Shown here: one piece after another, positions 1-64,000 of the stretch
Position numbering within the stretch: the stretch's first letter is position 1
Layout: each line of letters starts with the position of its first letter
Source: a bacterium
GTDB taxonomy: Bacteria; Hinthialibacterota; Hinthialibacteria; OLB16
Reading direction: 5' to 3'
DNA: 64,000 nt
NCBI GenBank assembly: GCA_022072055.1
Contig: JAJVIK010000006.1
Coordinates: 186,001 to 250,000, forward strand
Made by a program: the position numbers and the translations under genes
Notes under the pieces: generated by a model
Seen by the model: the letters and a program-made list of their open reading frames with translations, nothing else
The model's database searches: none
Told to the model about the DNA's origin: nothing

Positions 1-2145
1 GCCGACAAGCCGGGCCGGGTAACCGCTGGCCCGCGCGCCGGCCCGCGCCTCCTCGAACTTCCCCGCGCTCACCTGGAGCCCGACATGGATCGGAACCAGG
101 CGCCGCTTCATGGGCTCATCCCAGGTCCCCGAGGCCAGCTCGGACTCCAGCTTGGCAAGCCCCTCCTCGGCTTTTCCGGTCTGCTGGAGAATCACGGCCT
201 CCACCACTTTGAGCACGCCGGTTTCGGTCGCCGCCGCGATCCCCGCCCGGCAGGCGGCCAGCGCTCCCTCGCCCTGCCCCTGGGCCATCAGCGCAAGGCT
301 CTTTTCAATGTAGGTCGCGGTCTGAGTCGGATTCTCCCTCAGGATCAGGTCATACAGCTCAAGCGCCTGCTTGTATTGACGGTCGAAGACATAGGTCTTG
401 GCCAGGATGCTCCTGTAGAAGACCGTGGCCATCGCGCTCTCGGTGGAGGCCGCGACCAGGGCCTCAAACGCCTTGGAGGCCTTCCCAAAGTCCTTCTCTT
501 GGAGGTGCACTGTCCCCATCAAGAGCAGCGCGGGTTTGAAGGTCGGGTCCTTTTTCAGCACCCCATCGAGAAGGATCTTCGCGCGTTCACGGTGCCCGAT
601 GCGGATCAAGGTTCGCGCGGAAAGGACCGAGGGCTTAAGGCTGTCCGGAAACAGGTCCATGAGACGCTGATACAGGACAAACGCGAGGTGCGGTTCGTTG
701 GCCTGGAGATAAGCCCGGGCCATCTCGTAGATCGGGGGCGCGAAGTTTTCGTTCTTGCGGACCACCGAGTCGAGTTCCTCCAGCCCCTTGGTGAACTGGC
801 CGCTGTAGAGCAGTCCCGCGCCCTGGAAATACCCCCCCCAAAGCTCGGTTCCGGAGGCGGTCTTGAGCGCGGCCGTGGCCTTCCCGAGCTGCTCCAGGTC
901 GCCCCTCACAATGGCGTCCACCGCGAGGAAGCGGGGGTCTTGCTTGTTCTGGACAGCCTCCAGGGTTTTCGTGGCGTCCGAGAACTGCCCCATCGAAAGT
1001 CGCGCGAAGGCTTCCAGGATGTGAGCGGTCTGATTCTCGGCATTCCCCCGCAAAACCGCCTCCAGATGCGGCAGCGCGGCCTCCGGCTCTCCCCGGAAGA
1101 GATAAGCGTCCGCGAGCTCCAAATGCAATCGAGGGCTTTCTCCCTCGGCCTTGATCTTCTGAAGGAGGTCACGGACCTTGTCCACCACCTGGCCCGAGGC
1201 GATCCGAGCCTCGCGGTAGGCTTTCTTGAAAAGGTCTTCATTGGGCCGATGTTCCATGGCCGAGCGCAGTTCCTTGAGGGCTTGATCGGTCTCGCCCCGC
1301 TCCAGGGCAATCCTCCCGGAGACATACAGGCCGAGGGGATCATCCGGATCGGATTTGAGCGCTTCGAGGACTTCCCTTTCCGCGGTCGCGAGATCCCCCC
1401 CTTCAAGGTACAGGTTCGCCAAGGCGGCGCGCGCCCCGGAAAGGTTGGGCTGCGCGGTCAGCAGGCGCTTGAGGACCTCAATGGCTTTTTGCGGCTCGCC
1501 CGCCGAGTGATGGAAATCCGCAAGCCGGGCGGCGGCGGCTGTGTTCTGAGGAGATTTTTCAACCAGGACCGAGAGCATTCGGATGGCTTCCGCCTTGTTA
1601 CCCAAACGCTCGTGGGCGTTGGCCAGCGCCTCGACAATCTCTGGGGAATCCGGCTGGAGTCGGTTGGCCTCTGTATAACGCTCCAGGGCCTTGTCCCAAT
1701 CGTTTTTTGAGCGCGCGATTTCCCCCTCAATGAAAGCGGCAAGCCCCTCCAATCCGGTGGTGCCGGAGAGGCTTTTCACGAATTCCGCGAGCGCGTCGGT
1801 CTTGTCTTCCGAGAGGAGCAATCGGGCCTTGCGCCGGTAAGCGTCATTCAAACTGGGACTCAGCCGAATCGCCTCGTCGTAAGCGGCGAGGGCATCCGTG
1901 GCGAGACCAAGCCCCTCATAAGCCATGCCCACGGCCATGTGGAGAGCTCCATCGGTGGGCGAAAGCGCGAGGGCCTCCTGGTAGTGCGTGAGGGCTTCCT
2001 TGTAAAGTCCGGCTCGGTAATAGGTGTCGGCTTTCCCAACCGCCCGCTGCAGCCGCTCCCCCTCATCTCCCTTTCCGCACCCAAAGGCGAGCAGCAGGAG
2101 AAGGAGCGGAAACCAGAGAGTCCGCCGGCTTTGGCTAAGAGTCAT
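1..2145 (-). CDS. TPR-repeat lipoprotein (3' end beyond window)
   Basis: Reading leftwards from ATG at 2145, the frame stays open to base 1, giving at least 715 residues; the stop lies outside the window. A GGAGGG ribosome site sits about 12 bases upstream. The N-terminus is a hydrophobic stretch ending in A-F-G-C at residue 23, which fits a lipoprotein signal. The rest is almost entirely tandem tetratricopeptide repeats, with helix pairs such as YKEALTHYQEALALSP near the start. TPR arrays are protein-interaction scaffolds, so an envelope-anchored assembly role is inferred. The length and architecture resemble the TPR lipoproteins of exosortase/PEP-CTERM loci (PrsT-like), but no exosortase gene is present here, so that remains a guess. 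The gene lies 84 bases downstream of the zinc-ribbon gene on the same strand. Confidence 0.8.
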   Translation of the reverse strand, partial: MTLSQSRRTLWFPLLLLLLAFGCGKGDEGERLQRAVGKADTYYRAGLYKEALTHYQEALALSPTDGALHMAVGMAYEGLGLATDALAAYDEAIRLSPSLNDAYRRKARLLLSEDKTDALAEFVKSLSGTTGLEGLAAFIEGEIARSKNDWDKALERYTEANRLQPDSPEIVEALANAHERLGNKAEAIRMLSVLVEKSPQNTAAAARLADFHHSAGEPQKAIEVLKRLLTAQPNLSGARAALANLYLEGGDLATAEREVLEALKSDPDDPLGLYVSGRIALERGETDQALKELRSAMEHRPNEDLFKKAYREARIASGQVVDKVRDLLQKIKAEGESPRLHLELADAYLFRGEPEAALPHLEAVLRGNAENQTAHILEAFARLSMGQFSDATKTLEAVQNKQDPRFLAVDAIVRGDLEQLGKATAALKTASGTELWGGYFQGAGLLYSGQFTKGLEELDSVVRKNENFAPPIYEMARAYLQANEPHLAFVLYQRLMDLFPDSLKPSVLSARTLIRIGHRERAKILLDGVLKKDPTFKPALLLMGTVHLQEKDFGKASKAFEALVAASTESAMATVFYRSILAKTYVFDRQYKQALELYDLILRENPTQTATYIEKSLALMAQGQGEGALAACRAGIAAATETGVLKVVEAVILQQTGKAEEGLAKLESELASGTWDEPMKRRLVPIHVGLQVSAGKFEEARAGARASGYPARLVG

Positions 2146-2229
2146 CACGACGAGCAGCCCTCCAATTCTTGGTGGTCGCGGCGGCTTCCCCTTCCACGCG
2201 CCGCGGGGTGGGAGTTGCGACGCTCGGCC

Positions 2230-2940
2230 CTAGTCGGAGTCCCAGTAGACATACGACGAGCAACGGTCACACTGAATCAGATCCAGGCCGCGCTTGGCGA
2301 CCTGGATGGTCTGGGGGGACAGCTGGATGCCGCACCCCCCACAGCAGCCATCCACGACGGGCACCACAGCGTTCCCGGCGCGTAAGAGCACCAGCTTGTC
2401 CACTCGCTGGAGAATCTCGCCTGGCACCAGGACCCGCTTTTCCTGCTCTTCGCCCTCGATCTCCGCGAGCTCCGCCTCGAACAGTTCGGACTGCCCCTCC
2501 AGCGTTTCAATCTCCGGTCCGACCTTCGCTCGGACCGCCTCAAGACCCGCTTCCGCGGTTTTCACCGCCTCCTGCAAGAGTTCTGTCTTGCCCTCAGTCT
2601 CGGTTACATAGCGTTCGAGCTCGGCGATCCGCTCGCGCGACAGCTTGATTTCCTTCTGGCGGGTCTCGTACTCGCGAGTGGTCTTGACCTGATTGAGTTT
2701 AAGTTGGAGGGATTGGAGCTTTTCCTCAACCTGTTTGATCTCTTTTCGAGACCTGGCGAGGGCCTGTTCGTTTTCCTTGACCGCGCTCGCGGCGGTTTCA
2801 AGTTCGGTTTCCGCCTTGGCGAGCTGCCCTCGAAGCTGCTCTAGGCGTTCGGGTATGCTTTCGTGGGTCCGATAAAGGTTGTATTTTCGGGTAATGACAG
2901 ACTGTAGGTCGATCAGCGCTAGGAGTCGTTCGTCTTTCAT
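2230..2940 (-). CDS. Coiled-coil protein with C-terminal C4 zinc ribbon
   Basis: This 236-residue protein begins with about 170 residues of charged coiled coil rich in E, K, Q and R. It ends in a zinc ribbon with two Cys pairs (DGCCGGCGI and CDRCSSYVYW) near residues 197-230. This is the layout of the widespread DUF164/zf-RING_7 family, often annotated as a C4-type zinc-ribbon protein. Members are thought to bind nucleic acid or act as chaperone-like factors, but the molecular role is unsettled. The ATG has GGAAG upstream. It sits between the DnaE-like gene (69-base gap) and the TPR lipoprotein, all on the minus strand, so an operon is possible. Family assignment is secure; function is not. 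Confidence 0.85.
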   Translation of the reverse strand: MKDERLLALIDLQSVITRKYNLYRTHESIPERLEQLRGQLAKAETELETAASAVKENEQALARSRKEIKQVEEKLQSLQLKLNQVKTTREYETRQKEIKLSRERIAELERYVTETEGKTELLQEAVKTAEAGLEAVRAKVGPEIETLEGQSELFEAELAEIEGEEQEKRVLVPGEILQRVDKLVLLRAGNAVVPVVDGCCGGCGIQLSPQTIQVAKRGLDLIQCDRCSSYVYWDSD

Positions 2941-3009
2941 TCGTGGGCTTCCGATCCATTCCCTGGATCCGCGGGATTGAACAGGATTTTCGGCCCGGCT
3001 TCGGAAAAG

Positions 3010-6000
3010 TCAACCCGCATGAAAGATCTCCGCTTGCCCCGGCCCGACTTGGACCGTTCGGACGCCGGGGAGCTCGCCCAGGAAGGCGGTCAGAAGCCGG
3101 GATGCCAGGACCCGAGGGGCCCCCATGCGCCGAATGAACCTTCTCACGGAGCCTCGCCGGAGCACACTCGCCTCATTCTCGAAATGGAGCGGCACGCTCC
3201 ATTCCCCCTCTCCAAACCAATCGATCATCTCGGACAGGGATGTCAGCAATTCTCCCGGGGCTTCCTGTAGACCGACCCGGACTCTGATCCAAGAGGGCGC
3301 CTGATCCCGGATCTCCTCCAGCCGTTCGACCTCCAAGAGCTCATAGACGGCAAGCTCGGGGGTTCCGGTTGTTGGCACGCGCGCCACGCGGCAGAGCAGC
3401 CGCGCGGGGTCCCTCAGGAACAAGCGGCGCCCCTCCGGACGCGGCGCCTCAAAAGGAACCCGAAGGCTTGGGGCCAGGAGCCCCCGTTTATCGGACACTC
3501 GATAGGCCCCGTTTTCCGAGACCAGAAGGAACTCGATTCGGACGCGGGTTTCCTCCACGGTGTTGTCCCGCTCAGGCGTTGGCCCAGCAACGGGAAAGAT
3601 GTCCGCCTCATGACACCACCCGAAAAGGAATGGGAGTCTTCCGGTCGGCGCCTGCTCTCCGGAAAACCATTTTGGAGGAAGCCCCGCCTGGTCCGAGCGC
3701 AGAGGTGTGCCGAGCGCCCCGATACGCTCCAAGTCTTTCAAGACGCTATGTCCTGAAAGCCCCATGCTTTCTCCATCTCCATCCGAGGCGGTCAACGCAA
3801 ACAGAGTGGCTTGATCCCTTCGAGAGAGTGGCTGCCCGCCACGCCAGTGCGCCCTAGCCTCGGCCTCCAGCCGGGTCGGACTTCGACCCCCTCCCGGGAA
3901 GTAGCCGACCCGGATCAACTGTTCCAGGAGTCGCCAGGGAATGCGGGCGGGTGAGCTGCGCTGAAGCCAGGTTCGCCAAGCCTTTCCGGGCGCGTTTGAG
4001 CTGGACGCGTAGAGGTCCCAGATCGTGGGAGCGGAGACGGAATCGGCGGGAGCGGCATCAAAGTCGGCTCCAATCTGGCGACCCACGCCATCCAGGTTGA
4101 GTGTCCCAACCACCAGATGGTCGGGGCTTGAGGATCGATCATGGAGGGATCCAACCCCCAAACGTGGAGGGAGGAGCGTGACCCCCTTGAATTGCAGGAG
4201 GGCATAGACCTCTCGACGCTCATCCACCTCCTCGGGGAACAGGAAGGAAAGGGCCGAAGCGACTGCGGCCGGGTCGGCGGCGAAGCTGTCCGCCGCGCCC
4301 AAGAGCCCCTCCGCCAAGCGGAGGAATTCCAGCCGCCGGGGCAGCGGAAATGGGTTTCCCAGGAAGCGGAGGAAGGCCGCGCGAACCCTCCGATCCTGAA
4401 TGCCCGCGAGGTCTTTATCGAAGAGGCTTGGCTCACACTCCGCCTCCAACCACCGCTGAACCTCCTCCGGCGTGAACTCCAAAGCCTCCTGCAGCGCCCC
4501 TTCGAGCTGCTCCCGGTATAGCAACCATCCTCCCGTCGCCGCGCTCCACTTCTCCAGGTTGGAACTCAGGTCGCCGCCGGTCTTGGAATCGATCCGACTT
4601 TCCGCGAGGAAACACTTCCAGTCCTCCCACCAGGGGGGAGATCCTCCTGGGCTACGGAGCGGGTGTTCCCGTGTGATTGCTGCAAGCCGTCGTTCCACGC
4701 GTGGGGCCCAATAGGACACATGCCACTGAAGCGCCAGAAGGTCGGCGAGCTCTCCGAGCCGTGTCGGTCGGGTCTCCTCGATCCAGTGGCGCAACAGTGG
4801 GCGATATCCGCCGGAACCGGGCAGGGTCAGGAGGCGCAACAAACAGGAAGACCACCCGAGGATGTCGATGCGCCCGGAATCGTCCGAATAGCCGCGGCCC
4901 GTGAAGGCCGCTCCACGTCGGGCTTCAATCCAGTGGGTCAGTGTCTCCCGCGTGGGGGGGGTGTGGGGCTTTTGTTCGGGCACGCCCCGATAGGCCGGCG
5001 CGGCGGCGAGGGTCTGGGGGACAGGCGAGGAGATTCGCAGCACCAGCCCGCCCAGATTGAGCGCCTCCCCTGGGTCCAGGTCCAACCGGCAAGAGTCCTC
5101 GCCGACTCCGGCGAGGAGGTGCGCGAGATTCCCCCCAGTGAGAAGCAGGCTCTCCTCCGAATCGGTGGAGTTGCTTTCCTCCGCGCGCCCAAGCAGGCGC
5201 AGGGGGAGGGGGGGAAACTCCTTGGGACGGTCCCCCGAAAAACCCAGGTCCTCCCATTTCGTCAGGACCTTTCGCCCGGCAAGGAGGAACGCCTCGCGGT
5301 CGGGAAGCGGTTTCTCCGGAACGCGCCCGCCATGGTGTTCGCCCAAGAGTTTCACCAACGCGCCCTGGATTCGCTCCTCCCAGCCGAGAGGGCCTTCCAG
5401 TCCTACCAGGAGTCCGCCTCCGCTTGTCGGTTGAGGAGCCTCCGAACGGAACGGAATTCGCTCCCGCAACGGATCGATTCGAGTCATCCCCAAAAGGTGC
5501 GCGAGGAGCGAAGTCCCGATCCATTCCGCCGTGGGACGGAGGACTCCCGGCGAAAGGCCGAGCTGCCGTCGAGCATCCCAAAGAATCGCCCACACCAGCG
5601 GCCAAGCGGTTTGTTTGAGGAATTGGAATTCCTCCATCATTCGCTCCTTGCCTCCGGGCGCGCGAATGTGTCCCGTGGAGATGGCGGCTTCTTGCGCCAA
5701 GGTCCACACGAAGGAGGCCACATCGGTGCCGCGCGGCGTGGGATAAGCGGGCAGCGAGAGGGGGAGCTTTGGGAAGGGATCCTCGGATCTCGCAACGACC
5801 CTTTCCACAAGCCGTATTGAGGCGGAAAGCCCCTCAAGCGCGCGCTCGATTTCAGCCCTCGGGGGGATTCCCACACCCGGCCCGAGCCATGGGCCGCTTT
5901 CGCCGCCTTCCTCCCAGCCCTTGGCCAGCCCCCAGAAACGTTCGTGGCTCCACCGATAGGCTCCCCAGGTTACGGCCATCGGTGGTGGACAGCCGGGGAG

Positions 6001-6666
6001 CTTGGAGATCTGAGCCAGCTGCCGGTTCAGGCTCGCCCCTCCCTCCTGAAGATCCAGCCCGCCATAGCCGATCCGATCTCTCGGCCACCCTTCGATCCAT
6101 TCAACGACTCCCTCGGGGAGCCGGATCGGATCACGGGCCTCGATCCGGCGCCTAAGGCTCGAAAAGCTCGACCCTAAAAGCAGGAACAGCCCCTCTTGAT
6201 GCCTGGTCACTTCCCCGGTGGGGAGGATCTGGTCGTTGTACGCGACCCTCCGCTCAACCAGACGAAGGAGGTTCTGATATCCCTTGCGGTTCAGAGCGAT
6301 GAAGGCGAAGCGCTCGAAACGAGGCCCGGGGTCGGGAAAAGCGAGGTGTTCACCCAGATCAAACACATCCCCCAGCCTCGCCAAGCGCGAAGAGGGGGGG
6401 GCGCCCACACGCAGGATGGTCCCGACCAGGGGGTGGACCGCCCTTTCCCGGCAGGCCCGCGCGAACTGTGTGGCACCCCGCAGCGTCCCCTCATCCGCGA
6501 GGAGCAAGGCGCGGTACCCGGCGTCCACGGCTGCCTGCACGAGGAGCTCAACCGGGACCACGCCCAGAATGGGATCATGGGCGGTGTGAAGGGCGATCAG
6601 GGGACCCACTGGCGGCATATCGGGCTGATTGTGCCGAAGGAACCGGGGCTGGCAAGGTGAAAGCAT
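3010..6666 (-). CDS. DNA polymerase III alpha (DnaE)-like protein with lost catalytic residues
   Basis: This 1218-residue protein follows the DnaE layout from end to end. It has a PHP domain (about 20-290), a palm region with SLLAHLLGMTRIDPL (387-400) matching the DnaE GSLVAY...DPL block, and a D-I-L-G element at 601-604 matching the third catalytic Asp. A YREQ segment (717-720) matches the DnaE YQEQ motif, LLPP is at 831-834, and an OB/C-terminal-like end follows. The canonical P-D-x-D-x-D-F loop should follow DPL400 by about 25 residues. Instead residues 407-425 are Gly/Ser/Pro-rich with no acidic pair. The PHP metal motifs HxHS and DHG read HTAH (27-30) and DEG (58-60). The frame is intact over 3.6 kb, so it is not an obvious decaying pseudogene. 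A structural or regulatory role is inferred. M17 is an alternative start. Confidence 0.75.
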   Translation of the reverse strand: MLSPCQPRFLRHNQPDMPPVGPLIALHTAHDPILGVVPVELLVQAAVDAGYRALLLADEGTLRGATQFARACRERAVHPLVGTILRVGAPPSSRLARLGDVFDLGEHLAFPDPGPRFERFAFIALNRKGYQNLLRLVERRVAYNDQILPTGEVTRHQEGLFLLLGSSFSSLRRRIEARDPIRLPEGVVEWIEGWPRDRIGYGGLDLQEGGASLNRQLAQISKLPGCPPPMAVTWGAYRWSHERFWGLAKGWEEGGESGPWLGPGVGIPPRAEIERALEGLSASIRLVERVVARSEDPFPKLPLSLPAYPTPRGTDVASFVWTLAQEAAISTGHIRAPGGKERMMEEFQFLKQTAWPLVWAILWDARRQLGLSPGVLRPTAEWIGTSLLAHLLGMTRIDPLRERIPFRSEAPQPTSGGGLLVGLEGPLGWEERIQGALVKLLGEHHGGRVPEKPLPDREAFLLAGRKVLTKWEDLGFSGDRPKEFPPLPLRLLGRAEESNSTDSEESLLLTGGNLAHLLAGVGEDSCRLDLDPGEALNLGGLVLRISSPVPQTLAAAPAYRGVPEQKPHTPPTRETLTHWIEARRGAAFTGRGYSDDSGRIDILGWSSCLLRLLTLPGSGGYRPLLRHWIEETRPTRLGELADLLALQWHVSYWAPRVERRLAAITREHPLRSPGGSPPWWEDWKCFLAESRIDSKTGGDLSSNLEKWSAATGGWLLYREQLEGALQEALEFTPEEVQRWLEAECEPSLFDKDLAGIQDRRVRAAFLRFLGNPFPLPRRLEFLRLAEGLLGAADSFAADPAAVASALSFLFPEEVDERREVYALLQFKGVTLLPPRLGVGSLHDRSSSPDHLVVGTLNLDGVGRQIGADFDAAPADSVSAPTIWDLYASSSNAPGKAWRTWLQRSSPARIPWRLLEQLIRVGYFPGGGRSPTRLEAEARAHWRGGQPLSRRDQATLFALTASDGDGESMGLSGHSVLKDLERIGALGTPLRSDQAGLPPKWFSGEQAPTGRLPFLFGWCHEADIFPVAGPTPERDNTVEETRVRIEFLLVSENGAYRVSDKRGLLAPSLRVPFEAPRPEGRRLFLRDPARLLCRVARVPTTGTPELAVYELLEVERLEEIRDQAPSWIRVRVGLQEAPGELLTSLSEMIDWFGEGEWSVPLHFENEASVLRRGSVRRFIRRMGAPRVLASRLLTAFLGELPGVRTVQVGPGQAEIFHAG

Positions 6667-6723
6667 GGCCCACCGTCCTCGTTGATTCTCAAAAGATGAC
6701 CATTATGTCCGTTCGGTCTGGTT

Positions 6724-6739
6724 GGGGCCACGTGGCCCC
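6724..6739. promoter_or_regulatory. Perfect 16-bp palindrome in divergent promoter region
   Basis: GGGGCCACGTGGCCCC is a perfect inverted repeat in the 185-base gap between the DnaE-like gene (minus) and the aldolase gene (plus). Its dyad form and position suit an operator for a dimeric regulator. A TATAGT hexamer at 6769-6774 could be a -10 element for the aldolase, but no good -35 was seen. Function is inferred from position only. Confidence 0.35.
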
Positions 6740-6851
6740 CTCCGGTTCCTTCCCGGCGGTTCTCTGGTTATAGTTCCCCCATCTTCCCGGATGGGAATGG
6801 TTCCTCAAAGCGCCAGCTCCCCACCCGCAGCGGATTATTCGGAGACCGATC

Positions 6852-7850
6852 ATGCCCCAAACCAAACAGCCCAAGCCCAAGGACTCCAAGGGGTCCTGGG
6901 TGACCTACCGGCCCGAAATCAAGGTCCTTGATTGCACTGTCCGAGATGGCGGCCTCATCAACAACCACAATTTCGAGGACTCCTTTGTGAAGGCGGTGTA
7001 CAAGGCCTGTGTCGCCGCCGGGATCGACTACATGGAGATCGGCTACAAGGGAGCCAAGCGGCTCTATTCCCCCGCCGAGCATGGGTGCTGGAAGCACTGC
7101 GAGGAGGAGGATGTTCGACGGATTGTCGGCGACAACTCCACCGAGCTCAAACTCTCAGCCATGGCGGACGCCGACCGGTGTGATTACCACACCGACATCC
7201 TCCCCAAGGAGAAGAGCGTTCTGGACATGATCCGGGTGGCTTGTTACATCAACCAGATCCCGATCGCGGTGGACATGGTCAAGGACGCTCACGACAAGGG
7301 TTATGAGACCTGCTGCAACATCATGGCGGCCTCCACGGTCCACGAGAAAGACTTGATGGATGCCCTGGAGGTTCTTGCCGCGAGTCCGGTGGGGACCATC
7401 TATGTCGTGGACAGCTTTGGAGCTTTCTATTGCGAGGAGATCCGCGATCTCACCAGGAAGTTTCTCAAGGCGGTCGAGGGAACCGGGAAGAATGTGGGCA
7501 TCCACGCGCACAACAATCAGCAGCTCGCCTATTCCAACACCATCGAAGCGCTGATCTGCGGGGCGAACATGTTGGACGCCACCATCAACGGGATGGGGCG
7601 AGGCGCGGGCAACTGCCCCCTCGAACTCCTGGTCGGTTTCCTGAAGAACCCCAAATTCAAACTCCGCCCGATCCTGGAGTGTATTCAAAAGGTGTTTCTC
7701 CCCATGCAAGCGCACATGGAATGGGGATATCAGCTCGCTTACATGGTCACCGGCCAGCTCAACCAGCATCCGCGCTATGCGATTAAGGTCCGGGAGAGCG
7801 AAAACAAGGATGATATCCTGGCCTTCTTCGATCAGATGACGAATGATTGA
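6852..7850 (+). CDS. HMGL-like (DRE-TIM) aldolase family protein
   Basis: The 332-residue protein is a pyruvate-carboxylase/HMGL-type TIM barrel. LDCTVRDGG (about 26-34) is the metal/substrate loop of DRE-TIM metallolyases, GIHAHNN supplies the metal-binding His pair, and NGMGRGAGN is the conserved glycine loop. It resembles 4-hydroxy-2-oxovalerate aldolase catalytic domains, which split a 4-hydroxy-2-oxoacid into pyruvate and an aldehyde. The usual partner, an acylating aldehyde dehydrogenase, is not adjacent, so the true substrate is unknown. Related aldolase-domain proteins occur in surface-polysaccharide loci. A GGAG lies about 7 bases before the ATG. The gene stands alone between the DnaE-like gene and a repeat block. 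Confidence 0.8.
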   Translation: MPQTKQPKPKDSKGSWVTYRPEIKVLDCTVRDGGLINNHNFEDSFVKAVYKACVAAGIDYMEIGYKGAKRLYSPAEHGCWKHCEEEDVRRIVGDNSTELKLSAMADADRCDYHTDILPKEKSVLDMIRVACYINQIPIAVDMVKDAHDKGYETCCNIMAASTVHEKDLMDALEVLAASPVGTIYVVDSFGAFYCEEIRDLTRKFLKAVEGTGKNVGIHAHNNQQLAYSNTIEALICGANMLDATINGMGRGAGNCPLELLVGFLKNPKFKLRPILECIQKVFLPMQAHMEWGYQLAYMVTGQLNQHPRYAIKVRESENKDDILAFFDQMTND

Positions 7851-7857
7851 GCCACAG

Positions 7858-8142
7858 GGAGAAGCCGAGCAGGGATGAAAATCCGAGCCGCGACCGTGAG
7901 GGAGCGGTTGAGGGATGAGCGAGTTAGCGCCGGGCTAACGGCCGGCGCTGAGGAGTTGGACCCGTTCCACGGGTTGCCGGATAGAACCCGCGGAGCGGTG
8001 GGAGAAGCCGAGCAGGGATGAAAATCCGAGCCGCGACCGTGAGGGAGCGGTTGAGGATTGAGCATGTTAGCGCCGGGTCAACGGCCGGCGCTGAGGAGTT
8101 GGACCCGTTCCACGGGTTGCCGGATAGAACCCGCGGAGCGGG
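7858..8142. repeat. Two tandem copies of a 143-bp hairpin-rich repeat
   Basis: Copy 1 (7858-8000) and copy 2 (8001-8142) are nearly identical with a period of 143 bases. They differ at a few positions, for example gctaacgg versus gtcaacgg in one loop. Each copy carries an inverted repeat AGCGCCGG...CCGGCGCT (7926-7933 with 7942-7949) and a second one, ACCCGT-tcc-ACGGGT. This fills most of the 347-base gap between the aldolase stop (7850) and the esterase start (8198). Small frames crossing it look like by-products. It resembles dispersed intergenic palindromic elements of planctomycete-like genomes, from memory only. Confidence 0.85.
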
Positions 8143-8197
8143 TGATACATGTGGAGTCCCGGCCGTGCGCCCGGGACCCCAGACCAGAGAGAATCAC

Positions 8198-8920
8198 ATG
8201 CTTCGTTTCCTTCTCGCCCCAATCCTCTGCTGCTCCTTTGCCCTCGCCGCCTTCGGCCAAACCGCGCCCGCGCCCGGTAAACAGGAACCGCAACTCTTTG
8301 AAAAGGAGGTCAAAGTGAGGCTTCAGTATCTCCTTTATCTGCCCGAGGAATACGGCAAGGAGCCGGACAAGAAATGGCCCCTGATTCTGTTCCTTCATGG
8401 CATGGGGGAGCGTGGTGATGACCTTGAAAAAGTGAAGGAGCATGGTCCGCCCAAACTGATCGCCGAGGGGAAACAGTTTCCGTTTATCGTTGTTTCTCCC
8501 CAATGCCCGAGGACTCAGTTCTGGGTTACAGGTCAGCTCTTCCTGCTGTTGGATGAGATCACCGAGAAGTACGCGGTGGACAAGGCTCGCGTTTATCTGA
8601 CCGGGCTTTCCATGGGGGGCTTCGGGACCTGGGCCGCGGCGGCGGAGCAGCCGGAACGGTTCGCCGCAATTGCCCCGATTTGTGGAGGGGGCGAGCCGGC
8701 GATGGCTTGGCGGCTTCGCCGCACTCCGATTTGGGCCTTCCATGGGGCCAAGGATGAGACTGTGCCCCTGGAGCGCTCCCAGCAGATGGTGGACGCGGTC
8801 AAGAAAGCGGGGGGAAATGTGGAATTCACCCTCTATCCTGAGGCCCAACACGATTCCTGGACGGAAACCTACAACAACCCCAAACTGTATGAATGGTTTC
8901 TCAGCCATTCGCGGAAATGA
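8198..8920 (+). CDS. Secreted alpha/beta-hydrolase (esterase / prolyl-oligopeptidase family)
   Basis: The ATG at 8198 is chosen because it begins a clear signal peptide ending near A-F-G-Q-T-A; the frame extends upstream only into the repeat. The mature 240-residue protein is an alpha/beta hydrolase: FLHGMGERG gives the oxyanion-loop HG motif, GLSMGG the nucleophile Ser, AKDETVP the acid and AQHDSW the His. This matches dienelactone-hydrolase/feruloyl-esterase-like proteins of carbohydrate degraders, so an ester on a glycan or plant polymer is a plausible substrate. Its TGA overlaps the ATG of the next gene (ATGA), indicating co-translation with the phosphatase-superfamily protein. Confidence 0.8.
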   Translation: MLRFLLAPILCCSFALAAFGQTAPAPGKQEPQLFEKEVKVRLQYLLYLPEEYGKEPDKKWPLILFLHGMGERGDDLEKVKEHGPPKLIAEGKQFPFIVVSPQCPRTQFWVTGQLFLLLDEITEKYAVDKARVYLTGLSMGGFGTWAAAAEQPERFAAIAPICGGGEPAMAWRLRRTPIWAFHGAKDETVPLERSQQMVDAVKKAGGNVEFTLYPEAQHDSWTETYNNPKLYEWFLSHSRK

Positions 8921-11163
8921 GAAGGTGTCTCCAAGTTCCGCTAGCCCTGGCGATCCTCCTTGGGGTTGGATGGACGGTCTACACCTTGGCCACTCGGGTT
9001 CCGGTCCGAATTCCTCCCCGCAAGGTGGTGGTGCTGGGCTTTGATGGCGCCGACCCTCGTCTGTGCCGGGAGTACCTGGAGAAAGGGTTGCTTCCAAACC
9101 TCGCGGCGCTCATGAAGGAGGGGACCTTCATGGACCTGGAAACGGTCAACCCTTCCCAATCGCCGGTTTCGTGGAGCTCCTTCGCGGTTGGGGCGGACCC
9201 GGGGGCGCATGGAATCTTCGATTTCCTCACGCGCAACCCGATCGCCCCGACCTATGCCCCCAGCCCAGAGTCTTTCGTCGGCCAGGTCGAGGCGAGGTTC
9301 TTCGCGGGGATTCCGATCCGCCGACCCAAGGTTATCAACAAGCGCGGGGGACGGGCTTTTTGGGAATATGCCGCCGAGGATGGGATCAAAACCGCCTTGT
9401 TCCTGGTTCCGGTGACCTTCGCTCCCCCTTGTCTGCCAAATGGGCTTGCGTTCTCCGGCCTGGGAGTTCCCGATCTCTGCGGAACTCAGGCCAAGTATTT
9501 CTTTCTGACCTCCAGCCCCTCGCGTTCGAAACGGACCGTGGACACCGAATTCGGCGGCTTGCTCGGCGCGCTTGCCCGGGTGGGGAGCCTTTACCGAGGT
9601 CAACTCATCGGGCCTCCCTCTCCGCTTTGGAAACAGGAAAAGTCGGCTCGGGCCTCGAAGCTTGAGACTCTCAGGCGGAAGATTGAGCGGGCAGGAGCCG
9701 CTTCCGAGAGCAAGCGCAAGCTGGAGGACGAGTTCCAGGCGCTCCAGACGGAGTACGATGCGTTTCGGAAGACCCCCGAGCGGCTCACCATGCCGATTGA
9801 GATTGAACCGAACCCGGACGGTCGAGGGGCCAAGGTTCGAGTGGACAACGAGCTTCAGGAGGTCCGGGTCGGCAAATGGAGCGACTGGTTTCGTGTTCGC
9901 TTCAAAGTGACTCGATTCATCTCCGCGCATGGCATCTGCAAGGTCCTGCTCCAATCGGCGAGTCCAATCGTGGACATCTATGTTTCCCCCATTGAAATCA
10001 GCCCGGAAAAGCCGGTGATTCCGATCTGTTGCCCTTCCCACTTCAGCGCGCGGCTCGCCAAGAAGGTGGGTCTGTTCAAGACGCGGGGTTGGGAGTCGGA
10101 CACCGCGGGCCTCAAGGAAGGGGCCATCGACGAAAAGGCCTTTGTCGAGGACACCTTGGCCACGATGGACCAGCAGTGCGAGATGCTCCTCGAGACCTTG
10201 GCCCATGACGATTGGGGCCTCTTTGTGGCGGTGCTGTCTGAGACCGACCGGATGAGCCACGCCATGTGGCGCCTCATCGATCCCCAGCACCCGCTTTACG
10301 ACCCCGTGCTGGCGGCTGAGTATGGGGACTCGATTCAGAAGTCCTATCAGAAAATGGACGAAATTGTCGGCAAAGTCCGCGGACGGATCGACCCGGACAA
10401 GTCCGATCTCTATGTGATCTCGGACCATGGCTTCCGCTCCTTCCGGAAGGGGGTGAACCTGAACACCTGGCTTTCGCGGAACGGGCCGGGGGGGGATTCC
10501 ACCAGACCGTTCATGCAGCTGCGCGTCCCGACCGACCGGAAGTACAATCTCGAGGACTTGTTTGGAGGGAAAACAGACTACTTCATGACTGAGGTGTTTG
10601 ATCCGGTCAGCGGCGCGACTCGTTCCGAGTGGTATGTAAACTGGAAAGAGACCGAGGCATTCTCGCTCGGACTCGGGTCGATCTTCATCAATCTGAAGGG
10701 ACGTGAGACTCACGGTTCGGTCCAACGGTCGGACTATGACGCGGTCTGCGAGGAGATTGTGCGCGGGCTGGAAGCGCTGGTCGATCCGGATACGGGGGAA
10801 AAGGTGATCCACAAGGTCTATCGCGGGACCGAAATCTTTCACGGCCCTTACGCCCGTGTGGAGAGCACCGCCTTCCCCGACCTGATGGTCGGTTTCGCGG
10901 AAGGGTACCGGGTCGGCTGGCAATCCACTCTGGGGGGCATCGAGGATCAAGTGATCAGCCTGAACCGCGAAAAATGGAGCGGCGATCATTGCGGGATTGA
11001 CCCTAGCTTAACCGGCGGGATCTTCTTCTCCAATCGCAAGGTGTCTTCGGACAGCGCGGGGGTGATCGACCTGGCCCCCACAATCCTCTCCGCCCTGGGA
11101 GTCAAGTATCCGACGATGCAAGGGCAAGCGCTTTCCTTGGACAGTCCGGGAGGAGGCCTATGA
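8917..11163 (+). CDS. Membrane-anchored alkaline-phosphatase-superfamily protein (type I phosphodiesterase-like)
   Basis: The ATG at 8917 overlaps the esterase stop and starts with a hydrophobic anchor (about residues 6-24). VVLGFDGADP provides the first metal Asp of the type I phosphodiesterase/nucleotide pyrophosphatase fold. S-P-V-S-W-S-S-F holds the likely nucleophile. SETDRMSH and SDHGFRSF provide further metal ligands, and GDHCGIDP occurs near the end. A coiled region (about 250-300) is inserted between core blocks. At 748 residues it is longer than a minimal enzyme of this superfamily. Likely a periplasm-facing hydrolase of phosphodiesters or a phospholipid/phosphoglycan; the substrate cannot be read. 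Its TGA overlaps the glnD ATG. Confidence 0.8.
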   Translation: MRRCLQVPLALAILLGVGWTVYTLATRVPVRIPPRKVVVLGFDGADPRLCREYLEKGLLPNLAALMKEGTFMDLETVNPSQSPVSWSSFAVGADPGAHGIFDFLTRNPIAPTYAPSPESFVGQVEARFFAGIPIRRPKVINKRGGRAFWEYAAEDGIKTALFLVPVTFAPPCLPNGLAFSGLGVPDLCGTQAKYFFLTSSPSRSKRTVDTEFGGLLGALARVGSLYRGQLIGPPSPLWKQEKSARASKLETLRRKIERAGAASESKRKLEDEFQALQTEYDAFRKTPERLTMPIEIEPNPDGRGAKVRVDNELQEVRVGKWSDWFRVRFKVTRFISAHGICKVLLQSASPIVDIYVSPIEISPEKPVIPICCPSHFSARLAKKVGLFKTRGWESDTAGLKEGAIDEKAFVEDTLATMDQQCEMLLETLAHDDWGLFVAVLSETDRMSHAMWRLIDPQHPLYDPVLAAEYGDSIQKSYQKMDEIVGKVRGRIDPDKSDLYVISDHGFRSFRKGVNLNTWLSRNGPGGDSTRPFMQLRVPTDRKYNLEDLFGGKTDYFMTEVFDPVSGATRSEWYVNWKETEAFSLGLGSIFINLKGRETHGSVQRSDYDAVCEEIVRGLEALVDPDTGEKVIHKVYRGTEIFHGPYARVESTAFPDLMVGFAEGYRVGWQSTLGGIEDQVISLNREKWSGDHCGIDPSLTGGIFFSNRKVSSDSAGVIDLAPTILSALGVKYPTMQGQALSLDSPGGGL

Positions 11164-13988
11164 GCGAGGCGCTCGCGGCTCCCAAGGCGCCCGGACTCGA
11201 TCCGGTGGTGTACGAGCTCCGCAAGTTCCGTCAGGAGGGGCTTGAGAAGATCGCGGAGCGCCACAACTCCCAGATCGGCGGCATGCAGATCGTGGATGAA
11301 ACCACCGGGCTGATGGATCAGGTGGTGGTCAAGATCTGGCAGCACGCTCTCCGCGAGGGGACTCAGACCGCCGGGGTGGATTTTTCGGTCACTCCCCCGC
11401 GCGTGGCGCTGGTGGCCATCGGCGGATACGGGCGCGCGCAGCTCCATCCCCGCTCGGATGTGGACATCCTCTTTCTCCACCGCAAAGCCCTCCGCCCCTT
11501 TGAGGAGACCCTGGTCAAGACCACCCTCCGAATCCTCTGGGACCTCGGCCTGGACATCGGCCATTCGGTTCGCACGATCCCAGACTGCATCCGCATGGCG
11601 GGAACCGATCTCGACACGCAGACCGCGCTCTTGGAGAATCGCTTTCTCGCCGGCAACCGCCCGTTGTACGAGGAGTTTCACCGACGTTACCGTGATTTCA
11701 TCGCGGGCAGGGGCATTCGCAAGTTTGTTTCGCAAAAGGAGTGGGAGCGTCAAGAGCGCTACCGTCGTCATGGCGATGTGGTCGCGGTCCAGGAGCCCAA
11801 CATCAAGGAGGGCGCCGGAGGCTTGCGGGACTTGCACCATGCGATCTGGCTGGCGCTTGCGGTGTTCGATATTTCCAATCTCGCCGGGATGCGCCGCAGC
11901 GGACTGATCCGGGAGCCGTTTTATGGTCAGCTTTGCCAAGCGGTGGACTTCCTGCTCAGGGTTCGCAACGAGCTCCACCTGAATTTCAAAACCAGTTCCA
12001 ACCGGCTCTCCTTCGAGGTCCAGGAGGCGGTGGCGAAATCCTTCCGCTATCGGGACGAGGGGGTCAATCTCGCCGAGGAAAGCCTGATGCGGGATTATTA
12101 CAAGGCCGCCTCGACCGTTCAACAATTCGCCGACCGGATGACCAACCAGTGCCTCAAGCCCCCGCGCTGGAAACTGCTCCGTTACCTGTTTCAGCGCCGC
12201 GATTATGAGGATGGGTTTGTGCTGCGGTCGGGAATCCTCTCGGTCAAAACCCCTGAGACTTTCTTCCTCAACCGCCCCGACCGTGTGATCCGCCTGTTTG
12301 AGATTTTCCAGGAAACCGCCTGCGCCTTTGATGGGGAGATGCTCACCGAGCTGCCCCGCATCCTCTCCTCGATGACCGTGGAGGACTTCACCGAGCCCAA
12401 GGAGATCGGATCGAGGATCATCTCCATGCTCTCCAAGAAGGGACGAGTGGGACCGGTTTTCCGCGCGCTGTATGAGCTTGAGGTTTTGGACCTGATCATG
12501 CCCGAATTCACCGTGATCCGCTGTCTGCCCCGACGCGACCTGTACCATCGGTACACGGTCGATGAGCACTCGGTGATCACCCTCGATATCCTGGATGGCC
12601 TGGCGGAGGAGCAAGCCCCCGCGTCCCCCTGTCTCCCACTCAAGGAGCTCGCGGATCGCTTCCCCGGAGTCCGCCGCAAGTGGCGTTGGTGGGGCGGAAA
12701 GGCGCGCGACAACGACCAAGCCGAAATCGAGCCCGCCCCGGCGCTCGACACCATGACCCTCCCGATATACAGCCAGGGGGGGGAAAGCATCCTCAAGGAG
12801 ATCCGCCAGCTCTACGCGGCGGTCGCCAAGCCGCATCTTCTCTACCTTGCCACGTTCCTCCATGATATCGGGAAAGGTCGGGGCGGGGACCATCACATCA
12901 AGGGAGCGATGATCGCCCACGAGATCTGTCGCCGGCTCGGCCTCAACGCTCCGGAGACCGACTTGGTGATCTTCCTGGTGGAAAAGCACCTCGAATTCGC
13001 CAAGATCGCCTTTCGGTTCGACACGCAGGACTTCGCCACGGTGGAGGAGTTTGGCTCCTTGTGCGACACGCGCGAGAAGCTGGACTATCTTTACATTCTG
13101 ACCCTGGCGGATATATGGGCGGTGAACACCGAGCTTCTCACCGAATGGAAGCTCGCCATGCTGCATCAATTCTACAGGGAGGTGCGGGCGTTCTTGGACG
13201 ATCGGGCGGCGGTGGAGGCAAAACGCGCCGAGGAGCGGCGGCAGGCTTACGCCAAGTTCCTGGATGAGCTGCCGCGCGACCTCTCGCAGTCGGAGGCCGA
13301 GAAGCATCTCAGCCGAATGCCCTCCGAGTATCTTTTCAAGCAGAACGCCGACACGCTCCACCAACATCTGCGCCTGCTTCGCAAATACACCGGCGAGGCT
13401 CCGGTGGTCGGCTGCCGCGAAACCCTCTCCAATATCCTCGAAGTCACCACGATCCAGCCCTCCCGCATCGGCAATTTCATGCGCACCGCAAGAGCCATGT
13501 CCAGCCTGGGGCTCAGCATCTCCGAGGCGCGCATGTTTGTCCGCGATGATGGAGTCGCGTTCAACACCCTCCTCACCGAACACCAGGAGCGGATCGGCTT
13601 CGGGGAGGACATGGCGCGGCGAGTGATCGAGAGAACCATTGAGTCCATCCAGGATCGCTGGGATCCCAAGTGGGACCCCAAGCCGACCAAGACCGGCGAG
13701 TTCGGGCGCTCCCGCTACACCCCCACGGTGGAGGTGCTCAATCAAGTCTCCCCCCGTTACACGGTGATCGAGGTGCGTTGCGCGGACGCCATCGGCGTTC
13801 TGGTACGGATCACCTCGGTGCTTGCCAAGTACGGCCTGAACATCGATTTCGCGCGGATCCACACCGAGGGCCAGCGCGTGATCGACACCTTCTTTGTCCT
13901 GGACAGTGACCGGAGGAAATTCGAGGAGCCGCAGAAGATCAACTGGCTCAAGAACTCGCTGGTAAAGGCGCTCAACGAAATTGTCTAG
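11160..13988 (+). CDS. glnD: Bifunctional PII uridylyltransferase/uridylyl-removing enzyme
   Basis: This 942-residue protein has the GlnD order. A nucleotidyltransferase domain carries GGYGRAQLHPRSDVD (88-102, both catalytic Asp present). GAGGLRDLHH is the conserved linker motif. An HD domain carries HDIGKGRGGDHH (about 568-579), and two ACT domains follow, the last ending the protein. GlnD uridylylates and deuridylylates PII according to glutamine level, so this is the nitrogen sensor. GGAGGAGG precedes the ATG, which overlaps the upstream stop by four bases. Compared with the enterobacterial enzyme there are roughly 60 extra residues between HRYTVDEHS and HDIGKG. No glnB or amtB gene is in the window. 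Coupling to a phosphodiesterase gene is unusual. Confidence 0.92.
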   Translation: MSEALAAPKAPGLDPVVYELRKFRQEGLEKIAERHNSQIGGMQIVDETTGLMDQVVVKIWQHALREGTQTAGVDFSVTPPRVALVAIGGYGRAQLHPRSDVDILFLHRKALRPFEETLVKTTLRILWDLGLDIGHSVRTIPDCIRMAGTDLDTQTALLENRFLAGNRPLYEEFHRRYRDFIAGRGIRKFVSQKEWERQERYRRHGDVVAVQEPNIKEGAGGLRDLHHAIWLALAVFDISNLAGMRRSGLIREPFYGQLCQAVDFLLRVRNELHLNFKTSSNRLSFEVQEAVAKSFRYRDEGVNLAEESLMRDYYKAASTVQQFADRMTNQCLKPPRWKLLRYLFQRRDYEDGFVLRSGILSVKTPETFFLNRPDRVIRLFEIFQETACAFDGEMLTELPRILSSMTVEDFTEPKEIGSRIISMLSKKGRVGPVFRALYELEVLDLIMPEFTVIRCLPRRDLYHRYTVDEHSVITLDILDGLAEEQAPASPCLPLKELADRFPGVRRKWRWWGGKARDNDQAEIEPAPALDTMTLPIYSQGGESILKEIRQLYAAVAKPHLLYLATFLHDIGKGRGGDHHIKGAMIAHEICRRLGLNAPETDLVIFLVEKHLEFAKIAFRFDTQDFATVEEFGSLCDTREKLDYLYILTLADIWAVNTELLTEWKLAMLHQFYREVRAFLDDRAAVEAKRAEERRQAYAKFLDELPRDLSQSEAEKHLSRMPSEYLFKQNADTLHQHLRLLRKYTGEAPVVGCRETLSNILEVTTIQPSRIGNFMRTARAMSSLGLSISEARMFVRDDGVAFNTLLTEHQERIGFGEDMARRVIERTIESIQDRWDPKWDPKPTKTGEFGRSRYTPTVEVLNQVSPRYTVIEVRCADAIGVLVRITSVLAKYGLNIDFARIHTEGQRVIDTFFVLDSDRRKFEEPQKINWLKNSLVKALNEIV

Positions 13989-14931
13989 GGGCGACTTGCG
14001 CGGAACTTTGCGCGACCGCGATTTTGCAAGGTTTGTTGTCAGCGCGGCGCCGGGTCTCGGTCCGGCTTCATTGTCCCGACTTCTCTCCGCGTTCGGGAAC
14101 CATGAGGCGATTCTCGAAGCCCCCTTTCCGGAGTTGGAGGCGCGGGCCGGGATTCGCTCCGACCTGGCCCGGGAGATTCGCCGCGCCGCGGAGCGCCCCG
14201 AGGAGGCATGGGAGATCCTGGAGGCATTAGACTCCTGCGGGGCCCATGTGCTCTACCCCGACTCGCCCGAGCTTCCCCGCCCGCTTCGAAGCAGTCGCGA
14301 CTCCTGGCATTTCCTCACCATGCTCGGCGAACCCCGCGCCCTCGATACCTTTCCGGTAATCGGGATGGTGGGGTGTCGACGCGCGACCCCGGAGGGTCTC
14401 CAGTTCGCCCATGATCTCGCGGCCGAATTGGGGCGTCGGGGGGTCGCCACACTCTCCGGCATGGCTCAAGGCATTGATCGCGCTTCTCACCTCGGGAGTC
14501 TCTCCGAGGGAGCTCAAACCATCGGCGCGCTCCCCTTGGGTCTGCTTCGGTTTCTCCACGAAGAACGTCGCTGGCTGCATGGCCTGGAGGGCCGAAGGGA
14601 GGAGAACCTGGCGCTGGTTTCCGGCGCTCCCCCACGGCAACTCTGGTCGGTGTCCGAGGCCATGAGGCGCAACGGCTGGATCGCGGCGTGGTGTGACGCG
14701 CTGGTTGTTGTGGAGGCGGGCGACAAGGGCGGAACCTGGAAGACCGCCTCGAGCGCCGTTCGACTTGGCAAGCCGCTCTGGGTTGTCACCGGCTTCGACT
14801 CCGCCGAAGCGGGAGTGGGGAATTCCGGTCTCCTGAAGACCCTCCGGGGACAAGCGCTCAGCCACTCGGAACCGATCGATTCGCTTGCGGAGCGGATTCA
14901 ATCTTCTATTGTACCGGGCGAATCCCCCTGA
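13981..14931 (+). CDS. dprA: DprA/Smf-like DNA processing protein
   Basis: The 316-residue protein has an N-terminal SAM/HhH-like region (LGPASLSRLL) and a Rossmann-like DprA core. GMVGCRRATPEG and TLSGMAQGIDRASH match the conserved GSR...YG and SG.A.GID..AH blocks. DALVVVEAGDKGGTWKTA matches the usual VVEA...SG(S/A) segment. DprA loads RecA on incoming single-stranded DNA during natural transformation. The C-terminal winged helix common in longer members is not evident. The start is a TTG overlapping the glnD stop by 8 bases, so translation is probably coupled. The core is diverged (C in place of S in GSR), but the family call is firm. Confidence 0.85.
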   Translation: MSRGDLRGTLRDRDFARFVVSAAPGLGPASLSRLLSAFGNHEAILEAPFPELEARAGIRSDLAREIRRAAERPEEAWEILEALDSCGAHVLYPDSPELPRPLRSSRDSWHFLTMLGEPRALDTFPVIGMVGCRRATPEGLQFAHDLAAELGRRGVATLSGMAQGIDRASHLGSLSEGAQTIGALPLGLLRFLHEERRWLHGLEGRREENLALVSGAPPRQLWSVSEAMRRNGWIAAWCDALVVVEAGDKGGTWKTASSAVRLGKPLWVVTGFDSAEAGVGNSGLLKTLRGQALSHSEPIDSLAERIQSSIVPGESP

Positions 14932-15001
14932 TAAGCTTAACTTTGTCGAAGGGAAGCGGCGCTTCGCGCGCCCCTCTCAGGATTGACCGGAACGAATCCC
15001 A

Positions 15002-16147
15002 GTGCAGATCACTCCCGCCAAACTCAAGCGCTTCGCGACCGACTGGGGTTACGCCCGATATGTACTCGCGACCAACCTTGCGCGGACCCTTGAACAATGG
15101 CGCGGAAGGCTGATCGGGACAGCCGCGCCCCCCAAGATGGTCATCCTTCAGATCACCGGCGCCTGCAACCGCACCTGCCGGATGTGCAACCAGTGGGGGG
15201 AAAATGGCGGTTATCACGGCATACCCACCAACCAACTGACGCTCGACCTGGCGACCATCGAGGACGCCCTGGCACAAGTGGCCCGCCATCGACCTTACAT
15301 CCAGATCCTCGGCGGCGAGCCGCCGCTCCATCCTCAATTCGGCGAAGTGCTGGATGCCATTGAACGTCACGCCCTGAGGGCTTCACTCGAAACCAACGGA
15401 ACAACTCTCGATTTCTGGGCCAGGCGTCTCGTGCACGGTCCGGTGGACACGGTCAATGTCTCGATTGATGGCCCGGCGGAGCTCCACGACCAGATTCGAG
15501 GCGCGAAGGGAACCTATCGTCTCGCGGTGAAGGGGATCGAGAAGATCTTCCGCTTGCGGGAAGAGGCCGGAACCGCCAATCCAGCCGTGAACGTGCGGAT
15601 GACGCTCACTGATGAGAACCACGCGCGGATTGTGGAAACCGTGGAATGCTTTAAGGACCTGCCCATCGCGCAGTTCACGATCCAGCACCTCCTTTACGAT
15701 CACCCTCCGCTGCTTGAGGAGAACGCCCGCCTGCTGCGACCGATCAAGCCTGGACACCAGGAGATTCAGGTGGGAGGAACCCTCAAGCCGCCCGCGATCG
15801 ATGGAGAGCTGGTGTGGAGCCAGATCGAAACCCTTCGCGAACCGGGCCGGTATTCGTTTGCGGTGGTCCCCAATCCCCACTACCAAAAGGACTATGTGCG
15901 CGATTACTACCGAGACGCCTCCTACCTTCCTGACCCCGGACTGATTTGCCGAATCCCCCAGGAAGTCCTTTCGATCAGCTGCCAGGGCGAGGCCACCATA
16001 TGCAGCCATTTCTATGTGGGCCGAATCAGGGAGGCGCCGCTGATGGAACTCTGGAACAGTCCGATGTCGCGTGAGTTTAGAAAACTGCTTGCCCGCAGAG
16101 GGTCCATCCCGGCTTGTAAGATCTGCTGTTACCCCACCGAGGAGTGA
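15002..16147 (+). CDS. Radical SAM/SPASM-type protein
   Basis: C55-x3-C59-x2-C62 in GACNRTCRMCN is the [4Fe-4S]/SAM motif, followed by the glycine-rich QILGGEPPLHP block. Cysteines near the C-terminus (CRIP, SCQGEATICSH, ACKICC) suggest a SPASM-like auxiliary cluster domain. At 381 residues it fits the radical SAM proteins with SPASM ends that mature peptides or act on cofactors and surface components. No precursor peptide gene is visible beside it, so the substrate is unknown. The start is GTG, 70 bases after dprA. A weak hairpin with a nine-T tract follows the stop. Confidence 0.85.
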   Translation: MQITPAKLKRFATDWGYARYVLATNLARTLEQWRGRLIGTAAPPKMVILQITGACNRTCRMCNQWGENGGYHGIPTNQLTLDLATIEDALAQVARHRPYIQILGGEPPLHPQFGEVLDAIERHALRASLETNGTTLDFWARRLVHGPVDTVNVSIDGPAELHDQIRGAKGTYRLAVKGIEKIFRLREEAGTANPAVNVRMTLTDENHARIVETVECFKDLPIAQFTIQHLLYDHPPLLEENARLLRPIKPGHQEIQVGGTLKPPAIDGELVWSQIETLREPGRYSFAVVPNPHYQKDYVRDYYRDASYLPDPGLICRIPQEVLSISCQGEATICSHFYVGRIREAPLMELWNSPMSREFRKLLARRGSIPACKICCYPTEE

Positions 16148-16156
16148 GACAAGCAC

Positions 16157-16180
16157 GCCCTGCAGGGGCTCTTTTTTTTT
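16157..16180 (+). terminator. Probable Rho-independent terminator after the radical SAM gene
   Basis: GCCC (16157-16160) can pair with GGGC (16166-16169) around a five-base loop. Nine T residues follow at 16172-16180. The stem is short but the U-tract is long, and it lies 10 bases past the radical SAM stop. Confidence 0.5.
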
Positions 16181-16374
16181 CGGGTCAGTGAGGCAAAAAG
16201 TGGTTGCGGGAATGGCTGAACTTGGGTATGGTTCCTTCCATTGGGTCGCGTGTGGCGGCTCGTCGCGGCGGAGGTTTTGTTTCCGTGGTGACTGTGTTGT
16301 TCCAGGAGGTCGACGCGGTTTCCGGTCCTGTCATCGTCATCCCATCGTTCCGTCTGTCATTCACCATTATGCGG

Positions 16375-16567
16375 GGGATGCGTGAAACCGGAGCCACTCC
16401 CAACCCTTTTTGGGGGGTGGCGCGTCTTGGGGCCAGAAGAGGCTGGGTGAAACAAGGCAGCCCTTCTCGAGGCGAGGCTCAGCAGTGAGGCAGCCTCCGC
16501 CCAACCAAGACGTTGAGTAGACCTTGTTTCTGATGTGGAGGACCCCTTCCCGTGGAGGGGTTTTTTT
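16375..16567 (+). ncRNA. Candidate structured small RNA of unknown family
   Basis: The 432-base gap between the radical SAM terminator and the convergent STAS gene has no convincing protein gene but several helices. CCACTCCC (16394-16401) pairs with GGGGGTGG (16413-16420). GAAACAAGG (16449-16457) pairs perfectly with CCTTGTTTC (16522-16530). Enclosed by that is a hairpin of GGCGAGG (16471-16477) with CCTcCGCC, stacked on CTCA/TGAG with loop GCAG. A terminator follows at 16543-16567. A possible promoter, TTGCGG (16204-16209) with 17-base spacing to TATGGT (16227-16232), would give a longer RNA, so the 5' end is uncertain. Conserved tmRNA, RNase P and SRP motifs were not found. Confidence 0.4.
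16543..16567 (+). terminator. Rho-independent terminator ending the candidate small RNA
   Basis: CCCCTTC (16543-16549) pairs with GTGGAGGGG-side bases 16554-16560 around a four-base loop, followed immediately by seven T residues (16561-16567). It points rightwards, so it serves a plus-strand transcript, not the minus-strand STAS gene that ends at 16580. Confidence 0.7.
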
Positions 16568-16579
16568 GTTTTTGCCGCC

Positions 16580-17278
16580 TCAGTCCCCCTCTTCCCCGAA
16601 CACCTCCATCAAATGGGAGCTGACTGTCTCAATGACCCGTTGGACGACGCCCGGCTCAAGACGCAGTTCGTGGGCGACAGTCCTTGAGTCCCGCGTGAGC
16701 TGCTTCTCGGGGGTCGCTTCGTCCGGGGATTCAAGTTGGCCCGACTCCAGCAACCGGCTGTAGGTCCGCCAGATCTCGCGCACCACGCGCTCATCCTTCC
16801 CAGCCAGGCTCGCGACACGCCCGAAATCAATCGGGATCAGCCCCTCCTCCGATGCCGGTCGGCTGTCGGACTCTTCCGTCTCCTCCCGTGGAATCGGCTT
16901 TTCGCTCCGCCAGCGCTCAAGCCGCTGGGCGCGACGCTCCGCCAGTCGCTCTTCGCCAAGGGCGGCAAGGTCCGCGGGGGGATCCGTCTGGGGCAGCTGC
17001 CGTGTTCGATGGGCGACAAAGCTCATCGGGCGCACATACAGCTCCATCTCGCGCTGTTGCTCCTGGAGGGATTTCCTCAGGTCGATCAAGCGACCCAAGC
17101 CGGCCTCATCGATGTATTCGCATTCGTAGAGGTTGAAAATCACCCGCTCGCCGAGACGGGACCGGATCTCTTCCAGGGTCTCCTCGACACGAGCTGCGGT
17201 GGTCGAGTCGAATGTCCCCACAAGCGAGACAATCACCGAATCGAATTTTCGCTGTCTCTCGACCGATAGATCGCCCAT
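16580..17278 (-). CDS. STAS-domain protein lacking the phosphorylatable Ser
   Basis: ATG at 17278 is chosen over upstream in-frame codons because GGAG sits about 10 bases before it and the STAS fold begins at once (MGDLSVERQRKFDSVIVSL). Residues 1-95 resemble anti-sigma-factor antagonists. However, the D-S-S-G signature of SpoIIAA/RsbV reads D-E-A-G in EYIDEAGLGRL, so the usual phosphorylated Ser is absent. A charged linker leads to a C-terminal helical region of about 90 residues that I do not recognise. Length is 232 residues. No adjacent anti-sigma kinase or sigma factor is seen, so its partner is unknown. It is convergent with the candidate small RNA and divergent from the SH3-like gene. 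Confidence 0.65.
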   Translation of the reverse strand: MGDLSVERQRKFDSVIVSLVGTFDSTTAARVEETLEEIRSRLGERVIFNLYECEYIDEAGLGRLIDLRKSLQEQQREMELYVRPMSFVAHRTRQLPQTDPPADLAALGEERLAERRAQRLERWRSEKPIPREETEESDSRPASEEGLIPIDFGRVASLAGKDERVVREIWRTYSRLLESGQLESPDEATPEKQLTRDSRTVAHELRLEPGVVQRVIETVSSHLMEVFGEEGD

Positions 17279-17469
17279 GAAGAGTCTCCGGGAGCGGATT
17301 GTAAGCGCCTCGGACTGGGTTGGGAATGAGTCGAAACCCCTGGGCTCCCACCTTTCCCTTTGAATTCTCCGGCACCCTTGCCGCGCCCATCGCCCTCCGG
17401 TAAGAATAGGCCAATAAGGCCGATGGGGATCTCCCCCGTGCGGGCCATGCATTGGGAGTGAAAGAGCGG

Positions 17470-18207
17470 ATGTTTCGACTGTATTTCAAGCGCGCCGGCA
17501 GGCGGGTCCTCCCCCTGTCCGTCTTGGTTCTGGCGATTCTGTGTCCGAGCGGGGCCTCGGCCACATCCAAGGTCTTCCTGACCCATGGCGAAACCCGCCT
17601 GGGTTTTGTCAGTGTTCGGGATGGTCGGGTCACGGTCCGCGGCGAGGACCGTCTATTCCAGCACGGCGAGGACGCTGTCCACAGGATCGAGCATGTGACC
17701 GGCGAATCCTCCCTGATCGGCAAGGATAACATTCTGCTTCGAGAGACCCCGCAGAAGCTCACCAAGACCTTGATCGCCCTTCCCAAGGGTTGCGAGGTGA
17801 ACATCCTGGATCGAACCGGCGAGTGGATCAAAGTGGAGGCCTATGGCGGGCAACACCAGGGGTTTGTGTCCGCCGAGGAGCTTTCCGACACGGTCTTGTT
17901 TAACCCGCCGATTCGCGCGGACATTGTCTTCAAGGCCCCGCCCCCCTCGCTGAAGGAGAAGTATGGAGCGCAAGAACCCAAGCCCGTGGACATCGATGAA
18001 ATCCTGACCAGCAGCCCCTTTCACCAGATGTTCAATGAGACCTCGTTCGGCGGAGGAATTCGCTCGCCGCTCGACCGCGCGCGCGAGGAAGCCGAAAAGC
18101 AGGCCGAGCAGGCCCAGATTCAGTCGTCCAGTCCTGAAGGAGCCGGTTCCTCCGCCCCAACCCATGAGGAGCAGCTATCTCAACCTGTTGAACCCAAGAC
18201 CCGGTAA
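17470..18207 (+). CDS. Secreted SH3-like domain protein
   Basis: The ATG at 17470 starts a typical signal peptide (FKRAGRRVLPLSVLVLAI ending near A-S-A-T); GGGAG lies about 11 bases upstream. TTG 17452 and GTG 17458 are in-frame alternatives. After a region of beta strands with no recognised match (about 35-85), residues about 90-135 look like a bacterial SH3 fold (LPKGCEVNILDRTGEWIKVE). The C-terminal third is low-complexity and Glu/Gln/Ser-rich. SH3b domains often bind peptidoglycan or mediate envelope contacts; a periplasmic role is inferred. The final 44 bases overlap the start of the thyX-like gene, suggesting coupling, though the functions appear unrelated. Confidence 0.6.
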   Translation: MFRLYFKRAGRRVLPLSVLVLAILCPSGASATSKVFLTHGETRLGFVSVRDGRVTVRGEDRLFQHGEDAVHRIEHVTGESSLIGKDNILLRETPQKLTKTLIALPKGCEVNILDRTGEWIKVEAYGGQHQGFVSAEELSDTVLFNPPIRADIVFKAPPPSLKEKYGAQEPKPVDIDEILTSSPFHQMFNETSFGGGIRSPLDRAREEAEKQAEQAQIQSSSPEGAGSSAPTHEEQLSQPVEPKTR

Positions 18208-19768
18208 TCGGGAGGGGGACTGGCGGTACCCCTCCGCGCGTCCGAGGGTTCGTCTGGTCAAGGCCTTTGAAACGCCTTTCTCCAATGTTGTCTCCACCGC
18301 GCGCACCTGCTATTCGAGCAAGGGGATTATCGCCGACCAGGACCCCCTGGAGGACCGCTGGAAGGAGCTCGCCCAGGATCTCTATCAGGCCGGTCACCAC
18401 ACCACCTTTCAACATGCTCATTTCGAGTTCGCGATCGAGAATGTCTCGCGCCAGTTCCTCTGGTCGTTCCTCCACAGTCACCCGTTCTACAACTCGGAGC
18501 AGGTCAGCCAGCGCTATGTTCCGGTGAAGCCAGGGCAGTTTGTCGTCCCGGACCTGGATGAAGTCTCGGATGGGATCTATCGGGCCACCGCCGAGATGCA
18601 GATGGAGGCCTACAAGCGGCTTTGCGAGACGCTCCACCCCGTGGTCGCCAAAGAGTATTACAGACGCTTCCGGAATCGCGGCGAGGAGCATGACAAACAC
18701 GAGAAGAATGTGAACAAGAAGGCGATGGAAATGGCGCGTTATGTCCTCCCCGTCGCCACTTTCGCTTACCTCTATCACACCGTGAGCGGGATCACCCTCC
18801 TCCGCTACGCCCGCCTCTGCGATCAACCGGACTGTCCCACCGAGCAGCGCGAGGTGGTCCGCTCGATGATCGACGAGCTGCTTCAGTGGGATTCGGGCTA
18901 CGCGGCGGTGCTTGAGCGCCCGATGGAGCTTGAGGATCTCCCGGAATCGACATGGTGCGGGGGGATCGACACCGCCTCCGTGAATCGCGCGCGCGCCTTT
19001 GTCCGCGAGTTCGACTCCGGCATGAAGGGTTCCTTTTCCACCCTGGTGGGTTGGTCGAACGGCGCCGAGGCGCTCCTGGCGGATGCGGTCCGGGAGGTGG
19101 TCGGACGCTCCCGTGCGGAGATTTCCGACTCCGAGGCGATTTCCCTCGCGCTGGATTCCGCGCGGAACCGTGTCCTCGGCGAATCCCTCAACCTCACCAC
19201 CCACTCCAAGCTCTGCCGCGCCTTGTTCCATCCGCACTACAACTTTCGCAAGCGGATCAGCCACACCGCCGACTCCCAGGATCAACGTCACCGCATGACC
19301 CCCGCCTCGCGACCGGTGCTTGCGGCCCACTACACCGGCGAGCCGGACTTCATCACCCCGGAGGTGTTCGCCGAATCCGGGGAGTGCCTCGATTCTTACC
19401 GCGACGCCATGCGCAAGAGCTGGGCGGGAATCAACGCTCTCTTGGAGCGCGGGGTGGAGCCGGAAAAGGCGCTGTATCTGCTCCCCAATGGGGCCGCCGT
19501 GCGCTTCACCGAGTCCGCCGACCTGCTGAATCTCCGACACAAGCACGCCATGCGCCTGTGTTACAATGCTCAAGAGGAGATCTGGCGCGCCTCGGTCGAG
19601 GAGGCGCTCCAGATCCGCGAGGTCCACCCGCTCATCGGGGCCTATCTCCTTCCCCCCTGCGGGCACCGCGAATCAGCCGCGACCAAACCCTACTGCCCCG
19701 AGGGAGACCGCTACTGCGGGATCCCGGTGTGGCGGCTGGACCTGAAGGATTATCAAAGGGTGATTTGA
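18164..19768 (+). CDS. thyX: Double-length ThyX-family (FAD-dependent thymidylate synthase-like) protein
   Basis: This 534-residue protein looks like two ThyX units in one chain; ordinary ThyX is about 220-250 residues. The first half has HHTTFQHAHFEFAIENVSRQ, matching the ThyX H-x-T/S-x-x-E/Q-H region, and NSEQVSQRY, matching the S/GRY block. The ThyX RHR is replaced there by residues around LHSHPFYN. The second half has DQRHRMTPAS with an RHR, and LNLRHKHAMRLCYNAQEEIW matching the C-terminal L-R...AQ-E-I block. ThyX makes dTMP from dUMP with methylene-tetrahydrofolate and FAD. The halves may share one active site, as subunits do in the usual tetramer. ATG 18164 lies inside the preceding gene's end. 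Confidence 0.75.
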   Translation: MRSSYLNLLNPRPGNREGDWRYPSARPRVRLVKAFETPFSNVVSTARTCYSSKGIIADQDPLEDRWKELAQDLYQAGHHTTFQHAHFEFAIENVSRQFLWSFLHSHPFYNSEQVSQRYVPVKPGQFVVPDLDEVSDGIYRATAEMQMEAYKRLCETLHPVVAKEYYRRFRNRGEEHDKHEKNVNKKAMEMARYVLPVATFAYLYHTVSGITLLRYARLCDQPDCPTEQREVVRSMIDELLQWDSGYAAVLERPMELEDLPESTWCGGIDTASVNRARAFVREFDSGMKGSFSTLVGWSNGAEALLADAVREVVGRSRAEISDSEAISLALDSARNRVLGESLNLTTHSKLCRALFHPHYNFRKRISHTADSQDQRHRMTPASRPVLAAHYTGEPDFITPEVFAESGECLDSYRDAMRKSWAGINALLERGVEPEKALYLLPNGAAVRFTESADLLNLRHKHAMRLCYNAQEEIWRASVEEALQIREVHPLIGAYLLPPCGHRESAATKPYCPEGDRYCGIPVWRLDLKDYQRVI

Positions 19769-19830
19769 ACCCTGTTTTTTGATGTCCCGGAAACCGCCCA
19801 TCCGGTCTCACGACCGCGAGGAGGCGTGTC

Positions 19831-22830
19831 ATGTATAGACTTCCCGTTTTCCTGATCGCCATCTGCCTGGCCGTTGCGGCGCGCTCGGCCTCATCCCCGG
19901 ACTCGCTCTTCGAGGGTTTCGAGAATCCCCCCGATTCGGCCCGACCGTGGGTCTATTGGTTCATCATGGATGGCAACCTGAGCCGGGAGGGGATCAGCGC
20001 CGATTTCGAAGCCATGCATGCGGCCGGGATCGGGGGTGTCATCCTGATGGAGGTGGATGTCGGGATTCCGCGCGGCCCGGTCAGGTTCCTGAGCCAGGAG
20101 TGGTGCGCGCTCTTCAGGCACGCCGTGGAGGAAGCCGAACGTCTCGGACTCGAAATCACCCTGAACGCCGGTCCGGGTTGGACCGGGAGCGGCGGGCCTT
20201 GGGTGAGGGTCGAGCAATCCATGCAGCACCTGGTGGCGAGCGAGCTGGAGGTCACCGGTCCCACTCGCTTCGAGGGGATCCTCCCGCTCCCCGAACCGCG
20301 CGCGCCTTTCTTTGGGATCAAGGGCCTTCCCGAAGAGATGCTCAAGGCGCGAGAGGAGTTCTACTCCGATGTCGCGGTCTTGGCTGTTCCCAAGAGCGGC
20401 GCGGCCCGCATTGCGGATATCGATGAGAAGGCGCTCTATTTCCGAGCGCCGTACACCTCCAAACCGGGGGTCGAACCCTTCCTGCCCGCGCCCGCCTCGC
20501 ACCCGACTCTCCCCGCGAGCGAGGTCACGGCAACGAGCGCCATGCTCGACCTCACGGACCATCTCGGCCCGGAGGGGCGTCTTGCATGGGAGGTTCCGGA
20601 GGGAACCTGGACCATCATGCGTTTCGGACGAAGAACCACCGGGACCAACACACGTCCCGCGCCACTGCCGGGGCTTGGATTTGAGAGCGACAAATTCGAC
20701 AGGGCCGCGTTGGAGGCCCATTTCGACTCGTTTGTCGGCAAACTCCTTCAGGCCGTGGGGCCGCGTCCGAAAGATCGAACCTCGGGATGGACCATGCTCC
20801 ACATCGACAGCTGGGAGATGAGCTCCCAGAACTGGAGCGGGAGATTCGCCGAGGAATTCGAGCGGCGGCGCGGGTATAGTCCGCTGTTCTATTTGCCGGT
20901 CCTGGCCGGCCGCGTGGTCGAAAGCCTGGAAATCTCCGAGCGCTTCCTCTGGGACCTTCGTCTCACCGCTCAGGAGTTGGTGATCGAAAATCACGCCCTG
21001 CATCTCAAGGAACTGGGGAAGCGACACGGCTTTGGCCTTTCCATTGAACCCTACGACATGAACCCCACCGCGGATCTGACCCTCGGTGGAGTGGCCGATG
21101 TTCCGATGTGCGAGTTCTGGGCGCGGGGGTTCGGGTTTGACTCGGCCTTCACCTGTTTCGAGGCGGTCTCGGCGGCTCACACGAATGGTCGCCCGATCGT
21201 GGCCGCCGAGTCCTTCACCTCCGATTCCCCCGAGGCTTGGCGGCTTTACCCGGCGGCGATGAAGAACCAAGGGGATTGGGCGCTGTGCGTTGGTGTCAAT
21301 CGGATTGTGTTCCACCGCTTCGCGCATCAGCCTTGGTTGGACCGTCGCCCCGGCATGACCATGGGACCCTATGGGGTTCACTGGGACCGGACCCAAACCT
21401 GGTGGCCGATGGTCTCGGCTTATCACCGCTATCTGGCGCGTTGTCAATTCATGTTGCGCGAGGGCGCTCCAGTCGCGGATATTCTCTATCTGACCCCGGA
21501 AGGCGCGCCGCATGTCTTCCGTCCCCCGCTCTCCGCGCTCGCGGGAGATCTCGGCGAATGGCGCGGCCACCGTTTCGATGGCTGCTCCCCGGAGACCCTG
21601 ATCGCGAACGCGAGGGTGGAGGAGGACCATATCGCTTTTCCGGGTGGCGCGAGGTATCGGGTTCTGGTGCTCCCGGCCTTCGAGACCATGACCCCGTCTC
21701 TCCTGCGCAAGATCGAAGAGCTGCTCAGCTCCGGCGCGGTCGTGATCGGTTCGCCTCCTCTCAAGTCCCCCAGCTTGGCGGGATTCCCTGGGTGCGATGA
21801 AGAGGTTCAGGCCTTGGCGAGGAGGCTTTGGGGAGACACGGCCGTTCCCTCCAAGGTCACCCAAAGGAGAGTCGGCCGGGGGAGAATCTTCTGGGGAGGG
21901 GCTCTGATTGCCTCGGAGACCGGTGAGGAGGGGTCCTACAAGGCCGCGCAAATCCACCGGAACCTCTATCCGAGCTACTCGGCCACCGCGCGCGTGCTCA
22001 GAGACATCGGGGCGCCTGCGGACTTTGAGAGCAGCGGACCGATCCGTTTCGCCCACCGCGCGACCGCGACCTCCGACATCTACTTTGTGGCCAACCGGGA
22101 AGCGGAGACCGTGGAAGCCACCTGCACCTTCCGGGTGTCGGGCCATGGCGCGGAGCTCTGGGACCCGCTCAGCGGCTCTCGACACCCCCTCGCCCCCGGC
22201 CGGACTCGGGATGGACGTTCGTTTATGGCAATCCATTTTGAGCCACATCAAAGCTTTTTTGTCGTTATCCACAAGGGGCCGCGAGCGCAACGGGCGGCGG
22301 CCTTGGACCGTGTCCCTCCCACCGGTTTCAGGCGTGTTGTCAGCCTCGAGGGATCTTGGGAGGTGTCTTTCGACCCATCCCTGGGGGGGCCGAGCGCGGT
22401 GACCTTCGCGAACCTCGAGGACTGGAGTAAGCGACCTGAAGAGGGGATTCGGCATTATTCCGGGATCGCCAATTACCGGAAGACGTTTGATCTTCCGGAT
22501 GCCGGTGAGAATGGAGCCAAGAGGCTCTACCTCGATCTGGGCAAGGTCCACTGCCTGGCTCGGGCGCGCCTCAATGGGCGTGACTTGGGCGTGGTCTGGT
22601 GCCCCCCATGGAGACTGGGCCTATCCGGCGCGGCGCGCGCGCAAGGAAACGTCTTGGAGATCGAGGTGGCGAACCTGTGGCCGAACCGGCTGATCGGGGA
22701 TAAGCGCCTCCCGAGTGAGCAGCAAATCTCCTGGACCACCTGGAACCCCTACAAGCCGGACTCCGAGCTGCTCCCTTCGGGGTTGGTCGGGCCGGTCAGC
22801 ATCCTGGAAGGCGAAGCGGAAAAGGAGTGA
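19831..22830 (+). CDS. Secreted GH106-like glycoside hydrolase (alpha-L-rhamnosidase-like)
   Basis: The 999-residue protein has a signal peptide (MYRLPVFLIAICLAVAARS). PPDSARPWVYWFIMDGNLSREGI (first 20 read: PPDSARPWVYWFIMDGNLSR) is the characteristic opening of the GH106 rhamnosidase-like family. The TIM-barrel region holds AGIGGVILMEVD and ITLNAGPGW. The C-terminus is a galactose-binding-like sandwich (KRLYLDLGKV, LNGRDLGVVWCPPW, SGLVGPVSIL). Such enzymes remove L-rhamnose or related sugars from pectic or algal glycans outside the cytoplasm. GAGGAGG lies about 7 bases before the ATG. The stop overlaps the next gene's GTG, so both products are made together. Confidence 0.82.
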   Translation: MYRLPVFLIAICLAVAARSASSPDSLFEGFENPPDSARPWVYWFIMDGNLSREGISADFEAMHAAGIGGVILMEVDVGIPRGPVRFLSQEWCALFRHAVEEAERLGLEITLNAGPGWTGSGGPWVRVEQSMQHLVASELEVTGPTRFEGILPLPEPRAPFFGIKGLPEEMLKAREEFYSDVAVLAVPKSGAARIADIDEKALYFRAPYTSKPGVEPFLPAPASHPTLPASEVTATSAMLDLTDHLGPEGRLAWEVPEGTWTIMRFGRRTTGTNTRPAPLPGLGFESDKFDRAALEAHFDSFVGKLLQAVGPRPKDRTSGWTMLHIDSWEMSSQNWSGRFAEEFERRRGYSPLFYLPVLAGRVVESLEISERFLWDLRLTAQELVIENHALHLKELGKRHGFGLSIEPYDMNPTADLTLGGVADVPMCEFWARGFGFDSAFTCFEAVSAAHTNGRPIVAAESFTSDSPEAWRLYPAAMKNQGDWALCVGVNRIVFHRFAHQPWLDRRPGMTMGPYGVHWDRTQTWWPMVSAYHRYLARCQFMLREGAPVADILYLTPEGAPHVFRPPLSALAGDLGEWRGHRFDGCSPETLIANARVEEDHIAFPGGARYRVLVLPAFETMTPSLLRKIEELLSSGAVVIGSPPLKSPSLAGFPGCDEEVQALARRLWGDTAVPSKVTQRRVGRGRIFWGGALIASETGEEGSYKAAQIHRNLYPSYSATARVLRDIGAPADFESSGPIRFAHRATATSDIYFVANREAETVEATCTFRVSGHGAELWDPLSGSRHPLAPGRTRDGRSFMAIHFEPHQSFFVVIHKGPRAQRAAALDRVPPTGFRRVVSLEGSWEVSFDPSLGGPSAVTFANLEDWSKRPEEGIRHYSGIANYRKTFDLPDAGENGAKRLYLDLGKVHCLARARLNGRDLGVVWCPPWRLGLSGAARAQGNVLEIEVANLWPNRLIGDKRLPSEQQISWTTWNPYKPDSELLPSGLVGPVSILEGEAEKE

Positions 22831-23957
22831 ATGTCCCGATGGAATCACCCCCTTACCAACTGATCAGCTACATTGCTCCCTCCGCGCCGGCCACCCGAAG
22901 GCCCGCGGAGGGCCGCCTCGCCTTCCTGCGCCCGGAGATCGGTTTTACTCCCAATTGGTACCGAACGCATTTGAGGATTGATTTCGGCGAGCGCTGGCAC
23001 GCGGATCCCGCGTATCGCAGGGAAACAGTCCTGGCCATGCGGGCGGAGCTCCGAAAGCGATTCCCCGGCTCGCCCATTGGAGGGATCGATAAAGACAATT
23101 CGCCTTTGGATCTCCTCACCGGCGTCCAGGGCGGCTGTCTGGTGGCGGCCATCTTCGGAGTGCCGATCCTATACGCCCCCGATAGCTGGCCCACCTGCGC
23201 GCCGAGGTTTCTCACTGATGAAGAACTCGCAAGCATCAAGCCGCCCGATCTGGACAAGAATCCGGCCTTCCAAGCGCTCATGTCCCAGGTGGAATGGATC
23301 GCGGAGAGCGAGGGGCGTGTCGAAGGCTTCATCAATTGGCAGGGAATCCTGAACAACGCCCAGCGCTTGCGCGGGCAACAGATCTTCATCGACATGGTCG
23401 AATCGCCGGACCTCTGCCGGCCCCTGTTCGGCGCAATCCGCGACACCATCCTTGAGGGCACACGGCGACTCCGGGACTTTCAAAGGAGAACCGGAGCGGA
23501 TTATCGCTTTCTCACCCTCAGCAACTGCTTGGTCAATCTGGTCTCTCCCCGCCAGTACCACGAGCGCCTGCTCCCGTATGATCGCGAAATCGCGGAGGCG
23601 ACGGATTGCATCGGGGTTCATAATTGCGCCTGGAACGCCAATCCGTATCTCTCCGATTACGCGCGGCTGCCCCGCGTGGGGTATGTGGACATGGGCATGG
23701 ACTCGGATCTCAAGCGAGCGCGGGAGCTCTTCCCGCAAGCTCGCCGGGCGATCATGTACACCCCCATGGATGTGGAGAACAAGACCCTTGCGGAAATCTC
23801 ACGCGACCTGGAGCGGATCGCCGCGGACTATGGCCCGTGTGACTTGGTCTGCGCTGATATCGAGGCGGGAACCCCTGATTCCAAGGTTCTTGGGATTCTC
23901 GGGGCGTGCGCGGAGATATCCGCAAGGCATGGGCGGACCGGGCCTCTGCGCGGTTGA
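22827..23957 (+). CDS. Uroporphyrinogen-decarboxylase-family protein
   Basis: This 376-residue protein fits the URO-D TIM-barrel superfamily, which includes HemE and the corrinoid methyltransferases MtaA/CmuA. Recognisable pieces are the WADPAYRRE start region, the central GFINWQGILNNAQRLRG, and VGYVDMGMDSDLKRARELFP near the end. It lacks the clear N-terminal HemE signature RQAGRYLP, so haem synthesis is unlikely. Similar proteins sit in carbohydrate loci of related bacteria with unknown reactions. The GTG start overlaps the glycosidase stop (GTGA); ATG at 22839 is an alternative. Co-translation with a secreted glycosidase suggests a role in using the released sugar, but that is inference. 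Confidence 0.65.
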   Translation: MNVPMESPPYQLISYIAPSAPATRRPAEGRLAFLRPEIGFTPNWYRTHLRIDFGERWHADPAYRRETVLAMRAELRKRFPGSPIGGIDKDNSPLDLLTGVQGGCLVAAIFGVPILYAPDSWPTCAPRFLTDEELASIKPPDLDKNPAFQALMSQVEWIAESEGRVEGFINWQGILNNAQRLRGQQIFIDMVESPDLCRPLFGAIRDTILEGTRRLRDFQRRTGADYRFLTLSNCLVNLVSPRQYHERLLPYDREIAEATDCIGVHNCAWNANPYLSDYARLPRVGYVDMGMDSDLKRARELFPQARRAIMYTPMDVENKTLAEISRDLERIAADYGPCDLVCADIEAGTPDSKVLGILGACAEISARHGRTGPLRG

Positions 23958-24032
23958 GGGGATATCGGCTCCCGACTGGTTTCCGGCTCCTCGCCCCGCC
24001 CTCCACGATGCGACACCCAATCGACAATTGCC

Positions 24033-25742
<1,710 letters not shown>

Positions 25743-25774
25743 TTCCGTGTTCCTTCCACGCGCCTTCAGATTCC

Positions 25775-26668
25775 CTATTTCACGCGGGTCAGCGTGATGG
25801 GGCCGACTGTCGGAAGCATTTCTCCGCCCACCTGTCGGTTAATCGCTCTCCAGCGAATGGTGTTGTCATCCACTTTCTCAAACACTCGAGTTGAAGACCC
25901 CGTCTCCCCATCCGGCAGAACATGGGCCGCCTTGGAGAACCACTTCCCATCCTTCTCGTACCAAACTCCCACAGCGGTCCCCCCATCCGAATCAAAGAAC
26001 CAGGATCGAATGTTCCGGTCAATCGGGTCCCAGCCGATCACAACAATCCCATCCCTATCGAGACCCTCGCTTGTCCTGATGGAGAACCTGCCCAGGATCG
26101 AGTTCTTCTTGGAGGTCCATTCATAGGTTGTCTCGACGACAACACCCTCTTCAGTCTCCCTCCAAACTCCGATCAGCCAATCCAGGGCCTCCAATGCCTG
26201 GTGGTGAGTCGGCTCATCCGATACGTCCAGATCGACCACGGACTGAATCAGCCAATTGTCGCCGACTTTTCTGAGAAGGGCCGAATACGGCGACTCCTCC
26301 ACGGAGCCGTCCGCGTAAGTGAGAATGTCGGTTCCGGTTTCTCGGGCCCAGCCTTCGCTCGCGGGTTCAATCGCGGAATCAGCGACCTGCATGCGGACCC
26401 CCGGGTTGTTGGTGAAGAGTTTCCGGTAGAACCGGAGAACTTCGCCGCGGCCCCGGACACTTTCCCCGCCGGCCCCCTCATAGGTGGCGTCCTCAGCCCA
26501 AAACTGGGCCAACGCCTCGGCGTCTCCGCGATTGAACGCTTCGACATACTCCCCCAGTGACGCCCGGACCTCGGCGACAATCGGGGGACTCGCGCCCTCG
26601 ACCGCCAGGGCGGTCATGGGATTCATGCCGGAAAGCAACAGGGATAGCACTAAGAGTTTCTTGGTCAT
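25775..26668 (-). CDS. Secreted SnoaL/NTF2-like domain protein
   Basis: The 297-residue protein has a signal peptide (KKLLVLSLLLSGMNPMTALA). Residues about 33-150 are an NTF2-like fold of the SgcJ/EcaC-SnoaL type: SLGEYVEAFNRGDAEALAQFW, then FWAEDATYEGAG, then the conserved GRGEVLRFYRKLF. A second half of about 140 residues has a repeating beta pattern (GRFSIRTSEGLDRDG, RSWFFDSDGGTAVGVW). NTF2-like proteins bind small molecules or act as accessory subunits; no catalytic set is obvious. It lies 33 bases after the gene at 26702 and 32 bases before the Gly-rich gene, forming a probable three-gene operon of exported proteins. Confidence 0.7.
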   Translation of the reverse strand: MTKKLLVLSLLLSGMNPMTALAVEGASPPIVAEVRASLGEYVEAFNRGDAEALAQFWAEDATYEGAGGESVRGRGEVLRFYRKLFTNNPGVRMQVADSAIEPASEGWARETGTDILTYADGSVEESPYSALLRKVGDNWLIQSVVDLDVSDEPTHHQALEALDWLIGVWRETEEGVVVETTYEWTSKKNSILGRFSIRTSEGLDRDGIVVIGWDPIDRNIRSWFFDSDGGTAVGVWYEKDGKWFSKAAHVLPDGETGSSTRVFEKVDDNTIRWRAINRQVGGEMLPTVGPITLTRVK

Positions 26669-26701
26669 CAGCGTGTCCTTCGATCCGTGAATGATCCACC
26701 A

Positions 26702-28954
26702 TCAAAAACTGAACGGATCCACCTGGAGCAGGTCCCGATTCTGCTGGTAGATCACGGTTCCCATGTCTTGTCCAAAGGCCCCGGAACGGCTCCAGCGGGG
26801 GTCTCGCTCTCGCCGCTCTCCCCGTTTTCGGGCCTCGAACTGACGATCCAAATCGGGATTGTTTTGCGACCTCGCCGGCTGAGCGGTGTCCGCGCCTCCG
26901 ACCGACTGCCACCCATCCAGGGACCGTCGGTAGACATTCCCCTCCGCGTCGGAATACAGGTCCTGCTTCATTGCGGCCTCCTTTTCGGCCCGCTGGGCTT
27001 CCTCAGCCTCGCGCGTTTCCTGTTCCATCTCAGATTGCCTCCGCAACGCCTCCCACTCAGCCTCCGAACGTGTCTGTCCCTGCGCTTCCTGGGCCGTCCC
27101 TTCCGGTGGGGCGGGAAGGGGAGTGGGGGTGGGAGGCAGGGATTCCTGTCTCCTGGCAAGCTTCCGTCCCCACGATTCCCGCGCCAGCCAGTCCGGGTGC
27201 CTCTGGTAAATGGGGTCACTCGAATCACTCGAACCTTCAGTCAGCTGCGGGGCCTGCCCTGATTGGGATCCGGCCGCGCCAAAGAGACTGTAACCGGCCG
27301 GTCCCCACCAGGTGAATGAAAGGCCGGAGAGCGGAAGGACCTCTCGCTTCTCTCCGGCGCTTGAGGCGAACCACTCAACCCCACCGTAAGATGGAGCGCG
27401 GAATCCCCACTTCCCAGCCGAGGGATCATAGGCGCAGGAGAAACCGTAGGTGTGCGGTCGCGGGATCGCCGAACTCGACCCCACGGGCTGAGGTTCATAG
27501 CCGGTCCCATGGACTATCGTGTTTCCGAGCGTGTAACAGCCGATGTAACCCGGAGTGTATCCGACATACGCGATCTCATCGGTCGCGTCATAAACGTGGA
27601 CAAACTTGACATGATAAAGCGGGCAGTTCGGCGGAAGCGAATACACCGCGGGAGGAACCGACCCGCTTACCGCCATCGGCCCTTTGGGCGCATCCGACTC
27701 AAACCACACGCCATCATAACAGCAATAGTAGCGCTCATCGATTTTGAGAATGTCGTGCGGGGAATTGGCCGCGTAAGACAGGGCGGTTCCCTCAATGGGC
27801 GTGAACTCGGGCTCGCCGACATACAGCGGCGTGACGGATGCGGCCTTTCGTTTGATGGCGGCGGTCTCCGGAACGAACGTGTCGAGACGGGCGAAGTGCG
27901 CTTCTTCCCTGCCTGAAATACAGGCGAGAACATGCGGTCGTTCAAAGGTCTTGGGAATCGCCTTGAAGCTCTCGGGAAGTTGGTCGGAGGGGACATGCGA
28001 CCAAGGCCCGCGCTTGTCCGAGGCCGTGAACCACCGCCCGGAAAGGAGGATATACAAATGATTGGAGCTGTCCACGAAAACATCACTCTTGGAGTTCAAC
28101 AGATAATACAGATCGGTCCCCTCCACAAAGCCCAGCTCCGGTTCCCCCTCGATGACCACCAGCTCGGTCGGCTCCGTCGCCACGATGATCTCCGGATCGG
28201 CCCCGGACTTGGCTTCTCCACCCGCCGGTGATGGGGCAATCGCGGCCACGGAGTCCGGGATGCTTTCAACCTTTTCCCAGGGTCCGCGGTAATCCGAGGC
28301 GCGCAACCAGCCCCAAGGGGCTCTCAGGTAGAACTTCGCGGTGCCCGGGTCCATGACGATTGTGTAAGGGGTGTTCACCACACGGAGGAGCTTGGAATTC
28401 TCGATGCGGGAAAACGCGGGTTCGCCATCAAGGCACACAAGGACCGCGGGATGAGTGACTGGGATAATCCGTGGGGGGCTTGCCGCAATCTCCGACTTCA
28501 CCGCCTCTTCGGTCTTGGCCAGGTCAAGCATCGCCAGGACCCGGTCGAGCGAAATGCTCAGTCCTTTCCGGGGAACCTCGGTCTTGAGGATTTCGGTCAG
28601 CTTTTTCACCTGTTCGTCCGAGGCGCCGGGGAGTCGAACCTGCTTCACAAAGGCCTTCTCGCAGGTCACCACTCCGGCGGCGCGGTCCGTGGCAACCCGG
28701 GCCGCGACCCAAACAGTCCCAAAGACCGGCTCCTCAAACCCCGCGGGAGTCACCGAAACCGCCGAGCGAGAGGTCAGGCTATTCTCCTTGAAGGTCTCAA
28801 GCTGGGGTTGATAGATGATGATCCTCCCTTGCGGGATATCGATCACGCGGGGCCATTGGAGCTCAGCGGAGGCAATCCCCGAAAAGCCCAAGCATAAGTA
28901 CAAGAGGATCGAGAATTGTCCGAGGCTGATCCTGCTCAAAGGCATGGGTTTCAT
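26702..28954 (-). CDS. Large secreted protein of unknown function (first gene of envelope operon)
   Basis: This 750-residue protein has a signal peptide (RISLGQFSILLYLCLGFSGI...ASA) and AAGGAG about 12 bases before the ATG. The middle contains repeated blocks of the form GEPxFxxIExTxLxYxxNSxxDIxxxxxxYYxxxxGxWFxAxxxxGPW (seen around residues 180-400), three or more times. These look like a tandem beta-repeat that I cannot name. The C-terminal 170 residues are Gln/Glu/Arg-rich and low complexity, including SDAEGNVYRR. Proteins with such repeats are sometimes labelled carbohydrate-binding. It heads the operon with the NTF2-like and Gly-rich proteins and is divergent from the DUF2490-like gene. 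Confidence 0.65.
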   Translation of the reverse strand: MKPMPLSRISLGQFSILLYLCLGFSGIASAELQWPRVIDIPQGRIIIYQPQLETFKENSLTSRSAVSVTPAGFEEPVFGTVWVAARVATDRAAGVVTCEKAFVKQVRLPGASDEQVKKLTEILKTEVPRKGLSISLDRVLAMLDLAKTEEAVKSEIAASPPRIIPVTHPAVLVCLDGEPAFSRIENSKLLRVVNTPYTIVMDPGTAKFYLRAPWGWLRASDYRGPWEKVESIPDSVAAIAPSPAGGEAKSGADPEIIVATEPTELVVIEGEPELGFVEGTDLYYLLNSKSDVFVDSSNHLYILLSGRWFTASDKRGPWSHVPSDQLPESFKAIPKTFERPHVLACISGREEAHFARLDTFVPETAAIKRKAASVTPLYVGEPEFTPIEGTALSYAANSPHDILKIDERYYCCYDGVWFESDAPKGPMAVSGSVPPAVYSLPPNCPLYHVKFVHVYDATDEIAYVGYTPGYIGCYTLGNTIVHGTGYEPQPVGSSSAIPRPHTYGFSCAYDPSAGKWGFRAPSYGGVEWFASSAGEKREVLPLSGLSFTWWGPAGYSLFGAAGSQSGQAPQLTEGSSDSSDPIYQRHPDWLARESWGRKLARRQESLPPTPTPLPAPPEGTAQEAQGQTRSEAEWEALRRQSEMEQETREAEEAQRAEKEAAMKQDLYSDAEGNVYRRSLDGWQSVGGADTAQPARSQNNPDLDRQFEARKRGERRERDPRWSRSGAFGQDMGTVIYQQNRDLLQVDPFSF

Positions 28955-29096
28955 GTGCGGACCATACTCCTTTCGGGATCATGGGCGAGGCGGGCCAGGT
29001 GGATACGAAACAAGGGCCACGCGGGTCGATCAACGCCCTTCCTGATTCCACGAGACTGTACAATTTACCACACGCTCCTTAGCCTTGTCACCGACG

Positions 29097-29834
29097 ATGC
29101 CTGCATGGTCTGCTCACCCGATGCAATCCCGATTTCGCAGAAGTCTTTGGGGCGCTACCCGATTCCTGGTTGTCCTCACGGCGTTTTCCCCCACGCCTGT
29201 TGCCTATTCGGGCGAGCACGATGGGGAATGGTGGACGAAGCTAACCCTTGAAAAGGACTTGACGGAGCTTGGATTTCCCACGGATTCCGAGCTGGTGCTC
29301 GATTATGAACCGCGCAAGGACCGGGACATGGAGAATGTCTTTCAGGAGTCGCTGGGGGTGGGCCTGAATCTCCCGATCCCCACCATGAAGAAGTGGTCCC
29401 TAGGTTCTTTTTACCGGAGATTCGATCGAAACGGAAACCCGGACGAAAACCGGTATTACTTTGACCTGACCCGCGAGTTCGAGTCGTCCCGCGCGACCGG
29501 CTGGGATTTGGCTCTCCGGTCCCGGTTCGAGCTTCGGGATTTCGTGGGGCAGCCTCACCTGGAATACCGGCTGAGACAGAGGGTCGAGATGCTTCACGAT
29601 CTCCCACTCAAAGTGGATGACAAGGCGCTCCGGCTTTTCGCGAATGGGGAGGGGTTCCTCGATTTCCAGGACGATAAGTGGAATCGCTATCGGCTGGGAG
29701 GCGGGCTCATCGTCCCACTGAGGGGAGGCGCCACGCTGCGCGTGGGATATCAGCTGGAGGCCGACAGGCCGGCGCGGGAGAGTTCTTGGGATTACGACAG
29801 CATGTTGGTCACGGAGTTGGGTTTTCGGTTTTAG
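29097..29834 (+). CDS. DUF2490-like outer-membrane beta-barrel protein
   Basis: After a likely signal peptide (from M at 29121: MQSRFRRSLWGATRFLVVLT), the protein alternates aromatic/hydrophobic beta strands such as WKLTLEKDL-like segments, LGVGLNLPIP and LGSFYRRFDRN. Its strand DLALRSRFELRD and its end MLVTELGFRF with terminal Phe are typical of outer-membrane barrels. The pattern fits DUF2490. The start is uncertain: TTG 29085, ATG 29097 and ATG 29121 are possible and none has a strong ribosome site; 29121 fits the signal peptide best. TACAAT at 29059-29064 may be a -10 element. It lies divergently from the envelope operon. Confidence 0.6.
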   Translation: MPAWSAHPMQSRFRRSLWGATRFLVVLTAFSPTPVAYSGEHDGEWWTKLTLEKDLTELGFPTDSELVLDYEPRKDRDMENVFQESLGVGLNLPIPTMKKWSLGSFYRRFDRNGNPDENRYYFDLTREFESSRATGWDLALRSRFELRDFVGQPHLEYRLRQRVEMLHDLPLKVDDKALRLFANGEGFLDFQDDKWNRYRLGGGLIVPLRGGATLRVGYQLEADRPARESSWDYDSMLVTELGFRF

Positions 29835-30100
29835 GGCGGTCTTGCTTCCCGGCCTTTGCGTGCCGGTGGAGAGCCAGCTCAAAGGGAAGGTCTCACGTGT
29901 TATGATCCGCCGAGTTTGCTTTCCGAGCCGGCTCCGCGAGTGTGCTGGGATTTCCCTTGGAGACTTACGCTAGGAATGGGGAAGACTCCCAACGAAGAGC
30001 CGGCGCGCTGCCAGGTCTGTTGGGAATGGGCCGCCCCGAAAGCGACAAGTCGCCTCGAGGTCAAGATCGAAAGCATCGTTCCAGTTCAAGGAGAGTATTC

Positions 30101-31348
30101 ATGCGTTCTTCAGATCCGCTTGCCGCAGTGACAATGAGGAAGATGGACGGGGTCTGGTTGGTGTTGATCCTATTCCTGGCGTGGATGTCCGCCCCCGCCG
30201 CCTTCGGTCAGGCCCCGGGGTATGAGCAGCCTCCGGTTCTCCGGGCTTCGAGCCTGCTCCCGGCGGACATGCTGGCCGGCTCCTCGTTCAAACTGAAGGA
30301 AGCGGTCAGAGCCGATGGCATGTTGTATTCCTTTGAGGTGTGGTCACGGTACGGCTGGTATCATCCGCGGAGCCTGGACATGCTCCGCATTCGCCTGGCG
30401 GAGATTCGCGCGCTCGACACACTCTCAGCGATGCAACAGGATCCGCTGTTCCTCGAGGGAGTCGGGGAGCAGGTTTCCGGCACGGTCGGATCAACCCTGG
30501 AGGCGGTCAAACGGCCCTTTAAGACAATCCATGATATTCCGCTGGGCTTGGCGAAATTCGGCAGCCAGATGGAGGCCAAGGCGCGCGAGGCGAGCACCTT
30601 GCCGGATGAGGACATCCGCGGCATCCACGAGGAGGCCAAGCGAAAACTGGCTGTCTCACTCGGAGTTGACCCTTATACCGATAACCGGCCCTTGCAGGAA
30701 GCGCTTAACGATGTCGCCACCAACAAGAATCGCGGAGCGCTGGCCACCCGTGTCGGGACGGCCTTCATTCCCGCCGTGGGACCGGCTCTGGGCGCCGCGC
30801 AACTGAACAAGGGGCTTCAGGGAAGGCTCGAGAGCATGACCTCAGCGGAGCTTCAAGAGCACACCCGGGGAACTTTAGCCGGTTTGGGCGTGCCGAAGTC
30901 ACAACTCGAAACGTTCATGAAAAACCCGGGTTACACTCCGACAATCCGAGCTGCCATTGCCGAGGCCATGACACGGCTCTCGGGAGTCGCCGGCGTTCAG
31001 GACTACATCCGCGCCATCCAGGAAGTGCCCGCTCCTGAAGTCGCGCTGTTTTATCAGCGGCGCATCCAGCTCGCGGAGAGATTCCATCTGAGCGCGCGCC
31101 CCTTGGCGAAGATGGCCCTTGTTGGGCCGACACCCGTGTTTCTCGACCAGGATGGGGGCATGGTGGTTGCCGTTGCGCTGGATCACCTTTACTGGAATGA
31201 AGACCTTGCCCGCCGAGTTGGCGGGGTCCGACAGAAATTGGGGAAAAAGAAGGGCGACCTGTATATCACCGGGACCGCCACCGAGACCGCCAAGCAGCAG
31301 CTTTCCGACGTGGGTCTGACAGTTCATGAGAAGTGGGGCTCAGATTGA
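30101..31348 (+). CDS. Secreted protein of unknown family
   Basis: ATG 30101 is chosen for the strong AAGGAGAG about 8 bases upstream; a signal peptide follows (DGVWLVLILFLAWMSAPAA ending near F-G-Q-A). The mature protein of about 380 residues is largely helical. Notable pieces are KEAVRADGMLYSFEVWSRYG, SLGVDPYTDNRPLQEALNDV, GTAFIPAVGPALG (a small hydrophobic stretch) and a C-terminal GDLYITGTATETAKQQLSDVG. I do not recognise the family. It ends three bases before the GTG of the lipoprotein hydrolase, so the two are probably co-translated and may act together in the envelope. Confidence 0.6.
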   Translation: MRSSDPLAAVTMRKMDGVWLVLILFLAWMSAPAAFGQAPGYEQPPVLRASSLLPADMLAGSSFKLKEAVRADGMLYSFEVWSRYGWYHPRSLDMLRIRLAEIRALDTLSAMQQDPLFLEGVGEQVSGTVGSTLEAVKRPFKTIHDIPLGLAKFGSQMEAKAREASTLPDEDIRGIHEEAKRKLAVSLGVDPYTDNRPLQEALNDVATNKNRGALATRVGTAFIPAVGPALGAAQLNKGLQGRLESMTSAELQEHTRGTLAGLGVPKSQLETFMKNPGYTPTIRAAIAEAMTRLSGVAGVQDYIRAIQEVPAPEVALFYQRRIQLAERFHLSARPLAKMALVGPTPVFLDQDGGMVVAVALDHLYWNEDLARRVGGVRQKLGKKKGDLYITGTATETAKQQLSDVGLTVHEKWGSD

Positions 31349-31351
31349 GAC

Positions 31352-32626
31352 GTGCGGAGGCTCCTTGCGGGGATTCTGGTCGCCGGGTTGATCCTGCTCA
31401 CCGGATGCGGGCGGAGGGAGCTGATTCAGACGCCGAATCTGTACGCCAATGGACGGATCGATCCCTTCAAGGATTGTCCGCCCTCCGCGCGGAACAATCG
31501 GGTTGATGTCCTCTATGCCACGGATCGACTGCCGGTGGAGAGCAAGGGAGCGGGGCAGGAATACGGATATCTCCGCTCCCCCTCGCTGGCCTATGGAATC
31601 TGCAGGGTCGAGATTGGCGAGGATGTCCCTTGGTCCGTGCTCGCGGAGAATAGTCGAACCGACGACAGGGACCTTTCGCTCCCGCTGAGCGTCCGCGGAG
31701 TCGATGAGGTGGGCCGTTTCCCGGGAACTCCGATCCCCTTCATCAGACGCGGCGGGGAGCTTGTGGAGGACCCTGCGGTGCTGGCGCGGAAGGCGCAGGC
31801 CGAGGATGCCTTTCGCGCCCTGGTGGCCAAGCGTCTTACCCAGACCCCCCGCAAAGAGGCGTTCGTTTTTGTTCATGGGTACAACAATGACTTCGAGGAC
31901 TCCGTTCTTGTCATGGCCGAGCTGTGGCACTTCCTCGGCAGGACCGGACTTCCCATTGTGTATTCGTGGCCCGCGGGTCGCGGCGGATTTCGAGGCTACA
32001 CGTACGATCGGGAATCCGGAGAGTTCACAATCCTCCATCTCAAGGAGTTCCTCAGACTTCTCGGGTCCTGCCCGGGTCTTGAAAGGGTGCATTTTCTTGC
32101 CCACAGCCGGGGGACCGATGTCCTGATTAGCGCGGTTCGCGAGCTGATCATTGAGGCCCGCGCGGCCGGGAAAAGCCCCAGGGAAATCCTCAAGATTGCC
32201 GACTTGACCCTCGCCGCGCCGGATCTCGACCTGGAGGTTTTCACCCAGCGGATGGTGGGGGAGCGTCTCGGTCAGGGAATGGGGGGGGTGACCTTGTATG
32301 TTTCCGACGAAGACAAGGCCCTTGGTCTATCGACCTGGCTGTTCTCGGGTCTCCAGAGGGTCGGGAGGGTCACCTTCGAGGACCTGAATCCGGAGCTTAG
32401 AAAACGGCTGGAGCAGAACCACGGGGCCGCGGTCATTGATGCGCGAGTCCGATCCGGTTTCATTGGGCATTCGTATTTCTACTCGAACCCGGCGGTCAGC
32501 TCCGACTTGATCTTGATGATGCGGTATGGACGAGCCCCCGGCGCGGAGAACGGGCGCCCGCTGGTTCCCGTGGGACCGAACTTCTGGGAGATCGACAAGG
32601 GGTACCCTTACAGGAACCGAGATTGA
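31352..32626 (+). CDS. DUF900-type alpha/beta-hydrolase lipoprotein
   Basis: GTG 31352 begins a lipoprotein signal with lipobox L-L-T-G-C at about residue 19. The mature 400-residue protein is an alpha/beta hydrolase of the DUF900 (PF05990) type. VDVLYATDR is the usual opening, FVFVHGYNN carries the oxyanion region and HFLAHSRGTD the nucleophile Ser. A TLAAPDLD strand and a late His (IGHSYF) complete a likely triad. These enzymes are annotated as esterases or lipases, with unknown natural substrates. It would be anchored to a membrane facing the periplasm. It follows the unknown secreted protein by three bases and converges on the glycosidase-like gene. Confidence 0.8.
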   Translation: MRRLLAGILVAGLILLTGCGRRELIQTPNLYANGRIDPFKDCPPSARNNRVDVLYATDRLPVESKGAGQEYGYLRSPSLAYGICRVEIGEDVPWSVLAENSRTDDRDLSLPLSVRGVDEVGRFPGTPIPFIRRGGELVEDPAVLARKAQAEDAFRALVAKRLTQTPRKEAFVFVHGYNNDFEDSVLVMAELWHFLGRTGLPIVYSWPAGRGGFRGYTYDRESGEFTILHLKEFLRLLGSCPGLERVHFLAHSRGTDVLISAVRELIIEARAAGKSPREILKIADLTLAAPDLDLEVFTQRMVGERLGQGMGGVTLYVSDEDKALGLSTWLFSGLQRVGRVTFEDLNPELRKRLEQNHGAAVIDARVRSGFIGHSYFYSNPAVSSDLILMMRYGRAPGAENGRPLVPVGPNFWEIDKGYPYRNRD

Positions 32627-32647
32627 AACGGTTAACCATTCCCGGAC

Positions 32648-33898
32648 CTAATCCCCCCTCCTCCCCTGATACACATGGACCCCCAACCCCCCGAAGTCCT
32701 CCTCGAAAGCGCCCTGATCGACCTTTACCTTACGGTTCTCGTTCAGGACCTCGAGCTCGGCGATCCCATCAAACGAGGCGGGCAGAGCTGAAAATTGGAC
32801 CGTGGCGGGATCGACCGAAGCGTTTACCGCGAAGAGGGTGACCGCCCCATCCGTTTCCGTGATCAAGCATTCGACACCCTTGGTGATGGAGGATCCGCGC
32901 TCGCGGTAGCGCCGCGCGGGTTGATCCCTATAGCGCCATCCAAGGATGAATGGCTCTATCGCGCGGACCTCGTTGAGCACCGCCGAAAGGTCAGCCAAGT
33001 AAGCCTGATTGTCGTTGTAAGATAACCCCCACACGGTCAGTCCGTTGGCCCCATGAACAATCGCCTGATAGGCCATGAAACGAAGTTCCTGGAGGTTCGG
33101 GTAGGCCACCAGAGCGGGATCGCGTTGCGCCTCGGGATTGAGCGCCTCCCAGGCGAAGCCCTGGAGGACCACGAAGACCGGCATTCCCTCGTACGCCACC
33201 TGTTTCATCTTATCCACATAATCCCCCACACAGGCGGGGGAGAGGTCCGGCATGTCGGTTTGACGCGCGATCCGGCTGACCCCACCGGGAGGGATGATCG
33301 CATAGCTCTTTTTCAGGTTGGGTGGCATCACCGGGTACACATCCACGCATAGGATGTCGGCGGCCGAGTTGTACTTGCGGAGGGTCTCGACCGTGTTGCG
33401 GGGAGCATGGTTCAAATACACCGGGTGGGCGCCATCGAGAGTCTTGAGGAATCGATACCCCTTAGTGAGCGCCTCCGCCGAATAGCGGGGCTTCTCGGGG
33501 GCCTCATCGCTCCAGGCCGGCTCATCGGTGCTCTCCCAGATCAGCAGATTGGGGTGGTCCTTGAACTTGGCCACTCGCTCCGTGAGCGCCGCTTCCTTGG
33601 CGGCGACATCGGCGCCCGAGTGGTCGAGACCGAGGGTGTGCCAGATGAACAGTCCCGCTTCTTTGCAGGCATCCCAGTCCTTCGGATCGGCGCCGATGCT
33701 GAGGAGATTGAAACCCATAGACGCCACGACATTGGCATCCCCGCCCTTGGGTGGAGAGTAGGCTCCAATCACAAACAGCGGCTTGCCATCCTTCTCGAGG
33801 AAACCCGTGGGCCCGATTTTCACCTCGGAACAGTTTCCCATGTTTCCCTCCCCAAGAATCGCGGCGATGAGCCCCAGGCTGAGCATGAGATTTCGCAT
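32648..33898 (-). CDS. Secreted glycoside-hydrolase-like TIM-barrel protein
   Basis: This 416-residue protein has a short signal-like N-terminus (MLSLGLIAAILGEG). The core resembles clan GH-A glycosidases: GKPLFVIGAYSPP opens the barrel and NLLIWESTDEPAW looks like the strand-4 acid/base site, with D-E-P where N-E-P is common. ADILCVDVYPV, FVVLQGFAWE and GANGLTVWGLSYN are later strands. A small beta domain ends the chain. I cannot name the GH family or confirm the nucleophile, so it might be a non-catalytic relative. An array of ATTGAGT heptads lies 44-125 bases upstream and may control it. Confidence 0.65.
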   Translation of the reverse strand: MRNLMLSLGLIAAILGEGNMGNCSEVKIGPTGFLEKDGKPLFVIGAYSPPKGGDANVVASMGFNLLSIGADPKDWDACKEAGLFIWHTLGLDHSGADVAAKEAALTERVAKFKDHPNLLIWESTDEPAWSDEAPEKPRYSAEALTKGYRFLKTLDGAHPVYLNHAPRNTVETLRKYNSAADILCVDVYPVMPPNLKKSYAIIPPGGVSRIARQTDMPDLSPACVGDYVDKMKQVAYEGMPVFVVLQGFAWEALNPEAQRDPALVAYPNLQELRFMAYQAIVHGANGLTVWGLSYNDNQAYLADLSAVLNEVRAIEPFILGWRYRDQPARRYRERGSSITKGVECLITETDGAVTLFAVNASVDPATVQFSALPASFDGIAELEVLNENRKVKVDQGAFEEDFGGLGVHVYQGRRGD

Positions 33899-33941
33899 GG
33901 ATGAATGACTCCTTTCAAACGGCGTCCGCGCGCCATTGGAT

Positions 33942-34023
33942 ACTCAATCGAACCAAGTGTCCACCGGGGTCTGGCAACCGACAGGGCGTGATTCATTGAG
34001 TCAAATTACTCAATCCATTGAGT
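33942..34023. promoter_or_regulatory. Array of four ATTGAGT/ACTCAAT heptads
   Basis: ACTCAAT occurs at 33942-33948 and 34008-34014, and ATTGAGT at 33995-34001 and 34017-34023. Two of them form the dyad ATTGAGT-caaatt-ACTCAAT, and the two plus-strand copies are 22 bases apart, about two helical turns. The array lies upstream of the glycosidase-like gene (start 33898) and past the end of aroA (34075). Spaced heptads suggest operator half-sites. Confidence 0.45.
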
Positions 34024-34074
34024 AGAATTGGACCGTTAGATGTAACCCCAATGTTTACAGTCGATAAAGCCTAT

Positions 34075-35379
34075 TCATGGGACGGAAGAAAGATCCACAA
34101 AAGGCGCAAAAATATCAAAAAAATCGGGAAAGGTCTTGCTCACACACCCCGGGTTTTGGATGACCAGCCCGGGGATTCGGCTCCCCGCCACCGCGAAACT
34201 CATCGCCATCCGGTGGTCGTCATAGGTCTCGATCTCCGCGGGGGTGTAGACCTCTTTCGGGTGAATCCGGAGTCCGTCCGGGAACTCCTCGACCACCGCG
34301 CCGAGCTTCTCCAGCTCTTGGTGCAAAGCGGCGATTCGGTCGGTTTCCTTGATCCGCGTATTGGCGATATTCCGGATCGTGGTGGGACCTTCGGCGAAAA
34401 GGGCCACCACCGCGAGGGTCTGGGCGGTGTCACTCATGGCGTTCAGGTCCGCCTCAACTCCCCGCAAGGTTCCCCCTGTCAGCTCCACCCGGTCCCCCAC
34501 TTGCCGCCAGCCGCAGCCCATTTCCGCGAGAACGCGGACGAAACCCCGGTCGCCTTGACAGGAATCCTCCGGGAGCGGGCCCACTCGGACTGTTTTTCCG
34601 GTGACCGCGGCCGCGGCGAGGAAGTACGAGGCCGCCGAGGCATCCCCCTCGACCTCATAGTCGATCGCCTTCGGCTCCTGCCCCGGAGGGACATGCAACC
34701 TCCGGTATTCGGAGTTCGCCGCGTAAACTCCGAACCGCTCCAGGATCGAAAGAGTCATGTCAATGTAGGGTTTCGAAACCAGCTCCCCCTCCACCTCCAG
34801 GGTCAGCCCCTGCTCCATGCGAGCCGCCGAAAGCAGCAGAGCTGAAAAGTACTGGCTGCTGCGGCTCCCTTCGATCCGGCAGCGCCCTCCACGCAGTCCG
34901 CCACCCTTGACCCGTATCGGGGGACAGCCGGTTCCCTCCAGGTCCACCGCCTCTCCGCCGACCTGTCGGATCCCGTCCAGGAGGTCGCGGATGGGGCGCT
35001 GACGCATCCGCTCGTTGCCGGTGAGGATCACCTCCCCCGGCCCGAAGGCGCAGAACGGGGCCAGGAATCGGATGGCGGTTCCGGCGTTGCCGCAAAAAAG
35101 CGGCTCGGAGGGGGAAACTGTGGGAACCCCTTGTCCCCGAACCTTGAGGACTTTTTCGGCTCGGTCGGCCTCGACCCGGATCCCAAGTGTATTGAGGCAT
35201 TCCACCATCCGCTCGGTGTCATCCGAGAACAGGGCGTTGGTGAGCGTGCTCTCGCCATCGGCCAGGGCGGCCAAGAGCAGGGCGCGGTTGGTGTAGCTTT
35301 TCGAGCCGGGGAGTGAAATCTCAACCAGATTGGGGGGAGCCTTGGGCTCCAAACGGAAAGCTGCGGGGAAACTCTTCAT
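34075..35379 (-). CDS. aroA: 3-phosphoshikimate 1-carboxyvinyltransferase (EPSP synthase)
   Basis: The chain of 434 residues has the expected length. LPGSKSYTNRALLLAALA (PEP/shikimate-binding block with the conserved Lys) starts near residue 20. LFCGNAGTAIRF is the G-N-A-G-T-x-x-R-F motif. EGSRSSQYFSALLL, EGDASAASYF, RIKETDRI and DDHRMAMSF are the other signature blocks. It adds the enolpyruvyl group of PEP to shikimate-3-phosphate in aromatic amino acid synthesis. ATG 35379 is chosen because homology begins right after it; the frame upstream runs into the cyclophilin gene. A 14-bp GC-rich hairpin ends 12 bases before the start. No other shikimate genes are nearby. Confidence 0.95.
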   Translation of the reverse strand: MKSFPAAFRLEPKAPPNLVEISLPGSKSYTNRALLLAALADGESTLTNALFSDDTERMVECLNTLGIRVEADRAEKVLKVRGQGVPTVSPSEPLFCGNAGTAIRFLAPFCAFGPGEVILTGNERMRQRPIRDLLDGIRQVGGEAVDLEGTGCPPIRVKGGGLRGGRCRIEGSRSSQYFSALLLSAARMEQGLTLEVEGELVSKPYIDMTLSILERFGVYAANSEYRRLHVPPGQEPKAIDYEVEGDASAASYFLAAAAVTGKTVRVGPLPEDSCQGDRGFVRVLAEMGCGWRQVGDRVELTGGTLRGVEADLNAMSDTAQTLAVVALFAEGPTTIRNIANTRIKETDRIAALHQELEKLGAVVEEFPDGLRIHPKEVYTPAEIETYDDHRMAMSFAVAGSRIPGLVIQNPGCVSKTFPDFFDIFAPFVDLSSVP

Positions 35380-35390
35380 CCGATTGTGTG

Positions 35391-35424
35391 AGCGCGGGGG
35401 CGCGTGGATGCGCGCCCCCGCGCT
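35391..35424. promoter_or_regulatory. Perfect 14-bp GC hairpin between cyclophilin and aroA genes
   Basis: AGCGCGGGGGCGCG (35391-35404) is the exact inverse complement of CGCGCCCCCGCGCT (35411-35424) around a six-base loop. In the minus-strand transcript it falls 7 bases after the cyclophilin stop and 11 bases before the aroA ATG. No T-run follows, so a simple Rho-independent terminator is unlikely; a processing or translation-control element is possible. Confidence 0.5.
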
Positions 35425-35431
35425 GTCACGG

Positions 35432-36103
<672 letters not shown>

Positions 36104-36214
36104 GTAAGTGAACCAACCTCCTTCACATCCGGATTGCCCGAGAAACTCAGGCTTCAAATGATCTTAGAGAACCTTTTCCTCTCTCACAACCACAGTGGGT
36201 CTCCGGAAGGATTC

Positions 36215-38233
36215 TCAGTTTCGCCCACCCCGAAAGGGCAGTCCCTCTCGATAACGAGCCAAGCGCTCGCGAATCCGGGTGGTCAAGGCGTCCTGTCCGG
36301 TCGATTCAGCCAGTCGAATCGCCTCCTCGCCGACTTCGACCGCCAAGGAGAAATCCCCGGATTCCGCGAGCGCCGCGCCCAGAATGTCCAGATACACCGG
36401 GTTCGGCGCTCCCGGTCCGGCGCAGGCCAGCCGCGCCAGCTGAACCGCCTCTTTGCCATTGCGGAACCGGGGGTCCGGGTGTGTGGCCAGAATCCACGCC
36501 AGATTGGCGGCCGGCTCCTTCCACCCCGGACGTTGTCTGAGCGCCTCCCGGTACTGCCCGATGGCCTGCGCGGTCTTGCCCTCGGAGGCGAGCAGATTCC
36601 CGAAGTTGTAGTGGGCTTCCGGGTTGTGCTCGGAAATCCGGATCGATGCGCCGAAATGCCGGGCCGCTTCTTCCCTCTTCCCAAGGACCGCCAAGGCGTT
36701 CCCGAGGTTGGTGTGGGTCTTGGCCGATTCCGGAGCGCGTGCGAGCGCCTGCTCCAGAATGGCCACTCCCTCTTCAGCCCTTCCGAGACCGGTGAGCGCG
36801 ATGGCCAGCCCATTGGCGGTGTCGAGGTCCTCCGCTTGAAGGGCGAGGGCCCGGCGGTACGCCTCGACCGCCTCCGCGAGGCGGCCCGCGCGGGTGTGGG
36901 CGTCGCCAAGGCTGCGATGGAGAGTGAAGTCCTTCGGGTTCAGGCGCGCGGCCTCCGCGAAGTGCATGGCGGCCTCCTCGGGTCTCCCCTTGAGCAGCAG
37001 CGCCCCGCCGACATTGTTGTGGGCGTACCAAGCCTCCGGATGGCGCTTCAGCAATGCTCCAAAGAGGGTCTCCATGCTCCGATAGGACGAGGCGTGGCTC
37101 CAGGTCAGCGCCGATAGGCCCCCAAGCAGCACGACTCCGAGGGCGCGGGAAGCCCACGCCGGAGCGCTCCGCGAGGCCACGACCGCCACGGCGCACAGGG
37201 GGGCAATCACACCCATCGAGGCCAGGTATTGATAGTGATCGGCCGCCAGGGTAAGACGCATGGTCGAGTAATCGAAAAATCCGAGCGCGGGGAAGAGAAG
37301 GATGACATAGAAGGCCGCGGCGCACGCCGGAGCCTTGTGGCCGCGACACCCAAGCCATGCAACGGCAAGGAGCGCCACGAGCGCCGTAAGGGGAAACAAG
37401 TACTGCCAAGCCGCCGCGGGATCGATCTCCCAACGCGGGTAGATGGTCATCAACCCGAACGGCCACACCAGCTTCCCGGCATAGAACCACAGCGCCCTCC
37501 CGGCGATCAACACGCGCTCAAGGAAGGTGAAGTCGAAAGGCTCCCCCACCGCGCCGGTGCGGTTTCGCTCCCACCAGATGGTGAGCGCGGCGAAGGCCAG
37601 GCAAGGTGGGATCAGCCCCAAGGCCACCAGCGATTTCCGCCTCCATTTCTGTCCCCCTTTCCACCAGCCATGGACCAAGAAATAGGCCGGGAGCACACAG
37701 GCCAGGGTCTTGCTCAGGAGCGCCAGCGCCAGCGCGCCCGCCGCGAGGAGGAGCCTGCGGAGGGTTCCGACCTCCAGATAACGCTGCCAGGCATGGAGCG
37801 CGAGAAGGGAGAATACCCCCATCAGCACATTCTTGCGCTCGCTCATCCAGGCGACCGACTCCACATGCACCGGATGAAGGGCGAACACCCAGGCCGCCGG
37901 CAGCGCGCCGCGAACCGCAAGACGCGCGAGCAATCGCCAGAGGAGAACCGCGACAGTCGCATGCAGGAGGACATTCAGGACATGATGGCCGAGGAGGCTC
38001 TCGCCCCAGAGTCGGTATTCCAGCCAGAAGGAGGTGAGAGCGAGCGGGTAGTAGTTGACCGAGGTGAACGGTTCAAACCAGATCGAGTAGAGACCGGAAA
38101 CGGTCTTCAGATTCGGATTCGAGGCAATGTAATCGTGGTCATCCCAGACATAGTCGCCATGGAGCGCGGGGAGGTACGCGAACAGAGTCGCCACCCCGAT
38201 CCCCAGCGCAATCGCCCAATCCCTTTTTTTCAC
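36215..38233 (-). CDS. Multi-pass membrane protein with C-terminal TPRs (TMTC/O-mannosyltransferase-like)
   Basis: The N-terminal 390 residues hold about ten hydrophobic segments with a first-loop motif YVWDDHDYI (about 28-36), the acidic pair expected of GT-C glycosyltransferases. ALHPVHVESVAWMSERKN is the conserved loop of bacterial TMTC-like proteins. Residues about 400-640 are TPR repeats (AWYAHNNVGGALLLKGRPEEA and following). The animal relatives are O-mannosyltransferases; the bacterial ones are mostly uncharacterised but probably transfer a lipid-linked sugar to exported proteins. The GTG start lies three bases after the DUF2889 stop, implying co-translation. Confidence 0.78.
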   Translation of the reverse strand: MKKRDWAIALGIGVATLFAYLPALHGDYVWDDHDYIASNPNLKTVSGLYSIWFEPFTSVNYYPLALTSFWLEYRLWGESLLGHHVLNVLLHATVAVLLWRLLARLAVRGALPAAWVFALHPVHVESVAWMSERKNVLMGVFSLLALHAWQRYLEVGTLRRLLLAAGALALALLSKTLACVLPAYFLVHGWWKGGQKWRRKSLVALGLIPPCLAFAALTIWWERNRTGAVGEPFDFTFLERVLIAGRALWFYAGKLVWPFGLMTIYPRWEIDPAAAWQYLFPLTALVALLAVAWLGCRGHKAPACAAAFYVILLFPALGFFDYSTMRLTLAADHYQYLASMGVIAPLCAVAVVASRSAPAWASRALGVVLLGGLSALTWSHASSYRSMETLFGALLKRHPEAWYAHNNVGGALLLKGRPEEAAMHFAEAARLNPKDFTLHRSLGDAHTRAGRLAEAVEAYRRALALQAEDLDTANGLAIALTGLGRAEEGVAILEQALARAPESAKTHTNLGNALAVLGKREEAARHFGASIRISEHNPEAHYNFGNLLASEGKTAQAIGQYREALRQRPGWKEPAANLAWILATHPDPRFRNGKEAVQLARLACAGPGAPNPVYLDILGAALAESGDFSLAVEVGEEAIRLAESTGQDALTTRIRERLARYREGLPFRGGRN

Positions 38234-38236
38234 CGT

Positions 38237-38752
38237 TCACTGTTCTTCGGGCAGCTTGCCATCGGTGCGGAAGCTCACACAGGTGTCCTTGGTGAGCGGG
38301 AGTTCGCGGAGGAAGGCTTGACGTTCGGAGCGTGACTGAGGGCCGGCCACCCCCTTGAGGTCCTCGTAACCCGCGCCGATGAACAGCGCCCGCAGACAGG
38401 CCTCAAGGGCGGTGTAGAGGTGGGTGCAACCATCCACTCGCGGGATGAGTTGGTGGATTTTGTGGAGCACCCCCCCGCCCATGACCGTAAGCCCGATGAG
38501 GCGCTTGTAGCTTGGGTAGGACTTGGTGCAGGACTCGAACGGGTGACGGTTCATGAGGACCGCGATGTCTTTGATGACATAGGTCTGGGTGTCCACGAGC
38601 AGCGCCATCTCCATGTCATGGTAGTTGTCATGCAGCTTGCAGATGACCACCGCGCCCTCCTCGGTCCGATAGACCTCGGTGGCGACCGTGCGGTGGAAGG
38701 TTTGACGTTGAAAGAGGGCGAGCTTGCGCAGCTCGGCGACGGTTCGGGACAT
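38237..38752 (-). CDS. DUF2889 domain protein
   Basis: ATG 38752 is chosen for the AGGAA about 8 bases upstream; longer in-frame starts lack one. The 171-residue protein matches DUF2889 by eye: VYRTEEGAVVICKLHDNYHD early, ALLVDTQTYVIKDI in the middle, and the VDGCTHLYTALEACLRAL block with Cys-Thr-His. No signal peptide is seen, so it is cytoplasmic. The family has no established biochemical function; the conserved Cys, His and Asp could form a metal or catalytic site. It is followed three bases later by the membrane TPR protein. Confidence 0.75.
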   Translation of the reverse strand: MSRTVAELRKLALFQRQTFHRTVATEVYRTEEGAVVICKLHDNYHDMEMALLVDTQTYVIKDIAVLMNRHPFESCTKSYPSYKRLIGLTVMGGGVLHKIHQLIPRVDGCTHLYTALEACLRALFIGAGYEDLKGVAGPQSRSERQAFLRELPLTKDTCVSFRTDGKLPEEQ

Positions 38753-39034
38753 CAGGGTTCCTTTGTCAGTCTGGGCATTCGAGCGCATCCGGCTTCCCTC
38801 CGGGGAGCGCCGCTTGGACTATCTTACTCAACGTGGGAGGGAAGAAGAACGGGGGGGGAGGTCAGGCCTGGAGACGTGTCGAACCACGGAAGGTCCGGAA
38901 ACGGACGGAAGAGCCGGAGTAGGGCTGAATCTGGAGGTTTCGCTTTCCGTGTAATTCCGATCCTTCCGATTCCTCCGTGATTCAAGATCCAAACACACCC
39001 GCTTGGCCTGAGCAGGACCTGGAGAACCGCTGAA

Positions 39035-39616
39035 TCAAGGGAAAACCACCCTCCCGAAGGTCTCGAAGTAATACCGAAACTCCAGCTCCCTCACACCCGG
39101 CTTGACCGCAAGGGTCAGGCGGACCTGCTCCTCCCCTTGAATCTTGTAACCTTGGTCTTCCTCCCACGCCCCAGTCTGAAAGAACTCGACCTTCTTGATC
39201 CTGCAAGCATCATCCTCGTCGTCAATCCCCGCCCCGGGTGTCTGGAGCATCAGCTCGCCGATCTCCCAGCGCGTGAACTTCCCCTTGGCGGGCTTGGGAG
39301 AGATGGCCACCTCAAGGAGATAGTAATTGCGGGGGGTGGTATCCCGTTCATCTTCCTCTTCATCCTCATCTTCGCCTGTGGGGCTTGGAGGCGGGGCGGG
39401 GATCGGGCGAATCGACTGGACCGTGGCGGTGGCCCCACGCAAGACCTTCCCCTTAGCCTTGAAGGGAAGAGAGAAAAGCATCTCCACCATCTTCCCCCCA
39501 AAGAACTTGAAGAACACAAGCGCCAGGAGAATCACGAAGACCAACTGTTCCCAGGAAAGATGTCGGAAGGAGTAGCCGACGCCGATTAGGATGGCGAGGA
39601 AGATCAGGCGAATCAT
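39035..39616 (-). CDS. Membrane-anchored protein of unknown function
   Basis: The 193-residue protein starts with two hydrophobic segments (about 2-16 and 23-40), then an acidic linker GEDEDEEEDERD near residues 80-92. A C-terminal beta-rich domain follows, with NYYLLEVAISP and RELEFRYYFETFGRVVFP. The soluble domain is probably cytoplasmic or periplasmic depending on topology. I do not recognise a family. No clear ribosome site was seen. It lies 32 bases downstream of the phosphopantetheinyl transferase gene on the same strand, and the 282 bases after it hold nothing I can identify apart from presumed promoter DNA of the DUF2889 gene. Confidence 0.6.
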   Translation of the reverse strand: MIRLIFLAILIGVGYSFRHLSWEQLVFVILLALVFFKFFGGKMVEMLFSLPFKAKGKVLRGATATVQSIRPIPAPPPSPTGEDEDEEEDERDTTPRNYYLLEVAISPKPAKGKFTRWEIGELMLQTPGAGIDDEDDACRIKKVEFFQTGAWEEDQGYKIQGEEQVRLTLAVKPGVRELEFRYYFETFGRVVFP

Positions 39617-39648
39617 GGGGGATAGTTAACGGTCAGGCCTTCGGGTTG

Positions 39649-40413
39649 TCAATCGCCGCTTCCCCATCGCGACACCGATTCACCCCATCGCCGAGGCGAG
39701 AACTCCCCGCACTCTATCCGAGGAGCCGGATCTCCTTCCACCGCGAGCGCGGCGCGGTAGCTCCCCTCCACGCTCAGGTCGGAAAGCCTCCAGGCTCGCG
39801 TATCCGATCCGTTCCGGAAGAAGGCGCGGTCCTCCAACACGCTGAAGGAATCCAGCGGGACCAGCAGTCCCCCCCCGTGGCACTTGATGAGCGCCTCCTT
39901 GCGGGTCCAAAGCCGAAAGAAGGCGGAGTGCCTTCGCTCCTCGGGAACCTCCATGAGGTGCGCCACCTCCTCCTCCGCGAAGTATCGTCGCGCGATCTTC
40001 TCCATCCGAGGCAGCTCTCTCTTTTCCCATTCGACATCCACCCCCACGCGGCGGCCTAGGGCGAACGCCCCAAGCACCCAGTCCCCGGAGTGGCTCAGAT
40101 TGAAATCCACGCCGCTGGGATTGAGCGACTCCTGAAGGAAGGGTCTCCCATGCGGTTCGATCGAAAAGGCCACCTCCCTCGGATCAAGACCGAGGTATCC
40201 GCCGAGCAGGGTTCGGACCATTCCCACCGCGAGGAGCGACCGGAGTCGATCCTCCTCGAACCGGAATCGATTGGCCCGTTCGATATCCCCGGGCGGGAGC
40301 GCATCGAGCAGGTCCTCGATCCGTCGCCCGGAATCCTCGACTCGCGCCATCCAGACATGGACCTGGTCCGGGACAAGGGCCGAGGGGCGTTCACTGGAGG
40401 ACAAGATCTTCAT
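39649..40413 (-). CDS. 4'-phosphopantetheinyl transferase (Sfp type)
   Basis: The 254-residue protein is of Sfp/AcpT size. GRPFLQESLN and VDFNLSHSGDWVLGAF form the N-terminal signature, RVGVDVEW holds the Mg-binding Asp-x-Glu pair, and RLWTRKEALIKCHGGGL holds the conserved W-x-x-K-E-A-x-x-K. These enzymes transfer phosphopantetheine from CoA to carrier proteins of fatty-acid, polyketide or peptide synthesis. No synthase is nearby, so it may be the general carrier-protein activator. ATG 40413 is chosen because homology begins there; the frame runs on upstream but through the promoter of the divergent ThuA gene. No strong ribosome site was seen. Confidence 0.9.
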   Translation of the reverse strand: MKILSSSERPSALVPDQVHVWMARVEDSGRRIEDLLDALPPGDIERANRFRFEEDRLRSLLAVGMVRTLLGGYLGLDPREVAFSIEPHGRPFLQESLNPSGVDFNLSHSGDWVLGAFALGRRVGVDVEWEKRELPRMEKIARRYFAEEEVAHLMEVPEERRHSAFFRLWTRKEALIKCHGGGLLVPLDSFSVLEDRAFFRNGSDTRAWRLSDLSVEGSYRAALAVEGDPAPRIECGEFSPRRWGESVSRWGSGD

Positions 40414-40500
40414 GGTGGCGCGGGGGGATTGGACTTTGTCTTGACGCTTGCCGTGAGGCGTGCATCCTTTCTCATTCTCCATCAAGGAGGGGAAAACCGA

Positions 40501-42066
40501 GTGAAACTCCCCATTGGCATGATTGTCTGCGCCACCGCCGGGCTGACCGCCTGCGTCAACCCGGTGTCCGGCGAGCAGGCCACCCGGAAGATTGTGTTGC
40601 TCGCGGGTTCGCTCGACAAGGGCCACCCGCGCGGGACCCATGAGTACGAAAAAGCGCTGCGTTACCTGAAACACTGCCTCGACAACACGCCCGGCCTGGA
40701 GGGGGTCCTCACCGAGCTTCACGCTCACGGCTGGCCGGAAGACCCCTCGACCCTCGATAACGCAGACACGATTGTCCTTTTCGGGAGCGGCTCCGACCGG
40801 GTTCTCGAGGATCATCCCTTCCTGGTCGGGGATCGCCTTGAGGTGATCGACCGTCAGATGAAGCGCGGCTGCGGGTTGGTCCTGCTTCATTGGTGCACCT
40901 TCGCGCCCAATGGCCCGGCTGGAGACCATTTCCTGGATTGGGTCGGCGGATACTTCGACTACCAGAGCGGGACCGATCACCCCAACAAGTGGTATTCCCG
41001 GATCAAGACCGAAAAGACCACCACCGCGATCCCCTCAAGAGACCACCCGATCAGCCGCGGTCTCGTCCCCTATGAGCTGCTCGAGGAGTATTACTACCGC
41101 ATCCGTTTCCGCGAAAACGATCCTCGCCTTGTCCCGATCCTGAACACTCCGATCTCCGATGAAGCCGAGCCTCAATCAGTGGCCTGGGCGGTGGAGCGCG
41201 CGGATGGCGGTCGCGGGTTCGGCTTCACCGGCGGGCATTTCCTCGGTAACTTCTTTGTGGAGAACTTCCGTCGCATGATCCTGAACGCCATCCTCTGGAC
41301 CGCGCATGTGGAGGTCCCGGCGGGTGGAGTGGAAACACGCGAGAGTCGCATCCGAGCGCTGATCCTCACCGGGCACAACCACCCGGCGCACGACTGGCGC
41401 GCGGTGACCGAGGCTCTTCAAGAAGCGCTTTCCCCGGACGCGAGGTTTGAGGTCGAGGTCACCGAGGACCCGGAATTCCTGGCCAAGTCGGAGCTCCACA
41501 CCTTTGATGTTCTGGTCTTCAATTATGTGAACTGGATGCGCCCCGGCCTTTCGCCCGCCGCGAAGGAAAACTTCCAGAAACACCTTGCGGAGGGTGGCGG
41601 CCTCTCGGTCATCCACTTCGCCAACGGGGCCTTTAACTACTCCCTGCCCGACACCCCGGATTCCGACTGGCCCGAGTTCCGCAAGCGCATTGTCCGTAGG
41701 GTCTGGATTCATGGGGAGGGCCAGAGCGCGCATGACCCTTACGGCAAGTTCAAGGTTCAGATTGCCAAACCCGACCACCCGATCACGCGCGGAATGAAGG
41801 CCTTCGAGACCGTGGATGAGCTCTATTACAACCAGATCGGCGAGCTCCCCATCGAGCCGCTGGTGACCGCGAAGTCCGCGAACTCCGGGCGGGATGAGCC
41901 GCTCGCGTGGGCCTATGATTACGAGCAAGGGCGGGTTTTCCAGACCTTGCTGGGGCATGCCGCCGAGTCGGTCCGCGCCCCTGGAGCGGCCGATCTGATC
42001 CGCCGGGGAACCGCCTGGGCCGCCGGTCGCATCCCCATGGACATCCCGGTCCTCCCGGGGGATTGA
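40501..42066 (+). CDS. Lipoprotein with two ThuA-like domains
   Basis: GTG 40501 has AAGGAGGGG about 10 bases upstream and starts a lipoprotein signal with L-T-A-C at residue 18. Two ThuA-like (glutamine-amidotransferase-fold) domains follow. The first runs about 28-275, with IVLLAGSLDKGHPRGTHEYE and VLLHWCTFAP. The second runs about 285-510, with ALILTGHNHPAHDWRAVTEA and LSVIHFANGAFN. ThuA family proteins act on keto-sugars derived from trehalose and other disaccharides. The double form suggests one catalytic and one structural copy, or two related active sites. It heads a compact cluster with a multihaem cytochrome and a LamG/propeller protein. Confidence 0.8.
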   Translation: MKLPIGMIVCATAGLTACVNPVSGEQATRKIVLLAGSLDKGHPRGTHEYEKALRYLKHCLDNTPGLEGVLTELHAHGWPEDPSTLDNADTIVLFGSGSDRVLEDHPFLVGDRLEVIDRQMKRGCGLVLLHWCTFAPNGPAGDHFLDWVGGYFDYQSGTDHPNKWYSRIKTEKTTTAIPSRDHPISRGLVPYELLEEYYYRIRFRENDPRLVPILNTPISDEAEPQSVAWAVERADGGRGFGFTGGHFLGNFFVENFRRMILNAILWTAHVEVPAGGVETRESRIRALILTGHNHPAHDWRAVTEALQEALSPDARFEVEVTEDPEFLAKSELHTFDVLVFNYVNWMRPGLSPAAKENFQKHLAEGGGLSVIHFANGAFNYSLPDTPDSDWPEFRKRIVRRVWIHGEGQSAHDPYGKFKVQIAKPDHPITRGMKAFETVDELYYNQIGELPIEPLVTAKSANSGRDEPLAWAYDYEQGRVFQTLLGHAAESVRAPGAADLIRRGTAWAAGRIPMDIPVLPGD

Positions 42067-42088
42067 TTCAACGCCACTGCCCGACTCG

Positions 42089-44200
42089 ATGCCGCTCCAC
42101 TCCCCGCGTTTCCAGCCTCCGCTCTTGGCGGCGCTCCTGTGTGCGTTACTCCCAACCCCTATGGTCGGAGCCGAAGTTGGCCGTGAGGAAGGGACCGCGC
42201 TGGTGATCCGTTCGGAGGTTTCCGGCGCCGGCGATGCCCGCCCCGCGCGCTTGGTGGCTGTGCATGTCCCTCAAGGGGAGCCACCCACCCCCTTTCTTCC
42301 GCCCGGTCCGTTCACCGCAACCTGGAAGGGATTCATCGAGGTGGACCTGCGCGACCGTTTCCAGTTCGCCTTTGAAGGAACCGGTAAGATGACCTTAACC
42401 GTGGAAGGGAAGACAGCCCTCGAAGCCGACAGCCAAGTTCCCGAAAGCCTGGTCGGCAAGCGGGTCCGTCTGAACAAAGGAGCCAATCGGTTCGAGGCAA
42501 CCTACTACGGACCGGGGGATGGGGATGCCACCGCGCGGCTGCTGTGGGCCTCGACCGAGTTTCCGCTCGAACCGATCCCCGCCACGGTCCTCACCCATTC
42601 CCCCACCGAGGGCGCGCTCTTGGACTTTGAGACGCGCCACAGGGGGCGGAACCTGTTTGTGGAATATCGCTGCATCCGCTGCCACCGTCCCTCCGAGGAG
42701 CGGCCCCTCCACGAGGATTGGATGGGCCCATCCCTGGCCGGAATCGGCGGCAGGCTCCATCCGAGTTGGATCACAAGCTGGATCGAGAACCCCCGCGCGA
42801 TGCGCCCGGACTCCAGCATGCCGAGGGTTTTGCCAAAGGAAAACCCAGCCCAAACGGCGCGTGACATTGCGGCCTATCTGGCCACACTGGCGGATGCAAC
42901 CCAAGCGGCGGTCATCGAAGCCGCTGAGGGGCAGGCGACCCTCGGCGCGGAACGGTTCGAGTCCCTGGGCTGCATCGCCTGCCACACCCTCGCGGGTGAA
43001 AGCGACTCGGTGGAGCCGCCTCGGATCTCCCTTGGTCCTGTGGCGGCGAAGTGGAAACCCGGCGCGCTCCGAGACTTTCTGCTCAAGCCTAACCGTCACT
43101 ACCCGATGATCCGCATGCCGGATTTCCGGCTCTCGGAAGGCGAGGCGAATGCCTTGGCGGCGTTCGTTCTGAGCCAAGCGCCCCCTCGCCTCGCCCCGGA
43201 TTCAGAACCGGTGGGAGATCCCGAACAGGGAAGGGAAGCGCTCGCCACCCTCGGGTGCCTCGCCTGTCACGACGCCCCCATCGAGAATCGAGCCACGGCG
43301 CCCTCGCTGGAAGCAGTCTTCGGATCATCGAGTGAGCGGGGATGCCTCCTCGATGGCGCCAGCGTGGACTTTTCGTTTTCCGCCGAGGAGAGAGCCGATC
43401 TTCAAGACTTTCTCGCGTCCGGACCCGAAGCGTTGTTCCGGTCCGATCCCGTGGAGTCCGCCGCGCATCGCCTGGACCATCTCCGCTGCAATGCCTGTCA
43501 TGCCATCGACGGGCGTGGGGATGTGTGGCCCGCGCTCCGGCCTCCGCCGGAGCGCGCCGAGGATTCGGAAGCCGAATTGGAACTCCCCGAAGAGGGGGAC
43601 GCGGGACAGATTGTGGCCATCGACCAATCCCGCCCATCCCTCACCTTCGCGGGCGAGAAGCTTCGCCCCAGCGCCCTCCGGGCGATCCTGCGCGGCGAAT
43701 GCGATCCCCCACCGCGTCCCTGGCTGGCCGCGCGAATGCCCTCCTTCACCGAGTATGCCGAACTTCTTGCGGATGGGCTTGCGCGCATGCACGGTTTCGG
43801 TCCCGAAGACCCGCCGCGCGAAACGCCGGACCCCGAGCTGGCGGAAATCGGGCGGAAGTTGGTCTCCCAATCCGAGGGCTTCGGCTGCACCTCCTGCCAT
43901 GGAGTGGGGGATAGGCCACCCCAGGCGGTCTTTGAAACCATGGGGGTGAACCTGATGCTCTCAGCGGAGCGCTCGCGGAAAGACTTTCTTGCGCGTTGGC
44001 TGCTCAATCCGCTTCGGATCGACCCGCGCTCCAAGATGCCGCGCTACTCGATCGACAACAAGAAAACCCCACTGGTCACCCTCCTCGATGGGGATGCCCC
44101 GCGACAGTTCGAGGCGATCTGCCAGTATCTGCTCGCCGGTAGGGACATCCTCCCGCCTGAAGAGACCGCGGCGATTCCGCCGGACACACCCAAACACTGA
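42089..44200 (+). CDS. Secreted five-haem cytochrome c protein
   Basis: The 703-residue protein has a signal peptide (PPLLAALLCALLPTPMVGA). Residues about 35-165 form a PA14-like beta domain (ATWKGFIEVDLRDRFQFAF). Five CxxCH haem motifs follow: CIRCH (about 195), CIACH (295), CLACH (390), CNACH (467) and CTSCH (599), each with a later Met such as SKMPRY or RMPDF as a likely axial ligand. This is a c-type electron carrier of the periplasm or outer surface. Between the double ThuA protein and the LamG/propeller protein, it probably accepts electrons from sugar oxidation. It starts 22 bases after the ThuA stop. Confidence 0.88.
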   Translation: MPLHSPRFQPPLLAALLCALLPTPMVGAEVGREEGTALVIRSEVSGAGDARPARLVAVHVPQGEPPTPFLPPGPFTATWKGFIEVDLRDRFQFAFEGTGKMTLTVEGKTALEADSQVPESLVGKRVRLNKGANRFEATYYGPGDGDATARLLWASTEFPLEPIPATVLTHSPTEGALLDFETRHRGRNLFVEYRCIRCHRPSEERPLHEDWMGPSLAGIGGRLHPSWITSWIENPRAMRPDSSMPRVLPKENPAQTARDIAAYLATLADATQAAVIEAAEGQATLGAERFESLGCIACHTLAGESDSVEPPRISLGPVAAKWKPGALRDFLLKPNRHYPMIRMPDFRLSEGEANALAAFVLSQAPPRLAPDSEPVGDPEQGREALATLGCLACHDAPIENRATAPSLEAVFGSSSERGCLLDGASVDFSFSAEERADLQDFLASGPEALFRSDPVESAAHRLDHLRCNACHAIDGRGDVWPALRPPPERAEDSEAELELPEEGDAGQIVAIDQSRPSLTFAGEKLRPSALRAILRGECDPPPRPWLAARMPSFTEYAELLADGLARMHGFGPEDPPRETPDPELAEIGRKLVSQSEGFGCTSCHGVGDRPPQAVFETMGVNLMLSAERSRKDFLARWLLNPLRIDPRSKMPRYSIDNKKTPLVTLLDGDAPRQFEAICQYLLAGRDILPPEETAAIPPDTPKH

Positions 44201-44214
44201 AGGAGAGATTCCCC

Positions 44215-47163
44215 TTGCCGATTAGCCGATGGATTGCCTGCGCGTTGATCCTGTCCGCGCTTCCCGCCGAGTGCGAAACAGTGGCCGAGGGGCGCTTCGG
44301 GCGAGCGCTCGATGCCCGCAAGGGCGCGGTTCAAACCGAGGGGCGCGAGGTCTTTTCCGCTCCCCCCTTCACGGTCGAGTGTTGGGCCAGACTCTTTTCC
44401 AAGATCGGGTTCAACATCCTGGCGGCGCACTCTCCAAAGTCCTCCGCGGATCATTGGGAACTTTACTCCTATGCCGGAACGGGATTCCTCAGCGCCTATC
44501 TTCCAGGGTTTGTCCCCTCTGAAGTCCAGAGCTCCATCGAGATCACCGATGGCCAGTGGCATCTCGCCGCGCTTAGCTTTGACGGGGAGACAGTCCGCCT
44601 CTTCCTGGATGGCGCCGAAGTTGCCGCGCGGAAAGTCGCGCCCAACCCCAGCCTCCGCCCTGGGAAAGGGGTCCTTTCAGTCGGGGCGGCCTTTGATGGG
44701 GTGACCCAGATCGGATGCGATGGGCTTGTCGATGAGGTCCGAGTCTCGAAAGGGACCCGAATGCCCGCTCCGCTTCCGGATGGCCCTCCCACTCCCGATG
44801 ACCGGACCCTCGGTCTTTGGCGGTTCGAGGAGTCCTCCGGTTCGGAGTATGCCGATCTCTCCGCCGCGCGCGCCCCCCTGCGCCCCTCGGCCCCGAAACA
44901 GAAAAAGAAGACCTCGGTCCTGGGCAAGGAGATTGTGACCATTGACGATCAGGATGAGGCGGACTGGGCCGATGATCGCTGGCCGCGCATGAAGAACGGT
45001 CCGTTCTTCAGCGGAACCATCGCGATCCCGGGAGTCGAGGGGCTGCCCCCGACCTACAAGGGGATCGCGGTTCGAGTGGGACCGAACCAAGAGGCTGCGG
45101 TCCTTTACGACATCGAACTGCTTCGGATGAGCGCCGCCTGGACCGGCGAGTTCCTCAAGATCGATCCGAAACGACTGGGCATTATTGTTCTGCCGCAAGT
45201 GGGCGGGGACCTTCGGCTCTACACCAAACCCGCTCCGGGCTGGGCCAACGGTCAGGGTTTCTCAGACCCGCGCCCAACCCCATATGGCCCGCTCCCGGCC
45301 AACCAGGCGCGGTATGAGGGACTGTATGAATCCGGTGAACGGGTGGTTCTGGCCTATTCAGTCGGGTCCACTCGAATCCTGGAGTCTCCCTGGCTGGAAG
45401 GAGACTCCGACGTCTCAATCTTTTCGCGGACCTTGGAGATCGCTCCCGCAACTGAGGAGTTCCACCTTCTCCTCTGCGATGTCCCGGGTGCCGGGTCCCC
45501 CGTGGCAACCATCGACGGGGTCCACACCCTGTCGCTGGAACGAGAGGGGGAGACCACCGCCGCGGGGTTGGTTCAAGACCAGGGGCCCTGGTGCTCCCTC
45601 GCGCATGCTCCGGGGGGACACATCCGGATGATTGTCCCAAGGCATCCCGATACCCTCCGCGTCAAGGTCCTCCTCTGGCAAGGGCCGAGCGAGGGATTGC
45701 AGTCCTTCTACAATCAGGTTCGCGCGCAGCCGCTGGAGTCCCTCGCGTCTTACACGCAGGGTGGTTCCGCGAAATGGACCGAGGCGATTGTCTCGCGCGG
45801 GATTGTGAACAAGAGCGACGATCCCTATGTGATCGACACCCTACCACTTCCCTTTGAGAACCCCTATGGCGCCCTTTTCTATGTGAGCGGGCACGACTTC
45901 CTCCCGGATGGAGACCTCGCTCTCTGCACCGTGCATGGGGATGTGTGGCGAGTGAGCGGGATCGACGCGGACCTGGATAAAATCCGCTGGAAACGAATCG
46001 CCACCGGGCTTTTCCAGCCCCTCGGACTCAAGGTGGTGGCGGGGGTCATTCATGTCCTGGGCCGTGACCAGATCACTCGCCTTTACGACCGGGACCAAAA
46101 CGGAGAAACCGACTATTACGAGAACTTCTGCAATCTCTGCGAGGTCGCGGATGGCGGCCACTCTTACGCCACCTGTTTGGAGACCGACAGTAAGGGGAAC
46201 CTCTATTTCCTCAAAGGGCAGGATCGTGTGCGGACACGGCACGATGGGTGCCTCCTGCGGGTGAGTCCCGATGGGCGAATCCTTGAGGTGGTCGCCACCG
46301 GCTTCCGCTTCCCCAACGGTCTCGGCCTCGGCCCCGGGGATTTCCTCACCACGGCGGACCAGGAGGGGGAATGGGTGCCCGGAACCCGAATCGACAAGAT
46401 CCGCGAGGGGGGATTCTATGGCGTGATGACCACGCACCACCGCGAAACCCCACCCGAGACCTACGAGGAGCCGATCCTCTGGCTGCCACAGGACATGGAC
46501 AACTCGGCGGGAGGTCAGGTCTGGGCGGGTCCCGCGTGGGGACCGCTCGCGGGCAAGATGATTCACTTGTCCTATGGCCTGTGCATGGCGCTGCCGGTGC
46601 TCCCCGATGAGAACGGTGGCCCCCAGGCGGCCGCGTTCCCGCTGCCGCTCCAGTTTCTCTCCGGAGTGATGCGTGGAAGGGTCTCGCCCACGGACGGGCA
46701 GGTATATCTTTCCGGCTTGCGCGGGTGGCAGACCAACGCGGTGCGGGATGGCTGTCTTCAGCGCATCCGCTACACCGGCGGGAAGGCCTACGTCCCAGTC
46801 GGTTTCGCGGTCCTCCAGAACGGGGTCCGGCTGCGATTCAGTTGCGAGCTCGATCCGGACACCGCCGCCGACCCGGAAAACTTCTCGGCGGAGGTTTGGA
46901 ACTACCGCTGGTCCGGCGCCTACGGTTCGGAGGATTGGTCGGTGAAAGACCCCGAGACCAAGGGCCACGACGAAACCCCGATCCTCTCCGCGACCCTGGC
47001 CGGGGATGGCAAGTCGGTTACCCTCGAGCTGGAGGACTTCCAGCCGGTCATGCAACTCCGCATCCGCTACAACATGGATGCCGCCGATGGGGAGCTGGTG
47101 AAGGGCGATGTGATCTGCACGATCAACAGCGTGCCGGAAAGTGAGGGGACTTCGACTCCTTGA
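44215..47163 (+). CDS. Secreted LamG plus sorbosone-dehydrogenase-like propeller protein
   Basis: TTG 44215 follows GGAGAG, 14 bases after the cytochrome stop, and starts a signal peptide (ISRWIACALILSALPA). Residues about 20-180 are a LamG/concanavalin-like domain (FTVECWARLF, DGQWHLAALSFDG, GLVDEVRVS). Residues about 230-520 have the DDRWPRM and GSTRILESPW pieces of the DUF6797 region common in planctomycetes. Residues about 540-870 look like an L-sorbosone-dehydrogenase/PQQ-type beta propeller (GDLALCTVHGDVWRV, ATGFRFPNGLGLGPGDFLTT, DNSAGGQVWAG). Likely a glycan-binding oxidoreductase or sugar-acting propeller feeding the cytochrome. Cofactor use cannot be confirmed by eye. Confidence 0.75.
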   Translation: MPISRWIACALILSALPAECETVAEGRFGRALDARKGAVQTEGREVFSAPPFTVECWARLFSKIGFNILAAHSPKSSADHWELYSYAGTGFLSAYLPGFVPSEVQSSIEITDGQWHLAALSFDGETVRLFLDGAEVAARKVAPNPSLRPGKGVLSVGAAFDGVTQIGCDGLVDEVRVSKGTRMPAPLPDGPPTPDDRTLGLWRFEESSGSEYADLSAARAPLRPSAPKQKKKTSVLGKEIVTIDDQDEADWADDRWPRMKNGPFFSGTIAIPGVEGLPPTYKGIAVRVGPNQEAAVLYDIELLRMSAAWTGEFLKIDPKRLGIIVLPQVGGDLRLYTKPAPGWANGQGFSDPRPTPYGPLPANQARYEGLYESGERVVLAYSVGSTRILESPWLEGDSDVSIFSRTLEIAPATEEFHLLLCDVPGAGSPVATIDGVHTLSLEREGETTAAGLVQDQGPWCSLAHAPGGHIRMIVPRHPDTLRVKVLLWQGPSEGLQSFYNQVRAQPLESLASYTQGGSAKWTEAIVSRGIVNKSDDPYVIDTLPLPFENPYGALFYVSGHDFLPDGDLALCTVHGDVWRVSGIDADLDKIRWKRIATGLFQPLGLKVVAGVIHVLGRDQITRLYDRDQNGETDYYENFCNLCEVADGGHSYATCLETDSKGNLYFLKGQDRVRTRHDGCLLRVSPDGRILEVVATGFRFPNGLGLGPGDFLTTADQEGEWVPGTRIDKIREGGFYGVMTTHHRETPPETYEEPILWLPQDMDNSAGGQVWAGPAWGPLAGKMIHLSYGLCMALPVLPDENGGPQAAAFPLPLQFLSGVMRGRVSPTDGQVYLSGLRGWQTNAVRDGCLQRIRYTGGKAYVPVGFAVLQNGVRLRFSCELDPDTAADPENFSAEVWNYRWSGAYGSEDWSVKDPETKGHDETPILSATLAGDGKSVTLELEDFQPVMQLRIRYNMDAADGELVKGDVICTINSVPESEGTSTP

Positions 47164-47275
47164 AGGGATTGATATTCCTCGCATGCAGGTGGAAATTGGC
47201 TTGAAGCCGAATAGAATGCCCCGATGACCGTGGAACAATCTTCCTTGACAGCCATGTATCGATGCCGGGATCAAC

Positions 47276-50200
47276 ATGAATAAGAAGAAGAGCTTGTTCT
47301 CGCGCTACCTCCAGCACCTCAGGGCCACTGCCCATCGGGGAGATGCCCGGGAAGAGAGCTTTTACCCGTCACTCAAGACCTTGCTGGAGGAAATGGCTCG
47401 GGAGTGCGGGCGAAGCGAAATCCATGTGACCACCCTGCCCAAGAACACCGAAGCGGGGAGTCCCGATTTTCGTGTTTGGAACGGGAAGGACCGCGTCGTC
47501 GGATACATCGAGGCCAAAAACCCCTCGGAGGAAAGATTGGATGAGGTCGAAAGGTCCGAGCAGCTCCGCCGGTATCGTGAAACGTTCCCGAACTTGATTC
47601 TCACGAACTTCCTGGAGTTCCGTCTGTACCGGAACGGCGAGAGAATCGAGTCGGTCGTCCTGGGCCGTCCCTTTGTTCTGAACGAGCTCCACGTCGCGCC
47701 GCCACTTGAAAAGCCCGAGGAGCTGTGGGCGCTGCTCGAACATTTTTTCGAGTTTTCCCTTCCCACGGCGTACACCGCCGAGTCGCTTGCCATCGAACTG
47801 GCCAAGCGCACCCGGTTCCTGAGGGAAGTCGTCACGTTGCAGCTCAAGGAGGAGGCCTCCGGAAAGGCTGGAGCGCTGACCGGATTTTGCGAGGCGTTCC
47901 AGAAGTTCCTCATCGGTCATTTGACAACGGAGGACTTCGCCAACCTCTACGCCCAAACGATTACCTACGGCCTTTTCGCGGCGCGAACTCGCGCGACCAA
48001 TGGGTTCAGCCGCCGCGCCGCCTTCGACCGAATTCCACGGACCGTGGGGGTCCTGCGCGACTTGTTCCGGTTCATTTCCTTTGGAGACTTGCCCAGGCAA
48101 GTGGAGTGGATCGTGGACGATATCTCGGAAGTCTTGGCCGTGGCGGATGCTTCCGGCATCCTCGATCGCTACTTCCACGAGGGCAAGGGGAACGACCCAA
48201 TCGTTCATTTTTACGAGACTTTCCTGGCTCAGTACGACCCGGAGGAGCGAGAACGCCGAGGTGTTTACTACACTCCCGAGCCTGTCGTCTCCTACATTGT
48301 CCGTTCGCTTCACGCCCTGCTCAAGAAGGAATTCGGAATGAGAGACGGGCTCGCGTCCGAGGGGGTGACCCTTCTCGATCCGGCCGCCGGAACCATGACA
48401 TTTGTCGCGCTGGCCGCCACGCTCGCGGTGCGCGAGTTTGAGAGGAAGTACGGCTCCGGAGGACGCGAGGAGTTTGTCCGAAGTCATATCCTCCGGAACT
48501 TCTGCGCCTTCGAGCTGATGATGGCCCCATACGCCGTGGGTCACCTCAAGATGTCCTTCTTCCTGGAGGAGCTTGGCCACAAACTGGAAGATGATGAGCG
48601 CGTCCGTTTCTATCTGACGAATACACTCGACATGGAGGAGCTGGAGCAAAGCCGGTTGCCCGGGATTTCCTCCCTCGCGGAGGAGTCCCACCTCGCGGCG
48701 GAGGTCAAAACACAAGCTCCCATCCTGGTCATCCTCGGGAATCCGCCATACTCCGGTCATTCGGTTAACAGGGGCGAGTGGATACTCGGCAAGATCGAGG
48801 ACTACAAGCAAGTGGACGGAAGGCCGCTGGGTGAGAGAAATCCAAAATGGCTCCAGGACGACTATGTGAAATTTCTCCGATTCGCTCAATGGAAGATCGA
48901 TCAGGCGGGGCGCGGCGTGGTCGGGATGATCACCAACCATTCATATCTGGACAACCCAACTTTCAGAGGAATGCGCCAAAGTCTGATGCGGACCTTCGAT
49001 GAGATTTTTGTCTTGGATTTGCATGGGAATTCCCTGAAGAAGGAGATTTGCCCGGATGGAAGCAAGGACGAAAACGTCTTCGATATCCGCCAGGGCGTTG
49101 CCGTCATATTCCTGGTCAAGAAGGGAAAGAAGAGGGCCGGTCCCGCTTCCGTGCGTCACGCGGAGCAATGGGGAACGCGTTCCGCCAAGTACGCTTGGCT
49201 TTCGGCCCACGAGGTTGGGAAAACCGGCTGGCGCAAGGTCGATCCCAGGTCCGAGTCCTACCTTTTCGTGCCACAAGATGGCGCGGGGAGAAGGGAGTAC
49301 CAGAGATTTCACCCGCTGAACGAAGTCTTTCCCCTGTATGGTGTCGGGATGACAACCGCCCGCGATGAATTTGTGATAGACATGGACAGAAGGACGCTCA
49401 TCAACCGAATGCGAGTATTCAAGCACAGTGATTTGGCGGATCAGGGACTCCATCAGTTCTTCGCGATACGCCGAAAACAAGGTTGGAGCATACGTCGGGC
49501 CTGGACCATGTTGAATGATGTTTCAGACAGAAGACTGGAGGGACTGACAGTTCCGGTTCTCTATCGACCTTTTGACATCCGCTGGATCTTCTATCACGAC
49601 TCAGTTGTTTGGAGGACGGTAAAACGTGTAATGTGTCACCTGATCGCGGGAGAGAACTTGGCTTTAGTCTCTCCGAAGCAACACAAGCATGAGTTCGGAG
49701 CCTTCGTTTCCAAAGTGATCGGGGCCCATAAGAGCGTCGCCGCGTACGATATCAACTATTATTTTCCCCTCTACTTGTATCCCGATGGGAACAGGCGAGA
49801 CCTGTTCGCTCATCACGACGCCTCGGAGCGAGAACCGAACCTCAATCCGGAGCTGCTTAATGCGTTGGCCAAGGCACATCGACACAAGCCTTCCCCAGAG
49901 GAAGTGTTCAACTACATTTACGCAATCCTCTACTCAGAGACGTATCGCCGGAAGTTTGCCGAATTCTTGAAGCGGGATTTCCCACGAATTCCATTCCCCA
50001 CAAGCAGGAAGACATTCAAAGCCCTTGCTTCCCTGGGCGAGAGACTGGTACGAATTCACTTACTCGAATCCACCGAGCTCGATCCACCCCTCGCGCGCTT
50101 TGAAGGCGCGGGAGATGGTCGGATCGGAAAGAACCGCGGAGAGGGATTTCGATATGAGGAGGGGGAGCAACGGCTTTACATCAACAAGCGGCAACACTTC

Positions 50201-50440
50201 GCGCCTGTCCCGCCGGAGGTCTGGAACTTCCAGATTGGGGGCTATCAGGTTTGTGAGAAATGGCTAAAGGACCGGAGGGAGCGAAAGCTAGACCTTTTGG
50301 ATGTGCAGACCTTCTGCCGCATCCTGACCGCCATGGGATTAACCCAACGGATCCAGTCGGACATCGACAAGGTTTTTCCAATGGTGGAGGTGGAAGGACA
50401 ATTCATACCAGGCGCGCAAGAGGACCACCGAGAGGAATGA
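47276..50440 (+). CDS. Single-chain restriction-modification enzyme (type IIG-like)
   Basis: This 1054-residue protein joins nuclease and methyltransferase. SPDF...YIEAK (D64, E79, K81) is a PD-(D/E)xK nuclease site. LLDPAAGTMTF (about 365-375) is SAM motif I and ILGNPPYSG (about 486-494) is the N-P-P-Y motif of N6-adenine methyltransferases. The last 400 residues (NEVFPLYGVGMTT, VPVLYRPFDIRWIFYHDSVV) resemble the target-recognition half of such enzymes. No helicase domain is seen, so it fits type IIG rather than ISP or type I. It should both methylate and cut its site. GC is lower than in neighbours: 49381-49440 has 30 G+C of 60, against 42 of 60 at 13201-13260. Recent acquisition is likely. 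Confidence 0.85.
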   Translation: MNKKKSLFSRYLQHLRATAHRGDAREESFYPSLKTLLEEMARECGRSEIHVTTLPKNTEAGSPDFRVWNGKDRVVGYIEAKNPSEERLDEVERSEQLRRYRETFPNLILTNFLEFRLYRNGERIESVVLGRPFVLNELHVAPPLEKPEELWALLEHFFEFSLPTAYTAESLAIELAKRTRFLREVVTLQLKEEASGKAGALTGFCEAFQKFLIGHLTTEDFANLYAQTITYGLFAARTRATNGFSRRAAFDRIPRTVGVLRDLFRFISFGDLPRQVEWIVDDISEVLAVADASGILDRYFHEGKGNDPIVHFYETFLAQYDPEERERRGVYYTPEPVVSYIVRSLHALLKKEFGMRDGLASEGVTLLDPAAGTMTFVALAATLAVREFERKYGSGGREEFVRSHILRNFCAFELMMAPYAVGHLKMSFFLEELGHKLEDDERVRFYLTNTLDMEELEQSRLPGISSLAEESHLAAEVKTQAPILVILGNPPYSGHSVNRGEWILGKIEDYKQVDGRPLGERNPKWLQDDYVKFLRFAQWKIDQAGRGVVGMITNHSYLDNPTFRGMRQSLMRTFDEIFVLDLHGNSLKKEICPDGSKDENVFDIRQGVAVIFLVKKGKKRAGPASVRHAEQWGTRSAKYAWLSAHEVGKTGWRKVDPRSESYLFVPQDGAGRREYQRFHPLNEVFPLYGVGMTTARDEFVIDMDRRTLINRMRVFKHSDLADQGLHQFFAIRRKQGWSIRRAWTMLNDVSDRRLEGLTVPVLYRPFDIRWIFYHDSVVWRTVKRVMCHLIAGENLALVSPKQHKHEFGAFVSKVIGAHKSVAAYDINYYFPLYLYPDGNRRDLFAHHDASEREPNLNPELLNALAKAHRHKPSPEEVFNYIYAILYSETYRRKFAEFLKRDFPRIPFPTSRKTFKALASLGERLVRIHLLESTELDPPLARFEGAGDGRIGKNRGEGFRYEEGEQRLYINKRQHFAPVPPEVWNFQIGGYQVCEKWLKDRRERKLDLLDVQTFCRILTAMGLTQRIQSDIDKVFPMVEVEGQFIPGAQEDHREE

Positions 50441-50480
50441 CGCGGGCAAGTTTGTGCGTGTCTTGGAGGCCATTCAATCA

Positions 50481-51584
50481 ATGAGAACCGCGATCATCCT
50501 CCTCCTGCTCTTTCCCGCGCTCGGCGCTCTCGGCTCAGATGGCGTCGAGACCCTGCTTGTCCTGGAGCCCACTCCCGAAAACCCGCGCAACTCGGAAGGG
50601 GACATCGAAGTCCTGTCGGATGGCAGTCTGTGCTTTGTTTACACCCGGTTCAGCGGCGGCTCCGAGGATTTTTCGGCGGCGGAGATTGTGGCGCGAACCT
50701 CTCCCGATGGGGGCAAGTCCTGGGGCAAGGAACGTGTCCTGGTCCCCCGCGAGGGGAAGTTCAATGTCATGTCGGTGAGCCTTCTTCGCCTCAAGTCCGG
50801 CGAGATCCTGCTCTTCTACCTGATCAAGAACAGTTGGGCAGACCTGAACCTCTGGGTGCGTCGCTCCGCCGATGACCTTCGAACCCTTTCCGATCCGGTC
50901 CGCGTGACCACCCTTGAGGGATACCATGTGGTCAACAACGACCGGGTTGTCCGGCTCTTGAGCGGGAGAATCCTGGTCCCGGCCGCGCTGCATCCCTGCC
51001 CCGATGGCACCGAGGCGACCTGGTCGGATGCCGCGGTTCCCTTGGTGTATTACTCCGATGACGAGGGAGTGACCTGGAAGAAGGATGAAACCGATCCCAG
51101 CATGCTCCCCATCGCGGGGGTGACTCTCCAAGAGCCGGGGTTGGTCGAGCTCTCGGATGGCCGGATCCTGATGTATCACCGGACAGATGGGGGATCGCAG
51201 TTCCAAAGCTTCTCCTCGGATGGCGGAATCCGTTGGACCACTCCGGCGCAAGGTCCTTTGGCCTCTCCACTCAGCCCGGCCACGATCAAGCGGATTCCCT
51301 GGAGCGGCGACCTGCTTGCGGTTTGGAACGACCATTCCGGCAGGCATCCTTTTCCGGCGAAACGGCGCACCCCCCTGTGTGTCGCCCTGAGCAAGGATGA
51401 TGGGAAGACCTGGGGTCCGAGCCGGGTGATCGAATCGAATCCTGATGGCTGGTATTGCTACACCTCGATGACCTTCCTGGCCGACCGAGTGCTCTTGTCC
51501 TACTGCGCGGGGGACAGGAAGGTGGGGGGACTGAACCGTCTCAAGGTCGTTTCGCTCTCCAAGGAGTGGCTGGAAGGGGAGTGA
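50481..51584 (+). CDS. Secreted BNR-repeat sialidase-like protein
   Basis: ATG 50481 has GGAGG about 12 bases upstream and starts a signal peptide (RTAIILLLLFPALGALG). The mature protein has several Asp-box-like repeats: SPDGGKSWG, SDDEGVTWKK, SSDGGIRWTT and SKDDGKTWG. These mark a six-bladed propeller of the sialidase superfamily. An early Arg and later Arg residues could bind carboxylate, but the full catalytic set was not verified. It may cleave sialic acids or other acidic sugars, or only bind them. It follows the restriction-modification gene by 40 bases and converges on the FG-GAP gene. Confidence 0.75.
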   Translation: MRTAIILLLLFPALGALGSDGVETLLVLEPTPENPRNSEGDIEVLSDGSLCFVYTRFSGGSEDFSAAEIVARTSPDGGKSWGKERVLVPREGKFNVMSVSLLRLKSGEILLFYLIKNSWADLNLWVRRSADDLRTLSDPVRVTTLEGYHVVNNDRVVRLLSGRILVPAALHPCPDGTEATWSDAAVPLVYYSDDEGVTWKKDETDPSMLPIAGVTLQEPGLVELSDGRILMYHRTDGGSQFQSFSSDGGIRWTTPAQGPLASPLSPATIKRIPWSGDLLAVWNDHSGRHPFPAKRRTPLCVALSKDDGKTWGPSRVIESNPDGWYCYTSMTFLADRVLLSYCAGDRKVGGLNRLKVVSLSKEWLEGE

Positions 51585-51603
51585 CATGAACCCAACTGCC
51601 GTT

Positions 51604-54537
51604 TCAGTCCAAATGAACTTCCACCTTTTCCAACACCGGATAGCGGTCCCCATTGTCCGATTGAAATGTGGCGCGGTATTGGAGGCGCCGGTGAGTGGGA
51701 TCCACCTCGAACGCCCCCTCTCTGACCGGCACCCACTCGGCTGAGCTCAGGGCCGCCTCATCCGGCGCGGACCGCGCTTCAAAGACAAGCGATGTTCCCT
51801 CCTCGATCTTCGCCGTTGAGAGAATCTCTCCCCTCGCGCGCGCGTCCTCCCAGGCGAACAGGGAGGATTCATAGGTCTCGCGCCATTTGCGGTCGTAAAT
51901 GTTCCCGATATCCTCGGTCCAGAACCAGTGCGGGCCGACAGTCGGCAGGAGGGTCACCCGTGGATTCTTGAAGCGCGCCCCATCGTTATAGAACACCTTC
52001 GATTCCGCGGCATGATCGCCATCCTTGGTGTGGCAGGCCATGGCGAGATCGAGTTTCCCATCGCGGTCGAAATCGGCGGCCAGACCATCCGCCGCGGAAT
52101 CGCCGATGAGCACGGTCCGATTTCGGGTGGAGAACCCTTCCGGCCCACCCCAGTAGAGCAGGCTGGGGAGGGATTCCCGCGTGAGATCGGCGTGATAGGC
52201 GGCCATAAAGAGGTCCAGGTGGCCATCCGCGTCCCAGTCGGCGATGGTGATCCCCAGCGGCGTGTTGCCGGGAAGCCACTGAGAGCGGGTCTCAGAAAAA
52301 CCTTTTGGGCCTCCCCAGAAGATCAGCAATCCCGTGTCCATGTGCCCGGCCACCGGGTCGCTGTAACTCCCCACCGCGAGATCGAGCCAACCGTCCGCGT
52401 TCAGGTCGGCGGTCTCCAGTTCGATCGGGTGCGGCATCTCCAGCGTGCTCTGATGGTCCGCTGAAAACCCATTCGGTCCACCCCAAAAGAGGCGGACCAA
52501 GTGTTTGTTGTACGAGGTCACCGCGATATCCAAATGGTCATCCTGATTGAAATCCGCGATGGCGCAGATCGAGGAGCGTCCCTCCGAGGGAAGCGCGAGG
52601 CGCCGATCTCGGCTGAACCCCTCAGCGGAGCCGTAATAGACCGCCAGGAGATCCGGTTCTCCGGGTTTGGGCGGATCGAAGGCCCCAAGGACAAGGTCGA
52701 GAAAACCATCCCGGTCCAGGTCGGCCACATTGCTGCTGTAGAGGTTGTACTCGCGGAGGACTGTGTGACGGTTAACGAGGTCAAACCCTTTCGGCCCGCC
52801 CCAATAGATGTTCGCGCCGAGCTCCCCAAGGGCCTCGGCCCCCTCCCCGCCAAGGTGTCCGGAGCAGAGCGCGATCAGGTCGGTCCAGCCATCGGCGTTC
52901 AGGTCGGCGGCGCTGGATTCGTATCCGCTATGAAAAGGGATTCGCCACCTGTTGGCCTCGGAGAACCCTTCGGCGCCCCCCCAATAGACCTCCAGGGGGA
53001 TCTTCTCGTCCACAGTCCCTCCTTGACTGTTGGAAAAGGAGAGCGCGGGGGGATACCCCTCAGAGGGAGGAACAAAGGCCACATGGGTCGCGCCGCAGGT
53101 CAGAAAACCCCCAGGGGCCTTCTCCAAACGCCTCCCGCCTTGACCAAAGAACAGGACTGACTCGGCGGAAAAGCTCTCCTCGGACTGGTAGACCGAGACC
53201 GCCAAGTCGGGCCGGCTATCCCGGTTCAGGTCGCCCACCGCGGTGGAGGTGGCATGCGGGATCGACAGGTCGAGATACTCCTGGAACTCCTTCCCCTCCG
53301 GTCCCCCCCAATACACGCGAACACGATCCTGGTCAGCCTTCTCGACACCCACCGCCTCGCCCCCGGCGGCGTGAGCAATTGCCACATGGGTGAGAATCAG
53401 ATCGGCGCGTCGATCCTGGTCGAGGTCGGCGATGGTGACATGGGAGGCGGGAGCGGCATCGAGGACTCGCGCCTCGCCCCATTTCCCATCCCCGGATGAG
53501 GGAATCACAAAAAGGTGGTCGCCTGATGTCCCAACGAGGAGATCCTCCAGGTCATCGTTGTCCGCATCCCCCACCGCGATGCACCTCCCCCCATCACCGG
53601 GAAGGGGAACCGAGGTCCGGCTCGGCGTGGAGCTTTCGCTGCTCCTCGGGGCGGACCAAAACACCTGGATCGTGAGGGTTCCGGTGAGCGCCGCCAGGTC
53701 CCGCGCCCCATCCAGATCGAAATCACCGGCCGCGAGATCCAGCGCGCTGGGAACCCCGAAGTCCGAGTAGCGGGTCAAGGCAAATCCCCTGGGACTTCCC
53801 CAATAGACTCGGATGACATTCCCTTCCGGCTGCCCCGGAAGCCAGGCCGGGGCATTCAGCACCGCGATGTCCGGCCATCCGTTACGGTCGAGGTCCGGGA
53901 GCGCGATGGCCTTGGCGTCATGGACCGGGAGGATTCCGTTGGCGCGGGAAGCGGGCCAGCCATCCGGCCCGCCCCAGATCACGGTGACCATGCGGCGAGG
54001 GTGTTGGATTCCCTGACGATTCGGACAGAAGACCAGGTCTTGGAAGCCATCCTTGTTCAGGTCGCCGACCGCGGAGGCGAGGCTCCCCTCCACCGCGAGG
54101 TCTCGGGATTCGAGCTCCCCGCCCGGCGAAATCCGACCGAGAGTGGCGGGAAGAATCCCGCGCAGATCATGCGTGCTGTTGAACAGCAGGTCGATGAAAC
54201 CATCCTGGTTGAGATCGCTCTTGTGGATGGTGCGAATCGAGCTATCCCGGCTGACATACAGGTTCTGTCCACTCGACCCCAGCCGCCCCTTGGCGAAATC
54301 CTCGAAGGAATCATCCGTCCAGGTTATCGGTTCAGCGTGAACCGATGAGACCGTGATGACCACGAGAATGAGGATGGAGAATAGGATGTATGGTAGTGTT
54401 GGAAGCGTTTGCAGAAATCGTTCCTGGGCTCTTGCGGCCTCAGGCTGTCGGCCCGGATCGAGGGTGGATGTGTAGAAAGTTGACCCATCAAGGAAGATTC
54501 TTACACGGTCATCGCTCATCGAGGTTGTGGCCGCCAC
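51604..54537 (-). CDS. Secreted FG-GAP/VCBS repeat protein
   Basis: Most of this chain of about 970 residues is a run of FG-GAP-like repeats of 50-60 residues. Each has a Ca-binding D-x-D/N-x-D/N-G core (DLNQDGFIDLLF, DLNKDGFQDLVF, DLDRNGWPDIAV, DFNQDDHLDIAV) followed by VYWGGPxGF. Such repeats build integrin-like propellers used in carbohydrate or surface binding. A membrane/signal segment (LPYILFSILILVVITVSS, then V-H-A) lies about 50-68 residues into the frame. The true start is therefore probably downstream of 54537, perhaps at a non-ATG codon near 54410. The upstream terminator T-run abuts the first in-frame start. No catalytic domain is recognised. Confidence 0.75.
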   Translation of the reverse strand: MAATTSMSDDRVRIFLDGSTFYTSTLDPGRQPEAARAQERFLQTLPTLPYILFSILILVVITVSSVHAEPITWTDDSFEDFAKGRLGSSGQNLYVSRDSSIRTIHKSDLNQDGFIDLLFNSTHDLRGILPATLGRISPGGELESRDLAVEGSLASAVGDLNKDGFQDLVFCPNRQGIQHPRRMVTVIWGGPDGWPASRANGILPVHDAKAIALPDLDRNGWPDIAVLNAPAWLPGQPEGNVIRVYWGSPRGFALTRYSDFGVPSALDLAAGDFDLDGARDLAALTGTLTIQVFWSAPRSSESSTPSRTSVPLPGDGGRCIAVGDADNDDLEDLLVGTSGDHLFVIPSSGDGKWGEARVLDAAPASHVTIADLDQDRRADLILTHVAIAHAAGGEAVGVEKADQDRVRVYWGGPEGKEFQEYLDLSIPHATSTAVGDLNRDSRPDLAVSVYQSEESFSAESVLFFGQGGRRLEKAPGGFLTCGATHVAFVPPSEGYPPALSFSNSQGGTVDEKIPLEVYWGGAEGFSEANRWRIPFHSGYESSAADLNADGWTDLIALCSGHLGGEGAEALGELGANIYWGGPKGFDLVNRHTVLREYNLYSSNVADLDRDGFLDLVLGAFDPPKPGEPDLLAVYYGSAEGFSRDRRLALPSEGRSSICAIADFNQDDHLDIAVTSYNKHLVRLFWGGPNGFSADHQSTLEMPHPIELETADLNADGWLDLAVGSYSDPVAGHMDTGLLIFWGGPKGFSETRSQWLPGNTPLGITIADWDADGHLDLFMAAYHADLTRESLPSLLYWGGPEGFSTRNRTVLIGDSAADGLAADFDRDGKLDLAMACHTKDGDHAAESKVFYNDGARFKNPRVTLLPTVGPHWFWTEDIGNIYDRKWRETYESSLFAWEDARARGEILSTAKIEEGTSLVFEARSAPDEAALSSAEWVPVREGAFEVDPTHRRLQYRATFQSDNGDRYPVLEKVEVHLD

Positions 54538-54591
54538 AAAAAAGGAACGCCAGCGATCCCCACGAGGTCAAAACCCCGGGCGATCGCTGGC
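54538..54591 (-). terminator. Rho-independent terminator of the second BNR gene
   Basis: On the minus strand GCCAGCGATC pairs with GATCGCTGGC (bases 54582-54591 and 54549-54558) over a 23-base loop. Five bases later come six T residues (A6 at 54538-54543 on the plus strand). It lies 120 bases past the stop of the BNR gene at 54711. Confidence 0.7.
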
Positions 54592-54710
54592 ATGTAATAA
54601 CCAATAGAAGAATACCGACTCTTGCATCTCGCCGTCAAGGGAAAGATCCGGAATCTCCTGACCCATCAAGGCGCGCTCGTCCACACCGGGCGGCCTCAGG
54701 TTCCCACCGC

Positions 54711-55823
54711 TCACACCCTCAACCGAAACCAGCGAATGCTCGACACGCAATCCTCGTAACACCAGAACGCTCCGAAGACCAGGTTCTCGGACTCGCGGAC
54801 AAGCGAAGGATACCCGAAACGAAGCGTGGCGAGTTGCTCGAAGGTGTTTTCCGACCGTTTGCCATAGGCGGCGGATGAGGTCCCCCAGATGGGTTCATCG
54901 GCGATTGGAATCCAGGCGGTCCCATCCAGACGCGCGAGGTGGGCCCAGAGCCCGCGACAATCGGTTCGCCGGTAAACGCACAGGATGCGATTATCCGCGA
55001 GGGCAAGCGGCGTGCAAGTTTCCCCATGAATCGGCGATTCGAAAGGCGACCCAAAGGTCTCCCCCGAGTCACTCGAGAAGGTGTAACGGTTTCTGAGACT
55101 TCGCCCCGTCCGCGTGTCGAAGGCCCAACAGAGCGCCAGCAACCGTCCATCGGCCAGCACTGCCTGCTTCTGCTCGAAGTGGGCGATGCCTTCGAGGCTC
55201 CCATCCATGACCGCGGCCCAGCGCGGCCAAGACCTCCCCGAATCCTCCGAGATGAAGGCCACCGCCTTCATGCCGAACGGGCAGTTCCCCTCCCAATCGC
55301 GCCAAATGGCCGTGGGGAGGAGAAGCCTCCCGGCCCCGAGGTCCGTGATTGGCGCGCAGGATTCAAAGGCGGCCCACTCCAGGGGTGGCCGGATCGGAAT
55401 GGGCGCCTTCCAGGTTCGACCCAAGTCGGTGGAGCGGATGAGCGCGAACTCCGTGCGCACAAAGCCATCCGTGGCCGGATTGGCAAGTCCCTCCTCGGCC
55501 CTGCTCCGATCAAAGAAAGTCACCAAGCCGAGCAGCGATCCATCCCGCGCGCGTGTGGTCCGGCAGGTGGTGGTGAAAGGTCTCTCCCAGGGCGGAGAGG
55601 CCGGTATTGGAGAGGGTTCGCTCCAGATCGCTCCGCCATCGGTGGAGCGGCACAGATACGAACGCACGTCGTGCGCTTCCATCGCCGCGCCGAGATCGAA
55701 GGTGACCACCAGCTCCCCATTGCCGCGCTCCATCACCGAGGGGAAGAAGGCGTGACGGCTGAAGATATTGGGTTTGGGGTTGCGGTACGCCAACCCACTA
55801 TCCAGAAGTCGAAGGGCGGCCAT
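54711..55823 (-). CDS. Cytoplasmic BNR-repeat (sialidase-like) protein
   Basis: The 370-residue protein has no signal peptide. Asp-box-like repeats occur as STDGGAIWSEP, STDLGRTWKAP, SEDSGRSWPRW and SSDSGETFGSP, so it should fold as a sialidase-type propeller. SRHAFFPSVMERGNGELVV is the opening strand pair typical of exo-alpha-sialidase-like BNR proteins. Absence of an export signal is odd for a sialidase and suggests action on imported sugars, or a start that misses part of the protein. It sits with the hydroxypyruvate-isomerase-like gene (start 56653, end 55865) upstream on the same strand, 41 bases apart, so both may serve sugar catabolism. Confidence 0.7.
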   Translation of the reverse strand: MAALRLLDSGLAYRNPKPNIFSRHAFFPSVMERGNGELVVTFDLGAAMEAHDVRSYLCRSTDGGAIWSEPSPIPASPPWERPFTTTCRTTRARDGSLLGLVTFFDRSRAEEGLANPATDGFVRTEFALIRSTDLGRTWKAPIPIRPPLEWAAFESCAPITDLGAGRLLLPTAIWRDWEGNCPFGMKAVAFISEDSGRSWPRWAAVMDGSLEGIAHFEQKQAVLADGRLLALCWAFDTRTGRSLRNRYTFSSDSGETFGSPFESPIHGETCTPLALADNRILCVYRRTDCRGLWAHLARLDGTAWIPIADEPIWGTSSAAYGKRSENTFEQLATLRFGYPSLVRESENLVFGAFWCYEDCVSSIRWFRLRV

Positions 55824-55864
55824 GTTTGGGGCGATCCGAAACCGATGGGCTGAAAGAGGCCCCC

Positions 55865-56653
55865 CTATTCCTGATCGCAGAGCTCAAAGGCCGCGCGCAA
55901 CGCCTCGATCTTGCTTGCGCGCTTGGTCATGAACTCGTGGCCGAGGTAAAGGCTATAGTCGGTCGCCGCGATGGCTTTGCAGATTCCGATGTAGTCCATT
56001 TCCTGGGTGTGGTCCATGTCGTTCCTGCCGGGATTGCCCGCCGTGTGGAAATGGCCGATATGCCGGATGTTCTCGCGGATGGTCCGGATCACATCCCCCT
56101 CCATGATCTGCATGTGGTAGATGTCATAGAGCAGCTTCACATTCGGGCTGTTTACTCGTTTGAGGACCTCGACCCCCCAGGCGGTGTGGTCGCACTGGTA
56201 GCCGGGATGGTCCACCTTGCTGTTGAGGAGCTCCAGATTGAGGTTGACTCCGGCGTCCTCGGCCGCCTTCGCGACCCGCGAAAGCCCTTCCGAGCAGACC
56301 TCGATGCCCTCCTCCTCGCTCTGTCCCGGGTTGCGGTTCCCCGAAAAGCAGATCATGCCGGGGATGTCGCGCTCCTTGGCGATGGCGATGCTCTCCAGGA
56401 GCTCCCGTTCGATTCGATCGTGGTTCTCGCGTTTGTTGAGGCCATCGGGCAGGCTTTCATGTCCGATCATGCTCGCCACCCGAAGCCCGTTCTTCCTGGC
56501 TTCGGCGCAGATTTCATCAAAGGGGGCGTGCTGACGGCCCCAGATCTCGACCGCCGCGAACCCGATCCGGGCAGCGTCGCGGAGAACCTCCGCCACCCCG
56601 CGCCCCTCATCCACAAACAGGCCGTAACAGAACGATTGCTTGATCCGCGCCAT
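55865..56653 (-). CDS. Hydroxypyruvate-isomerase-like sugar isomerase
   Basis: The 262-residue protein is a xylose-isomerase-like TIM barrel of the AP-endonuclease-2 family. It matches Hyi-type proteins: VNLNLELLNSKVDHPGYQCD (metal-binding Glu), VKLLYDIYHMQIMEGDV and IGHFHTAGNPGRND carry the metal Asp/His set. Hyi interconverts hydroxypyruvate and tartronate semialdehyde; family relatives isomerise or epimerise other sugars. No glyoxylate-pathway partners are next to it. The start ATG 56653 is followed at once by RIKQSFCYG, the usual family opening. It is first in a likely two-gene unit with the cytoplasmic BNR protein. Confidence 0.8.
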   Translation of the reverse strand: MARIKQSFCYGLFVDEGRGVAEVLRDAARIGFAAVEIWGRQHAPFDEICAEARKNGLRVASMIGHESLPDGLNKRENHDRIERELLESIAIAKERDIPGMICFSGNRNPGQSEEEGIEVCSEGLSRVAKAAEDAGVNLNLELLNSKVDHPGYQCDHTAWGVEVLKRVNSPNVKLLYDIYHMQIMEGDVIRTIRENIRHIGHFHTAGNPGRNDMDHTQEMDYIGICKAIAATDYSLYLGHEFMTKRASKIEALRAAFELCDQE

Positions 56654-56836
56654 CGCCGCGCTCCTTCCGGGTGGGAGACTCCAGGCGGACAGGTCTCCAG
56701 GATTCCGACATCGGCGGGGGGATTCCTACCTCCCAGCCAACCGGTAGGATAACCCAACCAAGAGCGCGCGGGATGGGGGTCCGATCCGGTTCGGAAGAGT
56801 GGCGATGACTCTCCCCGTGCGATAAGGAATTCGGAC

Positions 56837-57775
56837 TTGCAGAACAACATCGCGGTTTACATCGTTCGTCGGCTGCTCGCGGCGATTCCGATTCTGATCG
56901 GGGTGACCCTTCTCACCTACACCCTGGTGGAGGGAACCACCGACCCGGAACGATTGCTTCAGGGGCACCGTCAGGACCAAGCCTCCCTGGAGGCGATTCG
57001 GGAGAAGTACGGTTTCAACGACCCCCACTGGAAGCGCTACCTGTCGTTTGTCACGGGCGCGCTGCGCGGGGACCTCGGCCGGTCGCTGGCTTTCAACTTC
57101 GAGGTGGGGGAGGAGATCGCGCGGCGGTTCCCCGCCACGGCGCTGCTCGCGCTCACTTCGCTTGCGATTGCGATCCTGGTGGGGGTCGGCCTGGGGGTGC
57201 TCTCCGCATTGTATCACTCCCGCTGGCAAGATGGTTTCATCTCGCTCTTCGCGTTGGTGGGGATCAGTTTCCCGATCTTCGCGCTCGCGGTTTTCCTGCA
57301 GTTGCTGTTTTCGGTTTCCCTCGGCTGGTTGCCGGTCACCGGCTATGTGGATCGGTCCTGGAGCACTCTGATCCTCCCTTCGGCGGCGCTGGCGACACGC
57401 CCGATGGCGGTGATCGCGCGCCTGATGCGCAGTTCGATGATTGAGACCCTGCGCAGCCCCTACATCACCACCGCGCGGGCGAAAGGCTTGGGGCGCGCGG
57501 CGGTGTTGGCCAAGCACGCCTTCAAGAACGCCCTCAATCCCGTGCTCACCGCGATCAGCGGCTCGCTCGCGGAACTCCTCGCGGGGGCCTTCTTCATCGA
57601 GCTGATCTTCAATTGGCCGGGGATCGGAAAGCTCGGGTTTGACGCGGTCACCCGTTCGGACCCCTTTCTCCTCGAAGGGACCGTGCTGGTCTCCGCCGTG
57701 ATCTTCATCCTGGTGAACTTGGTCACCGACATCCTGTATTGCCTGGTGGACCCCAGGGTGCGATTGAACCGCTGA
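56837..57775 (+). CDS. DppB/OppB-type ABC transporter permease
   Basis: The 312-residue protein has about six membrane segments, starting with VYIVRRLLAAIPILIGVTLL, the typical DppB opening. The cytoplasmic coupling loop TARAKGLGRAAVLAKHAFKN and the following LNPVLTAISGSLAELL match the peptide/nickel/oligopeptide family. It forms one half of the inner-membrane pore of a binding-protein-dependent importer. The TTG start has AAGGA about 12 bases upstream. Unusually, no DppC permease, ATPase or binding protein follows; the next gene is on the opposite strand. Partners must be encoded elsewhere, or the locus is a remnant. Confidence 0.88.
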   Translation: MQNNIAVYIVRRLLAAIPILIGVTLLTYTLVEGTTDPERLLQGHRQDQASLEAIREKYGFNDPHWKRYLSFVTGALRGDLGRSLAFNFEVGEEIARRFPATALLALTSLAIAILVGVGLGVLSALYHSRWQDGFISLFALVGISFPIFALAVFLQLLFSVSLGWLPVTGYVDRSWSTLILPSAALATRPMAVIARLMRSSMIETLRSPYITTARAKGLGRAAVLAKHAFKNALNPVLTAISGSLAELLAGAFFIELIFNWPGIGKLGFDAVTRSDPFLLEGTVLVSAVIFILVNLVTDILYCLVDPRVRLNR

Positions 57776-57790
57776 GGGGAGCGAAGGGCT

Positions 57791-59911
57791 TCAATTCACT
57801 GGGGGTTCCGGACCCTCCACAGCCCCGTTCCCGCGCGCGAACTGGGCGTCATACAGGCCGGTGTACACCCCTCCGCGAGCGTAAAGCTCGGCGTGCGGAC
57901 CGGACTCGACAATCCGCCCCTCCTCCAGGACCAGGATTCGGTCGGCGTTCAGGATGGTCGAGAGACGGTGCGCGATGGCGAAGGTGGTGCGATGCTCCAT
58001 CAGGCTGTCGAGGGCCCGTTGGACCAGTTGCTCCGAGGCGGTGTCGAGCGAGGCGGTGGCCTCATCGAGGATCAGAATCGGGGGGTTCTTAAGGATCGCG
58101 CGCGCGATGGCCACGCGCTGGGCCTGTCCCCCGGAAAGCCGCGTGCCCATCTCCCCGATCACCGTGTCGTACCCGTTCGGCAGCTCCCGAATGAACTCAT
58201 CGGCGTAAGCCGCCTCCGCCGCGTGACAAATCTCCTCGAGCGGGATGTCCGGGCGCCCGTAGGCGATGTTCCGCGCCACCGTGTCGTTGAAGAGGACCGT
58301 GCGCTGGGTGACAATTCCGATCTGTTCCAGCAGCGAGTCGAGCCGGACCTTGCGCACATCCAGGTCATCGAATCTCACCGCCCCCTCGGTGACATCATGG
58401 AAACGCGCGATCAGATTGACCAGCGTGGTCTTGCCCGCGCCGGTCTTGCCGACAATCGCGATCTTTTCCCCACGCTTCACGGTCACATTCAGGTCTTTCA
58501 GGACCGGCTCCCCGCCGTAGGCGAAGTTCACATTCTCGAAGCGAATCTCCCGCCAATCCTTCGGAACCGGGACCGCGTCCGGGGCATCCACAATCTCCGG
58601 CTCCCGATCCATGACCGTGAAAATCCGCTTGCCCGCCTCGGCCATCTCACCCAGCTGGAATTTCGCCTTCCAAAAGCGGTCAAGCGGCTTGATGGTCATG
58701 GTGAATGCGGCGGCGATGGTGGCCAGGTTGCCGAGCTCCACCGATCCCGCGGCGGCTTCTTGGGACATCATCGCGATGATAATCACCCCGGCCACGCCGA
58801 AGGCCGCCGCCATTTCGGTGGCGGGACTGGAAAAGGCGCGGGCCTTGCGAATCTTCATCTCGCGCCGCAGAAGGGTCCGGGTTTCGTCTTGGTATCGGCG
58901 CTGCTCATAGTCCTCCATGTTGAAGGCTTTCACCACTTCCACTCCGGTGAGGGTTTCCACGAGGACCGAGCTGATATCCGCGCGCTTCTCCTGCGCGCGC
59001 CGTGAGGCCTTCCGAATTCTGCGGCTCATCGCGCCCATCGGGAGCGCGAGCGCGGGAACCAGCAGCAGGATCAGCAGAGCGGTCTTCCAGTCGATCAGGA
59101 AGGAGCCGGCGATGCAGGCGGCCACCTCAAAGGGGGACTGGATCAGGTCCTGGAGCACGCCCACCACCTGGGAACTCAGCACATGCACATCGTTGACCAT
59201 CCGGGACATCAGGTCCCCCGTTCGGGAATGACGGAAGAACGCCACCGGCTGCCGAAGAATCTTGGAGTAGAGGTCGTTCTGAATGTCCCGCACCACATTG
59301 AGCGAGACCGAGGCCAAAACCACAGAGCGGATGACTCCAAGGACCCCCTTGATGAAGAACAGGATCGGAACCAGCACGGCATACAGCCAGATCGGCGCGG
59401 GTTTCTCCTTGGATTCAACCAGACTCACATGGTGGACTCGGCCCAGCTCCTTCGGAATAGCCTGGTCCACGGTGACCTTGGAGGGCCTGCCGAGCAGGCC
59501 CTTGCCGGGCAGGGTCACAAGGACCGTGGTCGGCGGAAGCAGCGAGGCGTTCGCCACCAAGGTGACTTTCGAGCCGCCCCCGCCTCCGCTCACCAAGATG
59601 GAGCGTAGCAACTGGTTTCGCAGCACCCACTCCGGATAGCGCGAACCTCTCGTGGGAAGGGCCTCATCGAGGGGTTTCGCCGTCCCATCCTCAAGATGAA
59701 GGAGGATGTTCCGCGACGAGACCCGACCCGTCTCTGCCACCAGATGGTTGTCGGCGAAGGGCTTGATCAGGGAAATGGGCAGGAACGCGAAGATCGCGAA
59801 CAGAATCGAGGTGACAAAGACAATCACAATCCGCCCCAGGTAGGTCGAGGCGTACCGCGCAAGGCGGCGAACAGTTGGAAGCGCGCTTGCCGGGCGTGGG
59901 TCAGAGGGCAC
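57791..59911 (-). CDS. MsbA-like ABC exporter with extra periplasmic insertion
   Basis: This 706-residue protein fuses a six-helix exporter domain to an ATPase. VGKTGAGKTTLVN (about 485-497) is Walker A, RLSGGQAQRVAIARAI the signature motif (about 590) and ILILDEATASLD Walker B (about 615). The layout fits MsbA-type lipid or drug flippases. Residues about 45-165, between the first and second membrane helices, hold an insertion of about 120 residues, including SGGGGGSKVTLV, that is not in ordinary MsbA and should lie outside the membrane. The start is GTG with GGAG about 12 bases upstream. It is last in a minus-strand run after ricT, with a 38-base gap. Confidence 0.85.
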   Translation of the reverse strand: MPSDPRPASALPTVRRLARYASTYLGRIVIVFVTSILFAIFAFLPISLIKPFADNHLVAETGRVSSRNILLHLEDGTAKPLDEALPTRGSRYPEWVLRNQLLRSILVSGGGGGSKVTLVANASLLPPTTVLVTLPGKGLLGRPSKVTVDQAIPKELGRVHHVSLVESKEKPAPIWLYAVLVPILFFIKGVLGVIRSVVLASVSLNVVRDIQNDLYSKILRQPVAFFRHSRTGDLMSRMVNDVHVLSSQVVGVLQDLIQSPFEVAACIAGSFLIDWKTALLILLLVPALALPMGAMSRRIRKASRRAQEKRADISSVLVETLTGVEVVKAFNMEDYEQRRYQDETRTLLRREMKIRKARAFSSPATEMAAAFGVAGVIIIAMMSQEAAAGSVELGNLATIAAAFTMTIKPLDRFWKAKFQLGEMAEAGKRIFTVMDREPEIVDAPDAVPVPKDWREIRFENVNFAYGGEPVLKDLNVTVKRGEKIAIVGKTGAGKTTLVNLIARFHDVTEGAVRFDDLDVRKVRLDSLLEQIGIVTQRTVLFNDTVARNIAYGRPDIPLEEICHAAEAAYADEFIRELPNGYDTVIGEMGTRLSGGQAQRVAIARAILKNPPILILDEATASLDTASEQLVQRALDSLMEHRTTFAIAHRLSTILNADRILVLEEGRIVESGPHAELYARGGVYTGLYDAQFARGNGAVEGPEPPVN

Positions 59912-59949
59912 CGCGGGGGGATCTCCGAGGCAAAGGGGACATGGGAATG

Positions 59950-60984
59950 TCAGTTGGTTGGGGCGGAGGGATTTTCATCGCGCCGCTCATTCGAGCCGCG
60001 ACGGCGCCGCCGCCGTCGCTTCGAGGAGCTTTCGGAGGATTCCCCTCCGCCTGCTCCATTACGGTCCACCGGATCCTCCATCCCCGCGAGCGCCGCCTCG
60101 ACATTGGTCTCGGCGAGCACGGGTGGCGCGGGCCTCGCGACGTTCGCCAGGGAGAACCTCGGCGCGTTGCGCCAGTCGGGATTCTCCTCGCGGAAGCGCT
60201 CCAAGGGGATCTCCAGGATCTGATTCTCGTGTTGGAGACCGATCGTTTCCTTGATGATGTTGCAGCTCACCACCTTGTGCGAACGCCCATCGTGGAAACC
60301 CGCCGCGCCGAGTCGAGGGTAGTGCTTGGCGGCGTCCACATAGGTCTGGTGTTCATACTTGAGACAACACAAGAGACGCCCGCAACAGCCGCTGATCTTG
60401 GTGGGATTGAGGGCAAGGTGCTGGTCCTTGGCCATCTTGATGGTGATCGGCTCAAAGCCCTGCAGGAAGCGGCTGCAGCACAACTCCTGTCCGCAGAGCC
60501 CATAGCCTCCGACCAGCCCAGCCGCGTCCCGGACCCCGATCTGACGCAGCTCAATCCGGGCGTGGAAGATGTGCGCCAGATCCTTGACCAGCTCGCGGAA
60601 ATCCACACGGTTCTCAGAGCTGAAATAAAACTTCATCTTGTTGGAGCGATGGAAATAGAAGGCGGAAACCAGCTTGATGTCGAGGTTCCGCTCGCGGACC
60701 TTTTCGTAAGCGAGTTTGATCGCGGTCGGCTCCCGCTCCAAGCGGAGCTGCACCGCCTTTTTGACCTCTTCCGGATCAGCCTTTCCCAGAATCGAGGGAA
60801 GCTCTATCTCCTCCCACTCCTCCGGAAGCGGAACCGGGCGTGAGGCGACCACCCCAAGGTCCTCATCCTCATCCACCTGGACCGCGACCCAGTCCCCCAG
60901 ACTCGCCTCGAACTCGCCGGAAAGCAGATAGCGTTTGGGCTTGCGGCCCTCGCGGAGCCGAATATTCACTAAGCAATCTTCCAT
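59950..60984 (-). CDS. ricT: PSP1-domain protein, RicT (YaaT) family
   Basis: The 344-residue protein has the PSP1 region at about 80-200. The cysteine clusters CGQELCCSRFL and SGCCGRLLCCLKYEHQTY are the family signature; the Bacillus RicT complex carries [4Fe-4S] clusters on such residues. RicT there works with RicA and RicF in RNase Y-dependent mRNA processing. Those partners are not visible here. The C-terminus has an Arg run (SKRRRRRRRGSNERR) that could bind RNA. ATG 60984 lies 12 bases after the UDP-xylose synthase stop, on the same strand. The family call is firm; the pathway in this organism is inferred. Confidence 0.85.
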   Translation of the reverse strand: MEDCLVNIRLREGRKPKRYLLSGEFEASLGDWVAVQVDEDEDLGVVASRPVPLPEEWEEIELPSILGKADPEEVKKAVQLRLEREPTAIKLAYEKVRERNLDIKLVSAFYFHRSNKMKFYFSSENRVDFRELVKDLAHIFHARIELRQIGVRDAAGLVGGYGLCGQELCCSRFLQGFEPITIKMAKDQHLALNPTKISGCCGRLLCCLKYEHQTYVDAAKHYPRLGAAGFHDGRSHKVVSCNIIKETIGLQHENQILEIPLERFREENPDWRNAPRFSLANVARPAPPVLAETNVEAALAGMEDPVDRNGAGGGESSESSSKRRRRRRRGSNERRDENPSAPTN

Positions 60985-60996
60985 AACTCTTTCAGA

Positions 60997-61932
60997 TTAA
61001 ACCACTTTTGAAAACCAATCCAGGGTCCGCGACAAGCCCTCCCGAAGAGGAACCTTGGGCTCCCAACCGAGCAGCGCGCGCGCGCGGCGAATATCCGGCT
61101 GGCGTTGCTTGGGATCATCCACCGGCAGGTCCGAATGTTCGATCCGGAGTGGGATGCCCGCGAGTTCCGAGACAATCTGGGCGAGCTCGAGAATCGTGAA
61201 CTCATCCGGGTTCCCGATGTTGACCGGCCCGACATGGTCGCTCGCCGCGAGACGCAGAATCCCATCGATCAGGTCCGAGACATAGCAGAAGGATCGCGTC
61301 TGACGACCATCCCCGAACACAGTCAGCGGCTCCCCCTTGAGGGCTTGGGAGATGAACGCCGGAACAACCCGTCCGTCGTGCAGTCGCATCCGCGGCCCAT
61401 AGGTGTTGAAAATCCGAACGATTCTGGTTTCGACCCCGTGCGTTCGATGGTAAGCCATCGCCATCGCCTCGGCGAAGCGCTTGGCCTCGTCATAGACCCC
61501 GCGTGGTCCGACCGGGTTCACATGGCCCCAATAATCCTCAGGCTGCGGATGGATGAGGGGATCCCCATACACCTCGGAGGTTGAGGCCAGCACAAAGCGC
61601 GCGCCCTTGGCCTTGGCGACCCCGAGGGCGTTGTGGGTTCCGAGGGAGCCCACTTTAAGGGTTTGGATCGGATAACGAAGGTAGTCAATTGGGCTGGCGG
61701 GCGAGGCGAAATGGAACACGATGTCCACCTGCCCATCGATGGCGAGAAAGGTGGTCACATCCTGCTTGATGATGGTGAGTCTCTCTTGAGGAAGCTGCGC
61801 GAGGTTGTCCGGATTGCCGGTGATGAAGTTGTCGAGCACGATCACTTCATCGCCGCGAGCGAGCAGGGTTTCGGTCAGGTGGGAGCCCAGAAACCCCGCG
61901 CCCCCGGTAATCACAACACGTTGATTGGACAT
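60997..61932 (-). CDS. UDP-glucuronate decarboxylase (UDP-xylose synthase)
   Basis: The 311-residue protein is an extended short-chain dehydrogenase. [14 protein letters not shown] is the NAD-binding G-x-x-G-x-x-G, [12 protein letters not shown] and YDEAKRFAE (catalytic Y-x3-K) match UXS rather than other sugar epimerases, and [33 protein letters not shown] are typical UXS blocks. It oxidises and decarboxylates UDP-glucuronate to UDP-xylose, a precursor of surface polysaccharide. The histidine kinase upstream and ricT downstream are on the same strand, so it may be in a mixed operon. Confidence 0.92.
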
Positions 61933-62055
61933 GGACGGATTACTTCTCCCTTATCGCCGAATCCGAGGAAAAAAGCACAAGAACCGTTGAGAAACCACGC
62001 AGCCGAACCTCCCGCAAGGTATGGGAGGGGGGAACTCAAGTCAAGCGAATCCGAC

Positions 62056-63237
62056 TCACGCGCTCGCTTCCACGGGCGCCTCCGGGAGGATGATGTACAC
62101 CGTGGTCCCCTTCCCCGGACCCGCGCTGCGCAGCTCCATTTCTCCCTTCATCCGCTCGACCATCGTGCGCGAAACCGAAAGCCCCAGACCGGTTCCGCCG
62201 TGACGGCGCACCGTGGAGGAGTCCCCCTGCCGGAACGGCTCAAAGGCCAGGTGGAGACGGTCCGCGGGGATGCCGATTCCCGTGTCGGTCACCTCGATGG
62301 TGATGAAACCGGACCGCCTGGGCGCGGGATAGGCGTCCATGCGGATTGTCCCCTCGTCGCTGAACTTGATCGAGTTGTCCAGAACATTGGCGAGCACCTG
62401 CTTGAGCTCCCGGTAGTCCGCGAGGACCTCCAAGGAAAGGTCACGCATGTCCAGTTGAAGGTCCAGCTTCCTCTGACGCGCCAGCGGATGGGTAACGGCA
62501 TGGACCTCCGCGAGGAGCTCCGCCAAGGCGATCGGGTGAATGTCGAGCTGGATGCGGCCCGCCTGAATCGCCGCCGCCTGTAGTATGTTGTTCACCAGGT
62601 CCAGGAGTTGGGTGGCGCTCTGACGGATGTTGGCGATGAACTCCTTCTCTTCCTCCCGCGAGGTGGCGAGATCGTTCTCCAGCATCTCCACAAACCCCAG
62701 GATGCTGGTGAGCGGAGTGCGCAACTCGTGCGAGGTGTTTGAGAGGAAATCGGTCTTGACCCGATTGGCCTCCTCCAAGGCCGCGTTGACAATCTCAAAG
62801 TCCCGGTTCAGGCGCTCCAGTTCATTCAGCCTCCGAACCCGTTCGGTGACATCCTCGATGACCACATACACCGAGGCCACATCCCCCTCCAGGTTGAAGA
62901 GCGGTTTCACCTGGGTCTCAAGGATCATCTCCATCGGCTCGCTTCGCGCCGGGGAAGTGACAAAATTCAGGAACTGGGAGGCCTCCTCCGACAAGGAGAT
63001 CCCCGCGCGTCCGGTCTCGAAGATCTCGTCGATCGCCTGAGTCAGCTCGGCATCGTAACGGTCGGGGATGGACTGGCTGAGGGGACGCCCCTGGACCTGA
63101 TGGCGCGGGACCCCGGTTACTCGCTCCAGCCAGACATTCCAGTCCATGATGTTGCGGTCGCGGTCGACCACAATCACCCCGAAGGGAACATCACGCACAA
63201 TCTGGTGGTTGAAGAGATGTACCTGGTTGATTTCCAT
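62056..63237 (-). CDS. PAS-domain sensor histidine kinase
   Basis: About 393 residues. A PAS domain spans about 10-140 (DVPFGVIVVDRDRNIMDWN), then a coiled linker (ELERLNRDFEIVNAALEEAN). SNTSHELRTPLTSILGFVE is the H-box with the phosphorylated His, followed by VLANVLDNSIKFSD (N-box), DTGIGIP and GGTGLGLSVS (G-boxes). No membrane segment is seen, so it senses a cytoplasmic signal, perhaps through a cofactor in PAS. No response regulator is adjacent. ATG 63237 is preferred (GGAG about 14 bases upstream); GTG 63267 is an in-frame alternative nearer the mnmA stop. Confidence 0.85.
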   Translation of the reverse strand: MEINQVHLFNHQIVRDVPFGVIVVDRDRNIMDWNVWLERVTGVPRHQVQGRPLSQSIPDRYDAELTQAIDEIFETGRAGISLSEEASQFLNFVTSPARSEPMEMILETQVKPLFNLEGDVASVYVVIEDVTERVRRLNELERLNRDFEIVNAALEEANRVKTDFLSNTSHELRTPLTSILGFVEMLENDLATSREEEKEFIANIRQSATQLLDLVNNILQAAAIQAGRIQLDIHPIALAELLAEVHAVTHPLARQRKLDLQLDMRDLSLEVLADYRELKQVLANVLDNSIKFSDEGTIRMDAYPAPRRSGFITIEVTDTGIGIPADRLHLAFEPFRQGDSSTVRRHGGTGLGLSVSRTMVERMKGEMELRSAGPGKGTTVYIILPEAPVEASA

Positions 63238-63276
63238 GGCGTGTAAGAAGCGGCTCCGATCCTCCACGGCTCGAAA

Positions 63277-64000
63277 CTAGACTAGCACAGGCGCCCCCCG
63301 CTTTTCAGCCACTTTGCGGATGACCGCCCCCGCGATCAGACGATCTCCTTCATAGAGGGCCAGCGCCTGACCCGGTGTCAGCGCCCGCTCCGGACTGAGG
63401 AACCGAACCCTGATGGAATTCACACCGAGTCCTTCCACGCGCGCCGGGACGCCGGGGTGGCGGTATCTCGGATGCGCGGTCAGAATCTCCCCCTCCCGGA
63501 GCGGGCGGAAAGCATTCAATTCGTCCGCCTCCACCTCCTCCGCGAACAGGTCTTCCTCGCCCCCGACCACCACTCGCCCGGTTTCCGGCTCCAGACGAAT
63601 CACATAGAACGGTCCACCCGAAAGGCCGATTCCCTTCCGCTGGCCGATGGTGTACCGCGCGATCCCCTCATGGACACCCAGAAGATTCCCCTCCTCATCC
63701 ACAATCTCTCCCGGCGCCCCAGGCTCAAGCGCGTTGCGGTAGTCCAGGTCGTGCGCGAAGCAGAGCTCCTGGCTCTCCTCCTTCTCCGCGGTAATCAGGC
63801 CGAACTTCGCCGCCAGCTCCCGCACCCGCCCCTTGGTCAGGTCCCCGATGGGAAAGAGCAGCCGAGGGAGAACCTCCGGACGAATCGAGGCGAGGAAATA
63901 GGTCTGATCCTTGTTTCGGTCGAGGCCGCGCGCGAGCAGCGGTTGGCCATCCACCCACTCGATTCGGGCGTAGTGGCCGGTTGCCACGGCCTCGAAACCC
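63277..64000 (-). CDS. mnmA: tRNA-specific 2-thiouridylase (5' end beyond window)
   Basis: The frame is open to base 64000, so the N-terminus is missing; the visible part reads F-E-A-V-A-T-G-H-Y-A-R onwards. ATGHYAR, DQTYFLA, ESQELCFAHD (catalytic Cys) and GIARYTIGQRKGIGLSGG are signature blocks of MnmA. The last region is the beta-barrel (PGQALALYEGDRLIAGAVI). MnmA puts sulfur on uridine 34 of Lys, Glu and Gln tRNAs, using sulfur relayed from a cysteine desulfurase. The stop lies 39 bases before the histidine kinase ATG on the same strand. Confidence 0.93.
   Translation of the reverse strand, partial: GFEAVATGHYARIEWVDGQPLLARGLDRNKDQTYFLASIRPEVLPRLLFPIGDLTKGRVRELAAKFGLITAEKEESQELCFAHDLDYRNALEPGAPGEIVDEEGNLLGVHEGIARYTIGQRKGIGLSGGPFYVIRLEPETGRVVVGGEEDLFAEEVEADELNAFRPLREGEILTAHPRYRHPGVPARVEGLGVNSIRVRFLSPERALTPGQALALYEGDRLIAGAVIRKVAEKRGAPVLV

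Follow-up and report, generated by a model that had tools for sequence, protein, structure and literature searches.

A putative polymerase-dead DnaE paralogue in Candidatus Hinthialibacterota and its likely relatives in other bacterial phyla

Introduction

Why would a bacterium keep a full-length relative of the DNA polymerase III alpha subunit that has lost its polymerase active site? This question is raised by a long open reading frame in the genome of a member of Candidatus Hinthialibacterota, located within the 64,000-nucleotide stretch of DNA analyzed here (hereafter, the window). A first-pass annotation of the window had described the frame as an intact but apparently catalytically dead DnaE paralogue, presumably retained by selection for a non-polymerase role such as a clamp-binding scaffold, a repair mutasome factor or a regulator of the true DnaE.

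Surveys of C-family polymerases published in 2013 (PMC3919608) and, as far as its main text goes, in 2026 (PMC12926913) recognize the groups DnaE1, DnaE2, DnaE3 and PolC only. In the earlier survey, leftover sequence fragments that lacked an intact site were discarded (PMC3919608), while the main text of the later one covers inactive Y- and X-family polymerases as well as inactive PHP or DnaQ domains, and a polymerase-dead C-family group is absent from that text (PMC12926913). Literature searches likewise returned no description of a polymerase-dead DnaE group.

Homology to DnaE and Loss of the Catalytic Site

The frame contains no internal stop codons, and its GC contents of 0.71, 0.52 and 0.72 at the three codon positions are compatible with a coding gene. 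Because the alignment with orthologues starts there, Met17 (nt 6618) is the likely start of the protein. Among Pfam domains, only PHP is recognized; TIGR00594 matches at 3e-9, the NCBIfam DnaE models match residues 26-176 well under their cut-offs, and a phmmer search of the PDB retrieves the mycobacterial DnaE1 5lew over residues 27-407 (3e-6). At the profile level, the window family aligns over its full length with DnaE1 (E 2e-42, 1075 columns), and judged from these comparisons the homology to DnaE lies beyond chance. In an alignment of 28 sequences, comprising the window protein and DnaE1 and DnaE2 proteins of the same class and of other phyla, the window protein follows DnaE from the PHP domain through to the C-terminal tail, with the order of the HhH and OB regions preserved.

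In Escherichia coli alpha, the essential Asp triad consists of D401, D403 and D555. All three positions are replaced in the window protein, no alternative set of catalytic Asp residues appears elsewhere in the chain in the alignment, and the RPGP, GKK and NKSH motifs have been lost as well (Table 1). The view of the protein as an intact DnaE paralogue with a replaced catalytic loop is borne out. The sequence strings on which that view was built all occur where they had been placed (HTAH at 27-30, DEG at 58-60, SLLAHLLGMTRIDPL at 386-400, YREQ at 717-720 and LLPP at 831-834). DILG is present too; however, it had been taken for a DnaE landmark, and it corresponds neither to DFLGL nor to the third Asp, lying approximately 57 residues beyond the real third-Asp site and carrying Glu in place of Asp in the orthologue of genome G002. 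The PHP metal motifs had been read as HTAH and DEG, and degradation goes further than this, with one of nine metal ligands left in the window family.

The position of the DnaE clamp-binding motif is occupied by QATLF, compared with QVSLF in the DnaE1 of the same genome and QQTLF in the G002 orthologue; the motif is weaker in the two other orthologues (QESFL in G001, QLLLA in G005). The C-terminal domain matches that of DnaE1 (E 4e-4) and that of a second dead family described below (E 3.5e-5), the match being modest (hhalign probability 34%), and profile comparison with DnaE2 gave no match for this domain. An AlphaFold 2 model built from a six-row alignment reached a pLDDT of 46 because the alignment was too shallow, and Foldseek still placed DnaE first with it, which counts as weak evidence.

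Table 1. Features of the candidate dead dnaE gene and its downstream neighbor (window coordinates).
Feature	Coordinates	Strand	Residues	Remarks
Polymerase-dead DnaE paralogue	3010..6666	(-)		1218 aa as called; homology and orthologues L003, L004, L005
PHP-like domain	5977..6603	(-)	~22-230	Pfam PHP 7e-10; metal ligands 1/9
GPGRGSAAGS loop site	5509..5538	(-)	377-386	RPTAEWIGTS; from alignment
Catalytic PDxDxDF loop site	5392..5412	(-)	419-425	LLVGLEG; host DnaE1 has PDIDTDF
Third catalytic Asp site (KMDFLGL)	5011..5043	(-)	542-548	VLRISSP; Asp replaced by Arg544
DILG	4855..4866	(-)	601-604	Out of register with DFLGL
LLYREQL	4504..4524	(-)	715-721	Aligns with DnaE LYQEQV
QATLF, clamp-binding-type motif	3799..3813	(-)	952-956	At aligned DnaE clamp-motif position
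DnaE1-type C-terminal domain	3034..3330	(-)	~1113-1211	From profile comparison
Downstream gene, coiled-coil and C4 zinc-ribbon (CT398-like)	2230..2940	(-)		~70 nt from the dead dnaE gene, same strand

Orthologues and Genomic Context

Homologues exist in related genomes, where the annotation had suggested looking for them. The gene is carried by four of the 14 genomes of the class, namely the window genome (G000), G001, G002 and G005, with protein identities to the window protein of 42% (G001), 36% (G002) and 26-29% (G005). A scan of genome contigs with the single window protein gave no match, and a scan with the alignment recovered the three further Hinthialibacterota genomes together with an ordinary active DnaE-type polymerase on an acidimicrobial contig. 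No conserved operon surrounds the gene across the four Hinthialibacterota genomes compared. Elsewhere in the window, a 958-aa open frame (10986-13862, minus strand) runs antisense to a GlnD-like gene (11160-13988, plus strand) and probably arises merely from the high GC content.

A single regular DnaE1 is present in each genome of the class; in the window genome it is the only regular DnaE (C3:111107, E 1e-97) and is the second, intact dnaE for which the annotation had suggested a check. Regular DnaE2 is found solely in G004, G008, G012 and G013, all four of which lack the dead gene, and six genomes of the class possess neither. Most genomes of the class contain a Y-family polymerase (PF00817), but none was detected in G000 and G001, two of the three genomes of the window's family.

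The orthologue of G002 is intact (1258 aa), and those of G001 and G005 are frameshifted; where a gene was broken, its two frames were read as one for alignment purposes alone. Frameshifts in relatives had been named as a possible sign of plain decay, and they do occur, but the break in G001 is probably a sequence error since in this OLB16 assembly the sole regular and essential dnaE1 (L062, about 1890-1901) and lexA (L303) are frameshifted too, and the broken frames of this assembly are not evidence of decay. G005 additionally contains a lone 89-aa frame matching the DnaE polymerase domain (G005:C34:153836-154006, E 3e-8), possibly a remnant of another dnaE.

A Second Dead Family and Its Kinship with the Window Protein

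A match in G025, a genome of another phylum, also proved to lack the catalytic site. The family to which it belongs is present in 35 of 40 genomes of that phylum, alongside regular DnaE1, and the genomes examined for it also have regular DnaE2. In a motif table of 30 of its sequences, at most one of the three catalytic Asp residues is retained in every case. A clamp-type motif with an [LF][FL] core, often LFD or QATLFD, occurs in 27 of the 30, and a C-terminal domain of 75-127 aa is kept in all of them; regular DnaE2 proteins stop short of this domain. Of the nine PHP ligands, no sequence has all and the counts run from 0 to 8, with many sequences at 0-2 and G025, G053 and G056 at 7-8. The AlphaFold 2 model of the G025 protein (18 rows) attained a pLDDT of 86.9, with a Pol III alpha-tau-DNA structure as the best PDB match (E 2e-60), so the predicted structure indicates that the alpha-subunit fold is retained in this family. 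Local synteny with a cyclophilin-like gene, and nothing wider, is seen in part of the phylum. In G073 (L142, 4536-11459), a regular dnaE2 neighbors the dead dnaE in convergent orientation, about 30 nt away.

With hhalign, the window family scores higher against this second dead family (540, E 3e-62) than against DnaE1 (367) or DnaE2 (253). Across 386 diverse genomes, the window-family profile retrieved, at E<=1e-45, its own class and one dead DnaE of G071 alone, and in the same sample a profile of the dead region of the second family scored its own members at 293-338 bits and anything else at no more than 164 bits. In phylogenetic analysis, DnaE1 and DnaE2 are separated from both dead families by a branch with 100/100 support, all DnaE1 falling on one side and the window protein on the other, and DnaE2 forms a separate supported group. 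A single origin of the two dead families appears likely, though not proven; long-branch attraction could have contributed to their joining in the tree, although the profile comparisons point the same way. By these comparisons the window protein is related to the second family yet forms a distinct subgroup: its fingers region spans 139 aa, and this region is deleted in the second family alone, where 8-29 aa remain compared with 121.

Two other origins were considered and rejected. A recent duplication of the host DnaE1 would place the window protein in a clade with the DnaE1 of the host's own family, an arrangement rejected by the AU test (p = 1e-4). An inactivated DnaE2 is disfavored by the window protein's C-terminal domain, which DnaE2 proteins lack, and by the trees, which separate the two.

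Selection on the Dead Genes

Estimates of dN/dS were obtained with the Nei-Gojobori method for the dead gene in species pairs of the second family. In G044/G045 the dead gene gave 0.101 and DnaE1 gave 0.098. The dead gene gave 0.093 in G060/G061 and 0.108 in G066/G067; in G057/G058 the values were 0.42 for the dead gene and 0.28 for DnaE1. A ratio of about 0.10, equal to that of DnaE1 in the same pair, excludes decay, and the second-family gene is under strong purifying selection though its product is apparently unable to act as a polymerase. For the window gene, the evidence of retention is indirect: the 1218-codon frame of G000 and the 1258-codon frame of G002 have both stayed open at a mere 36% protein identity. 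The earlier proposal that selection retains the gene is supported by both observations.

On this evidence, the notion of a decaying pseudogene that has yet to break, favored by frameshifts in two of the four window-family genes, is hardly credible and is already contradicted by the open frames of G000 and G002, by the damage to essential dnaE1 and lexA in G001 and by the dN/dS of about 0.1 in the second family.

Dead DnaEs in a Third Phylum, Two of Them beside lexA

An odd match in G223 led to more dead DnaEs in a third phylum. Those of G223 and G454 are about 1008 aa long, with PEFELEV and PELDLDV, and G447 has another. A further class of 908-933 aa (G425, G427, G436, G441 and G463; L274, L275, L277, L279 and L281) lacks the OB and C-terminal domains and has clean clamp motifs such as QFSLFD, QISLFD and QLSLFD; frames of 908-933 aa in several additional genomes of the phylum are candidate members of the same class. 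In the tree, the third-phylum proteins lie apart from both of the dead families described above, and they may represent independent inactivations.

In both G223 and G436, the dead dnaE lies directly upstream of lexA on the same strand, at distances of approximately 40 and 64 nt. The two lexA-adjoining loci (L273, 7732-11307, plus strand; L283, 7642-11142, minus strand) come from two families of the phylum and represent two different dead-DnaE classes, and the pairing suggests a damage response in this phylum. A perfect palindrome, CTATACAttTGTATAG, is present upstream of the pair in G436. No LexA-box-like palindrome shared with lexA was found upstream of the gene in G000, G001, G002 or G005.

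Proposed Role and Alternatives

Taken together, the sequence comparisons indicate that the window protein is one of a larger number of dead DnaEs distributed across several phyla. With confidence a little better than even, it is read here as an ancient dead DnaE, a 'pseudo-alpha', rather than a decaying copy of DnaE1, which would serve as a non-catalytic Pol III subunit docking on the clamp and on tau. QATLF would dock the protein on the beta clamp, and the C-terminal domain would dock it on the tau subunit of the clamp loader; both contacts are predicted from motifs, and DnaE1 is known to bind tau through its C-terminal domain, which all DnaE2 proteins lack (PMC3919608). Once docked, the dead DnaE might provide a scaffold within the Pol III holoenzyme or serve there as a placeholder. 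Alternatively, it might steer polymerase access to the clamp, in the way that dead ImuB, a member of another polymerase family, does for DnaE2. The clamp-binding scaffold envisaged in the annotation gains from the position of QATLF and from the second-family dN/dS of 0.10, with binding itself a prediction. Counted against this reading are the small number of carrier genomes (four), the frameshifts in two of them, the modest match of the C-terminal domain, the weaker clamp motif of G001 and G005 and the poor model of the window protein. The third-phylum lexA pairing makes it lean towards a damage response rather than normal replication. More tentatively, and short of an even chance, the dead DnaEs as a whole may form an ancient C-family lineage beside DnaE1-3 and PolC, acting as non-catalytic holoenzyme subunits on the clamp and the tau arm.

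Among the competing explanations, an SOS factor for the recruitment or regulation of an error-prone polymerase, as a C-family counterpart of ImuB, survives best and is nonetheless doubtful. It would account for the two dead-DnaE classes directly upstream of lexA and for the convergent dead dnaE and dnaE2 of G073, but the third-phylum proteins may have been inactivated independently, and the mutasome role that the annotation had suggested is, for a mutasome of the ImuB type, unsupported in the window genome because no Y-family polymerase, DnaE2, conserved repair neighbor or recognizable LexA box upstream of the gene was found there. An improbable alternative is that the protein is a structural relic whose OB and HhH regions contact primer-template or single-stranded DNA, independently of clamp and tau; the preserved order of these regions is compatible with it, but the conserved short clamp-type motif and the C-terminal domain would be left unexplained. 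It is very improbable that the proteins are separate proofreading or processing nucleases that dropped the polymerase and kept PHP: the PolX-like proteins described in the main text of the 2026 survey offer a precedent (PMC12926913) and G025, G053 and G056 come close to a full PHP site, yet no member has nine of nine ligands, many have 0-2 and the window family has one.

The presence of a dead DnaE in nearly an entire phylum, under constraint like that of a replicative polymerase, implies that the alpha-subunit fold has a job besides synthesis, and the maintenance of such proteins in distant bacteria points to an unrecognized component of replication or repair whose contribution is non-enzymatic. 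Such proteins might also serve as natural tools to probe the purpose of holoenzyme contacts. In practice, the automatic label 'DNA polymerase III alpha' can mislead.

Comparison with Known Systems

The window protein shares with DnaE1 the order of PHP, polymerase core, HhH, clamp motif, OB and C-terminal domain, whereas DnaE1 possesses the three catalytic Asp residues, GRGSAAG, RPGP, KK, NKSH and the PHP ligands, and the two would be separated as deep lineages. DnaE2 is likewise a C-family accessory paralogue with a degraded PHP domain; however, the DnaE2 proteins seen here keep a catalytic PDIDxDF-type loop and lack the C-terminal domain, the reverse of the window protein. ImuB resembles it as a non-catalytic polymerase fold with a clamp motif, but belongs to the Y family with an unrelated fold, and the window genome has no ImuA or ImuB partner. 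The PolX-like proteins of Actinobacteria are also polymerase paralogues that have lost polymerase function, although they belong to the X family and keep the PHP site that is degraded in the window protein. The closest parallel is the dead family of the G025 phylum, in which, as in the window protein, the catalytic Asp residues are lost while the clamp motif and the C-terminal domain are kept.
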